Source: a virus. Taken from it: 48,606 nucleotides of DNA. Location: the IMG/VR virus record IMGVR_UViG_3300025669_000052, positions 1 through 48,606 of that record; one strand, given 5' to 3'. The notes below the pieces were generated by a model. It saw nothing but the letters and a program-made list of their open reading frames with translations, searched no databases and had not been told where the DNA came from. Shown here piece after piece: positions 1-48,606 of this stretch; the first letter of the stretch is position 1; every line of letters starts with the position of its first letter. The translations under genes were made by a program, and so were the position numbers.

Positions 1-2
1 AG

Positions 3-185
3 AACTTTAGAGTATGTTATTTACCACAACCAATAGAAAATAGAAGTGCAAGACAGGAAGAATATGAAATGGCCCATAATTTACGTAACCATGCACGACA
101 CAATGAATCAATACAATGGAGCACACAAGAACAGAGAGAACTAGCAGAAAGGGAAAGAGATGGGTTTAATTTATTAAATAGATAA
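3..185 (+). CDS. C-terminal fragment of an unidentified protein
   Basis: An open frame enters from the left edge and ends at TAA 183-185, giving 60 residues with no start inside the window that I would trust. The fragment is very polar and rich in Glu, Arg, Gln and Asn (for example QEEYEMAHNLRNHAR), so probably helical. The other two forward frames are closed within the first 36 bases. The stop codon lies inside the first copy of the 61-bp repeat that follows, so this gene is the last before the repeat region. I do not recognise the family. Confidence 0.6.
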   Translation, partial: NFRVCYLPQPIENRSARQEEYEMAHNLRNHARHNESIQWSTQEQRELAERERDGFNLLNR

Positions 186-302
186 TATTATATATATAAT
201 ATATAAGATAAGTAATATTGCATATTACTTATCTATATATAGATAATATTATATATATAATATATAAGATAAGTAATATTGCATATTACTTATCTATATA
301 TA
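181..302. repeat. Two exact tandem copies of a 61-bp AT-rich repeat
   Basis: Positions 181-241 and 242-302 are identical base for base, and a third copy starts at 303 but diverges after GATAATAT. The unit is almost entirely A and T. Each copy carries a perfect inverted repeat with 13-base arms (AGATAAGTAATAT and its complement) around a TGC centre, at 206-234 and 267-295. The repeat fills most of the 197-base gap before the gene at 383. Iterated palindromes in an AT-rich gap next to the early gene block suggest a replication origin, a partition/packaging site or a tandem operator; the sequence alone does not decide. Confidence 0.85.
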
Positions 303-308
303 GATAAT
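218..308 (+). promoter_or_regulatory. Candidate tandem promoters built by the 61-bp repeat
   Basis: TTGCAT at 218-223 is followed after 18 bases by GATAAT at 242-247, and the same pair recurs at 279-284 and 303-308. Each resembles a sigma-70 promoter with a weak -35 and a good -10. The -35-like element overlaps the centre of the 13-base palindrome, which would make the palindrome an operator. All downstream genes to 25739 lie on this strand. In such AT-rich DNA chance matches are expected, so this is tentative. Confidence 0.3.
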
Positions 309-382
309 ATATAATATTATATGTAAATGGAATTGCCGATGGGCTACACCTAAAGAACAACAAAACAATAGGAGAATAAAAC

Positions 383-649
383 ATGGATGAGGAACGTAAA
401 CTTTACAGTTTTGATGAACTTTATCAACAGCATAAGAAAAATGGTAGGGGGTTAAATTCTAATTCTCACAAAAGAGGAAAAGAAAATCCCTTGATTGAAG
501 ATAGGGCTTTAAATGTTCTTATGGGTAGAGTTACAACAAAAGGATACAAGCTAATTGAGTTAGCGTTAGCACATCCACAAGAATTAAACGACTCATTTAG
601 AGTGATTCAGAATGTTAACATTTCACATTATGTTAAAAAGTATGAATAA
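383..649 (+). CDS. Hypothetical protein, 88 aa
   Basis: The first complete gene after the repeat region, preceded by AGGAG at about 371. It encodes a small basic protein rich in Lys, Asn and His at the N-terminus, followed by a likely helical C-terminal half (IEDRALNVLMGRV, IELALAHPQELNDSF). No domain, membrane segment or Cys cluster is visible. It lies 15 bases upstream of the ATP-grasp gene at 665 and is probably co-transcribed with the amidoligase cassette, so it could be a substrate, carrier or unrelated early protein. I do not recognise the family. Confidence 0.7.
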   Translation: MDEERKLYSFDELYQQHKKNGRGLNSNSHKRGKENPLIEDRALNVLMGRVTTKGYKLIELALAHPQELNDSFRVIQNVNISHYVKKYE

Positions 650-664
650 TAGGAGGTAAATAAT

Positions 665-1612
665 ATGTCGTTATGTGTAGGGGACAGAGTGTACCATCGT
701 GGTGCAAAGGGAAATGGTGTTATTGTTACCATTAATGAGGATTTGAATAGGGATAAATATGGTATCAAATTCTTTTGGAGTAAATATAAAAAGATGAAAT
801 TACACAACTTAAATGGTTTCTTGAGTAAACCGATGGGAGTTTGGGCGAGTGAGGATAAAATAACTAAAACTCCTATGCCTACAAGAACAAATGCAGTTAC
901 GGTCATGGGTACACGATCACTCGATAAATTAATTAGAAATATTTGTGAGTTTCCTCATCATATTAATTGTGTTCCTTTTTATGGTTCTGATTATGTTATC
1001 CATGTTAATTATGGTACATTTAAAAATGCTCCTCAAAGAGGGAGGGTGATAAACCGCCATTTAGTATCTGATAAATATGAGCAATGCAGACAAATGTTAG
1101 AAAACGGCGTGTCTGTACCTTTTATAGCCAGAGCACCTTTTGAGGGGTGTATTCAAAAACCATTTCACTCTATGGGAGGTAAAAATATAAAGAAGTATAG
1201 CAGGGGGGATATAACCTACGGTTATTTTCAAAAGGAGATAAAAAAGGTACGAGAATTTAGAGCACATGTATTTCTATGGGGGGAGTGTAAAGTTCCCCTA
1301 ATTCAGGAAAAGACGGTAGACGATCCTACTCAATTAACATGGAATAAAAAACAGGGAGGTAAATTTCATACAGTATTTCAGCATATTCCACACAAAAGAA
1401 ATACTGATGACAGGCTATTCAATAAAATAGTAACTCTTTCAGTAGAAGCTACAAAAGCAATAGGTTATGATATGGGTGGAGTTGATTTAGCTTTAGATAA
1501 TGATGGTAAACTGTGGGTATTTGAAATTAACTCTCGCATGGGGCTGAGAGAAAAGAGTCTTTGTACCTATAAAACTAAATTTTGGGAGCTTTACAACGCT
1601 ACCGAAGTGTAA
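665..1612 (+). CDS. ATP-grasp amide ligase-like protein with N-terminal SH3/KOW-like domain
   Basis: 315 residues. Residues 1-55 (CVGDRVYHRGAKGNGVI) look like a small SH3/KOW-type barrel. The rest has ATP-grasp marks: the nucleotide-binding strand with Lys165 and the glycine loop at 170-172 (KPFHSMGGKN), EFRAH at 197-201, and the metal-binding end with Asp274 (GGVDLAL) and Glu287/Asn289 (VFEINSRMGL). Members of this fold make an acyl-phosphate from ATP and join it to an amine. The RBS is AGGAGG before ATG 665. The gene starts a run with a second ATP-grasp gene, an amidoligase and a class II amidotransferase, so a peptide- or amide-forming role is inferred. Substrate is unknown; a RimK-like or phage COOH-NH2 ligase family is the nearest fit. 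Confidence 0.8.
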   Translation: MSLCVGDRVYHRGAKGNGVIVTINEDLNRDKYGIKFFWSKYKKMKLHNLNGFLSKPMGVWASEDKITKTPMPTRTNAVTVMGTRSLDKLIRNICEFPHHINCVPFYGSDYVIHVNYGTFKNAPQRGRVINRHLVSDKYEQCRQMLENGVSVPFIARAPFEGCIQKPFHSMGGKNIKKYSRGDITYGYFQKEIKKVREFRAHVFLWGECKVPLIQEKTVDDPTQLTWNKKQGGKFHTVFQHIPHKRNTDDRLFNKIVTLSVEATKAIGYDMGGVDLALDNDGKLWVFEINSRMGLREKSLCTYKTKFWELYNATEV

Positions 1613-1627
1613 AAGGAGGTGTAAATA

Positions 1628-1966
1628 ATGTTTAATATATTTAAAAGGAAAAAGAAATTGGATGAAGATTTAATAATAGCAAAAGTGTTGATGGAAATAA
1701 AAGATCGTGTTGATTATCAATGCAGAGCATTAGTATATTCTATGTTTGAGAGAACATCTTGTAACGATAGAGTAGAATCTGCGTGGGGAAAAGGTTTTAT
1801 GGTAAAAGTGCCTACATTGCGAAAAACGATATTTGATTATCTCATTGATGAATCCTTTAAAAGATTTAAAAAAGAGATAGAATATAAAGCAATAGCACGT
1901 ATTCAAGGAGAGGAATTTCTTGATGCTTTTATTGAACGTATTAATAAAAAACAATTAAAAGGATAA
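1628..1966 (+). CDS. Hypothetical basic helical protein, 112 aa
   Basis: It starts 15 bases after the first ATP-grasp gene behind AAAGGAGGTG, and lies between the two ATP-grasp genes. The protein begins MFNIFKRKKK and is predicted mostly helical and basic, with two Cys and no clear domain. It contains no signal peptide or membrane span. Because it sits inside a set of predicted amide ligases, it is a candidate substrate, carrier or subunit of that system, but this rests on position only. Confidence 0.7.
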   Translation: MFNIFKRKKKLDEDLIIAKVLMEIKDRVDYQCRALVYSMFERTSCNDRVESAWGKGFMVKVPTLRKTIFDYLIDESFKRFKKEIEYKAIARIQGEEFLDAFIERINKKQLKG

Positions 1967-1984
1967 ATGGGAGGGAAGTAAATT

Positions 1985-2764
1985 ATGAAAACTATTATGT
2001 TATTGTCTAAGGAAAAGAGTAAGACTGCAAAGGCTCTTGTGAAACATTGTGAATTTACTCACAACACAATGACTCCTAAACCTCACGCAATCATAAACTA
2101 TGGATTGCAGGGGAAACAGAGAATGCTGTGGTATAAAGAGCATGGACAGGAAATGGAGGGAATTCCAATTATAAATGATTGGGTTCAAATATCAAGATGT
2201 AACATGGTGAAACTGGCGGAATCTGGAGGTATTCCTGTACCAGAAACACACAATAATATTAAGTCTGTTCCAGAAGATCAGCAATTTGATTTTGTTATTA
2301 AACAAAATTGGGCAAATATACCAGAAGAGATGCGTAACGTAACTAAAAATACTGCACCTAAAAAGGGGGAATACCTTCAACGGTACATGTCTAATAAGAC
2401 TTACGAAATTAGAGTGGCAGGATTTTTATGGGAAGATTTGGGAAATTGGTTAGTGTGGAAGAAAAAGAATGTTGATTTAAATAGTAAATATAGAGTGACA
2501 GCATTTCCATTTAATGATATTGTTTTAAAAATTTGTATAAAACATACAGAAGAAATTCTTAAAAAACTGGGATTGTTATTTGGGTCTGCTAATTTTATAT
2601 TTGATAATAACTTTAAAAGACTCGAATTTTTAGAAATAAACACCTGTCCTAAATTTTTAACATCATCAAAGGTACATTATCAAAAATATTTTGAAGAATT
2701 AAAAATGATTTTAACTGAAACTACAAAGGAGGGAGTTGCAAAATGGATAAGCAAACTGTTGTAG
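1985..2764 (+). CDS. Second ATP-grasp amide ligase-like protein
   Basis: 259 residues with the order expected of an ATP-grasp enzyme: an N-terminal pre-ATP domain (to about 75), VIKQNW with Lys106 as the nucleotide-binding lysine, GEYLQRYM (128-135), the strand YEIRVAGFLW (140-149) and the terminal FLEINTCPKF, whose Glu and Asn fit the metal ligands. It is shorter than the gene at 665 and not close to it in sequence, so the two are not a simple duplication. The end overlaps the start of the zinc-finger/amidoligase gene by 22 bases, indicating coupled translation. Predicted role: ATP-dependent ligation of a carboxylate to an amine, with unknown substrate. Confidence 0.8.
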   Translation: MKTIMLLSKEKSKTAKALVKHCEFTHNTMTPKPHAIINYGLQGKQRMLWYKEHGQEMEGIPIINDWVQISRCNMVKLAESGGIPVPETHNNIKSVPEDQQFDFVIKQNWANIPEEMRNVTKNTAPKKGEYLQRYMSNKTYEIRVAGFLWEDLGNWLVWKKKNVDLNSKYRVTAFPFNDIVLKICIKHTEEILKKLGLLFGSANFIFDNNFKRLEFLEINTCPKFLTSSKVHYQKYFEELKMILTETTKEGVAKWISKLL

Positions 2765-4236
2765 AAAAAATTTCTTTAATTAATGAAGACATTAAAGCAA
2801 TTACAAAATTTATAGATGAGTTTTTTGTGTATGATGATTGTAATTGTGATGGATGTTCTCGTAAGAGAAACGGGGTTAAACTAAAAAGTCTGTTTAAGAC
2901 AGTTAAAACAATAGATATTTTAAATAGGAATAAAGAAAATCTATCTGAAGATATTTCTGATTTATTTACTTTTATAAATAATATTAGTTTGAAATTAAAA
3001 CAAACTAAAAAAAATAACAAAACAATGTTAAAAAATATAGACGTTTTTGATGAGTGTGATTTGTGGATTTGTAAAATTTGTGGTACATGTGTAAATGATA
3101 AAGAAAATGAAGGGAATATTTGTAGCACATGTTATGTTACATTTTATGATAAATGTACAAAATGTGGTGTACATATCATAAAATCAAAAGATAATGCATA
3201 TAATGGTGGACGTTTTTTCTGTTCCAAATGTGTAAAAACGCTAGAGAAGTGTATAGATTGTAATAATTTATATGAAAAAAAGGAGATGAATGAAAAGAGT
3301 CAATTTATAAATTCTAGGGGAGAATTTATACATGAAACTAAATATATATGTGAATATTGTAAAAACTCATACATAACCTGTCACCAGTGTGGAATATCTA
3401 TGCACGAATCCGCATCCTTTTGTTATGGTGATAATAGATATTGTGGGGATTGTATTGCTGATAAACAACATCTGTTTGCATACAATTATAGACCAGCAGC
3501 GAATAAATTCTGTATTGATAAAAGAAAAACCAAAAATAAAGATACTAATCTTTTATATTATGGTTGTGAAATTGAATTGGAGAGTAACTATGATGGTGTT
3601 GATAGAAATAATATTATAAAAGCCGTATCTGATATTTTTGGAGATAACTTAGTGTACGGAAAGGAAGATGGGTCATTGACACATGGATTTGAATTTGTAA
3701 CACATCCGTTTGCATGGGATTGGTTTATGGCTAATAAATATAAGTTTAATCAGCTATTTTCTATGTCGAAACTATATGGCTTAAAAGCTATGTCTACTTG
3801 TGGTGTACACGTTCATATGTCAAAGAATGCTTTTACCTCTTGTCATTTATATAAATTTATGTATTTTATAAATGAAAATAAACATAGAAATTTTATGACC
3901 AAGGTAGCGAAAAGAGATATTACGGGTCATAGGTTTTGTGCTGCTGTTGAGGGTAAAAAACCATTAATGGCTTTGGTAAACAAAAATAAAGAGTTTAGTA
4001 TAGGCAAATATAGTGCTGTTAATTTACATCCTCCGCAAACTGCTGAGGTGCGTATTTTTCAGGGTACGGATAAGCCACGAGTATTCTTTGCTTATTTGGA
4101 GTTTTTAAATTCTTTATATAAGTTTACAAAAGATATTTCTATAAAAGAAGTGGGAGTAGATAATTTTGTATTATATTTAGATAAAAACAAAAATCAAAAT
4201 GTCAACATTCTTAAATTAATAACTAAGGGGGGATAA
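2743..4236 (+). CDS. Zinc-finger array fused to a glutamine synthetase-like amidoligase
   Basis: 497 residues. Residues 33-38 carry C-x-C-x2-C, and 110-237 hold at least five further Cys pairs (CKIC, CSTC, CTKC, CSKC, CIDC, CEYC, CHQC, CGDC), a LIM/RING-like array that should bind several zinc ions. From about 270 comes an amidoligase (GS/gamma-glutamylcysteine synthetase fold): GCEIELE with Glu276/278/280, DGSLTHGFEFVTHPF (309-323), CGVHVHMS with His356/358, and EVRIFQG with Arg437. Known members use ATP to form amide bonds. ATG 2743 follows GGAGGG and overlaps the preceding gene. The zinc array probably recognises the protein or RNA partner; that is inference. Confidence 0.85.
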   Translation: MDKQTVVEKISLINEDIKAITKFIDEFFVYDDCNCDGCSRKRNGVKLKSLFKTVKTIDILNRNKENLSEDISDLFTFINNISLKLKQTKKNNKTMLKNIDVFDECDLWICKICGTCVNDKENEGNICSTCYVTFYDKCTKCGVHIIKSKDNAYNGGRFFCSKCVKTLEKCIDCNNLYEKKEMNEKSQFINSRGEFIHETKYICEYCKNSYITCHQCGISMHESASFCYGDNRYCGDCIADKQHLFAYNYRPAANKFCIDKRKTKNKDTNLLYYGCEIELESNYDGVDRNNIIKAVSDIFGDNLVYGKEDGSLTHGFEFVTHPFAWDWFMANKYKFNQLFSMSKLYGLKAMSTCGVHVHMSKNAFTSCHLYKFMYFINENKHRNFMTKVAKRDITGHRFCAAVEGKKPLMALVNKNKEFSIGKYSAVNLHPPQTAEVRIFQGTDKPRVFFAYLEFLNSLYKFTKDISIKEVGVDNFVLYLDKNKNQNVNILKLITKGG

Positions 4237-4240
4237 TGGT

Positions 4241-4549
4241 ATGTGGAAAACGGTTATGGGGTATAATAAATATGAAATTAATACTGAAGGTATGATTAAA
4301 CATAAAAAAACAGGACATATTTTAAAAAACACAAAACGAAAGGATGGTTATTATCAAGTGGGATTGCCAAGAAAAGAATATATTCATGTATTAATTGGTA
4401 AAACATTTTTACAAAGATTATTAAAAAACTGGTATAAATTTAATGTACCGAATAGGAGTTGTACAATGATAGCAAAAATATTTAAAGTATCTTATAGTAC
4501 AATTACCAAGATAAAAAATTCAGAGAGGGGGTGGTTACTATTTGTATAA
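4241..4549 (+). CDS. NUMOD4-like remnant of a homing endonuclease lacking the HNH core
   Basis: 102 residues. The start (MWKTVMGYNKYEINTEG, then GHILK and YYQVGL..YIHVLIGKTF) matches the NUMOD4 plus lead-in of phage HNH homing endonucleases. The expected HNH core (an N-H-I-D-G type segment) is absent. The protein passes directly to a C-terminal helix-turn-helix like NUMOD/IENR modules (SCTMIAKIFKVSYSTITKIK). It therefore looks like an internally deleted homing endonuclease that keeps only DNA-binding parts. It sits between the amidoligase and the amidotransferase, and its last 10 bases overlap the latter. It may be inert or a DNA-binding regulator. Confidence 0.65.
   Translation: MWKTVMGYNKYEINTEGMIKHKKTGHILKNTKRKDGYYQVGLPRKEYIHVLIGKTFLQRLLKNWYKFNVPNRSCTMIAKIFKVSYSTITKIKNSERGWLLFV
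4521..4542 (+). promoter_or_regulatory. Ribosome site favouring an AUU start at 4540
   Basis: The purine run CAGAGAGGGGG at 4521-4531 directly abuts GTG 4531, leaving almost no spacing for that codon. It is 9 bases from ATT 4540. ATT is immediately followed by TGT, so initiation there makes Met-Cys, which is what a class II amidotransferase needs. There is no ATG in the frame nearby. Confidence 0.5.
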
Positions 4550-5433
4550 TTGTATACCACCCAGAAAAGGCTGAGGTAATCACAAAGAAAACACTAAAAA
4601 TCTGCTTCAAAAATAACGATGATGGGGCAGGATATACCTATTGGGACGGAGAGAAAGGTAAATGGATTATAAAAAAGGGATTTATGACTTGGGGATCATT
4701 TTGGAACGCATTTAAAAAACATGAGTTTACTAAAAATGATGCGTGGGCAGCCCATTTTAGAATAGCTACATCAGGTAATACAGATAGTGGAAACACTCAT
4801 CCTTTCCCTATTACTAATAGCTATGATGAAATGAGAGAATTAGAATTAGAAACAGATATGGCTGCTTTTCATAATGGTATTATGGGTACGGGAGAAGAAA
4901 AAGCGAGTGACACAATGAAACATATTAAAAAGTGCCTACACCCATTACGAAAACAGTTTATGAAAGACGAGTTTTTATACATCATGAAGAAATTATGTGA
5001 TATCAGTTCTAACAGATGGTTAATAGCAACGACAAAAGAAGTTTTATTTTTAGGAGATTGGAAAAAACATGAGGGGTCTTATTTTTCTAATACGTCATAT
5101 GAAAAATTGAAATGGTCTGCTCAACCAACTGTTAATAATCAAAATAGTAACTATAATAAAGGTAACTATACAGGAAAGTATCCTAAAACAGACTATTGGA
5201 ATAGTAAAGAATATGAAAATTATAGAAACTGGAGTGATTATTATCAAGGAGATGGAAAGTTTGATGTCGGTGATTTTTCGAAATGTGTTGCTTGTGGTGA
5301 GGAGGAGTTCATCGGCCCATCTATGTTTAGTGATTTCAAACTGAGATGTTTCAAATGCGGGTGTGTATTTGATCCTGTAACAGAGAAAGTGAGTTTCTTT
5401 GTGCCAGCAGAGTATGACAAGGGGGGTAAATAA
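4540..5433 (+). CDS. Class II (Ntn-type) glutamine amidotransferase-like protein with C-terminal zinc ribbon
   Basis: 297 residues if started at ATT 4540 (300 if at GTG 4531). The start Met-Cys-IIVYHP puts Cys2 as the N-terminal nucleophile. Further family marks are NNDDGAGY, AHFRIATSG at 71-79 (substrate Arg and Thr), THPFP, and FHNGIMG at 110-116 (Asn-Gly oxyanion hole). These enzymes release ammonia from glutamine for a partner synthetase, or act as related amidohydrolases. After a Tyr/Asn-rich linker comes a zinc ribbon, CVACGEEEF...CFKCGC. It closes the ATP-grasp/amidoligase cassette and is overlapped by one base with the primase gene (TAATG). An ammonia supply or an amide-cleaving role in that pathway is inferred. 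Confidence 0.8.
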   Translation: MCIIVYHPEKAEVITKKTLKICFKNNDDGAGYTYWDGEKGKWIIKKGFMTWGSFWNAFKKHEFTKNDAWAAHFRIATSGNTDSGNTHPFPITNSYDEMRELELETDMAAFHNGIMGTGEEKASDTMKHIKKCLHPLRKQFMKDEFLYIMKKLCDISSNRWLIATTKEVLFLGDWKKHEGSYFSNTSYEKLKWSAQPTVNNQNSNYNKGNYTGKYPKTDYWNSKEYENYRNWSDYYQGDGKFDVGDFSKCVACGEEEFIGPSMFSDFKLRCFKCGCVFDPVTEKVSFFVPAEYDKGGK

Positions 5434-6356
5434 TGGTTGAATCTATGATTAAAGCACCAGAAGAAGTGATGAAAGCCATAGACTCCGGTAATATTGGTGG
5501 TAGGATTTGCCATTTAAAAAGAGCTGATGGAACTAACTGTTCCAATGGTAAATCTTCTTCTATGGTGATTACTAAACGACACACATGCTGGGGATACTAT
5601 TGTTTTAGATGTAAAATGTACGGAGAAATTCCCTTTGATAGGAATACTCCAGCACAGACTCTAAAACTAATAGCGGCTAACAGAGCACGAAAAGAGATGA
5701 ATTTATTTGGTAGCAGCATAACTCTACCACGAGATTTTGAAGTGATAAACGGTAACAATGCCACAGCAGCAGCACGTAATTGGCTGTGGAGATACGGAAT
5801 AGGGTTAAATCTGTGGAAGAAGTATCAGATAGGATGGAGTAATATTTACCAAAGATTAATCTTTCCATTGAGAGGAGATTTAAAAATAAAAGAGAGTGTA
5901 ACACTAAAAGACACATTGTTAGGATGGGTGGGTCGTGATGTGGAGTTTGTCAAAGATGAAAATAAAATGACCGTAGGCTCTCCAAAATATTTGATTAGAA
6001 CAAAAGAAGATAAAGAGCGTAAATATTTTACCTACAATAGAAAAGATGCAAAGACACTAGTTATAGTGGAAGATATTTTATCTGCTATAAAAGTATTTGA
6101 AGCTGTTGATAATGTAAATGTTATGGCGTTGTTAAATTCTTCTATCAATCCATTGGATGTATTTACGCATTACAGACGGCAAGCAATAAAGATTTGGCTG
6201 GATGCTGACATGAGAAAAAAGTCTATTGGAGAGGTAACTCGATTGTCACAGTTCGGATTTACAGTTAAGCACATATATAGTTTTAAAGACCCTAAAGAGC
6301 ATAGATATAGTGATATTAAAGAATTATTAAAACCAACATTAAGATTAGTAGGATAG
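5433..6356 (+). CDS. DNA primase (zinc finger plus Toprim)
   Basis: 307 residues. An N-terminal zinc-binding site is formed by Cys26, Cys36, Cys52, Cys57 and/or Cys60 (CHLKRADGTNC, CWGYYCFRC). A Toprim domain follows, with the catalytic Glu213 in LVIVEDILSAIKV and the Asp-x-Asp pair at 257/259 in IWLDADM. It should synthesise RNA primers for the helicase and polymerase encoded downstream. It has no helicase domain, so it is like the primase half of T7-type primase-helicases, with the helicase supplied by the separate gene at 8377. Start ATG 5433 overlaps the preceding stop. Confidence 0.88.
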   Translation: MVESMIKAPEEVMKAIDSGNIGGRICHLKRADGTNCSNGKSSSMVITKRHTCWGYYCFRCKMYGEIPFDRNTPAQTLKLIAANRARKEMNLFGSSITLPRDFEVINGNNATAAARNWLWRYGIGLNLWKKYQIGWSNIYQRLIFPLRGDLKIKESVTLKDTLLGWVGRDVEFVKDENKMTVGSPKYLIRTKEDKERKYFTYNRKDAKTLVIVEDILSAIKVFEAVDNVNVMALLNSSINPLDVFTHYRRQAIKIWLDADMRKKSIGEVTRLSQFGFTVKHIYSFKDPKEHRYSDIKELLKPTLRLVG

Positions 6357-6367
6357 GAGGAATTATT

Positions 6368-8365
6368 ATGAAAGACGTTTATAAATCTGAAATAGAAGGA
6401 ATGAGAGAATTTTATGAGGAGTTAGAAGGTTTTAACATAACTCCAAATTATGATTGTAACACAGATGGTCGTGTTGAAGGAACGCTTGTTGAAATTAAAC
6501 TTAATAATAGCGGGGGTATTCCACATAAACAATTAAAGCGGTATATTGATTCATATAATGCAAAAGCATTGCCAATACCACGATACTCTTTATACGTAGC
6601 GATTAACCCACGGGAATTTACATTTATTGATAATATGGATTGGAAAACTATCAATACAGGTACGTGGGAAAGTCCAAAAGAGCTTCTTAATTATCTTAAC
6701 AGGGATGTATATCTATTAGGTAAAATACACGAATATTCTATTGTCGCATATAATGATCTATTTTATAGTAAACATGTATCAAATGATAAAGAAGATTTTA
6801 TCAAGGAAATACAAAATCCAAAAGAACTTAACATTGAGCCTTATTTGTGGAATGATACTGGAGATATGGAACGTAGTATTTTAGATTGTATCGGTGGAAA
6901 CGAGTTGAGGAAAAGATTAGGAGCCTTTTTTACACCAAAACAGTATGTCAAAATAGCAACAGAGTATCTTCGTAAGGCTATTAAAGAGGTTCCAAAGGGC
7001 TACGACTACATAATTCTTGACAGGTGTGCTGGAACAGGGAATCTTGAAGAGTCTTTAACACCAGAAGAACTAAAACACTGTGTCCTGAATACATATGTTT
7101 ATGCAGAATGGACAACACTCAAAGGATTATACGAGGGAAGAGTACGTAAGATAATTCCACATACTCATGATAACAAAGATCCCGACGGTCTTTTGACCGA
7201 CGGGGATGCACTAACAGAAGATTTTGACAGGATAATTACAAAAATTATTGATGGGTATAGGAAAGCAGCAAACGGAAAGCTGGTTGTTATTGGGTTAGAG
7301 AACCCCCCATATTTTGCACCTCAATCAGAAGCAACTCGTAGTGGAAAAACAACAAAGAAAACAGTTAAATATGTGAGTAAACTAATGCATAAAAGTAATA
7401 GTATATCTGGCGCAATGATAAATGATTTAGCTTCACAATTTATTTGGTCAATGATAAACAAATATAAACCAACTAATTATATAGTTTTTTCACCAATAAA
7501 AACATGGAAAAACCATGAGAAGTTCATAGTAACAAAAATTGATAATATTTATTTATGCAACAGAAAACATTTCCACGCAACAGAAGCAGCAATAGGACTA
7601 TTTAATATTACAAATTATACAATTAAACAAGACGAACTACGTGCAAAATCAGATTTAGGTAATAAAATTATTAAAAGAAATCATTATCAAACAAAACCAC
7701 ATAAACTATTAGATCCAAAATCTGTTCCAAATAATTATGCAGAAATAATTCATACGTCTGGAACTCCTGATTATAAACACGCTTGTCTTGTTAATACAAA
7801 ACAAAATAAGTGTGGGCGACATATAAAAATGGATAATAAAAATGTTTTTCAAGCGTTACCCCTTTGGGTAGCGAACTGTTATAAAGCAAAAGACTACACT
7901 GAAAAGGAAGTCATTATGAAAAGTGGAGATGGAGGAACAAAGTATACGCAAGACCAAACGTTTCTTGATGATTGTTTTCTTTGGTCTTGTTTAGCTTTCC
8001 AGAATAAATGTTATTCAGATGTAACAACAATGAACGAGTTGTGTTTACTACAAAATACAAAAGCAGATAAGATACTAAACGTTAATGAAAAACATGATAC
8101 CCTTTTGAAAAAATGGAATAAAATCATTTGTATTGTGAAAACAAAAGAGGAATGGAATTCAGAATTTACTTATGGATTAGCTCAAATTTGTCGTGATATT
8201 AATGTTAAAACAGAAACAGGAGATTATGATAAACGAAAGCGACCCATTATGCAACATAAGTATAATGATTTGAATGCTGCTATTAAGGAGTTAAAATTAT
8301 TATTGCAGGAATTTTATGTTGAACATCTTGAAAAACCATTGTTTGCATATGAACTATTAAAATAA
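6368..8365 (+). CDS. Nuclease-adenine methyltransferase fusion (type IIG-like restriction-modification)
   Basis: 665 residues. N-terminal part: a PD-(D/E)XK-like site with Asp33, Glu42 and Lys44 (DGRVEGTLVEIKLN). Middle: an N6-adenine methyltransferase with FFTPKQYV (motif X-like, 187-194), LDRCAGTGNLE (motif I, SAM binding, 217-227) and ENPPYF (motif IV, 311-316). The last 200 residues lack obvious motifs and would be the target-recognition region. This order is that of Eco57I/type IIG enzymes, which cut and methylate with one chain. On a phage it could protect its own DNA and cut host or rival DNA, or the nuclease may be inactive. RBS AGGAGG before ATG 6368. Confidence 0.8.
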   Translation: MKDVYKSEIEGMREFYEELEGFNITPNYDCNTDGRVEGTLVEIKLNNSGGIPHKQLKRYIDSYNAKALPIPRYSLYVAINPREFTFIDNMDWKTINTGTWESPKELLNYLNRDVYLLGKIHEYSIVAYNDLFYSKHVSNDKEDFIKEIQNPKELNIEPYLWNDTGDMERSILDCIGGNELRKRLGAFFTPKQYVKIATEYLRKAIKEVPKGYDYIILDRCAGTGNLEESLTPEELKHCVLNTYVYAEWTTLKGLYEGRVRKIIPHTHDNKDPDGLLTDGDALTEDFDRIITKIIDGYRKAANGKLVVIGLENPPYFAPQSEATRSGKTTKKTVKYVSKLMHKSNSISGAMINDLASQFIWSMINKYKPTNYIVFSPIKTWKNHEKFIVTKIDNIYLCNRKHFHATEAAIGLFNITNYTIKQDELRAKSDLGNKIIKRNHYQTKPHKLLDPKSVPNNYAEIIHTSGTPDYKHACLVNTKQNKCGRHIKMDNKNVFQALPLWVANCYKAKDYTEKEVIMKSGDGGTKYTQDQTFLDDCFLWSCLAFQNKCYSDVTTMNELCLLQNTKADKILNVNEKHDTLLKKWNKIICIVKTKEEWNSEFTYGLAQICRDINVKTETGDYDKRKRPIMQHKYNDLNAAIKELKLLLQEFYVEHLEKPLFAYELLK

Positions 8366-8376
8366 AAGGAGAACAA

Positions 8377-9594
8377 ATGACAGAGTTAAAAATACTACGT
8401 GCTTTCTGTAAGAATAAAAAGACTTTCGGAGAGTATAACATATATTTTAAAAATCTATTTGATAATATGGAACGTGAGTTGAAGATTATATTCTCTTTGA
8501 TAGAGGAGTATTATAATAAATATGATACTCAAACTAAAATAACCAGAGAGGAATTACTAACGTTCTATTCCTTTGTGTATCCGGTGAGCAAGAGTAAAAT
8601 AGTGTTTACTGAATTGATTGCTGTTATCTTTGATACAGAGGTACAAAATGATTTGATTGTAGATTTATTGAAACAGCTAAAGGAGAGGTATTTTGCAACA
8701 CGCATTGTAAACAAGCTGTTGCCTGTAGTAGAGGGGGCTAAGTTTGGAGTATTTCCTACTCTAGATTTAGATGTTAAAGAGTTTCTGTCTGCTCAAAATA
8801 TGAATACGGATGAGTCCATACAGCCGTTTACTATGTCAGTTAAAGATTTAATCACTACTGTAATTGAGAGGGATGGATTATTGTGGCACTCAAATGAACT
8901 TGTAAATATTATAGGGAGTATTCCTAGAAAGAGTTCAGGATTAGTGTTTGGGTATGTAAATTCTGGTAAGTCTTCATTTTGTATATCGGCCTGTACTAAT
9001 TTTGCTAAACAACTAACAGACGAATGTATTGTTTATGCAGGAAATGAGGAATCTGCCGCTAATACCTCATTAAGAATGGTTGAATCAATGACAGGAATGA
9101 CAGAAGAACAAATAGAAAACGATCCTGACAAAGCAGAACAGTTGTGTAAAGAAGGAGGAATGGAGAAAATTAAATTATTTGATTCTGTTGTTACCATAGG
9201 ACAGGTAAAACAACTGTTAGATAAATACAGACCAAGAGTTATGGTAGTAGATCAAGCAACTAAAGTACGTACTAATTCAAAAGAAAAGAATATTATTGCT
9301 ATGCAACAGCTTTTTAATGAGTATCGAGAATTAGGAAAAATGTATGACACATCTCTTATTGGTGTCACTCAAGGAGATGCAACGACAGCCAATAAAAAGT
9401 ATCTCGAATTGTCTGATATATACAGTTCTAAAGTAGCTATACAGGGAGAGTTAGATTATGCAATAGGTATAGGAACAACAGATTTAATATCTAAAAAGGC
9501 GTTTAGATATATTAATGTTCCTAAAAATAAAGGGCCAATGGGCAGGTTTATTTCTATCTTTAATGAGCAAACCTGCTCGTGGAAGGACGTCTGA
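8377..9594 (+). CDS. dnaB: DnaB-like replicative helicase
   Basis: 405 residues with a RecA-type core: Walker A GYVNSGKSS at 192-200, AGNEESAANTSLRM (the strand after Walker A, with the catalytic-type Glu), Walker B RVMVVDQATK, and the later VTQGDA sensor-like strand. The N-terminal 150 residues are helical, like the DnaB N-terminal region. It should unwind the fork and work with the primase at 5433 and the polymerase pair at 10713/11924. The last base of its TGA is the A of the next gene's ATG (TGATG). It is shorter than bacterial DnaB (about 470 residues), as usual for phage forms. Confidence 0.85.
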   Translation: MTELKILRAFCKNKKTFGEYNIYFKNLFDNMERELKIIFSLIEEYYNKYDTQTKITREELLTFYSFVYPVSKSKIVFTELIAVIFDTEVQNDLIVDLLKQLKERYFATRIVNKLLPVVEGAKFGVFPTLDLDVKEFLSAQNMNTDESIQPFTMSVKDLITTVIERDGLLWHSNELVNIIGSIPRKSSGLVFGYVNSGKSSFCISACTNFAKQLTDECIVYAGNEESAANTSLRMVESMTGMTEEQIENDPDKAEQLCKEGGMEKIKLFDSVVTIGQVKQLLDKYRPRVMVVDQATKVRTNSKEKNIIAMQQLFNEYRELGKMYDTSLIGVTQGDATTANKKYLELSDIYSSKVAIQGELDYAIGIGTTDLISKKAFRYINVPKNKGPMGRFISIFNEQTCSWKDV

Positions 9595-10067
9595 TGAAGA
9601 TAAAACCTAATGACATATTTGGAAGATTAACAGTCGTTAAAGACAGTGGTAAACGACAAGGCGGAAGTATTTTGTGGGTGTGTAAATGTATTTGTGAAAA
9701 TTATATTTGTGTTTCAGCAGGTAATTTAAAACGAAAATTTAAACCCACAAAAAGTTGTGGTTGTTTACGGGCAGATCAAAATAAAAAAAGATCGACCCAT
9801 TCTATGACAGGAACAAAAACATATACAACATGGAAAAGTTTGAGAAACAGGTGTTATAGTATTAATATGAAACAATATAAAGACTATGGAGGAAGAGGTA
9901 TAGCAGTTTGCCATAGGTGGAGAAATTCCTTTGAGAATTTCTATAAGGATATGGGGGATAAACCCGAAGGGTTGTCCATAGATAGAATAGACAATAACGG
10001 ATGCTATGGTAAGTGGAACTGTAGATGGGCTACCCATATAGAGCAAATGAATAACAGGAGAAGATAA
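9594..10067 (+). CDS. HNH-type endonuclease with N-terminal zinc ribbon
   Basis: 157 residues from ATG 9594, chosen over the upstream GTG 9579 because GGAAGGA at 9581-9587 is well spaced for 9594. The N-terminus has IFGRLTVV followed by WVCKCIC and SCGC, a small zinc ribbon. The C-terminal half shows the phage HNH pattern: TTWKSLRNRCY, YKDYGGRGIAVCHRW, LSIDRIDNNGCY and NCRWAT..QMNNRR. These proteins nick or cut DNA and often act as free-standing homing nucleases. It lies between helicase and polymerase genes, the kind of place homing nucleases invade. A truncated relative follows the polymerase at 12653. Confidence 0.82.
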   Translation: MKIKPNDIFGRLTVVKDSGKRQGGSILWVCKCICENYICVSAGNLKRKFKPTKSCGCLRADQNKKRSTHSMTGTKTYTTWKSLRNRCYSINMKQYKDYGGRGIAVCHRWRNSFENFYKDMGDKPEGLSIDRIDNNGCYGKWNCRWATHIEQMNNRRR

Positions 10068-10252
10068 TGAAGAAACAACAACTATGGATTTGTAATAGAA
10101 TAAAACATTCAAAGGGTTGTACTAAGTGTGAACATAAGTATCCACATTTTCGGGATCATGTAGTAGATAATTGTGATGGGACTTGTGGTGGGGACAGGAA
10201 TAAATGTAAACCGTATAAGAAGGGAGATGAGAAGTTATGGACGAAAAACTAG
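10067..10252 (+). CDS. Small Cys/His-rich protein, paralogue 1
   Basis: 61 residues with eight Cys and several His in the pattern W-I-C...C-x2-C-x-H...PHF..H...C...C...C. It looks like a compact metal-binding domain. The stop-start overlap TAATG couples it to the HNH gene, and its 3' end overlaps the next paralogue by 16 bases. Two similar proteins follow directly, so the three arose by tandem duplication. Function unknown; zinc-dependent binding of nucleic acid or protein is a guess from composition. Confidence 0.65.
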   Translation: MKKQQLWICNRIKHSKGCTKCEHKYPHFRDHVVDNCDGTCGGDRNKCKPYKKGDEKLWTKN

Positions 10253-10458
10253 TTATATGTGAAGCATACGGCTATTGTAATTTTAAGATGGGATGTCATC
10301 ACAGATACGCACACTCCCATAAATGTATAAACACTTGTAAAGGAGATAATAATTGGTGTCTTCGTATGCAACAAGAAGAGAATATAATGGTTAATTGTAA
10401 ACCAGTAGAGGAGGTAATAGATGAAAGAGAAAGAAAAAGATTATCTTGTAATTTGTGA
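10237..10458 (+). CDS. Small Cys/His-rich protein, paralogue 2
   Basis: 73 residues. It shares the layout of its neighbours: LVICEAYGYC near the start, then CHHRYAHSHKC and CKGDNNWC. About eight Cys in the first 50 residues suggest one or two bound metal ions. ATG 10237 follows AAGGGAGATGAG and overlaps the end of paralogue 1, and its own end overlaps paralogue 3 by 38 bases. No family recognised. Confidence 0.65.
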   Translation: MDEKLVICEAYGYCNFKMGCHHRYAHSHKCINTCKGDNNWCLRMQQEENIMVNCKPVEEVIDERERKRLSCNL

Positions 10459-10735
10459 AGCAGCAAAATTTTGTGATAAAAAATTTGGAACAAGCATATG
10501 TGATTTTGAAAAATGTCGTTATATATTACCACACAAGAGATCACATGCTCCTTGTACCCATTGTTCACATATAGTATCAAATTATAAATTAAAAAAGGGT
10601 ACAAGAACTATTGTTATTTTTGGAAAAGGGAACATGGAGATTGGTAAATATATACCCGGAGAAACAAAACTAGCTGAATCTTTAAAAGAATTAAATTTAA
10701 GGAGACATATAGATGACAAATATAATAGGGCTTGA
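10421..10735 (+). CDS. Small Cys/His-rich protein, paralogue 3, with C-terminal extension
   Basis: 104 residues. The first 55 repeat the neighbours' pattern (LVICEAAKFC, C-x5-C, LPHKRSHAPCTHC). A further 45 residues (RTIVIFGKGNMEIGKYI) are not present in paralogues 1 and 2. ATG 10421 has AGAGGAGGT upstream. Its end overlaps the DNA polymerase exonuclease gene by 23 bases, so it is translated as part of the replication operon. Function unknown. Confidence 0.65.
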   Translation: MKEKEKDYLVICEAAKFCDKKFGTSICDFEKCRYILPHKRSHAPCTHCSHIVSNYKLKKGTRTIVIFGKGNMEIGKYIPGETKLAESLKELNLRRHIDDKYNRA

Positions 10736-11924
10736 TTGTGAGAGTGCGTATAATTTTGAAGGCAAAGGGATTATAAATCCTTGGATGGACGGATTCTATC
10801 TAACTTGTGTTGGTTTAGTTTCTACAAATCTTTTAGGTGTGTATCCATACGAAAAAGAAGTCATATGGTTTGATCATAGTACCCATCTACCTACACCAAG
10901 AGCAGTAGAAAAATTACAAGAGGTAGTTAATTGGGCTGATATAATTTGTGGTCATAATATTAAATTTGATGTTAATGTTTTACGCTCATGGTGTGGGATT
11001 AAATTTAACAATACACCATTATTTTGTACTATGATTGGAGATTATATAATTACAGGACAGAATACGAGAAACTTGAACTATTCATTAAATGAGGTGGCTG
11101 AAAGGTATGGGCTCCCTCCTAAATTAGATAAGGTTAAATCTCATTGGGATGATGGCACAGATACATGTGATATACCAGAGGAGATATTAGAAGAGTATGT
11201 TTTAGATGATGCAGAAAAACCAGTACTCTTGTATCATATGCAGATGAAAAAGATAGAGCAGTCTGGACTACAAAAGGTAATTGAGTTACAGAATGAGTTC
11301 TCATATTCACTATCTGATATGGAAATAGGAGGGTTTAGATGGGATGTGGAACGTTCTGATAGGCTAATAAAAGAAGTTGGTGATGAGTTGAATGATATTG
11401 AAACAGAGATGTTAGAGATTATAGATATGCCTAATGTAAATTTAGCTTCGTCTGATCACCTGTCCGCTATTTTATATGGCGGAATATTAAAAAGTAAATG
11501 TAGAAAAAGAGTATTGAAAACATATAAAACACGACCTGATAAATGGGTCGAACGATGGGTTGAAGAATCAATAGAGATAGATGGACTCCGCTTTGAACCA
11601 GATAAAAAATGGGCTACAAAAAAGGAGGGGGTGTATCAAACAGGCAAGGATATTTTAAAGAAACTAAAATGCAAGACACCGCAACAGCGTAGGTTTAAAA
11701 AACTATTGTTAGTACACAGTGTTGTACAAAAATCTTTAACCACATTAAAGGGGAAAGATGGAGGACTCTCCACTAAGGTTAGAGCAGATGGTAACATACA
11801 CCCATCATTTTTACAAACTATAACGGTAACAGGTAGACTCAGTAGCCGTGATCCTAACGGCACAAATTTACCTCGTGGGAATACTAGCCCGATAAAAAAT
11901 TGTATCATAAGTGAGGAGGAATAG
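10713..11924 (+). CDS. polA: DNA polymerase A, N-terminal part (3'-5' exonuclease and thumb/palm start)
   Basis: 403 residues. The exonuclease domain shows Exo I (GLDCES), Exo II (CGHNIKFDVNVL) and Exo III (YVLDDAEKPVL). The polymerase region follows, up to TVTGRLSSRDPNGTNLPRG and IKNCIISEEE, the segment that in ordinary family A polymerases runs straight into motif A. The chain stops there at TAG 11922-11924. The catalytic motifs A, B and C are in the next gene. The two products should assemble into one proofreading polymerase for genome replication. The reading frame of the second half differs, so read-through alone would not join them. Confidence 0.88.
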   Translation: MTNIIGLDCESAYNFEGKGIINPWMDGFYLTCVGLVSTNLLGVYPYEKEVIWFDHSTHLPTPRAVEKLQEVVNWADIICGHNIKFDVNVLRSWCGIKFNNTPLFCTMIGDYIITGQNTRNLNYSLNEVAERYGLPPKLDKVKSHWDDGTDTCDIPEEILEEYVLDDAEKPVLLYHMQMKKIEQSGLQKVIELQNEFSYSLSDMEIGGFRWDVERSDRLIKEVGDELNDIETEMLEIIDMPNVNLASSDHLSAILYGGILKSKCRKRVLKTYKTRPDKWVERWVEESIEIDGLRFEPDKKWATKKEGVYQTGKDILKKLKCKTPQQRRFKKLLLVHSVVQKSLTTLKGKDGGLSTKVRADGNIHPSFLQTITVTGRLSSRDPNGTNLPRGNTSPIKNCIISEEE

Positions 11925-12649
11925 TGGGAATATTACAGCTTGATTTGTCACAAATCGAATGGAGAGCTGCTGCTTGGTTGAGTCAGGATGCTGTTATGAT
12001 GCACGAGATTAATAGTGGTGTAGATCAGCATAATGCAGCTTGTACAGACTTAATGGAGTTAGAACTAACAAAGGAGAATAGGTTCTTTGCTAAGGTACTG
12101 AATTTTCGGATGATTTATGGCGGTACAGCATATGGATTTTATATGGATGTTAATATGCCTAACTTCTCCCAAAAGAAATGGAGAACTATTGTCAATGGGT
12201 TTTATGAAAAGTATTGGGAGTTAGCAGAGTGGCAGGAACGGAACATTGCCTTTGTGTTTGAGCATGGGTATTTACAGATACCAACTAAAAGATTGTTTAT
12301 ATTTAACAAAGACAAAGAAGATAAAGGGGTGATGGTGTACAATGAAACCAAGATAAAGAACTACCCTGTACAAGGGTTGGCAGGAGGTGATATTTTACCA
12401 CTATTAGTAGTGATTTTAAGAAGAGGGCTTCGTAAATATAAAATGAAATCCAGATATATACTAACTGTGCATGACAGTATTGTATTTGATTACAAAGAAA
12501 ATGAATTGAAGTTATTAATCAATCTTTGTAATGCAGTTATGGGTAATTTAGTACAGAGTATAGAGAATTACTTTAACATATCATGGAATGTAAAATTGGC
12601 AGGTAGCATAGAAATCGGCAATTCGTATGGAAATTTAGAGGAGGTGTGA
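11924..12649 (+). CDS. polA: DNA polymerase A, C-terminal part (motifs A, B and C)
   Basis: 241 residues from GTG 11924, which overlaps the preceding TAG by one base (TAGTG) and has AGGAGGA at 11914-11920. Motif A is LDLSQIEWR right at the start, motif B is RFFAKVLNFRMIYGG, and motif C is TVHDSIVFD. All catalytic Asp residues are present, so it appears active in complex with the upstream half. Because motif A begins four residues after the start, there is no later start that keeps it. A -1 shift near the overlap could also make a fused chain, but no slippery heptamer is evident. Confidence 0.85.
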   Translation: MGILQLDLSQIEWRAAAWLSQDAVMMHEINSGVDQHNAACTDLMELELTKENRFFAKVLNFRMIYGGTAYGFYMDVNMPNFSQKKWRTIVNGFYEKYWELAEWQERNIAFVFEHGYLQIPTKRLFIFNKDKEDKGVMVYNETKIKNYPVQGLAGGDILPLLVVILRRGLRKYKMKSRYILTVHDSIVFDYKENELKLLINLCNAVMGNLVQSIENYFNISWNVKLAGSIEIGNSYGNLEEV

Positions 12650-12652
12650 TAA

Positions 12653-12727
12653 TTGGGGAACGCCAGTAAAAACTTAATAGGAAAAAAATTTGGAAGATTA
12701 TCAAAAAAATATTCGAACAAAACCTAA
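12653..12727 (+). pseudogene. Truncated HNH-family N-terminus after the polymerase
   Basis: A 24-codon frame from TTG 12653 with a strong AGAGGAGGTG upstream reads NLIGKKFGRLSKKYSNKT and stops at 12727. IGKKFGRL is the typical start of the phage HNH/zinc-ribbon family, also seen as IFGRLTVV in the intact gene at 9594. The rest of the family domain is absent, and the next gene is unrelated. It is best read as the stump of a homing endonuclease gene, or possibly a short leader peptide. Confidence 0.45.
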
Positions 12728-12761
12728 AACGGGTATATATATAAGTAGGGAAGGAGAACTT

Positions 12762-13337
12762 ATGGACGTAAAAGAATTTTGTAAAACTCATGAGAAATTT
12801 GTAACAGCTCAAGTGAAAAGGATAACGAAAACTAAACGTATTCTTTCTGATGATCTGCACCAAGAGGGGATGTTGAGTTTAGTTGAGTTGTTTGAATCAG
12901 GAAGAATAGTAGAAGCAGAAGAAAGAAACTGGAATGGATATGTTAATGTAGTAATTAAAAGAGCGTTGTTGAAATACATTGCTCATATGAGTGGAACAGT
13001 TACCGTGAGTCACAATAAGTTTTTTCAAAAGAACTTTATAGTTCCACGGTATGAAGGAGCTGATACTCAATTAGATAACAAACTACCAAACACCGAGAAA
13101 AGAATGGTTAAAGCAGAAGATCAGATGTTAGCATATGCTGCAATCGTTCCGGTGTTAATGGATCTTAAACCTAATGAAATGTTTGTATGGGATAATATTA
13201 TAACGGCAGAAAAACCTTGGACTACTGGACAGGCAGCACATGCTTTGGGTTATAAGAGTAAGAGTAGTATTACATATATAAAAAACAAAATTATAAAAAG
13301 AATAAGGGAGGGAATAGAAAATGTCAAGCCGTGTTGA
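12762..13337 (+). CDS. Sigma-70-like transcription factor
   Basis: 191 residues from ATG 12762, preferred over the upstream TTG 12690 because AAGGAG at 12751-12756 is correctly spaced. The region LSDDLHQEGMLSLVELFESG followed by WNGYVNVVIKRALLKYI resembles sigma region 2 (core binding and -10 recognition). The C-terminal TTGQAAHALGYKSKSSITYIKNKI resembles a region 4 helix-turn-helix. It would direct host RNA polymerase to phage promoters, probably those of the late virion operon, since no phage RNA polymerase is seen. The end overlaps the next gene by 17 bases. Confidence 0.7.
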   Translation: MDVKEFCKTHEKFVTAQVKRITKTKRILSDDLHQEGMLSLVELFESGRIVEAEERNWNGYVNVVIKRALLKYIAHMSGTVTVSHNKFFQKNFIVPRYEGADTQLDNKLPNTEKRMVKAEDQMLAYAAIVPVLMDLKPNEMFVWDNIITAEKPWTTGQAAHALGYKSKSSITYIKNKIIKRIREGIENVKPC

Positions 13338-13569
13338 TAATAAAGAAGAAATGCTGTATCCGAGTGAAGTGAAGAAGTTATTTAGAAATAGAGTATTATG
13401 CTTACACTGTAATGATATTATTACATCAGAACACAGGCATGATTTTAAACAATGTAAATGTGGTAAATGTTTCGTTGATGGAGGAACTGATTATCGTAGA
13501 CGAGGCGGGGATAAAGATAAAGATTGGACAGAACTCTCAACCTATAAAAGCAAGAAAGAACTTTGGTAA
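13321..13569 (+). CDS. Small zinc-ribbon protein
   Basis: 82 residues with CLHCNDII...EHRHDFKQCKCGKCFVDGGTDYRRR. The C-x2-C and C-x-C-x2-C pairs with the H-x-H-D-F segment form a conserved compact metal-binding domain seen in many phage and bacterial small proteins of unknown role. ATG 13321 follows AGGGAGGG. It lies between the sigma-like gene and an acidic small protein. Confidence 0.7.
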   Translation: MSSRVDNKEEMLYPSEVKKLFRNRVLCLHCNDIITSEHRHDFKQCKCGKCFVDGGTDYRRRGGDKDKDWTELSTYKSKKELW

Positions 13570-13583
13570 AAAAGGTGAGTAAA

Positions 13584-13802
13584 ATGTGTGATGAAGAAGA
13601 AAACGAATACGGTTGGGCAGAGTGGTGTCGTAAACATGGTTATACTAATAATAACTATAATTATGGTGTTACTCATTATTATGATTATGATGATGATTAC
13701 AATAATACAAATAGTTATCTTAATTATGATGATGAAAAAAGTAATTTTACTGATGAGGAATGGGATGATTTTTGGGGCATAACTAAAAAGGAGGATAAAT
13801 AA
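13584..13802 (+). CDS. Acidic Asp/Asn/Tyr-rich protein, 72 aa
   Basis: I start it at ATG 13584 (AAAGGTGAG upstream) instead of TTG 13563. The middle is a low-complexity stretch of Asp, Asn and Tyr (YDYDDDYNNTNSY), and the end is FTDEEWDDFWGI. It is strongly acidic, like many phage DNA mimics or host-polymerase binders, but no specific similarity is visible. The next gene starts right after its stop. Confidence 0.6.
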   Translation: MCDEEENEYGWAEWCRKHGYTNNNYNYGVTHYYDYDDDYNNTNSYLNYDDEKSNFTDEEWDDFWGITKKEDK

Positions 13803-14330
13803 ATGAATTCGGCAAAAATACTATATAATAAAGTTGGTGATGATGAAAGTTACACACCTGCATATGGGGTAAAACCAATATTAAAATACATTCCAAAATG
13901 GGCTACTATTTGGTGTCCGTTTGATAAGCCAGAAAGTGAATTTGTAAAGTTGATTACAACAAATGGAAACAGAGTTATAGCTTCGCATATTGATGATGGG
14001 AAAGACTTCTTTGAATATGAACCAACAGAAGCGTGGGATATTATTATTTCAAACCCTCCGTTTAAAAAGAAAAGACAGTTCTTTGAGCGAGCATTGTCTT
14101 TTGGTAAACCAATTTGTTTACTAATGACTTGTGCTTGGTTAAATGATAAATATAGTAAGTGGGTGTTTAAAGAAGCAAATAGAGAAATGCAATTATTAAT
14201 GTTTGATAAGCGTATTCACTTTAAACAGAATGGAAATACAAAAAAGAAAACTACATTTAGTTCAGCATATTTTTGTAGTGATTTTTTACCAAAACAAATT
14301 ATTATTGAGGAGGTGATAACAAATGAATAA
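13803..14330 (+). CDS. DNA adenine methyltransferase-like protein
   Basis: 175 residues. It has the layout of a small phage methyltransferase-like family: YTPAYGVKPILKYIP near the start, TIWCPFDKPESEFV, VIASHIDDGKDFF, and the catalytic-type SNPPFKKK (motif IV). A classical SAM-binding FxGxG loop is not evident, as is usual in this family, so activity is not certain. It could modify phage DNA, complementing the larger fusion enzyme at 6368. AGGAGGA precedes the ATG; its end overlaps the next gene by 8 bases. Confidence 0.65.
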   Translation: MNSAKILYNKVGDDESYTPAYGVKPILKYIPKWATIWCPFDKPESEFVKLITTNGNRVIASHIDDGKDFFEYEPTEAWDIIISNPPFKKKRQFFERALSFGKPICLLMTCAWLNDKYSKWVFKEANREMQLLMFDKRIHFKQNGNTKKKTTFSSAYFCSDFLPKQIIIEEVITNE

Positions 14331-14634
14331 TTTATTAAAAGCAGTTGAATATTGTGGTTTAGATTTAGTTTCTGGAAAGTCAAATTATATTGATCGTTTA
14401 GAAGTAGAAAAAATATACGGGAAACATTTAACTGGAAACGGTTCTGTAATTGGATATAGATTTAATGGTTATAAAACAATCGCTGAAGAAATTAGTGAGC
14501 TTAAAAGTAAAATCAGTTCTTCTAAAAGAAGAATTAAAAAGGAGGAACAAAAAGTAAAAGAACGAGAAAATAAAATTAAAAAACTAGAAGACAAAGAACC
14601 ACATACACAACTGTATTCAGAATTTGATTTATAA
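14323..14634 (+). CDS. Coiled-coil protein, 103 aa
   Basis: The N-terminal half (LLKAVEYCGLDLVSGKSNYIDRLEVEKIYG) is globular, and residues 50-90 form a Lys/Glu-rich coiled coil (ISELKSKISSSKRRIKKEE). ATG 14323 overlaps the methyltransferase gene, so the two are probably translated together. No known family. A role as partner of the methyltransferase is possible from position only. Confidence 0.65.
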   Translation: MNNLLKAVEYCGLDLVSGKSNYIDRLEVEKIYGKHLTGNGSVIGYRFNGYKTIAEEISELKSKISSSKRRIKKEEQKVKERENKIKKLEDKEPHTQLYSEFDL

Positions 14635-14655
14635 ATATTTTAAAGGAGATAAACA

Positions 14656-15153
14656 ATGAAAGAGAGTGTGTACTTTAGAATTATTTTAGGTGTCATTTGT
14701 TTTATCATTGTATATATTTTTGTTACTCTGGTAAACGCACAAGATATATCTTTAAAATGGGATGCTAATACGGAGTCTGACTTAGCAGGGTATAAATTAT
14801 ATTATAGAACTGTTGGAGTTTCTTATAATGATCCTACCCCTGTTGAAGATGTAGTTCCTATTTATGGTTCTTCTCCAATTGTTTTAATTATAAATTGTGA
14901 TCTAAACGATAATGATTGTGTAGATAATGCAGACCCTTTGTTTATTCTAGAAATGGATTTATCAGATAAAGATTATTGGATAGTACTAACAGCATATGAT
15001 AATGAAGAACCAGAGAATGAGAGTGGGTATTCTAATGAGGTTAATACAATAGATACTCCATCACCATCATTGAATAACAACGGAAGTAGCAGTAGTGACA
15101 GTGGTAGTGGAGGATGTTTTATAAATACTTTAAAGGAGGTAAACAATGAGTAG
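14656..15153 (+). CDS. Secreted fibronectin type III protein with CFI-box-like C-terminus
   Basis: 165 residues. Residues 8-28 are a signal peptide or anchor (ILGVICFIIVYIFVTLVNA). A single Fn3 domain follows (ISLKWDANTESDLAGYKLYY to VLTAYDN..ESGYSNEV). Then comes a Ser/Gly linker and SGGCFINTL, close to the GGCFI motif of CFI-box C-terminal domains found on exported bacterial proteins, notably in deltaproteobacteria. Such a protein would reach the periplasm or surface. It overlaps the transglycosylase gene by 8 bases, so it may assist lysis or act in the envelope (for example superinfection exclusion). Confidence 0.7.
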   Translation: MKESVYFRIILGVICFIIVYIFVTLVNAQDISLKWDANTESDLAGYKLYYRTVGVSYNDPTPVEDVVPIYGSSPIVLIINCDLNDNDCVDNADPLFILEMDLSDKDYWIVLTAYDNEEPENESGYSNEVNTIDTPSPSLNNNGSSSSDSGSGGCFINTLKEVNNE

Positions 15154-16033
15154 AATACAAACAATAGTAGTTGGGGTTTTGTTTAGTGCTATTATACTTG
15201 GAGCGTCAACACTCACAGTAATTCTGCAAGATAGATTAGAAGATAAAGACAATGCATTAATAGCAGCAGAAGTAATGGCAGAAACATTATATGAAGAAAA
15301 TGACAGACTGAAAAACAGATTGCACGATTTAGAATTTGGTAAAGGCAAATCAAAAAAAGATATATCTAATTATATTCAGACGCATTACAAAACAGTTGGC
15401 CCTGTTATAGCTAACGCTATTGCAGATGAGATAATAATAGCGAGTGATAAGTATGATGTTCCATTAGTTGCTATAGTTGCTACTATGGAGAGGGAGTCAG
15501 CATTTAATCCAGCAGCGAAAGGAAAGGATGGTGAACGTGGATTGATGCAGGTTATGGCCTTTTGGAAAAAGACATTAGAAATAAAGAGTTCATATGAGTT
15601 TCATAAGATTAAAGTGGGCATTGACTCAGGTGTATTTGTAATGAGACATTATTTAGATAAGACAAATAATAATATGAAGAGAGCACTACTCAAATACCAA
15701 GGAGGTGATCCGAGTTACGTAAAAATAGTGTATGCAAACATGGGTAAATTTGTAATGTACAGATCATTCGCTAACATAACGGTACAGGAACAAACTATTG
15801 ATGAAGTCCTCCCTGCCAAAATAGTTTCGAGTGGAGTGTTCATGCATACAGTAAAGAAAGGGGATATGTTAGGAGAAATAGCTAAATGGTACACCGGAAG
15901 CATGAGTAACTGGAAGAAAATCTTAGAGGTAAATCCACACATCATACCTAACCGTATGCAAATTGGTTCTCAGATTACCATACCAAAAGGGCTGTTAATT
16001 ACAACTAAAGAATTTAAAAAGGAGAATGAATAA
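15146..16033 (+). CDS. Membrane-anchored lytic transglycosylase with LysM domain (endolysin candidate)
   Basis: 295 residues. An N-terminal membrane segment (TIVVGVLFSAIILGASTLTVIL) is followed by a short coiled coil to about 65. The SLT-type domain has the catalytic Glu117 in RESAFNP and the family's GERGLMQVM. A LysM peptidoglycan-binding module lies near 225-285 (HTVKKGDMLGEIAKWY..NWKKILEVNP..IQIGSQITIPKG type pattern). It should cut glycan strands in the periplasm, and the single N-terminal span could make it a signal-anchor-release endolysin. AAAGGAGGT precedes ATG 15146. Confidence 0.87.
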   Translation: MSRIQTIVVGVLFSAIILGASTLTVILQDRLEDKDNALIAAEVMAETLYEENDRLKNRLHDLEFGKGKSKKDISNYIQTHYKTVGPVIANAIADEIIIASDKYDVPLVAIVATMERESAFNPAAKGKDGERGLMQVMAFWKKTLEIKSSYEFHKIKVGIDSGVFVMRHYLDKTNNNMKRALLKYQGGDPSYVKIVYANMGKFVMYRSFANITVQEQTIDEVLPAKIVSSGVFMHTVKKGDMLGEIAKWYTGSMSNWKKILEVNPHIIPNRMQIGSQITIPKGLLITTKEFKKENE

Positions 16034-16515
16034 TGATAGTTCGTTACATAAAAAATAAAGAAATTGAAAAGGCAGGGTATCAGTTTACACAGATAGTTGC
16101 AGAGAAATCAGACGGTACTCCATATACAAAAGACTTCTTTGCTAATGATGAATTTTTAGGTGGGAAGTTGGCAGAGTTTGATGCTGGAGATTTCTTATTG
16201 TTAACTTATGACACTACTAAATATAAAAATCTTGCAGACATACAACCAGCAGAAGGATTTGCCCCTGAATATAAAGGTGGTAGTGGTAGTAATGGAAGCA
16301 AACAAACTACTTCTAGTGGGGGCGGAGGTAACTCCAGAGGAGAGGATACTAACAGGGCTTCTGCTATTTATTTAGCTAAAGAAGTGGTTGAAAAAGATAT
16401 TGATTTATCTAAGATTATTTCAATAGCAGATAAAGTTAATTTATACATTAGTACTGGAGTTAATCCATTAGCTAAGGATGGGTTGGAAGTTCCTGATGTA
16501 AAGGGAGATAAATAA
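16033..16515 (+). CDS. Putative single-stranded DNA-binding protein
   Basis: 160 residues in three parts: an N-terminal beta-rich domain of about 80 residues (FTQIVAEKSDGTPYTKDFF, AGDFLLLTYDTTKYKNLADI) fitting an OB fold, a Gly/Ser/Asn linker (GGSGSNGSKQ, SGGGGNSRG), and a helical tail (DTNRASAIYLAKEVVEKDIDLSKIISIADKV). Beta domain plus flexible Gly linker plus short tail is common in phage SSBs, although here the tail is helical and not just acidic. It follows the transglycosylase with TAATG overlap and precedes an exonuclease gene. The assignment is moderate. Confidence 0.45.
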   Translation: MIVRYIKNKEIEKAGYQFTQIVAEKSDGTPYTKDFFANDEFLGGKLAEFDAGDFLLLTYDTTKYKNLADIQPAEGFAPEYKGGSGSNGSKQTTSSGGGGNSRGEDTNRASAIYLAKEVVEKDIDLSKIISIADKVNLYISTGVNPLAKDGLEVPDVKGDK

Positions 16516-16516
16516 T

Positions 16517-17437
16517 ATGAATAAGACTGAGAAGATATTAAAATATCTGACTGACAATCCTCTTGATTCTACAACTCATACAGCAGAAATACTCAATGTA
16601 TCTACTCGTATGGTTAGGTACGTTAAGGAACAGAGACGAGAGAGGAGTAAAGGAGATACATCAAAAATCTTATTTGTTGACATCGAAACAGCACCTATGG
16701 AGGTGTTTGTTTGGGGATTATATAAGCAGCGCATTCCAATTACCAATGTAATAAAGGATTGGTCTATGCTTACATGGTCAGCTAAGTGGCTGTACAATGA
16801 TGAAATAATTTCACGAAAGGTTACAACTGGTGCAGCAACAGACCGTAACGACATGGAAATTCTTCAAGACTTATGGTGGTTGCTGGATGAAGCTGACATT
16901 GTTATAGCACACAATGCAATAAAGTTTGATGTTCGTAAAATCAATGCAAGATTTATTGAAAACGGTTTGCGTCCAACATCTCCATACCAAATAATAGATA
17001 CTCTAAAAGTAGCGCAGCGAAACTTCGGTTTCTCTTCTCATAAATTAGATTATCTTTTAAGTATTCTGAGTACAGAAAGCAAGAAGCACACTAGTTTTCA
17101 GTTGTGGAAAGACTGTGTGAATGGTGATGAAAAAGCAATAGACTATATGCTTGAGTACAATCAGCATGATGTAGTTATTCTTGAAGAACTGTACTTACTG
17201 CTGAGACCTTGGATTAAGAGTCATGCTAACATGGGTCTATATACGGACAATGAGGAGTCTGTATGTGCCAATTGTGGGAGTACTAGTTTGGATTGGGAAG
17301 ATACCAACGCATACGTTACCCCAGCAAATAAATATTCCACATATAGATGTCTTAATTGTGGTGCTATTGGTAGGTCAAGGTATTCACAAATAACTAAAGA
17401 GAAGAGAAAAAACTTAACAATATCTATTGCTCGCTAA
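16517..17437 (+). CDS. DEDD-type exonuclease with N-terminal HTH and C-terminal zinc ribbon
   Basis: 306 residues. Residues 1-45 form a helix-turn-helix (HTAEILNVSTRMVRYVKEQR). The exonuclease domain has Exo I FVDIETAP, Exo II IVIAHNAIKFDVRKIN and Exo III YNQHDVVILEELY, so a 3'-5' DNase or RNase. The C-terminus has CANCGSTSLDWE and CLNCGAIG, a zinc ribbon. It is separate from the polymerase exonuclease at 10713. Possible roles are recombination, repair or processing of host nucleic acid. Confidence 0.8.
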   Translation: MNKTEKILKYLTDNPLDSTTHTAEILNVSTRMVRYVKEQRRERSKGDTSKILFVDIETAPMEVFVWGLYKQRIPITNVIKDWSMLTWSAKWLYNDEIISRKVTTGAATDRNDMEILQDLWWLLDEADIVIAHNAIKFDVRKINARFIENGLRPTSPYQIIDTLKVAQRNFGFSSHKLDYLLSILSTESKKHTSFQLWKDCVNGDEKAIDYMLEYNQHDVVILEELYLLLRPWIKSHANMGLYTDNEESVCANCGSTSLDWEDTNAYVTPANKYSTYRCLNCGAIGRSRYSQITKEKRKNLTISIAR

Positions 17438-17446
17438 GGAGACGAT

Positions 17447-17818
17447 ATGTCTAATATTTGTAAACATTGCCATCACTGGCAGGGAACAAAGGAGGTATTA
17501 TACGGAGATTGTTATATGATTATAGGTGAACTCATACCAAATTTCTTTAATTGTTTTAATGATTTGGGGTGTGGGTTCTCTATACCATTTGACCCACATG
17601 AAGCAGTGAAGTATTATTCTAATTCAGTAACATTTAAAAAGTTGTATTCTAAATTATTTGCTACTGAATTAGATGGTGCTGTTAAAAAAGATATTATACT
17701 AACCAAAGACTTAGTGTTTGATTTGTACGGCAGATCATATTTAAAAAATGTAAAGCTGTTATTTCTACAAACACGCAAAGGTTATCATTGTAATTACTTT
17801 GAAAGAAAGGAGGAATAA
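17447..17818 (+). CDS. Cys-rich hypothetical protein, 123 aa
   Basis: The start reads ICKHCHHWQGT..GDC, a C-x2-C-x2-H group that with later Cys (NCFNDLGC) could bind a metal. The middle is helical (VTFKKLYSKLFATEL) and the end carries Cys in YHCNYFERKEE. The stop overlaps the next start (TAATG), so it is co-translated with the RecB/Cas4-like nuclease. No family recognised. Confidence 0.6.
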   Translation: MSNICKHCHHWQGTKEVLYGDCYMIIGELIPNFFNCFNDLGCGFSIPFDPHEAVKYYSNSVTFKKLYSKLFATELDGAVKKDIILTKDLVFDLYGRSYLKNVKLLFLQTRKGYHCNYFERKEE

Positions 17819-18756
17819 TGCATGAAATAATAAAAGACATATTTCAAATACACGCAGATCATTACACAAAGGTGGGAGATTATTCTGCTACAGAATTAAT
17901 TAGCCCACCTAGGGAGGTAACTCTGAATCATAGGTATCCAGAATGTTCAGAAGAAATATCTATGATTAAATCAGCAGCCTCCTTGATGGGAACTGGAGTA
18001 CATTTTTATCTTGAACATTTGTTGAAGCCATACAGTTCTAAATATAAATTAGAACAGCGTATGACAACTAACATGCTAGATAGAACGTTATCAGGAACAT
18101 ATGATATTCTAGTTGATGATAAAGACATGTATGATATTAAGACTTGCAAGACTTGGAAGCTAATATTCGAACCAGACATGAAGGATTGGACAGAACAGCA
18201 GAATATTTATGCTTGGTTATTAGATATGAACGGAAGTAAAGCAGAGTCTTTAAATGTTATAGCTGTATATTTAGATTGGAAGGTAGGTGATGCGGCACGT
18301 AACCATAACTATCCTCAAGAACCAATGATAGTTTATCCTTTGAAACTGTGGGATTTAGACAGAACAGAACAGTTTGTTGAGGAGAAACTGGAGGAGTTGA
18401 TACGCTGTGAAGGTGCAGAAGATGATGATCTTCCTACCTGTACTCCAGAAGAACGATGGGAGAAATTCCCTGAAGGAGTGACAGAGAAGTATGCTGTTAT
18501 GAAAACTAAAGATTCTAAAAGGGCAATGAGAGTTCTAACTTCTAAGGAAGACGCTGTTGAATATTGTAGCACATCTAAAAATCTTACGAGTGCTTCTCAT
18601 ATAGAGGTGAGATACGCTACACGTAGAAAATGTGAGAAGTATTGTAATGTTAATAGTAAGTGTAACCATTACCTATCTTATTTAGATAGTGTGCAACATG
18701 GTACATTAAATGATATAGTACCAATGGACGTTATACTGAGGGGAGGTTGGTTGTAA
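17818..18756 (+). CDS. RecB/Cas4-like PD-(D/E)XK exonuclease
   Basis: 312 residues. SATELISPPRE near the start, an ALMGTGVHFYLEH-type segment (GTGVHFYLEHLL), LSGTYDILVDDKDMYDIKTCK (metal-binding Asp, then Asp-x-Lys) and WTEQQNIYAWLL (the conserved Q-x3-Y motif) define a RecB-family nuclease. C-terminal Cys residues (KCEKYCNVNSKC plus an earlier Cys) may hold an iron-sulphur cluster, as in Cas4/AddB. It probably resects DNA ends for recombination. Close spacing with the endonuclease I-like gene suggests a recombination/resolution module. Confidence 0.8.
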   Translation: MHEIIKDIFQIHADHYTKVGDYSATELISPPREVTLNHRYPECSEEISMIKSAASLMGTGVHFYLEHLLKPYSSKYKLEQRMTTNMLDRTLSGTYDILVDDKDMYDIKTCKTWKLIFEPDMKDWTEQQNIYAWLLDMNGSKAESLNVIAVYLDWKVGDAARNHNYPQEPMIVYPLKLWDLDRTEQFVEEKLEELIRCEGAEDDDLPTCTPEERWEKFPEGVTEKYAVMKTKDSKRAMRVLTSKEDAVEYCSTSKNLTSASHIEVRYATRRKCEKYCNVNSKCNHYLSYLDSVQHGTLNDIVPMDVILRGGWL

Positions 18757-18968
18757 TGAGTAATTATACTGATACTGACAGAATAAATTTTTTACAATCA
18801 CTAACTAACTTAAAAGCATATAGTGGTAAAGTTGTTTTAAGAGATTCTCAAAATGGCAGGGGATGGAGACTACACGAAACCAGCAGATCACTAGCTTTTA
18901 GTTCCGTTAGGAAAGCGATTGATCATGTATTAAAATACAAGGAGGGATATATAAATGGCAACACTTAA
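18756..18968 (+). CDS. Small conserved phage protein, 70 aa
   Basis: I use ATG 18756, whose A is the last base of the preceding TAA, with GGGAGG upstream, instead of TTG 18747. Residues read RINFLQSLTNL, YSGKVVLRDS, GRGWRLHETS and VRKAIDHVL, a short alpha/beta domain. I have the impression of a common small phage protein but cannot name a function. Its end overlaps the next gene by 14 bases. Confidence 0.6.
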   Translation: MSNYTDTDRINFLQSLTNLKAYSGKVVLRDSQNGRGWRLHETSRSLAFSSVRKAIDHVLKYKEGYINGNT

Positions 18969-19503
18969 ATCTGTGTTCGAAAAATGGGATTTTATGCCGT
19001 CAAAAACACGAACTGGTAAGCTAGCTAAAGCGTTAGCTAAAACTATTGTTCTTAAAGCGTGTAATGTAGAAGGTAAACATTTCCTCAAGAGTATGGGAGA
19101 GGCTAGGTTTTTATCTGGAATGTTACATTGGGTTAAGAAGAAGAGATTGAACTTCATTAAGTATGAACCTGAAGTTTGGGAGTATCAACCAGAAGTCAAG
19201 CATTATATTCCTGACTTTAAAATTAAAGTAGGAACTTCTGTTCATTATGTTGAGTATAAAGGGGCAATGGTTAAGGATACTCGAACTAAAATGAGGGATG
19301 TTAAACGCTGTAATCCTGACAAGAGTATCATATTGGTATTTGAGCGTGGTAAAAATAAGTTATCACCTAAACCAAAGTCTATTACTTATATGAAATGGGC
19401 AGAGCGTAATGGATTCCCAGCATTTAATACGCAGGATAGTGATTGGGACGAGCAGTTAACTAAATGGTTAATTGATAACAGTATATTAATAAAGGAGGTG
19501 TAA
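18955..19503 (+). CDS. Endodeoxyribonuclease I-like Holliday junction resolvase
   Basis: 182 residues. The core VKHYIPDFKIKV..VHYVEYKGAM gives the Asp...Glu-x-Lys metal site of the T7 gp3/endonuclease I branch of PD-(D/E)XK nucleases. FLSGMLHWVKKKRLNFIKYEPE precedes it, as the upstream Glu region. Length and position fit a resolvase that trims branched replicative DNA before packaging. ATG 18955 follows AAGGAGGG. Confidence 0.72.
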   Translation: MATLKSVFEKWDFMPSKTRTGKLAKALAKTIVLKACNVEGKHFLKSMGEARFLSGMLHWVKKKRLNFIKYEPEVWEYQPEVKHYIPDFKIKVGTSVHYVEYKGAMVKDTRTKMRDVKRCNPDKSIILVFERGKNKLSPKPKSITYMKWAERNGFPAFNTQDSDWDEQLTKWLIDNSILIKEV

Positions 19504-19504
19504 T

Positions 19505-19912
19505 ATGGGACACACAGCAAGACTAATTAGATTGGAGCATACATATAGATGGGGTACATTTGGTTTGCTGTTGATTGATTCCCGTATCTTTTGTGCAACA
19601 GTTGAACCACCTGATGTATTGAATTTGAGAGACGAATCTTCTATACCAACAGGAAGTTATACCTGTTTAACATATTCATCAGACAATCATCCTGAAACCT
19701 ATCAAGTTATTAACGTTCCTAGTAGGAATAAAATTCTGTTTCATGCTGGTAATACTAAAGGAGACACAGCAGGGTGTATTCTATTAGGTAGCAGACACGG
19801 TAAATTAGGGGCAGCAAGAGGAACATTAAATTCTGGCGATACATTTAAAAAATTTCTATTAAAAATGGAAGGAGTTAATGAATTTAATTTAGTTATTAGG
19901 GAGGAATACTGA
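19505..19912 (+). CDS. DUF5675-family protein, possibly L,D-transpeptidase-like
   Basis: 135 residues: LIRLEHTYRWGTFGLLLID, ATVEPPD, SIPTGSYTCL, INVPSRNKILFHAGNTKGDTAGCILLG. The last segment (H-A-G-N...T-x-G-C-I) is the hallmark of DUF5675 and is reminiscent of the His/Cys site of YkuD-type L,D-transpeptidases, which act on peptidoglycan cross-links. No signal peptide is present, so export would need a holin. It could belong to lysis or cell wall handling. Stop overlaps the next start (TGATG). Confidence 0.7.
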   Translation: MGHTARLIRLEHTYRWGTFGLLLIDSRIFCATVEPPDVLNLRDESSIPTGSYTCLTYSSDNHPETYQVINVPSRNKILFHAGNTKGDTAGCILLGSRHGKLGAARGTLNSGDTFKKFLLKMEGVNEFNLVIREEY

Positions 19913-20478
19913 TGAAAATATTTTTAGATTTGGATGGGGTGTTACGTGATTGGATAAGTGGTATTTATAAGCTATTCGATTGTGAACCAATCAAGAACAT
20001 AGGATGGAGTACATTACCGGATTATGTTTGTAAAGAATATAATATATCTAAAAGTGTATTTTGGGAGAGACAAAATTATTACTTTTGGGCTAATCTAAAT
20101 CCACTCCCTTACATGCATCAGATTTTAGATTTGCTACCACGAGAACGAACTTGTATATTAACATCTCCTACATTGAATAGTGCTGGAGGTACACAAGCAT
20201 GGATACGAAAGTATCTTCCTAGGTTCTTTGATAGGAAACAGTATTTAATTGGGCCAGCTAAACAATTCTGTGCTAGCTATGCTTCATTGTTGATTGATGA
20301 CAATGATGAGCATGTAGAAAAATTTAGAAAGTATGGAGGGAGTGCTATTCTATTTCCTCAACCTTGGAATAAGAACTCTAATAAGACAGGACAGAGAATG
20401 GAGTATTTTAAAGAGCAAATGCAAACTCAAAGGTATCAATTTGATGGACACATGCCTTGGATGGAGGAGATAATTTAA
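19912..20478 (+). CDS. HAD-family 5'(3')-nucleotidase-like phosphatase
   Basis: 188 residues. HAD motif I is FLDLDGVLRDW (nucleophile Asp and general acid Asp), motif II is CILTSPT, and motif IV is LLIDDNDEHVEKF. The small helical cap between I and II fits 5'(3')-deoxyribonucleotidases, common in phages, which would recycle or bias deoxynucleotide pools with the reductase at 21164. Start ATG 19912 is coupled to the previous stop. Confidence 0.78.
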   Translation: MKIFLDLDGVLRDWISGIYKLFDCEPIKNIGWSTLPDYVCKEYNISKSVFWERQNYYFWANLNPLPYMHQILDLLPRERTCILTSPTLNSAGGTQAWIRKYLPRFFDRKQYLIGPAKQFCASYASLLIDDNDEHVEKFRKYGGSAILFPQPWNKNSNKTGQRMEYFKEQMQTQRYQFDGHMPWMEEII

Positions 20479-20479
20479 T

Positions 20480-20641
20480 ATGGAAAAGTTTATTAATGTG
20501 TTACCAATAATAATTATGATTGAAAGTTTTGCAGCTTCTATTCCATTATTTATGTACAAACAATATGGTAGTGGGTTATATTGGTTTGCTGCGGGACTAT
20601 TAAACTTTGCAGTAATATTTTTAATTAAACATTATGGGTGA
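20480..20641 (+). CDS. Small two-span membrane protein (holin-like candidate)
   Basis: 53 residues from ATG 20480, preceded by GGAGGAG. Two hydrophobic segments (VLPIIIMIESFAASIPLFMY and GLYWFAAGLLNFAVIFLI) are joined by a short KQYGSG turn, with Lys at the end. Its size and topology resemble class II holins or small membrane regulators. It lies between the nucleotidase and an outer-membrane protein gene. Confidence 0.6.
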   Translation: MEKFINVLPIIIMIESFAASIPLFMYKQYGSGLYWFAAGLLNFAVIFLIKHYG

Positions 20642-20645
20642 AATT

Positions 20646-21149
20646 ATGAAGTATTTAATTTTAATAGGTACGATGTTGTTAATATGTACAGCTTGTGCAG
20701 AAACTAATACTAGAATTAGTGTTGGAATTCCATCAGGCTTTCATGATAAAGGGCATGAAAATGTTAACAATAAATATAACATTACTGAGATGGGAGTACG
20801 TGATTCAGATAACATAGAAGTTATGCTCAGTACTATTGTATATAGAGTAGATGATGAACTCTTTAAAACAACAGCATTTGGATTTAAAAAATGGTTTACA
20901 TTAGAGAGTGACGTTGTGTACGTTGAGATAGGAGTTGGTGCGAAACTAACTGAAAAGGACAGCCGTAATCCTTGGTTAGCGGATTCAAATTTATTGGCTG
21001 ATGTTAGTGTAGGGATAGGACTACGTCATGAGTTTTTAAAGTATACTCTTAGTGTAGGGTATAAGTTTCAGCATCTTTCTGTACCTTGGAGACACGATTA
21101 CGGTTTGAACTTTGATGGTATAGAATTTGGAATAAGAGTACCGTTTTAA
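20646..21149 (+). CDS. Exported outer-membrane beta-barrel protein, PagL-like
   Basis: 167 residues from ATG 20646. The signal peptide [15 protein letters not shown] has a weak lipoprotein-like cysteine. Alternating strands follow, and the chain ends in Phe (GIRVPF), as outer-membrane barrels do. Near the end, [10 protein letters not shown] has His143 and Ser145, with Asp157/Glu160 in [10 protein letters not shown]. This resembles the H-x-S...E site and terminal strands of PagL lipid A 3-O-deacylases. If active it would remove an acyl chain from lipid A and could alter host adsorption or immunity. The fold is likely, the enzyme identity uncertain. Confidence 0.5.
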
Positions 21150-21163
21150 AAAGGAGGAAGAGA

Positions 21164-23905
21164 ATGTTGAGTACTAACGCTTTAGAAATAGCAGAGAAGA
21201 GATACTTCCTTGAAGGAGAAGAATGGGAAACTTGTACGTTGAGAGTAGCAGAGGGTGCAGCTACGAGTAAACCTGACTATACATATTATCGTGATGCCTT
21301 TCATGGTATGATGTACAATATGTTAGCTATTCCCGGAGGGCGTATCTTACGGAATGTTAGACGACCAAGAGGGAGTCTGTTTAATTGTTATCATCTTCCC
21401 ATTACAGATAGTATTGAAGGGATAGGAGATTGTATTAAGAATTCTCTCATATTATGGAGTGATGGAGGTGGAGTTGGAATTAACTTCAGTACACTACGCC
21501 CTAATGGTGCTCATATTATGGGGAAAGGCGGACACTCTAGTGGTGTAGTATCATTTATGTCTGCTCTTGATGCGGCAGCTACTACTATTGAAAGTGGGGG
21601 TCAGCGTAGGGCTGCTGCTTTAGGAGCATTAGATGTAACACATCCAGACATAAATAATTTTTTAGATGCTAAAGTAAAGGATGGTTTATTATCTTGTTTT
21701 AATTTGTCTGTTAACATTACTAATGATTTTCTTGAAGCTGTTATGAAGAACGCTAAGATTGATTTGAAATTCAATCAGCAGGTTTACAAAACAGTTAAAG
21801 CGAGAACACTATGGAACAAGATAGTAACTAACATGTTGAAGAATGGAGAACCGGGATTGATTAACTGGACTAATATGACTAAAAATAATTCTTATTATTA
21901 CTCTCCAATTCTAGGGACAAACCCTTGTTTTGCTAATGATTCCAATATATTAACAAGAGAAGGGTATTATCCAATACAAGATTTGGTTGGTAAAAATGTG
22001 AATGTTTGGAATGGTACTACATGGGTTAATATAGATAATTTTAGAATCACTGGCACAAATGAAAAAATGTTAAAAATTATTTTACATGATGGTTCTGAAA
22101 TAAGAACAACCCAATACCATACTTTTATTTTAAACAACGGTATTAAAAAACAAGCATATAAACTTAATATAGATGATAGACTAATGATTAGTAATGCTCC
22201 AACTGTTGTTGGAACAACAAAAGTTAATGGAACATATTTAAAAGGATTTTTATGTGGAGATGGAACACACCATAATATTCAACCTGAATTAAAAGTGTAT
22301 CATCCTAAATTTATGTGTTTACCTAAATTAAAACAATCAGCAATGGAATTACCGATTGTAAAAAGGAATACTAATTACATTTCTGATATTAGTTTTTCAT
22401 CTAGTATTACAAGAAAAAATATGTCAGGATTAACTTGTAGAGATGAAGATTTATTGTTATGGGTAACGCAATATCGTAAGTCATTACCAAATGAAATATT
22501 AAATTGGGATAACAATTCTAAATTTAATTTCATTGCTGGGGTTATGGATGCTGATGGCACAGCTTCCGATACAAAGAACGGATTTATGTATCAAATTTGT
22601 AGTATACATAAGCAATGGTTATTAGATTTTCAACTATTATTGAAAACAATTGGTGTATTATCACATCTATCTTTGATGAGAAAGGAGGGAAAGAAAGATT
22701 TTAATGACGGCTATGGAGAATATTATTCGCAAGATTGTTGGAGATTAACTATTTCGCAAACAAGTAGTGTTAAATTATCTGGTTTAGTTTCTTTTGAAAG
22801 ATTAGTTTCTTTTAAAAATAAAGTTTGCCATTATAGAATTAAACCAAAATTTAATAGGATTATATCTATTATAGAAGATGGTATTGATGATAAAGTATAT
22901 TGTTGCACAGTTCCAAACTCTCATAAAGTATCATTATCATTAGGTATAACTACGGGTCAATGTGGAGAAACTTGTCTATCAGCATGGGATGTGTGTAATC
23001 TGATGTCTCTAGTTCTTCCTAATTTTCAGGGAGCTGGTGGTAATACTAATTGGGAAAAGTTACGAGATATTATCCATTTGTCAATTAGATTTTTAGATAA
23101 CATCATCGACAATAATCGTTACTCCATTGACAAGATTCGAATGCAAGCACACAACAGTAGACGAATAGGATTGGGAGTTATGGGTGTTGCTGATTATTTA
23201 TTTAAAAAGAAAATTAGGTACGGTTCAGCAAAGGCTGTGGATGAGATAGAAAAGTTGATGAAGTTCATTCGTAATGAATCTTATGGTGCTTCTGTTGAGT
23301 TAGCGAAGGAACGTGGGGCATTTCCTGCATTCAGTTCCTCTGAGTACTGTAAGGCTAGCTTCATTAGAAAGTTACCACCTAAACTACGTATGGCTATACG
23401 TGAGTTTGGAATAAGAAACGTTACGTTGAATGCTCTAGCACCTACTGGAACTATTAGTCTAATAGCGGACACTACAGCAGGGATAGAACCATTGTTTGCT
23501 AAGGCATATGAACGAAAGGATAGGGTGAGTGATCGTGTTTACATACATGAACTATATAAAGAATTTTTGCATTCTGATAATGTGCCTAATTATTTTGTCG
23601 ATACTAATGATATTTCGCCAGATGAACATCTCGATATGCAAACGGCTTTCCAAAAGTTTACGGACAGCAGTGTGTCAAAAACTATTAATCTTCCTAAAAA
23701 TTACAAGAAAGCTGATCTAAATAAGTTGTTATTGGAATATGCTTTTGATATAAAAGGAATGACTGTGTATAGAGATGGGAGTCGAAAGGGACAGATACTA
23801 AACAGATTATCTGAAGATGAGGTAATAAAACATCTTGAAGAAGGAACAAAACAATTAGATAGAACAGAGGAGGAGGTTAGCTGTTCATTGGGAGGTTGTG
23901 AATAA
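21164..23905 (+). CDS. nrdJ: Adenosylcobalamin-dependent class II ribonucleotide reductase, intein-containing
   Basis: 913 residues including a 345-residue intein (255-599); the spliced enzyme is 568 residues. Extein marks: LFNCYHLPI with Cys75 (redox partner), [23 protein letters not shown] restored by splicing (active-site Cys and Glu), [21 protein letters not shown], and the C-terminal CSLGGCE with Cys907/Cys912 for reduction by thioredoxin. Class II enzymes reduce ribonucleotides using B12 and no oxygen, so the phage can make deoxynucleotides in anaerobic or B12-supplied hosts. ATG 21164 follows AAAGGAGGAAG. The stop overlaps the next start (TAATG). Confidence 0.9.
21926..22960 (+). mobile_element. 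LAGLIDADG intein inside the reductase gene
   Basis: The coding segment begins at Cys ([17 protein letters not shown], block A) and ends [11 protein letters not shown] (block F) and ITTGQ, directly before Cys-Gly-Glu. Removing it restores GTNP-CGET, the conserved active-site sequence. Two LAGLIDADG-type motifs, LKGFLCGDG and IAGVMDADG, identify a DOD homing endonuclease domain. The terminal residue is Gln, not Asn, and the penultimate is Gly, not His, the non-standard type of block G. It should self-splice with Cys+1 as the acceptor. Confidence 0.88.
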
Positions 23906-24369
23906 TGGTAGCTAAGAAATTAAAAACTTTAACAAACCCTACAGGTAGCGGAGACATAAAACCTAGAGATGTGTGGGGTGGGGGTGAGTTTTTAGCGAAG
24001 GTTGTTGGGGATGAGAAGTACAATAAAGGAGTACATTTAATATGTGTTCCGGGACAACCTATAATAGCCCCTATGGAAGGTAGGGTAACAGGACATAAAC
24101 TTTTAAGAGGAGGTGAAACTAATTATTCATATGTAGAGATTGTTAGTGGTCTATTCAAAGTTGTACTACGATATGTTGTATTGAACAATGGATTAGAAAA
24201 TACAAATGTTTCGAAAGGATATACAATTGGTACAGCACAAGATATGGGAGGTAAATATATGTACACTGTTATTCCACATGTGGTATTAGAATTTTGGATA
24301 GCAAATGATCCAACGGATCTGTTAACTAATAAGGAGATACAGTATGAAATTTGTGATAACGATTATTAA
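23905..24369 (+). CDS. M23/LytM-like protein with lost catalytic residues
   Basis: 154 residues. GVHLICVPGQPIIAPMEGRVTG, YVEIVS, LRYVVLNNGL, VSKGYTIGTA and IPHVVLEFWI follow the strand order of M23 endopeptidases. In active enzymes the first motif is H-x3-D and the last H-x-H. Here the Asp is missing and the second His is Val, so the zinc site looks broken. No signal peptide is seen. It may bind peptidoglycan or regulate the transglycosylase at 15146. Confidence 0.6.
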   Translation: MVAKKLKTLTNPTGSGDIKPRDVWGGGEFLAKVVGDEKYNKGVHLICVPGQPIIAPMEGRVTGHKLLRGGETNYSYVEIVSGLFKVVLRYVVLNNGLENTNVSKGYTIGTAQDMGGKYMYTVIPHVVLEFWIANDPTDLLTNKEIQYEICDNDY

Positions 24370-24466
24370 AACTATAGGAAATCTAATAGGGTCATTCTTT
24401 TGGTTATTGGCTTTAGGATTAACCCAAATTGGAAATTTTTTTGCAACTAACAAAGGAGAAAAATAA
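24344..24466 (+). CDS. Single-span membrane micro-protein, 40 aa
   Basis: ATG 24344 has AAGGAG nine bases upstream and overlaps the end of the M23-like gene by 26 bases. The peptide has one hydrophobic segment (IGSFFWLLALGLTQIGNFFA) with a charged tail KGEK. It fits a small membrane regulator or holin partner. Short length leaves some doubt, but the RBS, overlap and clean span support it. Confidence 0.5.
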   Translation: MKFVITIIKTIGNLIGSFFWLLALGLTQIGNFFATNKGEK

Positions 24467-24467
24467 T

Positions 24468-25460
24468 ATGAAAAAACTTATAACAATATTTGTAATAATG
24501 ACAGCAGCACTTTTTATTTCAACGGGAGCATCAGCATGTTGGCCTTATTGTGGCAATAGTAATAATGGAGATACTATTAATAATTATGATAACAGAAGTT
24601 ATGATAATAGTACTACTAATACACCTACTGCTACTGCAACAGGTGGTCAAGGTGGAAATGCTACTATTGAGAAGGGGGCTATTAAAAATAAAAATGTAAA
24701 CAAGAATACTAATGTTAATATTAATGCAAATAAAAATGCGAATAAAAACAAAAACATTAATGTTAATAAAAATACACAGGGCCAATTACAAGGTCAGGCT
24801 CAGGGGCAGATGCAGGGACAGACAGCTCACAATGAAGGAGTTAGTAATTCAGTGGTTATCAACGAAGCTGAAACTAAACGAGAACACATCGGAGGTAGTG
24901 CGTTTACTGCAAAAGCTGGTACTTATGGAGATAAATATAATTATGGTGCAGAGTTTGCCCCCGTTGCAGAGCTTACAAGATTTAAGAAATCCTTTTCTTT
25001 TGCAGCCGCATATGAAGACTACGGAAGAAAATTTGGGGAAGACAAATGTAAGACGACAGGACACTCCTACAATGGTAGACATGAAGACGACCCAAGTGAG
25101 AGTATTCTTGTAACACCAGTTGAGAGTTTTAAAACTAACAGGAAGTTTATTGTTGTTGGGTTTTTAACTGTTAAATCTGTTGAAGATGGTACGGATTCTT
25201 TCATGGTGATGCAGAAGGTTGTGTTGAGTGCTGCTCTTATGCAAGGTGATGTAGCCATAGTTACTAATGAGGGAGCATCTTTTAAACCTAAAAGTTCGGG
25301 TTGGGGAATTGGCACGTTCTTTAGTGGTGGACAGGTTGCCGATCATGGTAATCGTGGTAACGCAACAGCAGGTGGTGGTGGAACAGGTTACTCTTCTACT
25401 ACATCTGAGTTAGTTACTATGCCTTGGATGACAGTACAGGTAATTAAATACGTTGACTAA
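24468..25460 (+). CDS. Secreted Asn/Lys- and Gln/Gly-repeat protein
   Basis: 330 residues from ATG 24468 (AAAGGAG upstream); the frame is open further back but without a start of equal quality. A signal peptide (LITIFVIMTAALFISTGASA) is followed by NSNNGDTINNYDN, an Asn/Lys repeat zone (KNVNKNTNVNINANKN) and Gln/Gly repeats (GQLQGQAQGQMQGQ). A folded region of about 170 residues and a Gly-rich stretch come next. Such composition is typical of exported, surface or amyloid-like proteins. Function unknown; an envelope role is inferred from the signal. Confidence 0.65.
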   Translation: MKKLITIFVIMTAALFISTGASACWPYCGNSNNGDTINNYDNRSYDNSTTNTPTATATGGQGGNATIEKGAIKNKNVNKNTNVNINANKNANKNKNINVNKNTQGQLQGQAQGQMQGQTAHNEGVSNSVVINEAETKREHIGGSAFTAKAGTYGDKYNYGAEFAPVAELTRFKKSFSFAAAYEDYGRKFGEDKCKTTGHSYNGRHEDDPSESILVTPVESFKTNRKFIVVGFLTVKSVEDGTDSFMVMQKVVLSAALMQGDVAIVTNEGASFKPKSSGWGIGTFFSGGQVADHGNRGNATAGGGGTGYSSTTSELVTMPWMTVQVIKYVD

Positions 25461-25472
25461 AGGAGGAATAAT

Positions 25473-25739
25473 ATGAAGAGAGATATGAAATTATCAGATT
25501 ATTGTGATGATGCTCTACCAAACGACGAAATAAACAACCCCTCTCATTATACGTCCCATCAATCAGGGGTTGAGTGCAAAGATATTATCAAGCACATGGA
25601 TTGGGCACAGGGGAGTGCCATCAAATATCTTTGGCGAATGGGACAGAAAGGAGATGATGCAATTAAAGACCTAATGAAAGCCAAAAAATGTATTGACTTT
25701 CAAATCGAAAAGATTAAAGAGGAACAGTTATCTACTTAG
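25473..25739 (+). CDS. DUF3310-domain protein (T7 gp1.7-like)
   Basis: 88 residues: NNPSHYTSHQSGVECKDIIKH, then GSAIKYLWRMGQKGD and DLMKAKKCIDFQI match DUF3310. The same domain is in T7 gene 1.7, reported as a nucleotide kinase; many phage members are only annotated as domain proteins. A role in nucleotide metabolism would fit the reductase and nucleotidase upstream. AAAGGAGGAA precedes ATG 25473. Its last 12 bases overlap the end of the opposing gene. Confidence 0.8.
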   Translation: MKRDMKLSDYCDDALPNDEINNPSHYTSHQSGVECKDIIKHMDWAQGSAIKYLWRMGQKGDDAIKDLMKAKKCIDFQIEKIKEEQLST

Positions 25740-25752
25740 TTTACTAGATAAC
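25727..25752. terminator. Hairpin at the convergent junction
   Basis: GTTATCTA at 25727-25734 and its complement TAGATAAC at 25745-25752 form an 8-bp stem around a 10-base loop, exactly where the two opposing gene blocks end. No clear T-run follows on either side. It may serve as a weak bidirectional terminator or a barrier to converging transcription. Confidence 0.4.
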
Positions 25753-27074
25753 CATGCTTTAAACTCTGCTGGTTTGAAAGGTGTCTCACCGTAGATACCT
25801 TTCTTACCAGTAACAAATTTAGATTCCAATGTTTCTCTTGCTCCCTGTTTTCTCAACGAATGTTCCTGTCCTTTAAATGAATACTCCCTGAATTTAGGAT
25901 CATTCACATCATATTTAAAGGCCTTGTCCGCATATTCCTTGGACAGTTTTTCTTCTTTCAACATGACTCTATTGAGTTCTTTGGTAGGATACTCTGTTCC
26001 TAATTTAGTTGCTTCTTGATGACTACTAACCCTATTAGGAAATCTTTTCTCACTAATACTATCTGACTTTCTAATTGTCCCTTCTCTTCTATATTTATTA
26101 AATAATTTATCGACAGCTTTCTCATCTGATTTTTTTATAGACATTGCTATTTGTTTATTATTTTGTTTAATAAGATATTCTTTTTTAAAATGTGATCCTG
26201 TTTGTTTTTTTGCTATGTTATATTCACTAGGAAATAGTTTAGCATATTTTGCTAAAACTTTTTTAGTGTGTACATCACTCAACTTCGCCCAACTATCATC
26301 TGATATTCTTAATTTTCCTTTTTTTAATTCTTTCTTTCCGTATTTTTTTATAGCACCTTTAATTTGTTTAAATACATTCTCGGTCATAGCTACCGCATGT
26401 TCTTCTGATGGAGCAGTTTTATATAAACTAAATGCTTCATCTGATCCTTCTTTTAATGTTCCTCTCGCTATTCTTTTTTCTACCGTAGTATTTATATTAT
26501 CAGTAATACGATTCATTAAGTTTGCTCTAAATCCTTGAGGAGATAACTCCTCTGAAATAGAATGAACATAAGAATGAATAGGTTCATGAGTAGCTGTTTT
26601 AGTAGAAGCCTGTGATGTTAAAGTTATATCAGATTCTTTTTGTCCTATCCATCGTTCAGTTCTCCCTTTAGTCCATCGTTTTGTAGTTGAATCTTTAAAT
26701 GGATTTTTTATTTCTGGTTTTATTTTTAATTCTCTAATATTTTTGAGTACTTTTTTAGGAAGAACCTTGCCAACGTTTCCTATTTTACGCACATCAGCAA
26801 CGTCAGGCCATAATTCATTAGCATGTTTATATGGAATAAAACCCTTTCTTATTTTACCAAAACCTTTACCTACTGCTTTACCCCACATTGCAGGAGTTAT
26901 TGAAAGACCACCAACAGATTCAGCAACAGGTCTATCTAATGATCCTATAGGCGTGGCCTCACTCCCACGACCTGTCAATCTAAGACCAAGATTGCCCCAC
27001 CCCTGTGTAACTTCTTTAGGATAGTTTCGAAACCTATCTCTAACATAATCAAACAGTATTCCTTTATTTGCCAT
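25728..27074 (-). CDS. Virion-block protein with HExxH motif
   Basis: 448 residues from the ATG at 27074-27072 (MANKGILF), which overlaps the preceding stop (TAATG). An upstream extension to 27167 would lie wholly within the holin-like gene and is rejected. The chain is basic and Lys-rich. Residues 163-167 read HEPIH, the HExxH zinc metallopeptidase signature, followed after 65-70 residues by PSEEHAVAMTENVF as a possible third ligand region. It is the last gene of the virion operon. A metallopeptidase used during infection or head maturation is possible, but the motif alone can occur by chance. Confidence 0.7.
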   Translation of the reverse strand: MANKGILFDYVRDRFRNYPKEVTQGWGNLGLRLTGRGSEATPIGSLDRPVAESVGGLSITPAMWGKAVGKGFGKIRKGFIPYKHANELWPDVADVRKIGNVGKVLPKKVLKNIRELKIKPEIKNPFKDSTTKRWTKGRTERWIGQKESDITLTSQASTKTATHEPIHSYVHSISEELSPQGFRANLMNRITDNINTTVEKRIARGTLKEGSDEAFSLYKTAPSEEHAVAMTENVFKQIKGAIKKYGKKELKKGKLRISDDSWAKLSDVHTKKVLAKYAKLFPSEYNIAKKQTGSHFKKEYLIKQNNKQIAMSIKKSDEKAVDKLFNKYRREGTIRKSDSISEKRFPNRVSSHQEATKLGTEYPTKELNRVMLKEEKLSKEYADKAFKYDVNDPKFREYSFKGQEHSLRKQGARETLESKFVTGKKGIYGETPFKPAEFKAWLSSKLSR

Positions 27075-27502
27075 TATGCTTTCTTTCCTTTTATATAAGT
27101 ACCCCAAACATAAGCACCGAAGAAGAAACAAATTATAGAACCAGTACCCCACATCATTAAGTTGCAAGTTGCTAGTTCAAAGTAAGTCTTAGCCCACTCT
27201 GGATTAAATGGAATACAAATAGCCACCATAAGAATTAAGGCTAACTGTACCCGTATCCACATCATAGCTAAAAATCGTCTGGTTTTACTCTTTACAGTAG
27301 ACTCAGCGAGGCTCATCTTTACAAACTCTGTTACTGCCTCGCCAACTTTAAAAGCATCTCGTGCTTTCTCTACATCAGAATAGTGCAGATCATTTATAAA
27401 CCCACCAGCCTTAACTAGTATACCATTATCTTTATCAAATACATCTGTTGCTATTTGAGGTGCTCCTATTACAAAGTTTTTTATTGCCGTTAGCCAACCC
27501 AT
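27074..27502 (-). CDS. Holin-like membrane protein
   Basis: 142 residues. The N-terminal 75 are soluble and helical (DVEKARDAFKVGEAVTEFVK), followed by the basic SKTRRFLAMMW. Two hydrophobic segments come next (IRVQLALILMVAICIPF and TCNLMMWGTGSIICFFFGAYV), and a Lys-rich tail KGKKA closes the protein. This layout resembles the 3TM holins of gene-transfer-agent type. It would let the transglycosylase reach the wall at the end of infection. AAAGGGGA precedes the start. Confidence 0.65.
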   Translation of the reverse strand: MGWLTAIKNFVIGAPQIATDVFDKDNGILVKAGGFINDLHYSDVEKARDAFKVGEAVTEFVKMSLAESTVKSKTRRFLAMMWIRVQLALILMVAICIPFNPEWAKTYFELATCNLMMWGTGSIICFFFGAYVWGTYIKGKKA

Positions 27503-27504
27503 AA

Positions 27505-30500
27505 CTAATCCCCTTTTATTTTATTAAATGATTTAGCACTCTTAGATATTTCCGCAGCCATCCCTCTAATCTGATTTATCTTTTTTTCTATTGCATCATC
27601 ATATCGTTTAGTACTCTTACCTTTCTTTTTCATAGCTGCTTTCTTAATATGAAGAGTTCTAATTTGTCTCTTAATTCTACCAGCCATAACACCTTTTTTT
27701 GGATGAGTTTTACTAATAGCTCGTACCATTTGATCTGTATAGTTGACAGGATACACTTTTAATCCTAACAGTTCATTTAACAGAACTAATCCTGTGGACT
27801 GTTCTCTTCCTCTATAATCTGGTTTGCCCCTTAAATTGGATATAATTTTTGCAGCTCCAATAACAGGAGTAGGTAACGCTGTTTTAGCTACGTGTGCTGC
27901 TCTGTATTTAATATGTGTTTTTAATTTATCTACTTTTGATTTTCCAACTGTTTCTTCTTCAGGAACTATATCTTTTTGTGTGAACCAATCAAAACCTTTT
28001 ACAGTACGTTGCTGTGCTAACTCACTAACAATCGGCATACCCATTGGAGATATACCACCGGGAAGTATATTAGCAAATCCACCACTCTCAGCTATGTCAC
28101 CCCAAGGGAGTATATAAGACAGACTCAAGTAATGCTCTCTTCCATTATCATCTACAAAAGGAACTCTAGGAAAACTAGGAAGTCCAATCTTATCTGTGAT
28201 ACTCTTCATGTAATCAGGCCGATGCTCTTTCTTAGCTTTAGCTTGTTCAGGACTATCACCAATAACACTCGTTGCTGCTTGCTCTAATCCATATATCATA
28301 GCAGCAGGAAGTAGGAACCTGTGTGGTGTAGTGAGCGCAGCTTCCGCTATCCTAGGCATTGCTTTCATTGTAAACGTAGCGAATGGAGCACCATACCATT
28401 TAGTTCTGTATTTATGTTGTGCCTTTGTAACCTTTGAGTAGTTGAACAGCCATTTCTCTGCGTCTAATGCGGCATCCTTATAGGACATCTTTTTCTTTTT
28501 AACATTATGCATAAACTTAGCTATCTTAAACCACTGTTCTTCAGCTTCATATTTCTTAGCTGCCCAAGCAGCACCCTTCTTTCCTTTATCCCATGCACTA
28601 CCTATAACACCTATCTTTTCTGACAAACTATCAGCTTTAGCACCTTTCAACTGAAGCTCAACTTCAGTAAACATTGCTTTCAACTCAGCATGAGTAAAAG
28701 TACTCTTCATCAAACCTTCTTTACTAGCTGCTACCCAAAATTCTCCTCTGCCCTTCATTTGTTGAGCTGCCTTATATAAATAATAAGGTTGTTCATACAG
28801 AGGGAGTCCTCCTAGGTGAGCAAGAATAGCATTAGACATCATATTCCTAGCATGTGTTTTAGGTGAGGCTACTACCTTACCAAACTTCCATGCTGCTAAC
28901 ATCTTAGCTCGTGCTCGTTCCCCTTTACTCTGCTCATGTACAACAGCAGTAATGTCTTCCCAAATTTCAGGGTGTACACGCTTACCTGACAACTCTCCTA
29001 ATCTTTTATTAATAGGAAGTTTTCTAAATCCTTTTGGTATAGTTTTCTTTGTTGAAGGATTGAATGTCCAATCCTTATTCTCAGAAATCTTTAAAAAGAA
29101 TTTGCCCATTTCAATATCATGTGTTAACTGAATGATACCTTTAGCTACAGGATACCCTGGAGTTAAGATTTCACCAAGGGCTTTTCTTTTCTCTTTATCT
29201 ATATCTAATCGTTTCTTAAACCTATCTAGCCCCATTTTATCAGGAACTTGTTCTCCGTATTTCCTTACTAATTTTTTATATTCCATCTTAGTATAGAGCC
29301 GTGGCATATACTTCCCTACATGAGCAAAGAAATCTTTCTTATTCAATAAACCTAAATCAGTAGCTTGTTTACCTAAAGCAATAAACACATCTCGTGATTC
29401 TTCAGCTAATAATTTTTCAACTTTAGATAAATTTTTAGGCATCTCTCCTCTAATACTCTCTGCTATTTTTAATTGAGATGCTTCAGGCAATGATTGTAAT
29501 CTGTTACCTAAATTAATAGCATACTCTCTACCAACAGCTTGATGAGAGTTCATATCTTCCATGTTCTTCATAAACTTACTAGTATCTTTTAGAGTTCCAC
29601 GATATTCATATATTAAAGCTCTATTGATACCTTTACCGATACCATAAGGAAGTTTATCTAAAAGTTTTGGAGCTATATCTCCTGTTAATTTCTTCCATGC
29701 GTCACCTTTAGTATGTTTGATGTATGTTTTAATAGCTTTATGAATAGGAAATCCACTGTATAGAGTAGTGCCACCTTCAGTTGTTACTGGATGTTCCTCC
29801 ACCTCTTTTATTTTTTTAGATAGTTGTTTATTCTTTCTGATAACAGCTTTATTGGTTGCTATTATAGCATCTGTTTCCAACTTACGCTGTTCTCTAGTTG
29901 TCTTTCCAATTTTGGATTTAGTTTCTAGAGTAGCTCTGTGTCCTGCGAATTTTTCTATTGCTGCATTATCTATTCTTTCAACAACATTCTCTTTTGCTTT
30001 TTGTTTTTTGTATTCCGCAACAGATATTTTTTTAACAGGCCCAGCAGTTTCCTTTACCTCTGCCAATGCTTCTTCATTAGTCTGTTTCTTTGCTTCTTGT
30101 TTGTCTCTAATTGATTTGCCAGAACGAGGAGCTTCCTCTCCACCAAAATGAGCATCTTCAATTGCTTGTTCTTTACCTTCAGCTACACTAGTTCTTTTAC
30201 CCTCTTCATATGCAGCAGCTTCCCTAAACGCATTAGTTTTTAATTCTTTAGCTACTCGATCACGAGTCTTGCCTTGTTTGAGTCCCAATTGTTTTTTAAT
30301 GTGGTTCTGGATTGCATTCTCTGCAACCTTATGAGCAGTACCTTTTATCTTACCTTGAATTTTACCACTTAAAAACGCATCAATGTCAGACACGTGTACT
30401 TTTCTAATGTATCCCCATATGGCATCTCGTGCTACATTTTGAAGTATATCATAAGAAAAATCCTTCGCTAGTATAGATTTATTTTTAACAGATCGTACTA

Positions 30501-31869
30501 CTTTAAAAGCTATATTGTTGTGAGTTATTTCTTTACCAAAAGTAGGAGATCCTTTTTTTATATCAGTAGGAACTAACTGTCTAAACACATCTAAGTCTTG
30601 ATAAGTTGGTTCTCTCAGTTTACCTAATTGTTCTTTCTTAGTTAGAACAGATTTCTTTGTCTTTGATACATATGCTATTTCTTTCTCACCTTGCTTAATT
30701 ATACGTTCAGCTTTAGCTTTAGCAGCTTTGGCAACAATCTTTGTTTTTTCTGCAAGAACATCATTGGAAATATAACCGTCTTTAGTTTTAAATCCTTTAG
30801 TATATTTATTTACTACAGCTCCACCCTTCTCTTCTTCTATTTTAAGTACCTCTCCTGCTTTTCTAGCTTTCTCTCTAGCTACATCATAAGACGCACGTAT
30901 CTCATCACGTATAATTTTAGTATGCTTAGAAGGAGACCATGCTTTAGATATAGTTGTACCTTCATACACCTTACCATTTAATGTGCGTATACTAGGAGTA
31001 TCTAAATCCGCATAAGAGGATTTTATTCTCCTTTCTTTCTTCTCTACTTTTGCTTCTACTACTTCTTTAACAGGAGTCTTTGCTTTAACAGGCAGTTTCT
31101 TTTTTAATAACTCAACATCTTTCTTATCAACAAATTCTTTTTCAAATGCGTCTTTTACTAATCTAGTTTCAATGGTTTGTTTCTCAGGATCGGCCTCTCT
31201 CATTGCCTCTTCTATTGCTTCCTGATCTTTCTTTCTCGGTTTAAATGTAGGAGCTTTTTCATTCTTAACTATCTCATTAATACATTTTCTTTCTTCTGGT
31301 GTGAGAGCTTTTAGTTTCTTCTGTAAAACTGCTTTAGCTGTCGCTCTCTGTTTCACATTAATTCTACCAGCACCACCTACCTTATGAAATCCTTTGAACA
31401 TTAACAACTCAGCTATGAGTGACGTTACGTATCCAGTACGAGCGCCCCAATTAGCTTCAGCCTGTTCTCCTGCCATAGTAGCTGGCTTCAATGCAAACTC
31501 CATTGCAGCACCTAACGTATTAACAGCAGCTATTTCTACATCAGATTTAGGTTGTAGAAATTTAGGAATCTTACTAGCAACAAACTCTTCTGCTGCAAGA
31601 GCATCCTCTTTAGTACCTCCAGTAGCTAAAGACATAATACCATATGATTTCTGAATAGGCCAAGCCACTAAACCAGCAAGAGTAGACCCTACTACACGAG
31701 GAGTAGCTAAAACTGCTTTACCAATAGATGATAATATATCACTATCACTAGGAGCGTGTAAAAGAACACTAGCCTCTTCTCTAGTTATTCTTTTTTTAAC
31801 ATCTTGTGGTTGTTGCTGTTGTTCAGTATCTTCAGCGTATAATAACGCTTTCGCTTCTTCTCTAGTCAT
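27505..31869 (-). CDS. Large internal virion/ejection protein, 1454 aa
   Basis: The longest gene of the window. The N-terminus carries a duplicated short motif, TREEAKALLYAE at 2-13 and TREEASVLLHAP about 26 residues later. A hydrophobic patch (TPRVVGSTLAGLVAWPIQ) and long Lys/Glu-rich helical regions follow, then a more globular region from about residue 700 (GYPVAKGIIQLTHDIEMGKF, HARNMMSNAILAHLGG). Very large internal proteins at this place are typical of podoviruses and enter the cell ahead of the DNA. Some resemble polyvalent proteins with multiple embedded domains. No RNA polymerase or lysozyme motif was spotted. It overlaps the 461-aa gene by 8 bases. Confidence 0.75.
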   Translation of the reverse strand: MTREEAKALLYAEDTEQQQQPQDVKKRITREEASVLLHAPSDSDILSSIGKAVLATPRVVGSTLAGLVAWPIQKSYGIMSLATGGTKEDALAAEEFVASKIPKFLQPKSDVEIAAVNTLGAAMEFALKPATMAGEQAEANWGARTGYVTSLIAELLMFKGFHKVGGAGRINVKQRATAKAVLQKKLKALTPEERKCINEIVKNEKAPTFKPRKKDQEAIEEAMREADPEKQTIETRLVKDAFEKEFVDKKDVELLKKKLPVKAKTPVKEVVEAKVEKKERRIKSSYADLDTPSIRTLNGKVYEGTTISKAWSPSKHTKIIRDEIRASYDVAREKARKAGEVLKIEEEKGGAVVNKYTKGFKTKDGYISNDVLAEKTKIVAKAAKAKAERIIKQGEKEIAYVSKTKKSVLTKKEQLGKLREPTYQDLDVFRQLVPTDIKKGSPTFGKEITHNNIAFKVVRSVKNKSILAKDFSYDILQNVARDAIWGYIRKVHVSDIDAFLSGKIQGKIKGTAHKVAENAIQNHIKKQLGLKQGKTRDRVAKELKTNAFREAAAYEEGKRTSVAEGKEQAIEDAHFGGEEAPRSGKSIRDKQEAKKQTNEEALAEVKETAGPVKKISVAEYKKQKAKENVVERIDNAAIEKFAGHRATLETKSKIGKTTREQRKLETDAIIATNKAVIRKNKQLSKKIKEVEEHPVTTEGGTTLYSGFPIHKAIKTYIKHTKGDAWKKLTGDIAPKLLDKLPYGIGKGINRALIYEYRGTLKDTSKFMKNMEDMNSHQAVGREYAINLGNRLQSLPEASQLKIAESIRGEMPKNLSKVEKLLAEESRDVFIALGKQATDLGLLNKKDFFAHVGKYMPRLYTKMEYKKLVRKYGEQVPDKMGLDRFKKRLDIDKEKRKALGEILTPGYPVAKGIIQLTHDIEMGKFFLKISENKDWTFNPSTKKTIPKGFRKLPINKRLGELSGKRVHPEIWEDITAVVHEQSKGERARAKMLAAWKFGKVVASPKTHARNMMSNAILAHLGGLPLYEQPYYLYKAAQQMKGRGEFWVAASKEGLMKSTFTHAELKAMFTEVELQLKGAKADSLSEKIGVIGSAWDKGKKGAAWAAKKYEAEEQWFKIAKFMHNVKKKKMSYKDAALDAEKWLFNYSKVTKAQHKYRTKWYGAPFATFTMKAMPRIAEAALTTPHRFLLPAAMIYGLEQAATSVIGDSPEQAKAKKEHRPDYMKSITDKIGLPSFPRVPFVDDNGREHYLSLSYILPWGDIAESGGFANILPGGISPMGMPIVSELAQQRTVKGFDWFTQKDIVPEEETVGKSKVDKLKTHIKYRAAHVAKTALPTPVIGAAKIISNLRGKPDYRGREQSTGLVLLNELLGLKVYPVNYTDQMVRAISKTHPKKGVMAGRIKRQIRTLHIKKAAMKKKGKSTKRYDDAIEKKINQIRGMAAEISKSAKSFNKIKGD

Positions 31870-33247
31870 TAGATAATTCCATTATAAGTGTTAAGGCTTC
31901 TTCTTCACCACCGGGAAGTTCTCCCCTGTCAAGTGCAGCTTTAATATCTGGAACTGTTGTGTATTTAACCTTACCTGATAAGGCTTTTTTAGTTTCTTTA
32001 TTAGATGGTTTCCATTTCTCTACTTCTGCTTGTTCATCAAATGCTTCTACCTCTTCTTTAGTTGCTCCTAAATCAGAAGGATTGCCATCCTGTCTCATAT
32101 ACTCACGAGCTATAATCATTTTTTGAGAATATGCTTCATCTTCAATTCGTTCTACATGTTCATTATAATCCTCAATCAAAGGATCAATATTTTTAATAGC
32201 ATTAACTCGTATCTTCTCTCTCATTTCATAACTAGAACGTAATTCTTTAAGAGTTTTATTTACTACGTTTTTGCTATTAGTTTTTAAAGTATCCGCAGCA
32301 GCTTTTATTTCAGCATTTTGTTTTCGATAGAGTCTATCTAACATAGCTTCATTCTGACTCTGTGCTGTAGCAACCTGTTTTAACAATTCAGGATTGTATT
32401 GATTGGCTATAGCAAACTGGGTTAGTCTTTTACCTCGTTCTTTATATCCTTCTATCATTTTTTGTGTGGAAACATTGTTAGCTTTTTGTATTTTAGATTC
32501 AATACTATTTATTTTAGCTTTTAGTTTCGCACTAGCTGCAATTCTCATATCAACATTTTTATTTTTTGAATTGCTCACTGTTTTTAATTTCGCTTTAACT
32601 GTGTTTAATTGTTTAGTATGTTCTGCCACATCTCCACGTATCATAGCTGCCGGATCTGTTATTACAAATGGAAGATTGAATAACTTAGAAGCAAATTGTA
32701 AATCATATTGTCTAGGAGACATTTTAACAGGGACACCAGTTTTTTTATTAGTTAATAAACCTGTACTAGGATTATATTTAACATTATTTCCATGTATAGA
32801 TTCTATTAATGCAACACTCCTAGGATCACTTAATATATCTTGTCCACGTTGAGTTGTTATACCTAACTGTTCGTTTATATTTATTTGAACAGGAGTTATA
32901 GATGCCTTTATCTCTTGCATTTCTGCTTTACGTTTTTCATTCTCTAGGGCAAAGCCCTCCTGTCTCTGTTTAAAAGTTGCAGCTTCCCTCTTGTCTTGTA
33001 ATAGAGATTGTTTTCTAGCGAAATCATTAGATTTAATAGCTTCTTCTAAACGCCTATCATTATTTTCGGCAGATCGTCTAGCAAAACCCCTGTCTTCTTG
33101 CTGAGTTTGTAATTGTGATGCCATGAATAACTGTTTCATTCCTCTAGCTTCACGATCATCCGCCCGATCTGAATTTATATTCATCTGTTTATTGAGGTTG
33201 TCAATACCTCTTGCAATTGGCTCATAAAATTCTGCACTATATCCCAT
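31862..33247 (-). CDS. Coiled-coil internal virion protein, 461 aa
   Basis: Almost entirely helical. Residues 20-115 (DDREARGMKQLFMASQLQTQ, RRLEEAIKSNDFARKQ) and 225-350 are strong coiled coil rich in Gln, Arg, Lys and Glu. A short globular region (VALIESIHGNNVKYNPSTGLL) sits between them. The C-terminus is acidic. Position between the 382-aa and 1454-aa proteins suggests an internal core or ejection component. AGGAGAT precedes the start. Confidence 0.7.
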   Translation of the reverse strand: MGYSAEFYEPIARGIDNLNKQMNINSDRADDREARGMKQLFMASQLQTQQEDRGFARRSAENNDRRLEEAIKSNDFARKQSLLQDKREAATFKQRQEGFALENEKRKAEMQEIKASITPVQININEQLGITTQRGQDILSDPRSVALIESIHGNNVKYNPSTGLLTNKKTGVPVKMSPRQYDLQFASKLFNLPFVITDPAAMIRGDVAEHTKQLNTVKAKLKTVSNSKNKNVDMRIAASAKLKAKINSIESKIQKANNVSTQKMIEGYKERGKRLTQFAIANQYNPELLKQVATAQSQNEAMLDRLYRKQNAEIKAAADTLKTNSKNVVNKTLKELRSSYEMREKIRVNAIKNIDPLIEDYNEHVERIEDEAYSQKMIIAREYMRQDGNPSDLGATKEEVEAFDEQAEVEKWKPSNKETKKALSGKVKYTTVPDIKAALDRGELPGGEEEALTLIMELSND

Positions 33248-33264
33248 TATATCTCCTATTCTTA

Positions 33265-34413
33265 TTAACCAAACTGAGCACCGTCACTATCATCACCATC
33301 GTATGATGTATCACCATAAGCATCAATATCAAAACCGCCAATACCCGGAGCATTAGGCCCACCAAAGCCACCATAATCACTATCCTCACCACCTGATTCT
33401 ACTGATGCCATAAAGTCTTCAATACTCATACCTGCTGGTAAAGAACCCGGCCCCATATATGCTGCTCCAGCCTGACTAGGATTATTTGTTAAAGACTTAG
33501 AATATGCGTCTGGATCACTATAAGCCTGTTCCTTTGTGAATCCCTCACGATTACCACCATCACCCTGACTCTGACCAAAAGGATTTATTAAATGCCCAAG
33601 ACTCATAATCCTTCCTCTGTCACGATGTTCTTCCATTTTTGCTGACAGTTGTCCTGCACGAGACAGTTCAGTTTTAGTATTCACTTGATCTGGATTTTTT
33701 ATATCATCAGTTATACCTTGCATATCAGCATCTACGTTTTGTGCAGCATTCGGATCTCTGCCTAATCCAGCTTCTCTTATTGCCGTACCCTCTTCAGAAA
33801 AAGGATCTATTCCCCACTCACTGAAAAGACTAGTTAAATCTTTTTTCATTGCTGCTCTTTTTGCTACATCCCCAAACATGCCTAATATACTCGGAAACAT
33901 TCCTGATGCTACACCACTAGCAGCTCCAGTTCCAATTGCTCGTGTAGTATGAGCGCCTGCTTGTTTAGCCATATATCCTGTTGTTGCAGCAACCAACCCC
34001 TCTCGTTTAAAATCTCCTAAACCCCATTGGCCTATGCCCAAACTTCGTTCTATTTGTTTATCAAAAGCATCTGTTTGAAAATCTCCAGTTGTGTCTTCAG
34101 CCGAAGCATTTTGTTCACCACCACTCTCTGGATTAGCAAAGTCATCACTATAATAACCATCATTAGAAGGAGCAATATTTAAATAATCATTCATATAACT
34201 GTTATCATATTCTGGATCTCCAAATGCATTACTCTTCATTTGAAATTTTTGCTGGGTATTTATAGTTTCTCTTTGTGCTTCCGGGGCATAATTTTGATAT
34301 GCTTGAGATTCATCTGTGGTGTACTGTCTGCCACTAACGTTTATCTGTCCTTGTAAACGTTTTAAATAATCATTTTCTTCTGGTGTATACTGCTCTTGTT
34401 GATCTTGTGCCAT
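33265..34413 (-). CDS. Internal virion protein, 382 aa, disordered and acidic
   Basis: Gln/Tyr/Asn-rich N-terminus (QYTPEENDYLKRLQGQ), a short Gly/Ala-rich middle (GTGAASGVASGMFPSILGMFG) that could insert in membrane, and a Gly/Asp-rich tail (YGDTSYDGDDSDG). There is no known domain. Such chains are common among ejected virion proteins. Adjacent genes on both sides share this low-complexity character. AAGGAGA lies upstream. Confidence 0.65.
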   Translation of the reverse strand: MAQDQQEQYTPEENDYLKRLQGQINVSGRQYTTDESQAYQNYAPEAQRETINTQQKFQMKSNAFGDPEYDNSYMNDYLNIAPSNDGYYSDDFANPESGGEQNASAEDTTGDFQTDAFDKQIERSLGIGQWGLGDFKREGLVAATTGYMAKQAGAHTTRAIGTGAASGVASGMFPSILGMFGDVAKRAAMKKDLTSLFSEWGIDPFSEEGTAIREAGLGRDPNAAQNVDADMQGITDDIKNPDQVNTKTELSRAGQLSAKMEEHRDRGRIMSLGHLINPFGQSQGDGGNREGFTKEQAYSDPDAYSKSLTNNPSQAGAAYMGPGSLPAGMSIEDFMASVESGGEDSDYGGFGGPNAPGIGGFDIDAYGDTSYDGDDSDGAQFG

Positions 34414-34425
34414 TTCAAATTCTCC

Positions 34426-34908
34426 TTATAAAAACCCTAATAGTCCACCAAGCGCACCTAAACCAGCACCCCATTTTTTATTCTTATCACTCTTACTACC
34501 AAACATAGAAGCTAGTCCATAACCCATACCAGCTCCACCAATAGCTCCACCTAATCTTCCTCCCCAATTAAAACCTCCGCTACTTCCACTACCAGTAGTT
34601 CCGTTACCGCCCCATTTACTTCCACCAGTACCCCACTTATCAGCAATATTAGAACCTAAATTAAATGTGGAAGTTCCCATAGAGAATTCTTGAGCATCGG
34701 CAGCCGCATCTTGAGATTGTTTCTGCAAATTATATGAGTCTTGCCATTGTTTACTAGAAGTGGCTCTGTCCCTATCAGCTTGTTCTTTAGCTAATTTTGA
34801 TGCTACAGTATCTCGTGCTACACCATATTGTCCTTCTAACATCCAATTATAAGGTCTTCTTTTTCGTCCGCCACCTCTTTGTCCATATGCACTATTAGTA
34901 TAACTCAT
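34426..34908 (-). CDS. Glycine-rich virion protein, 160 aa
   Basis: Basic N-terminus (GQRGGGRKRRPYNW), a Gln-rich helix to about 75, and a Gly-rich C-terminus with glycine-zipper repeats (GGRLGGAIGGAGMGYGLASMFG, GAGLGALGGLLGFL). Glycine zippers insert in membranes, so the protein may help form the DNA conduit with its large neighbours. Function inferred from composition and position only. Confidence 0.65.
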   Translation of the reverse strand: MSYTNSAYGQRGGGRKRRPYNWMLEGQYGVARDTVASKLAKEQADRDRATSSKQWQDSYNLQKQSQDAAADAQEFSMGTSTFNLGSNIADKWGTGGSKWGGNGTTGSGSSGGFNWGGRLGGAIGGAGMGYGLASMFGSKSDKNKKWGAGLGALGGLLGFL

Positions 34909-34923
34909 TTATAAATACTCCTT

Positions 34924-35439
34924 CTATTTTTTATAAAAACTTGGATCATATCTACGCCGATACCATTCTGTTTGTTTTATGGAATCTCGTGCACTAGGCA
35001 TCGTTTGCCATAAAGTTTGAAGACTCTCTGGAGAGGCTCTGTCTATATAACTCTGTGTCATTAAAGCATTTCGTTCTTTCATGAGTTGCCTATCTTTAGT
35101 AGCTTCCCTATTACCAGAAATATTTACAGCAACGCTGCCTAATCCTAGAAGTTTTGTAATGGGCATTGCTTTAATAGCATCATCTAATCTACTCTTTTTG
35201 TTTGCATATGTTAAATCGTGCCGTCTGCCACGTTCAGCAATATCTTGTTCTTTTAAACCATATGAATTAGCAAAGTTTGTGGACTCCTGCTCTCTCTTCT
35301 TTTCAGTAGCTCCATAATTTTGATACAGTCGTCTCAATTGTAACTGAGGAATAGCAGCATAAGAATTTCGTTGACTAGTTAATCTAATTTGTTCTTGTAA
35401 TCTAGGATCACTAGCAAAATGTCTTAATGGTTGTCTCAT
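34924..35439 (-). CDS. Virion-block hypothetical protein, 171 aa
   Basis: Helical, rich in Arg, Gln and Leu (LRHFASDPRLQEQIRL, LQLRRLYQNYG). A short apolar stretch in the middle reads AMPITKLLGLGSVAVNISG. The end is basic and aromatic (EWYRRRYDPSFYKK). Close spacing to both neighbours puts it in the internal-protein group. I do not recognise the family. Confidence 0.6.
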   Translation of the reverse strand: MRQPLRHFASDPRLQEQIRLTSQRNSYAAIPQLQLRRLYQNYGATEKKREQESTNFANSYGLKEQDIAERGRRHDLTYANKKSRLDDAIKAMPITKLLGLGSVAVNISGNREATKDRQLMKERNALMTQSYIDRASPESLQTLWQTMPSARDSIKQTEWYRRRYDPSFYKK

Positions 35440-35445
35440 TTATTA

Positions 35446-36501
35446 TTAACCTTTCATTATAAATGCTAAAGCAAAATATGGTGGAACAAAAGCAATATCT
35501 TCTGTAGCAATAGTATGATTATCATGAGCACCAGCAGTATCAGAGTGATCAACAGCTTGTGCATAACCAGTATGAGAATTTCCCTTATGATTATGTCCTC
35601 CAGCAGAGGAACAGGTAGCCACTGTTCCATTAACAGTATTGTCACCAGCATTCTGATTATCATTTGCAGCAGAATCTAATTGAATAAAATGATCTCTTAA
35701 ATCAGGTGTTCCGTTGTCTCCATTACATAAATACCAACCGGAAGGTGGAGTAGTAGATTCATACATTCCTATTATACCAGAAACATTTGCAAAATCAGCA
35801 GAAGCATTTGTCCAAGCACTCAAATAATATCTTTTAATCTGTGCTGTTAGAGTTAATCCTATTGTATGTGTATGATCACCAGCAGGAGTATAATCAAAAC
35901 AAGGTACTTCACCCACAACATTTCCTGTTGTAGTTCCTGTTCTATGATCATGATTTCCTGAAGCACTAGATGTAACACTATCCGCTACCTGTGAAGCAAC
36001 ACTAGTGATTGTAGCACCAGCTTTTAATAATCTAGCATTATCTTTAACAACGGATAGTCCAGCTATATCACTAATACTCAAAACTAGAGTATTTTGTGGA
36101 TATTTAGCATTGTTTGCCTGAGCTTTAATAAATACTAATTGTTCAGTTCCCGGTTCAAAATCTTCAACCGTAGCAGTATGTGTACCAGTATATTTATTAG
36201 CTGTCCCAGCAGCACCTTCAGAAAAAATACCTCCATCTCTAATAGTATTAAAATCAGTACCGGCATGATATGTACTGTCGTTAGTTGTATAAATTATATC
36301 ATTATGTGTTGCATCAGTTTCATCAACAGCATATGTATCCCCAGCACCAACAATCCACAAATCATTAGCAGCAGCATATAGATCCCATCCGGTAGGCGCA
36401 GTAGTTCCTCCTTGATATGGAAGAATTAAACCTGTAGGAACATGATTTTTATATGCTCTATTAGAATGTAATGCGAGTAATCCGTATCTTTTACCTATCA
36501 T
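35446..36501 (-). CDS. Tail fibre with two tail-collar-type repeats
   Basis: 351 residues. Two related modules: TGLILPYQGGTTAPTGWDLY at about 22-41, and SGIIGMYESTTPPSGWYLC followed by PDLRDHF in the second half. P-x-GW plus PDLR are marks of the phage tail collar domain. Each module is followed by His/Asn/Gly-rich text (GHDHRTG, GDHTHTIG, GGHNHKG) like the metal-binding knot of T4-type fibre ends. It probably sits at the tail tip and contacts the host surface. Confidence 0.75.
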   Translation of the reverse strand: MIGKRYGLLALHSNRAYKNHVPTGLILPYQGGTTAPTGWDLYAAANDLWIVGAGDTYAVDETDATHNDIIYTTNDSTYHAGTDFNTIRDGGIFSEGAAGTANKYTGTHTATVEDFEPGTEQLVFIKAQANNAKYPQNTLVLSISDIAGLSVVKDNARLLKAGATITSVASQVADSVTSSASGNHDHRTGTTTGNVVGEVPCFDYTPAGDHTHTIGLTLTAQIKRYYLSAWTNASADFANVSGIIGMYESTTPPSGWYLCNGDNGTPDLRDHFIQLDSAANDNQNAGDNTVNGTVATCSSAGGHNHKGNSHTGYAQAVDHSDTAGAHDNHTIATEDIAFVPPYFALAFIMKG

Positions 36502-36505
36502 ATTA

Positions 36506-37345
36506 TTATGCCCACGCAGCTACTTCATTAGTGTTACCGAATTGTAAAACGATTCCAATTAATTTGGCATCCCCAACCATTGTATCTCCAGCATCAGCGC
36601 CTTCCCGATATACTTTAAGATGAATCATATGTCCTAATGCAGCAGAACCAGCTATTGTTACCGCACCAGTTGCGGCAGATATATGTAATTGCCCATCTAA
36701 CCCTGTTCCAGCAGCATCATTAACCTCTACAGCAGTTCCTAAAGCAGCATCCATTTCTTCAGCATCCGTGTACGAACCACCTTGTATACCCCATCTACAA
36801 ACTTGAGCAGCAGTAGCTCCAGATGTAGGCATCCAATAAAATTTAGCCTTCACCGTACTCCTATCCCACGTAGACGGCATAACTAAATCAAACTCAATAT
36901 ACTCAGTAGTAGCAGCATCAAATGAATAATAAGATAAATTAATATCATTATTAGCTAACTCTTCCGTACCAAATACAGCACCATTAGTTGAAGACCGTGT
37001 AAATGCACCAGCACCCAACCACATGTGATCATACTTCAATCCTAATCCTGTATAGAACTCATCCAAATCTGTTGCCTTAGCAGCATCTCTAAAGAAATCA
37101 GTAAACGATTGACAATGAGTTAGTACCCACCGCTCATCACCAGAAGCACTAGTAGGTGTTACAAAGTCTACTCCATCATCAGTCTCTCCACTAGCAGAAT
37201 CATAATAATAAAAATACAACAGCCCTGTTGTTGCAACAATAACAAAAGCAACATCATCATCACTCAATATAGAATCTGAAATATCATCTAATGATCCAGC
37301 TCCACCACCTGCTATAATATTAGCAGCATAAACATTATTCGCCAT
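36506..37345 (-). CDS. Virion structural protein, 279 aa (fibre or tail-associated)
   Basis: Beta-rich, Gly/Ala/Thr/Asp-rich, low in Lys. N-terminal IIAGGGAGSLDDISDSILSDDD, then a lectin-like beta region (YIEFDLVMPSTWDRSTVKAKFYW) and KVYREGADAGDTMVGDA near the end. Location between the collar-type fibre and the large tail protein suggests a fibre or tail accessory. No precise family. Confidence 0.6.
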   Translation of the reverse strand: MANNVYAANIIAGGGAGSLDDISDSILSDDDVAFVIVATTGLLYFYYYDSASGETDDGVDFVTPTSASGDERWVLTHCQSFTDFFRDAAKATDLDEFYTGLGLKYDHMWLGAGAFTRSSTNGAVFGTEELANNDINLSYYSFDAATTEYIEFDLVMPSTWDRSTVKAKFYWMPTSGATAAQVCRWGIQGGSYTDAEEMDAALGTAVEVNDAAGTGLDGQLHISAATGAVTIAGSAALGHMIHLKVYREGADAGDTMVGDAKLIGIVLQFGNTNEVAAWA

Positions 37346-37356
37346 GATTTATCTCC

Positions 37357-40071
37357 CTATCTTTTTTCTGTACGTATTTTACTCGATTGTATACCCCACA
37401 TAAGAGGTTTAAATACCTCATCCGATGATATGAATTCAAATTTAAAAGAATGTGACCAAGCTATCTCATTCAAATCATTAGTTACCTTAACTACTCTATT
37501 TGATCCCGTCAGAGTAGTCATATCTAAACTACTAGCAGGAGCAGAATTGTATTTTAAACCAGCTACAGATGTATCTGATAGAGAAGGAATAACATCAACA
37601 AAGGATAATCCCGCAGCAGTTTCCGCTTTTGCTAATGTAACATCTGACCACGTAAGAGATAATCCAGAGTCAGTATTAGTATCACTTCTGTAATAAATGC
37701 TAACAGTAGCACCAGATGAATCTAGTTTTTTTGTAACTAATTTTAATCTTCTTATTAAACTCTCATCCCATTGACTGCCAGTTGGAAAAAAATCACCCAC
37801 AGTAACAGTTCCCGTAATGTCAGAACCGTTCCAACTGTTACCTGTTTCTAATTCATAAATTCTACCATCATTAGAACCGCCATATATATACTGATCACCA
37901 GTTGTAGCTATAGCTTGAATACCACAAGTTACTCTAGAACCTAAATTCCAACTCTTTTTAAACCATTTTTTTCTTCTTACATCGTATACAAGCCACGTAT
38001 TTAAATATGTAGAAGTACTAGTGGGTATTAAAATATTCCATTCATTATTTGTGCTGTCAAACCAAGATTGAGAATCATTAAAATATGTAAAGTTAACACT
38101 ATCAGAATCATTAGGATCAAAATAGTTTTCTATTCCTTTAACTGGATGTATAATAGCACCATCAAACATAACTGGCCCTTGATGACTAACCCACATTGCT
38201 ACGTTTCTTTCTACATCTTCACCAACATTAAACCCAACTTCGGCAGTACACAATGTTCCGGGAGCTGGACAACCAACTCCAAATGAAATTGGATATAATT
38301 TATAATCAACAGGTGTGTCTCCCGTCATTAACCACACTTCATTATTTTTTAGTATAACAAACATACTCAATATATTAGAACCAAACCTATTATATAATTG
38401 AGTAGCAGCAGTAATCTCTTCCACTGATCCAACATAGATACTCTGGTATCCATTATCAGAACTGTCTAATCCATTAAACATGTGTGGATTATTATCAACT
38501 GAAAAATCTATTCTGTTACCTTGATTACCTTCAACAAAACCACACATCATTAATTTATTTTTATACTGTGCAGGAAATTTATATATTTCAACATCTTCTT
38601 GTGCTGGTATACCAGTTACTATATCAACAGTTACTTCATTATCAGCAGTGCCAGTAAATGTGCCATCAATAGAGAGTCTATAAGCATAACCTATTGTACC
38701 AAACAATTCCTTTTGTTCTTCATCAGTAGGAGGAGTCCAATATAATAATCCAGTTTGAGAACAACTAGAATCGCCAGCCGTATCTAATGTTTCATCTGTA
38801 TATGTTAGGTTTGCCCAAGCACTACCATTCCAATATTGTATACCATCAGCAGCAGTAAACTGTGCATCAGCAACATTCAACAATGATCCTAACATTGTTA
38901 ATTTAATTGCTGCCATACGATCATCGAACATTAAATAAATAAAATCATTAGCAACTAATTGACCTACATATAAACCAACTGGTAAATCAACAGTAGAAGG
39001 TTCTCTAACATGTAAGGTAAAATCTTCATATGATGTATTCGAATGTTGGTATCTTTGTGCTTGTATTGGTTTACGATAAATACCGTCCCAAATATTTGTT
39101 ATTGCTTGCATCGGTTTATCAACAGTTATCTGATAAATATTTGCAACACAGTGTACCGCAGCAGACATTGTTACTTCTACTGTGTAAGCATACGCATACC
39201 GTTCTTTAAAATGTTTTGCTTTTGCTGTACTAACTGTACTAACAAAAGATAGTGTACCAGTTTTAGTTAGTTTTTCAGTGCCATCAACCAGAGTAGTAAC
39301 AGCATCAAAGGAAGTTCCCGTCCAATGTTTAACTACTAACGTATCTGTAGTAGCAGCATTTTCATTAGCATTACTAGGATCAACATATAATTTAAAACCT
39401 TGCAACGGAGCAGTTGAAAGAATTAACGCAAATCCTCTATCATCAGTATCTATTGTAAAATAATCAGAGACAATTCTATTTCTAGATACATCTGTTTCAT
39501 CTATTGGTAAAGCAGCAGCTCCATCAACATCAGCTATTACAGATGAAAACACAGCCATAACATCAGCTTCAGTACCTTCCCAAACTAAAGACTCTTCTTG
39601 ATTACAATACGCTACCACACCAGACGGGCCAATACCAAATCTTCCGGTCAAATTAGCACTAGCATCAGCATGTAGAGCTGTGGTATTAAACACACCAGTT
39701 CCTTCAGCAGTTCCTACAGCAGAGTTACTGTAATGAACTTCTCCATTACCACTAGAATCTGATGCATGAACTAAAAGATAGGAATCAGCAGTTCTATTTG
39801 TTCTAAAATGTAGACCACTATTAATATTTATATGATCTACAATAGCTGTAGAATTGAAATCAAAGTTTCCATTAACACCTTCAATACCACTTTCACAGTA
39901 CCTCATGTTAATTAGTTCTTGAAAGTTCTCAGCCCCTATTAAAATTGGATCAACACTAGGCAACCACTGTCCATTGAAATTATATATCTTATCTTTCAAA
40001 GGAACGTTTTCAACTTTAGGTATGTCAGCTTTAATGGGTTCGAATTTTTCTTTTTTTATAACTTCAGACAA
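37357..40071 (-). CDS. Large tail protein, 904 aa
   Basis: Mostly beta. The start (YNFNGQWLPSVDPILIGAEN, INMRYCESGIEGVNG) is a pattern common in large podovirus tail proteins that describe a ring or tube of propeller-like repeats. The second half (QYIYGGSNDGRIYELETG, KWFKKSWNLGS) has propeller-type blades. It lies next to two adaptor-like genes, as the tubular B-like nozzle protein does in T7-type tails. Assigned as main short-tail/nozzle protein by size, fold and order; not certain. Confidence 0.65.
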   Translation of the reverse strand: MSEVIKKEKFEPIKADIPKVENVPLKDKIYNFNGQWLPSVDPILIGAENFQELINMRYCESGIEGVNGNFDFNSTAIVDHININSGLHFRTNRTADSYLLVHASDSSGNGEVHYSNSAVGTAEGTGVFNTTALHADASANLTGRFGIGPSGVVAYCNQEESLVWEGTEADVMAVFSSVIADVDGAAALPIDETDVSRNRIVSDYFTIDTDDRGFALILSTAPLQGFKLYVDPSNANENAATTDTLVVKHWTGTSFDAVTTLVDGTEKLTKTGTLSFVSTVSTAKAKHFKERYAYAYTVEVTMSAAVHCVANIYQITVDKPMQAITNIWDGIYRKPIQAQRYQHSNTSYEDFTLHVREPSTVDLPVGLYVGQLVANDFIYLMFDDRMAAIKLTMLGSLLNVADAQFTAADGIQYWNGSAWANLTYTDETLDTAGDSSCSQTGLLYWTPPTDEEQKELFGTIGYAYRLSIDGTFTGTADNEVTVDIVTGIPAQEDVEIYKFPAQYKNKLMMCGFVEGNQGNRIDFSVDNNPHMFNGLDSSDNGYQSIYVGSVEEITAATQLYNRFGSNILSMFVILKNNEVWLMTGDTPVDYKLYPISFGVGCPAPGTLCTAEVGFNVGEDVERNVAMWVSHQGPVMFDGAIIHPVKGIENYFDPNDSDSVNFTYFNDSQSWFDSTNNEWNILIPTSTSTYLNTWLVYDVRRKKWFKKSWNLGSRVTCGIQAIATTGDQYIYGGSNDGRIYELETGNSWNGSDITGTVTVGDFFPTGSQWDESLIRRLKLVTKKLDSSGATVSIYYRSDTNTDSGLSLTWSDVTLAKAETAAGLSFVDVIPSLSDTSVAGLKYNSAPASSLDMTTLTGSNRVVKVTNDLNEIAWSHSFKFEFISSDEVFKPLMWGIQSSKIRTEKR

Positions 40072-40083
40072 AATATTATATCC

Positions 40084-40701
40084 TTACTTGAGTGTAAAAT
40101 TACCAAATGGTTCTGTACCAAAATCATATTTGTCTTTTCTTTCGTGATTGATTGTATTAATATACTGTGTTAAATACAGAGCTGATTCTTGAAACATTCT
40201 ATCCTTAGCTTTTGCTTTAGATGCGGCATATAAAAAAACTATTGGTTGATGCTCATCTCGTAGCTCAGTAATGTCATCAGTTTCAGATGCACAGATAACT
40301 GTAATATCATTTCCATTTTGTGTTACAGTAGGTGTTGGGGATATATAAAATTTTCTATTGTTCTCAAAAAAATGTGTAGGATCACCAGTTGAATTTTGTA
40401 TATGCCCAAACTTTTGAATGTCTACTCTTTGCAATCCTTTAACTGTAGTGCTATTATCATAGTAACAAGCCTTTATTTTTAGAAGGTCGGATAACCATGA
40501 CTCATCAGAAGATGAATACAACCATTGATCTGTGACTAGAGTAACAGTTTCCTCGCTCTCAACACACAGCAATTTAGTACTCAAATCAATAGTACCTTCT
40601 GCAATCCAATTAGTTAGTTCTGAATCAGTCCAAAATCCCGGAGTATCTTCGTTTATCAAAGACCTCACCTCTGTAATTGCATTCGCTAATGTATATGCCA
40701 T
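40084..40701 (-). CDS. Head-tail adaptor/tail tube A-like protein, 205 aa
   Basis: The start LANAITEVRSLINEDTPGFWTDSELTNWIAEGTIDLSTKL is the typical helical start of gp6-like/tubular-A adaptor proteins. A beta part follows (LLKIKACYYDNSTTVKGLQRVDIQKFGH, PTHFFENNRKFYISPTP), and the C-terminal helix has HQPIVFLYAASKAKAKD. Such proteins form the ring under the portal. A second adaptor-like gene lies directly upstream. Confidence 0.7.
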   Translation of the reverse strand: MAYTLANAITEVRSLINEDTPGFWTDSELTNWIAEGTIDLSTKLLCVESEETVTLVTDQWLYSSSDESWLSDLLKIKACYYDNSTTVKGLQRVDIQKFGHIQNSTGDPTHFFENNRKFYISPTPTVTQNGNDITVICASETDDITELRDEHQPIVFLYAASKAKAKDRMFQESALYLTQYINTINHERKDKYDFGTEPFGNFTLK

Positions 40702-40706
40702 AATAT

Positions 40707-41378
40707 TTAAAACCCCAAATTGTGATATTTCTTTACAAAATTACGTCCGACTACCATGCTGTTTACAGCTTGTTTAAACATAGTTAAAAACAATATATCA
40801 ACATTAATTTTTTTATCTTCCTTAGCTTTCGTTGCCATAACTACAAGAGCTTCTCTTATGTATTCATTAAAGTAATCATCATACGGCATGTAACTCAATA
40901 TAGTTAACTTGGCAGATTTAACATGATAGTATGCATCTAGAGCATAATCATCATCTGCTTCAATATCAAAATAAAAATTGGTTCCATTGTGCGACCAATA
41001 ATTAGGTGGGCCAGTTGAAGAGTTTTTATCGTTTGTTTGATACAAATGCATTATATTAATTAATGGACTCTTTGGAATTAAAATAGTTCCTCTATATAAT
41101 CCAACAATGCTAACGCTTCTAGTAGGTTGTGTAACAGTATTATCTCCTGATCCTAAAGTTGTAGTACCATGTGTCATTGTAAAATCAGAATCTTGTGAAA
41201 TTAAAAGTCTATCTAATAATTGTATCACACGGTTTACATAATCAACCATCTGATCATCATCCCATTTCTGACCACCATGATCCTGTAAATCATATCGAGC
41301 ACTCTTAATGAGATCACCCACTGTTATTGTACTAGATGTTGTATAATTATCTGTGCTCCCCACCCATTGACTGCACAT
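40707..41378 (-). CDS. Second adaptor-like protein, 223 aa
   Basis: TVGDLIKSARYDLQDHGGQKWDDDQMVDYVNRVIQLLDRLL is the same kind of helical start as in the neighbour (residues, tryptophan-Asp-Asp/Asp-Ser and helix), followed by a beta region and the C-terminal helix YFNEYIREALVVMATKAKED. Probably a paralogue of the 205-aa gene forming a second ring or a variant of it. AGGAGA precedes the ATG at 41378. Confidence 0.65.
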   Translation of the reverse strand: MCSQWVGSTDNYTTSSTITVGDLIKSARYDLQDHGGQKWDDDQMVDYVNRVIQLLDRLLISQDSDFTMTHGTTTLGSGDNTVTQPTRSVSIVGLYRGTILIPKSPLINIMHLYQTNDKNSSTGPPNYWSHNGTNFYFDIEADDDYALDAYYHVKSAKLTILSYMPYDDYFNEYIREALVVMATKAKEDKKINVDILFLTMFKQAVNSMVVGRNFVKKYHNLGF

Positions 41379-41393
41379 AGTATATTCTCCTCA

Positions 41394-41474
41394 TTACCTT
41401 TTTTGTAGATACTCTTTTAATGGTGTTATATCTTTTTTTGAATTACAACTTAAGCAGAGTATCTGTTCAGACAT
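41394..41474 (-). CDS. 26-residue CxxC micro-protein
   Basis: ATG 41474-41472, with AAAGGAAAA upstream, encodes MSEQILCLSCNSKKDITPLK plus six residues and stops at 41394. The C-x2-C pair could bind zinc as a dimer. It fills the only gap between the glycine-rich gene and the adaptor-like gene. Its small size leaves doubt, but the spacing and RBS fit the operon. Confidence 0.4.
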   Translation of the reverse strand: MSEQILCLSCNSKKDITPLKEYLQKR

Positions 41475-41487
41475 AATTTATTTTCCT

Positions 41488-42321
41488 TTATTGAAATTTA
41501 TACCTTACTATTACTATTCCTAAACCGCCAGTACCACCATCTTTAGCAGTACCGTCATGTCCGCCTCCGCCTCCGCCTCCGCCAGTATTAGTAGTTCCAT
41601 TAGTACCAGCCAGCGTTCCACCGCCAGCGCCACCACCGCCAGCGCCACCAGCGCCACCGGCGCCGCCGCCAACACCATAAGCGCCGCCTCCACCACCTCC
41701 AGCATAAGTTACAGATGATCCTGAAATAGATGAGGCGCTACCCGCTCCACCAGCGCCGCCTACTGAAGTTGTCCCATTAGAACCGACTACTCCGGCGCCA
41801 CCACCACCACCAGCACCATAACCTGCTGCGCCTGCGCCACCACCACCATCGTGTCCTTGTCCAACAGTTCCAATTCCGGGAGTATTAATATCTATTGTTG
41901 CCCCACCACCGGAACCACCATTTAATCCTGCGCCGTTCACAGCGCAACCACCTCCACCTCCACCAGTGGCAGTTAATGAGTTAAAAGTAGAGTTTGAACC
42001 ACTAGTACCTCTATTTGGTGTTGCACCATCTCCGCCAGCACCGCCAGCGCCTACAACTATTCCATAAGTTTGTACTGTAAGGGGAGATTCACTACCTGAA
42101 AGTAATCCTCCGGCGCCACCACCAGCACCTCTACTACCTCCGCCTCCGCCGCCTCCTGCAACTATAAGATAGTCAAAGTCTCCACCCTTTGTTACTATAA
42201 GATCACCTGATGTAGTAAAGGTATGAACTTTATAATTACCATCTGTAGTTACTGCTCCTCCGGTAGCAGTTGGAAAATCACCACTACCACTATGAGCCAT
42301 TCTCATTCTTGTTGCTAACAT
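41488..42321 (-). CDS. Glycine-rich adhesin/tail fibre protein
   Basis: 277 residues. An N-terminal beta segment (GNYKVHTFTTSGDLIVTKGG, DYLIVAGGGGGGG) is followed by about 170 residues with over half Gly in runs of four to eight, interrupted by short Asn/Ser/Thr segments, and the end closes GLGIVIVRYKF. This is the glycine-rich domain known from phage tip adhesins, in which Gly runs stack as polyglycine-II helices and the interrupting loops bind the receptor. The region is much more GC-rich than the rest of the window. Likely a receptor-binding protein. Confidence 0.75.
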   Translation of the reverse strand: MLATRMRMAHSGSGDFPTATGGAVTTDGNYKVHTFTTSGDLIVTKGGDFDYLIVAGGGGGGGSRGAGGGAGGLLSGSESPLTVQTYGIVVGAGGAGGDGATPNRGTSGSNSTFNSLTATGGGGGGCAVNGAGLNGGSGGGATIDINTPGIGTVGQGHDGGGGAGAAGYGAGGGGGAGVVGSNGTTSVGGAGGAGSASSISGSSVTYAGGGGGGAYGVGGGAGGAGGAGGGGAGGGTLAGTNGTTNTGGGGGGGGHDGTAKDGGTGGLGIVIVRYKFQ

Positions 42322-42331
42322 ATATCCCCCA

Positions 42332-43981
42332 TTATGGTGATTTCATATCCAATCCAGCAGCAAACCCATACCAAATAGTTCCACCGTCTACTGTTGTAAA
42401 TGTTAAAATATCTATTCCAGAAGTGGTTAATGTTGGTTCAGTTCCACCTGCCCAATCCACTGCTGCGGGCCAGTTCACAGTTTGTGAACCACCATTAGTC
42501 AAAATTAATGTGAACGATCCTGCTGTTCCTGATGTAGGAGGATTTGTAAATGTAAATGTTTGTGCGCCAGTATCAACAGTTGCAGTAACGACATTACCAG
42601 ATGTTAGATCAATAGCATCAGAACCACCACCTAAACTACCAATAGCATTAACTGTCTCACCATAATCTCTAATTACTGGTTGATCTACTATTTTATCAGC
42701 ACAATATAAATCATAACCTAGTGTTATAAGACCGTTAGCATCAACACTCATAGATGGATTAGGTGCTCCGTCACTGGCAGATAATTCACTATGTCTATGA
42801 AGAGCATCCCCCATTGAGTCATCAGTTAGGGTATTTAAATTAGCTTCCGTAATAGTAGCTGTCTGTCGTATAGCTTCACCATTAGCAGCAGGAGCTTGAA
42901 GAGCCACTACTTGATACAGACTGTTCATATTTATATCGGCAGCCATTGTTCCAAGAGCTGTGTCTGTCCCTTGTGTATGTTTTGCTAATGTATTAGCAAC
43001 TATCTCATCCCATTTAGCTTTTGTGAGTAAACCTGCTCTTGTTGTACTAGCTGAAACCATTGTTGCATCTGTACCATCACTACAAGCAACCTTCACTGTA
43101 GTTTCAGTGGATGCTCCTTCAGATAAATTGGAAGTAACATTGGTATCTTTTAAAGTATTAGCAACTATTTCGTTCCATTTATCCGCACCGAGCAATCCCG
43201 CATTATCTGTATCAGCTTCTACGAGAGTTACATTTGTTCCAGTACTACACTCTATAACCTCTGTTGTTGCATTTCCAGTACCCAAACTTAAATTAGTAGC
43301 AACGTTAACTTGAGCACCGTCTGCTACATTTAAAAGAGTTAGGGCATCTGCTTTTGAGAGAACTTCTGGTGCTCCAGCTCCCGCAGTATCTCTAGCAATA
43401 ATAGAAGCTGTAGCCATATTAGCCATCATAGCTAAGTCTACTGCTCCAGCAGCTATAACTGTTGCACCGTCTGCCGTACTAGTAACATCACCACTATGAT
43501 TAGGATGGACATATTTATTATAGAGTGTATCAAAATAAGTTTTAAGAAACGCTTTAACTTGTGTCCATGTAGAAGTCACTAGAGCATCATCATCTGTACT
43601 ATCACGATATATTGCTAGATCAGCATTAATAGGTGGATTCTTTGCAGTGAGTGCAGCAAGTCCAACCGCTTCCAGATCAACAGCACCACCAGTACCTTCT
43701 GTTCCATCATGATTATGTGCGGGGAGTGTTCCTGTTGTTCCAGAACTCTGCTCCCCATAGAACGCACGTACTAATTTATCTGTTAAATCATCACCACTAG
43801 TGTTTATGACAACAGTTGTATTAGGACTAGAATAAGTAGTACTAGCAATGGTTCCGTACTTATATCCATCAGAACCACAATTAGCTTTCATTCTTCTATT
43901 AACACTAAACTCAGTTGTCTTATCTCCAACAAGAGTAAACGTATTAGCATCTACATATGTAGCTGTATATCCTTGAGCCAT
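42332..43981 (-). CDS. Tail fibre-like protein, 549 aa
   Basis: Beta- and Ala/Thr-rich. The N-terminal part (AQGYTATYVDANTFTLVGDK) is followed by repeats around 220-330 (EVIECSTGTNVTLVEADTDN, TVKVACSDGTDATMVSASTT), each with the sequence KWDEIVANTL or KWNEIVANTL. The end is QTFTFTNPPTSGTAGSFTLIL. Such repeats are typical of fibres. It neighbours the glycine-rich protein and may form the shaft that carries it. No receptor-binding or enzymatic motif seen. Confidence 0.65.
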   Translation of the reverse strand: MAQGYTATYVDANTFTLVGDKTTEFSVNRRMKANCGSDGYKYGTIASTTYSSPNTTVVINTSGDDLTDKLVRAFYGEQSSGTTGTLPAHNHDGTEGTGGAVDLEAVGLAALTAKNPPINADLAIYRDSTDDDALVTSTWTQVKAFLKTYFDTLYNKYVHPNHSGDVTSTADGATVIAAGAVDLAMMANMATASIIARDTAGAGAPEVLSKADALTLLNVADGAQVNVATNLSLGTGNATTEVIECSTGTNVTLVEADTDNAGLLGADKWNEIVANTLKDTNVTSNLSEGASTETTVKVACSDGTDATMVSASTTRAGLLTKAKWDEIVANTLAKHTQGTDTALGTMAADINMNSLYQVVALQAPAANGEAIRQTATITEANLNTLTDDSMGDALHRHSELSASDGAPNPSMSVDANGLITLGYDLYCADKIVDQPVIRDYGETVNAIGSLGGGSDAIDLTSGNVVTATVDTGAQTFTFTNPPTSGTAGSFTLILTNGGSQTVNWPAAVDWAGGTEPTLTTSGIDILTFTTVDGGTIWYGFAAGLDMKSP

Positions 43982-43994
43982 TATTTATCCCTTA

Positions 43995-44192
43995 TTAAGA
44001 TATTGGAAGTTTACCTTCTCGTTTTAAAATTTTAAAATATCTAGCCATCTGCCCTAAATTATATTTAGCAGACATTATAATACTACTTGTACAATTTTTA
44101 GCAACCCAAGCATCATAAGCTGCTGAAGCTGCTGTAGCAGATACCTGAGTACCATCATTGTTTCGTGTAAATATACTCGTTAACATAGCCAT
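43995..44192 (-). CDS. Small virion-block protein, 65 aa
   Basis: Reads MAMLTSIFTRNNDGTQVSATAASAA then DAWVAKNCTSSIIM and ARYFKILKREGKLPIS. No recognised family. AGGAGGATA lies upstream. It may be a minor structural or assembly protein based on position. Confidence 0.55.
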   Translation of the reverse strand: MAMLTSIFTRNNDGTQVSATAASAAYDAWVAKNCTSSIIMSAKYNLGQMARYFKILKREGKLPIS

Positions 44193-44203
44193 GTCGTATC
44201 CTC

Positions 44204-44647
44204 CTATTCAGCTAAACTATCTGTTTCAGTATCCCATGCAGGAATAACAACTTCCAACATAACATCAGTAATACCATCATCAACCGCAGCATCCAATATT
44301 TTAATGTAGAGAAATTCATCTGCGGTAATAGCAATTGGTGCATTATCAGTCAATGTATCAAAAGCTGCCCAAGTATCAGTTCCACTATCTATAGCAATAG
44401 CATCATCAATTTGATTACCTGCTGATGAAGTACCAATATCCATTGATGCAGCACCGTCAGTAGCTACTGTAGCTCTAGTAAAACCACTCTTCAATATCCA
44501 ATGATTCTTTATTTCACAAATCTTTGCTGTGTCATTTTGAGCCATCTTCATGTCTGCCCAATTAAATCTAAAGAAGAACCAGTTTGATCCCGGTTTGGTA
44601 GAGGGAATCATGAATTTTTGTGTTTTATATAAATTATATTCTGACAT
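44204..44647 (-). CDS. Virion protein, 147 aa, copy A of a duplicated pair
   Basis: Shares with the following gene the segments KPGSNWF near the start, VKNHWI/IKNHWI with K-x-GFTR in the middle, the DTW..TD type segment, and an end of EV/EI-P-W-D. Beta-rich, acidic and 147 residues like its neighbour, so a tandem duplication. Probable fibre or decoration subunit. Confidence 0.65.
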   Translation of the reverse strand: MSEYNLYKTQKFMIPSTKPGSNWFFFRFNWADMKMAQNDTAKICEIKNHWILKSGFTRATVATDGAASMDIGTSSAGNQIDDAIAIDSGTDTWAAFDTLTDNAPIAITADEFLYIKILDAAVDDGITDVMLEVVIPAWDTETDSLAE

Positions 44648-44673
44648 CTTTCTAATCTCCTGTTATTTTTGTT

Positions 44674-45117
44674 TTAACCAATATCCCAAGGGGATACAAT
44701 AATTTCAAACATAAAATCAACATTGGTTGTATTTAACAACGCTTCAGTGTTAATAGTTAATAATACATAACCATCTGCTATAATAGCTAGAGGAACTGCA
44801 TCATCTGTCCCATCCGTTCTAATCCAAGTATCTGCTCCGCCTTGTAAAGCAAAAGCATTATCTAATTCATTCGCAACAGATACTTCTAAATCTCCAGTAG
44901 CCGTTGCAACCGCAGGGGAATTAACTCTAGTAAAACCATTCTTTATAATCCAATGATTTTTAACTTCCATTAATCGAAAAATATCACCGGATGCACCAAC
45001 TTTTCCAAAATATTTCTGAAATACCTGACCATCAAATTTAATATGAAACCAATTAGAACCCGGTTTAATACTAGGGTATGATCCCTGTTTCAATTCAAAA
45101 TAATTATATGTTGCCAT
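44674..45117 (-). CDS. Virion protein, 147 aa, copy B of a duplicated pair
   Basis: Paralogue of the gene at 44204, same length, with KPGSNWFHIKF, EVKNHWIIKNGFTR and SPWDIG at matching places. Differences are spread throughout, so the duplication is old. It probably assembles with copy A or replaces it at a related position of the virion. Confidence 0.65.
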   Translation of the reverse strand: MATYNYFELKQGSYPSIKPGSNWFHIKFDGQVFQKYFGKVGASGDIFRLMEVKNHWIIKNGFTRVNSPAVATATGDLEVSVANELDNAFALQGGADTWIRTDGTDDAVPLAIIADGYVLLTINTEALLNTTNVDFMFEIIVSPWDIG

Positions 45118-45138
45118 TTTAATTGGTCTCCTTCTTCA

Positions 45139-45816
45139 TTAAATACCATATAAAGTTATTAGTAAACGTCCGGCAGAATAAGCCGCATCTGTAAAAACCC
45201 CATTAGAAAGATACAAATATGAATTTGCTGCGGGTGGTGCGGTTAAATAATCAACAGAACCAGCAGTATGATCTCCACAATCTGCTAATTGAGCATAGCC
45301 AGCTAGAGCAGCTACACCAGCATCTTGAGCACCGGCTCCAGATGTAGACGTAGAAAGATTAATATCAGGATTTCCACCAGCAGGGGTTTCACAACACTCT
45401 ATTCTTCCACCCCATACTGTTCCATTTATTGCTGTAGTTATTTGCCCAATATTACAATTAACAGTAGCAGCATCCTTACCTATAATATCATCATTAGCAC
45501 CACCACCGTGTAATCCAGTAAGGTCTATTAATATTTGAGTAGTAATAACACCACCAACTTTAAGAACAGAGTAATATGTAACTGCTGTAGTAATAGCAGA
45601 AATACCTGTACCTAGAGTCATCAATGCACCATTAGCACTAGAATCTAATTGATCTAGTTCTGCGGTTGTTACTACTGAATCTGTTGGTGTAGTAAAAGAC
45701 GGTAATAAATCTGTTATAGTTGTACCGTCATACAGTGCTTTTAGTTTGGCTGTTAGATCAACTTTATAATTAGTATCATAAGCCAACCATATATTTCTAA
45801 ATATTCCTTTTCTCAT
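45139..45816 (-). CDS. Virion structural protein, 225 aa (decoration or head fibre-like)
   Basis: Ala/Thr/Gly-rich beta protein: VLKVGGVITTQILIDLTGL, NDDIIGKDAATVNCNIGQIT, GTVWGGRIECCETPAGGNPDI, YLYLSNGVFTDAAYSAGRLLI. This run is familiar from phage structural proteins of environmental genomes. Its order between capsid and tail genes suggests head decoration. I cannot be specific about its place. Confidence 0.6.
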   Translation of the reverse strand: MRKGIFRNIWLAYDTNYKVDLTAKLKALYDGTTITDLLPSFTTPTDSVVTTAELDQLDSSANGALMTLGTGISAITTAVTYYSVLKVGGVITTQILIDLTGLHGGGANDDIIGKDAATVNCNIGQITTAINGTVWGGRIECCETPAGGNPDINLSTSTSGAGAQDAGVAALAGYAQLADCGDHTAGSVDYLTAPPAANSYLYLSNGVFTDAAYSAGRLLITLYGI

Positions 45817-46201
45817 AATCTGTGTCCTTTCGTATGAACGTATTTAAACGCAAGTTATTTAATTTATTTATTTCTTGCACAACTTTACATGTTAATCTCC
45901 ACGCTGAGTTATAATGTACAGGTGCAGGAAATTTCCTACATGTATCAGGTCTGTCTTTATAAATTTTACATTTGTTTGTTTCTAAATCTAACTCTTTACA
46001 AGGACAATAATGAACAAACCGTATCCATTTACCATCTTCAAACCATCTATGTGCTCGTGTCTTTTGATATTTTAAAATTTCATAATATCTTGGTGTTCCC
46101 TCTTCCTGCTTTTCAATTTTATCTAATACCCATTTACAACACCATGCATCACACTCTTCACATAATTCTGATACTCGTTCTTTGCTAAGTGAGTTCATCA
46201 T
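45797..46201 (-). CDS. YkgJ-type Cys-cluster protein
   Basis: I start at ATG 46201 (MMNSLSKERV) because GGTG lies close upstream; the longer frame starts at 46225 without a clear RBS. CEECDAWCCKWVL gives the C-x2-C-x3-CC group of the YkgJ/UPF0153 zinc/iron-chelating domain, and CPCKELDLETNKCKIYKDRPDTCRKFP completes it. These are metal-binding proteins with unclear activity. Finding one within a virion operon is unusual. It overlaps the preceding gene and the next. Confidence 0.75.
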   Translation of the reverse strand: MMNSLSKERVSELCEECDAWCCKWVLDKIEKQEEGTPRYYEILKYQKTRAHRWFEDGKWIRFVHYCPCKELDLETNKCKIYKDRPDTCRKFPAPVHYNSAWRLTCKVVQEINKLNNLRLNTFIRKDTDYEKRNI

Positions 46202-47207
46202 GTTCACCAATAACGGCATCATCATACTTAGGAAATTCTGGAATCGTTTGTAAATTTAAAGCATCAAATTCTTTTACTCCTAAAGTGTGTCTCAAATTTT
46301 TTAGCGGAATTTTTTCTTCATTGGCAAAATCTTGAGCAATATTTAGAAACTTTAGTGTTTGTTCTGGTGATACTTTTCCTCTTGCTTGTGCAACAGCCAT
46401 TACTAAATCAGCTTTTATTCCATCAGGATCTCCCTCATGGTATTTTACATAATCAGGAAATAGAGGTTTATTATTATTCCAAGGTAGGTACGTCATATCT
46501 CCATTAGCGTGCGCCCATAAAGCCCAAACAACTCTAACATGCTTTTTTGCTAACTCAGGTTGCATAGAATTATTTCTGTCATTATAAACATAGGCAGTTA
46601 GTATTTCATATACTCGCTCATCTTCCTTTGTCATATGCCAAAATGGAGACGGGCCTTTGACCATTTCAAACTCAGTACACCCACGTTTGAGTATAACAGC
46701 CATATCTTTCCCACCTTCAAGTTCTTCATCACAAAGTTTTCTAACTATATCATATTTTTCTCTTCCCTCATCAAAACTATCATTATAAAAATATGATCCA
46801 TAATGTTTAGAAGTGTAATCTCTTAACTCAATGCCACACTTACACGGATACGGTAATTGTTGTTGTATCCTTTCTAATTGCATTAACTGTGCAAAATTAT
46901 TTGGGGTGGCTACAACCTTCCAGCATTCTAAACAACGAGGTGGAATTATTCCATAAAGATTAAAAGCTAGATGGTGGTCGAACAAGCAGTTCTTGGTGTG
47001 AGTCCCTCTTGCATGACACCAAGGAGTTTCTAATCCAATAGTTTTTGGCCCAGCAGTTTTCAAAGTTTGTGTTTCAGGACACCAATAATACCCTTTGCCC
47101 ATTAAAGGAGATAATACTCTAGTAACATCATCTGTTACCATATCCTTTAACACACCATCATAATTCATTGTTTTATAAATCATTGCATCTGATTGTCTAA
47201 AAGCCAT
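46185..47207 (-). CDS. Cys-rich hypothetical protein, 340 aa
   Basis: Contains scattered Cys/His: YYWCPETQTLK, WCHARGTHTKNC, PPRCLECWKVV, PYPCKCGIELRDY and KRGCTEFEM, enough for two metal sites in the first 130 residues. The C-terminal part is helical (DLVMAVAQARGKVSPEQTLKF). No catalytic motif or family recognised. It overlaps the YkgJ-type gene, so the two Cys-rich proteins probably work together, in head assembly or as non-structural passengers. Confidence 0.6.
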   Translation of the reverse strand: MAFRQSDAMIYKTMNYDGVLKDMVTDDVTRVLSPLMGKGYYWCPETQTLKTAGPKTIGLETPWCHARGTHTKNCLFDHHLAFNLYGIIPPRCLECWKVVATPNNFAQLMQLERIQQQLPYPCKCGIELRDYTSKHYGSYFYNDSFDEGREKYDIVRKLCDEELEGGKDMAVILKRGCTEFEMVKGPSPFWHMTKEDERVYEILTAYVYNDRNNSMQPELAKKHVRVVWALWAHANGDMTYLPWNNNKPLFPDYVKYHEGDPDGIKADLVMAVAQARGKVSPEQTLKFLNIAQDFANEEKIPLKNLRHTLGVKEFDALNLQTIPEFPKYDDAVIGEHDELT

Positions 47208-47208
47208 T

Positions 47209-47436
47209 TTACTTTTCCCCCTTTACCCATCTAATTTTTTTGAGTTTATCATCAAACATATAACTTTTATTCTGATAAATATATGCACGTTCAATTACAT
47301 CAAACCGATCTCTTTCACGCACAACTACTTTCTCTCCAGTTAAAACTACAACTCCAGCTTTTTGCTCTTCCATCCATCTCAATGCTTTAATATCATCTAC
47401 ATCAATATATTCATGTTTTGCAAATTCTAATACCAT
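47209..47436 (-). CDS. Small hypothetical protein, 75 aa
   Basis: Reads MVLEFAKHEYIDVDDIKALRW, GVVVLTGEKVVV and the Lys-rich tail. Likely alpha/beta. AGGGGGA precedes its start. A hairpin lies between it and the upstream capsid-associated gene. Unknown function. Confidence 0.6.
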   Translation of the reverse strand: MVLEFAKHEYIDVDDIKALRWMEEQKAGVVVLTGEKVVVRERDRFDVIERAYIYQNKSYMFDDKLKKIRWVKGEK

Positions 47437-47460
47437 TTACAATTCCCCCTATTTGTTGGA

Positions 47461-47495
47461 GGAGAAGGCTTCCAATCAAGGAACACTCCTTCTCC
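47461..47495 (-). terminator. Hairpin after the capsid-associated gene
   Basis: GGAGAAGG at 47461-47468 pairs with CCTTCTCC at 47488-47495, with an inner TTCC/GGAA stem at 47470-47473 and 47480-47483. On the - strand it comes about 15 bases after the stop of the 282-aa gene. No U-run follows, so it is more a partial terminator or RNA-stability element limiting expression of the genes beyond the capsid genes. Confidence 0.4.
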
Positions 47496-47509
47496 CCTTA
47501 AATTAATAT

Positions 47510-48358
47510 TTACTCAGGTACATACTGACAATCAGCCTGAATTTCCCACGTACCATGCAGTGACAGAGTTGCCACAGATGGAGATGAGAAGAAAGCAGCA
47601 GATTTACCAGACGCAACACTAGAACTCAAATTAGTATTCCACGGCCCTAGAAATGTAGTTACATACCCACCATAAGGAAAGTACTCACCAATCGGATCTT
47701 CCGCATCTGTAGATGCTGGTTGGTTAACTTTCTTAGCCGTATTCATAGGCTCTGCCGGTGAACCAATACTGGAATCAATTTTTGTAAATGCATCCACGAG
47801 TTGAATGTTTGCATTAGAACTCCAGTTAGCATCAGATGCTACAGTATTAAGCATCATTTGACCAAATACAGATCCAGCAACAGCGCCCGCACCATCATGA
47901 GCCTCACCGTTTACTGTTGTTATCATAACCAAATGAGATGCAGCAGCATAAGAAGCATCACTAGTAGGTTTCTTATTCCTGTATGCACCAAAACAAAGAG
48001 CAGCAGCATCCATATCACTAGCTGTTAAACTAGAGTTACTAGAACCTTTAGCTCCCGCAAAACGTAGTTGTGGAGGTGTTTCATCTTTGACACCGAAAAT
48101 TTTTACCTTCGATACATAAGTACGTTCAGGAACTTCAAGAACCCTAAACATATTTACAGCATCATCATTAAGTGTCACATCATCTATAATCCACATGCTC
48201 TTATCAGCAGCAGCTATATTATCAAAATTAATTCTATTCCTCAAAACAAACCCACCTTGTCGGGGAGTTGCTGTCGGAGCAGCATCGGGATTAGTATCTG
48301 TATCTGTTAAATCTTTTACCGCATTTACACTTGTAAATTTTACTGTTAAAGCAGCCAT
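47510..48358 (-). CDS. Capsid-associated protein, 282 aa
   Basis: Ala/Thr/Asp/Ser-rich beta protein: LTVKFTSVNAVKDLTDTDTNPD, RQGGFVLRNRINFDNIAAADKSMW, VPERTYVSKVKIFGVKD, and near the end PIGEYFPYGGYVTTFLGPWNTN. It is directly downstream of the presumed major capsid gene and framed by hairpins, as for an abundant head protein (cement/decoration). Not recognised by family. AAGGAGA precedes the start. Confidence 0.6.
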   Translation of the reverse strand: MAALTVKFTSVNAVKDLTDTDTNPDAAPTATPRQGGFVLRNRINFDNIAAADKSMWIIDDVTLNDDAVNMFRVLEVPERTYVSKVKIFGVKDETPPQLRFAGAKGSSNSSLTASDMDAAALCFGAYRNKKPTSDASYAAASHLVMITTVNGEAHDGAGAVAGSVFGQMMLNTVASDANWSSNANIQLVDAFTKIDSSIGSPAEPMNTAKKVNQPASTDAEDPIGEYFPYGGYVTTFLGPWNTNLSSSVASGKSAAFFSSPSVATLSLHGTWEIQADCQYVPE

Positions 48359-48399
48359 TATTAAATCTCCTTAAATCAGGGTTACGATCCCTTTTGTTA

Positions 48400-48453
48400 A
48401 TTATGATGGAGCAGAACTCCTTTACGTTGAAAGTCCTATAGCTCCACCATAAT
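48400..48453 (-). promoter_or_regulatory. Long hairpin between capsid genes
   Basis: TTATGATGGAGC at 48401-48412 and GCTCCACCATAA at 48441-48452 form a 12-bp stem, with one flanking A-T pair. The single irregular pair is A-C on the + strand but G-U on the - strand RNA, which fits function in the - transcript. The loop is 28 bases. No T-run follows. It lies in the 124-base gap between the capsid C-terminus and the 282-aa gene; RNA processing or a stability role is likely. Confidence 0.45.
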
Positions 48454-48482
48454 GTTATATACAAAATCCCCCAATTTACTGA

Positions 48483-48606
48483 TTAAGAATGAGCAAGTCC
48501 ATAACTCTGAATTGTTATAAGACCATAGTCTTTAGAATTAAAGACGGACTTATTAACACCAAAGATAGAACCAACTGCGATTCCCTTCTCATTACCATAA
48601 TCATCT
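48483..48606 (-). CDS. Major capsid protein, C-terminal fragment
   Basis: The frame runs off the right edge and ends at TAA (48485-48483), giving 40 residues: DDYGNEKGIAVGSIFGVNKS, then VFNSKDYGLITIQSYGLAHS. The ending resembles C-termini of phage major capsid proteins of the N4-gp56 type, and the gene precedes a capsid-associated gene. The assignment is by appearance and gene order from a short fragment; the rest lies outside the window. Confidence 0.5.
   Translation of the reverse strand, partial: DDYGNEKGIAVGSIFGVNKSVFNSKDYGLITIQSYGLAHS

Follow-up and report, generated by a model that had tools for sequence, protein, structure and literature searches.

We analysed a window of 48,606 nucleotides, the whole stretch of a viral record (IMG/VR IMGVR_UViG_3300025669_000052) that is probably incomplete. 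Positions 665-5433 of the plus strand hold a cassette of four enzyme genes, found where the earlier note had placed them, together with a small orphan ORF and a remnant of a homing endonuclease; a second orphan ORF lies upstream (Table 1). Successive gaps along the block measure 15, 15, 18, -22, 4, -10 and -1 nt. The earlier description of a tightly coupled amide-bond block was right about the four enzymes and the short gaps, but it overlooked the endonuclease remnant, which sits between the amidoligase and the amidotransferase, so that the block is interrupted. The remnant keeps NUMOD4 and a C-terminal HTH, while its HNH core appears from our reading of the sequence to have been deleted. PHROG families of HNH endonucleases match mainly its NUMOD4 part.

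Table 1. Features of the cassette and its surroundings in the window.
Feature	Position	Strand	Basis or context
Orphan 88-aa ORF with ribosome-binding site	383..649	+	directly 5' of cassette
ATP-grasp ligase 1, 315 aa	665..1612	+	Pfam PF14398, independent HMM, hhalign
Orphan basic 112-aa ORF	1628..1966	+	between the two ATP-grasp genes
Divergent ATP-grasp protein 2, 259 aa	1985..2764	+	independent HMM, residue table, hhalign
Amidoligase_2-like GS-fold ligase, 497 aa	2743..4236	+	PHROG, AlphaFold2 fold, alignment
Free-standing homing-endonuclease remnant	4241..4549	+	Pfam NUMOD4 1.9e-8
Class II (Ntn) glutamine amidotransferase, 297 aa (most likely start)	4540..5433	+	tblastn, homologue alignment, start-site comparison
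DNA primase	5433..6356	+	phrog_47 8e-22; opens replication module 3' of cassette
DnaB-like helicase	8377..9594	+	phrog_19 3.6e-37; replication module (context)

The cassette is an early-region block. Its order relative to the primase is kept in the phages MEP401/402 and in IMG/VR locus G001, and its slot ahead of primase, helicase and polymerase is identical in both. The replication module of the window phage is akin to that of MEP401/402, which are OM43 phages (Zobellviridae). There was zero direct DNA similarity between phage records and the window. Scanning IMG/VR with each of the four enzymes singly gave zero relatives; these were reached only with alignment queries. The promoter and terminator scan gave no more sites than shuffled sequence, and nine proteins gave no match to the PADLOC anti-phage defence models at E <= 0.01.

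The family assignments of the earlier note were borne out for the four enzymes. ATP-grasp 1 matched Pfam ATPgrasp_YheCD (PF14398) at 1.2e-7, exceeding the gathering score, and the PHROG "ribosomal protein S6 glutaminyl transferase" at 1.4e-10. Its hhalign comparison with phage cassette ATP-grasps gave 1.1e-8, and the catalytic motifs checked (KPxxxxxG loop, ExR, D, ExN) were intact. At the limits used, neither Pfam nor PHROGs gave an ATP-grasp match for ATP-grasp 2, which reached 5.5e-6 in hhalign. We built an HMM from 73 phage ATP-grasps, leaving the window sequences out. It detected ATP-grasp 1 at 3e-19 and ATP-grasp 2, over its whole length, at 5.7e-11, while the best of 4,000 shuffles scored 0.16. 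The two proteins were said to differ from each other; both are present and the second is divergent, but judged by sequence they fall into one family of phage cassette ATP-grasps.

The activity of ATP-grasp 2 is doubtful, because it has no Gly-rich loop (Glu stands at a position that is Gly in 67/70 homologues) and the metal-binding Asp of 70/70 homologues is replaced by Asn. We therefore regard it as a family member that is possibly inactive. An AlphaFold2 model made for it without homologues had a pLDDT of 33.8 and was unusable, so we identify the protein by HMM and make no fold claim. In a tree it grouped with second ATP-grasps encoded upstream in five other phages; the support was only 0.215 and we discarded this grouping as evidence.

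A search of solved structures with ATP-grasp 1 alone gave nothing useful. The solved structures closest to the ATP-grasp profile were peptide-bond-type ligases, namely CdnC (3.3e-6), AMdnB (1.9e-5), Ddl, RimK and cyanophycin synthetase. CdnC and AMdnB are microviridin-type ligases, and a small ORF sits between the two ATP-grasp genes. These points could mean that the ATP-grasps work on a small peptide in the manner of microviridins and other graspetides, possibly on the product of the 112-aa or the 88-aa ORF, and that the amidoligase and amidotransferase finish the product. We consider this improbable. The 112-aa ORF is real and lies where it had been reported, yet inspection showed it to be Lys-rich, with no Thr/Glu-rich core motif of the kind expected in a graspetide precursor. 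It had no family match below 0.05 in Pfam or PHROGs, and no homologue among 5,413 neighbouring ORFs or in 80 bacterial loci. Moreover, we identified neither a transporter nor a protease next to the cassette genes, and family profiles singled out no graspetide family for the window proteins. The 88-aa ORF had no Pfam match, and we took its sole PHROG match (0.021) as chance. The proposal that these two small proteins are substrates of the cassette was dropped, as neither has a convincing family match and conservation is absent.

The amidoligase has a helical N-terminus, a CxxC array (about residues 110-237) and a catalytic core (about residues 270-497). Two PHROG families matched it (5e-30 and 1e-4, with the PHROG amidoligase at 1.2e-4); Pfam PF12224 was not among its matches at E up to 1. 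For modelling we used an alignment of the window and related-loci sequences only, with annotated phage records removed. The resulting AlphaFold2 model (pLDDT 78.6) was closest to glutamine synthetase, gamma-glutamylmethylamide synthetase and YbdK, with PafA and Dop among the weaker matches. All 13 invariant residues of a 63-sequence alignment are kept, including the motifs GxExE, DxS, HxH and ExR. These core residues and the predicted fold place the protein with the Amidoligase_2 / GS-fold COOH-NH2 ligases.

Ten CxxC motifs precede the core in the window protein. Ten Cys columns of the array are at least 90% conserved in 56 sequences, and the array shows a weak likeness to LIM domains (best 0.0042). 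We infer that it binds zinc. The zinc-finger amidoligase of the earlier note was borne out as a GS-type core joined to a conserved Cys array.

The amidotransferase was weak in Pfam (GATase_4 at 0.008 only) but was found by tblastn at 3e-20; a search of solved structures with this protein alone gave nothing useful. Aligned to phage homologues, it has the Cys, HFRxAT, HPF, HNG and SDT motifs, and it ends in a four-Cys, zinc-ribbon-like tail. The called ORF (4531-5433) begins at GTG 4531. We propose that translation most likely starts instead at ATT (AUU) 4540, since the codon of the catalytic Cys follows directly and gives the required Met-Cys. In readable homologues the codon ahead of this Cys is ATG in 151 cases and GTG in 1. 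Predicted anti-Shine-Dalgarno pairing was -12.4 kcal/mol for ATT 4540 and -2.9 kcal/mol for GTG 4531. ATT 4540 could also be a one-base assembly error for ATG. The family and motifs support the class II assignment made earlier, with the start moved; the Met-Cys part depends on translation beginning at AUU 4540 or at a misread ATG.

The lost ligands of ATP-grasp 2, the lost ATG of the amidotransferase and the remnant without HNH core that splits the pair might together indicate a block that is losing function in the window phage. This has a small probability in our view, as every ORF is intact, the spacing is good and the ribosome-binding sites are strong, and three of the enzymes keep their invariant catalytic residues.

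We then considered 39 well-flanked IMG/VR loci chosen by ATP-grasp alone. An amidoligase was present beside the ATP-grasp in 38/39 and a class II amidotransferase also in 38/39. A second ATP-grasp occurred in 6/39 of these loci, and two ATP-grasps in 7/66 sampled loci. COOH-NH2 ligase was detected in 32/39; since it was undetected in the other 7, it is common and not universal. The genes are thus strongly co-conserved, and the earlier note's view of them as one coupled cassette for amide bonds stands. The zinc-finger amidoligase forms a pair with an amidotransferase in 81/91 phage-type loci, where the latter lies on the same strand, no more than 400 nt downstream (median gap 3 nt), and in 72/80 bacterial loci. 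Mostly these pairs have no adjoining ATP-grasp; therefore the amidation and ATP-grasp steps may be independent.

Bacterial pairs often adjoin mobilisation genes (relaxase, NikA-like, resolvase, integrase), and the pairs of gut bacteria probably sit on mobile DNA. They have no constant linkage to replication genes. This bears on a further reading, in which the cassette alters a base, a tRNA or the nucleotide pool near the primase, helicase and polymerase. Its conserved slot directly 5' of the replication module would fit, and zinc fingers could bind nucleic acid, but no known DNA-hypermodification gene was recognised among the window ORFs scanned. We consider this reading very improbable.

The earlier note did not recognise the combination of genes; however, a cassette of ATP-grasp, Amidoligase_2 and class II amidotransferase has already been described in LUZ24-like and RIO-1-like phages (PMC3890496, PMC5498523), and double ATP-grasps and zinc-finger pairs recur. 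PMC5498523 refers to a peptidoglycan modification cassette of RIO-1/LUZ24/phiEco32 type, after Iyer et al. 2009 and Hardies et al. 2013. We conclude that the window holds a compact variant of the cassette of RIO-1, LUZ24, tf and phiEco32, and not a new kind. It shares with RIO-1, LUZ24 and phiEco32 the three families and the early position before primase and helicase. It differs from them in its second, divergent ATP-grasp, in its zinc-finger-subfamily amidoligase and in the zinc-ribbon-like tail of its amidotransferase. Among the ORFs scanned in this probably incomplete record, COOH-NH2 ligase and gamma-glutamyl cyclotransferase had no Pfam match; for this reason we call it a variant and not a full member. 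UFV-P2 likewise has an endonuclease gene, of HNH type, between amidoligase and amidotransferase (PMC3890496).

The amidoligase/amidotransferase pair of the OM43 phages (PMC10580990) and gp105-gp106 of mycobacteriophage Marvin resemble the window in that the amidotransferase directly follows the amidoligase; in MEP401/402 the pair is also followed by primase, helicase and a split DNA polymerase. In contrast to the window, no ATP-grasp is annotated or was detected next to the pair in MEP401/402 and Marvin, and CxxC motifs ahead of the core are fewer (2 and 4, versus 10). The pairs of Ruminococcus and other Oscillospiraceae likewise have an adjoining class II amidotransferase, and mostly 6-7 CxxC ahead of the core; they differ in lying on bacterial contigs, often by the mobilisation genes named above, with no cassette-family ATP-grasp detected. 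MurT/GatD of Staphylococcus aureus is a two-subunit, glutamine-dependent enzyme in which an ATP-dependent ligase with a zinc ribbon and a glutamine amidotransferase form a carboxamide on peptidoglycan (PMC6113224). It is a functional analogue and no family member, since its folds are unrelated: the ligase is of Mur type and lacks the GS fold, and the amidotransferase is non-Ntn, with Cys94 in place of an N-terminal Cys.

Tailed phages often carry the cassette, and a block of superinfection through a change of the cell wall has been hypothesised since 2009. Cell-wall modification with superinfection exclusion is proposed for it in several reports (PMC5498523, PMC10580990, PMC11945000); the papers searched contained no experimental work on such cassettes in any phage. 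For the window, the reading we favour, at somewhat less than an even chance, is glutamine-dependent carboxylate amidation plus aminoacyl addition by ATP-grasp, putatively on the peptidoglycan stem peptide of the host. It accords with the kept motifs, the close coupling of amidoligase and amidotransferase, the fold and profile matches, the conserved slot and the precedent of MurT/GatD. The amidotransferase would hydrolyse glutamine and pass ammonia to the amidoligase, which would activate a carboxylate with ATP and form the amide. Either before amidation or after it, ATP-grasp 1 would attach an amino acid or a small amine at a carboxylate of the same substrate, and ATP-grasp 2 may serve as an accessory subunit or be inactive. 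The zinc fingers and the zinc-ribbon-like tail could dock the two proteins to each other or to the substrate. Coupling and order of these steps are our inference. The most likely substrate, hypothetically, would be a carboxylate on an envelope precursor such as the stem peptide, and its early change might exclude competing phages. What links the classical cassette with gamma-glutamyl/peptidoglycan chemistry is its COOH-NH2 ligase and gamma-glutamyl cyclotransferase, neither of which was found in the window ORFs scanned; this speaks against the favoured reading, as do the conserved residues lost from ATP-grasp 2.

The weakly LIM-like Cys array would suit a protein or nucleic-acid substrate no less than a cell-wall precursor. 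It might recruit a protein of the host or of the phage, or a complex of polymerase or ribosome, whose carboxylates are then amidated or tagged as by RimK or the Pup ligase PafA, with the ATP-grasps lengthening the tag. The spread of the array (at least 5 CxxC in 55/91 phage-type loci), its LIM match, the similarity of ATP-grasp 1 to RimK-like families and the pairs that lie by relaxase or integrase genes with no cassette-family ATP-grasp are consistent with this. PafA and Dop are among the fold matches, but the PafA matches are weak; no conserved target protein was found beside the genes, and zinc fingers are not diagnostic, as that of MurT shows. We hold such tagging to be rather doubtful.

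Still less probable, in our judgement, is that the zinc-finger amidoligase and the amidotransferase are a self-contained mobile system for modifying macromolecules. It would be common to phages and mobilisable elements of gut Ruminococcaceae, with LIM-like fingers selecting the protein to be amidated or tagged when mobile elements and hosts are in conflict, and with ATP-grasps as optional extensions. The pair is in any case a much smaller, two-gene version of the cassette chemistry that also occurs in cultured gut bacteria, and the target of the cassette enzymes is therefore testable on a two-protein system.

The four enzymes that the earlier note had read as one block lie on the plus strand of the window (48,606 bases of virus sequence recorded in IMG/VR, G+C 34.8%), and their spacing is tight. 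That gene list held for all four, and had overlooked a 102-aa ORF inside the block. Besides NUMOD4, this ORF weakly matched the HTH terminus usually seen in homing endonucleases of the HNH type. We regard it, from these matches, as a remnant of a NUMOD4 homing endonuclease whose HNH core has apparently been deleted. In phage UFV-P2, too, an HNH endonuclease sits between the same two genes, amidoligase and amidotransferase. Just upstream of the cassette, at 175-296, a strongly palindromic, AT-rich unit of 61 nt is present in two direct copies (98% identical); it is a possible regulatory or origin element.

Genes of the amide-bond block and the genes that follow it
Feature	Position	Strand or placement	Basis
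ATP-grasp 1	665-1612	+	Pfam ATPgrasp_YheCD, above gathering score
112-aa orphan ORF	1628-1966	+	ORF reading
ATP-grasp 2	1985-2764	+	HMM of phage ATP-grasps
Amidoligase	2743-4236	+	PHROG families, invariant columns, AlphaFold2 model
102-aa ORF, NUMOD4	4241-4549	between amidoligase and amidotransferase	Pfam, 1.9e-8
Class II amidotransferase	4531 or 4540 to 5433	+	homologues, motifs
Primase	5433-6356	directly after amidotransferase	Pfam/PHROG scan
665-aa protein		between primase and DnaB-like helicase	weak methyltransferase match only
DnaB-like helicase		after 665-aa protein	Pfam/PHROG scan

The amidoligase matched PHROG families (5e-30; 1e-4 for the sole family named amidoligase) and kept 13 of 13 columns invariant in a 63-sequence alignment. 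Its AlphaFold2 model, built with 55 homologues, had a mean pLDDT of 78.6, and most core blocks exceeded 90. The closest solved folds were glutamine synthetase, gamma-glutamylmethylamide synthetase and YbdK, followed by weaker matches to the depupylase Dop and the Pup ligase PafA. Whole-protein TM-scores were low (0.2-0.3), which would be expected of an N-terminal half lacking a counterpart; we therefore claim for the model a core fold in common with these structures and nothing beyond that. The N-terminal part carries ten CxxC motifs, ten Cys columns were at least 90% conserved among 56 homologues, and the amidoligase profile weakly matched LIM domains (0.0042), which makes zinc binding likely. 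The amidoligase assignment is upheld by these matches, columns and fold.

At the limits applied, neither Pfam nor PHROGs gave an ATP-grasp match for ATP-grasp 2. Therefore, we used a separate HMM of 73 ATP-grasps from 66 IMG/VR loci, which had been located with ATP-grasp alignments; window sequences were left out of the HMM. One locus-finding alignment included ATP-grasp 1, and the test of ATP-grasp 2 was unaffected. The HMM gave 3e-19 for ATP-grasp 1 and 5.7e-11, over nearly the full length, for ATP-grasp 2, against a best score of 0.16 in shuffled controls (n = 4,000), in agreement with the family proposed for both. Compared with homologues residue by residue, ATP-grasp 1 retains the Gly-loop, ExR, Asp and ExN positions. 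ATP-grasp 2 has Asn where 70 of 70 homologues have Asp, and Glu takes the place of a Gly that is nearly invariant; this second protein may lack activity or serve as a partner subunit.

The amidotransferase matched Pfam weakly (0.008) and its homologues clearly (3e-20); these and the motifs, which include HFRIAT, HPF, HNG and SDT, bear out class II. Two CxxC close to the C-terminus suggest a zinc ribbon. Class II amidotransferases require a nucleophilic Cys immediately after the initiator Met. This Cys is residue 5 from GTG 4531 and residue 2 from ATT 4540, which aligns with the 'MC' beginning of class II phage homologues. A strong Shine-Dalgarno sequence lies 8 nt upstream of ATT 4540, and predicted anti-Shine-Dalgarno pairing was -12.4 kcal/mol for ATT 4540 and -2.9 kcal/mol for GTG 4531 (other starts in the block, -7.3 to -12.9 kcal/mol). 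Because of the Cys position, the alignment and the stronger pairing, AUU is the best reading of the start. Among automatically readable homologues, 151 have ATG and one has GTG as the codon preceding the Cys (a single AGG came from a truncated ORF in which the position had been mis-picked; ten homologues were unreadable). The alternative to an AUU start is an ATG-to-ATT assembly error or mutation at 4540.

We sampled 91 phage-type amidoligase loci (80 drawn from the 388 relatives that an IMG/VR scan detected, together with annotated records and the window). A class II amidotransferase followed within 400 nt on the same strand in 81 (median gap 3 nt), and likewise in 72 of 80 bacterial loci. 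In the reverse sample, 39 IMG/VR loci chosen by ATP-grasp alone with at least 5.5 kb on either side, we found amidoligase in 38, class II amidotransferase in 38, COOH-NH2 ligase in 32, class I amidotransferase in 22 and a second ATP-grasp in 6. With close relatives among them, the sampled loci do not count as independent; even so, association beyond chance is not in doubt, and the genes are co-conserved in related phages. Within the first sample, a cassette-family ATP-grasp was detected near a zinc-finger amidoligase pair only in the window and in L014/L015, and none was detected in the 80 bacterial pair loci. The functional core is probably the amidoligase/amidotransferase pair, with ATP-grasps added on. 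Two ATP-grasp genes also occur in phage cassettes L185, L214, L219, L220, L223, L224 and L230, and most of these place one of the two between the amidotransferases of class I and class II.

The earlier note did not recognise this combination. The kind of cassette is already known, and the window carries a variant of it. The classical cassette (RIO-1, LUZ24 type) has a COOH-NH2 ligase and a cyclotransferase, whereas the window has two ATP-grasps and a zinc-finger amidoligase, and neither of the former was found among its ORFs scanned.

Bacterial pairs occur chiefly in Ruminococcus and other Oscillospiraceae, and R. flavefaciens and its relatives (L092-L171) have several loci per strain. Genes for a MobA/VirD2-like relaxase (31 loci), NikA-like protein (27), resolvase (27) and integrase (26) often share the stretch, so these pairs are probably on mobilisable elements. 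Our literature search returned no paper on such pairs on Ruminococcaceae mobilisable elements; most subscription papers lay outside it, so novelty is unproven.

Amidotransferases of this family release ammonia from glutamine, GS-fold ligases form first an acyl phosphate and then an amide, and ATP-grasp ligases make peptide-type bonds via the same kind of intermediate. In the window, the amidotransferase would free ammonia for the amidoligase, which would build the acyl phosphate and then the amide, and ATP-grasp would add peptide-type bonds. The constant adjacency of the two genes suggests ammonia transfer within the pair. MurT/GatD, a characterised ligase with zinc ribbon plus amidotransferase, amidates peptidoglycan (PMC6113224); because its fold is unrelated, it backs a similar way of working by analogy, not family membership. 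For related phages, peptidoglycan side chains as target and superinfection exclusion have been proposed (PMC5498523, PMC10580990, PMC11945000), and this hypothesis goes back to Iyer et al. 2009, as cited in PMC5498523; the literature searched contained no experiment on it. Protein tagging is a serious rival to peptidoglycan modification, favoured by the LIM-like array of the amidoligase and by the occurrence of pairs on probable mobile elements.

Both G001, an IMG/VR record, and the Methylophilales phages MEP401/402 have genes that match the replication genes of the window and follow its order. In G001 the series is amidoligase, amidotransferase, ATP-grasp, primase, helicase, split polymerase, exonuclease, reductase; in MEP401/402 it runs amidoligase, amidotransferase, primase, helicase, split polymerase. 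Therefore the cassette occupies a conserved slot. The late genes (25728-48358, minus strand) have few recognisable relatives. Terminase, portal and major capsid had no match in the window ORFs scanned; an end of the record is therefore probably missing. The family A DNA polymerase (10713-12649) is split in two ORFs, as in MEP401/402, and there is an ORF for an HNH endonuclease at 9579-10067. The ribonucleotide reductase (21164-23905) has 913 aa with only about 580 profile positions matched, and intein-splicing and LAGLIDADG Pfam matches were present among the window ORFs scanned; it therefore probably contains an intein.
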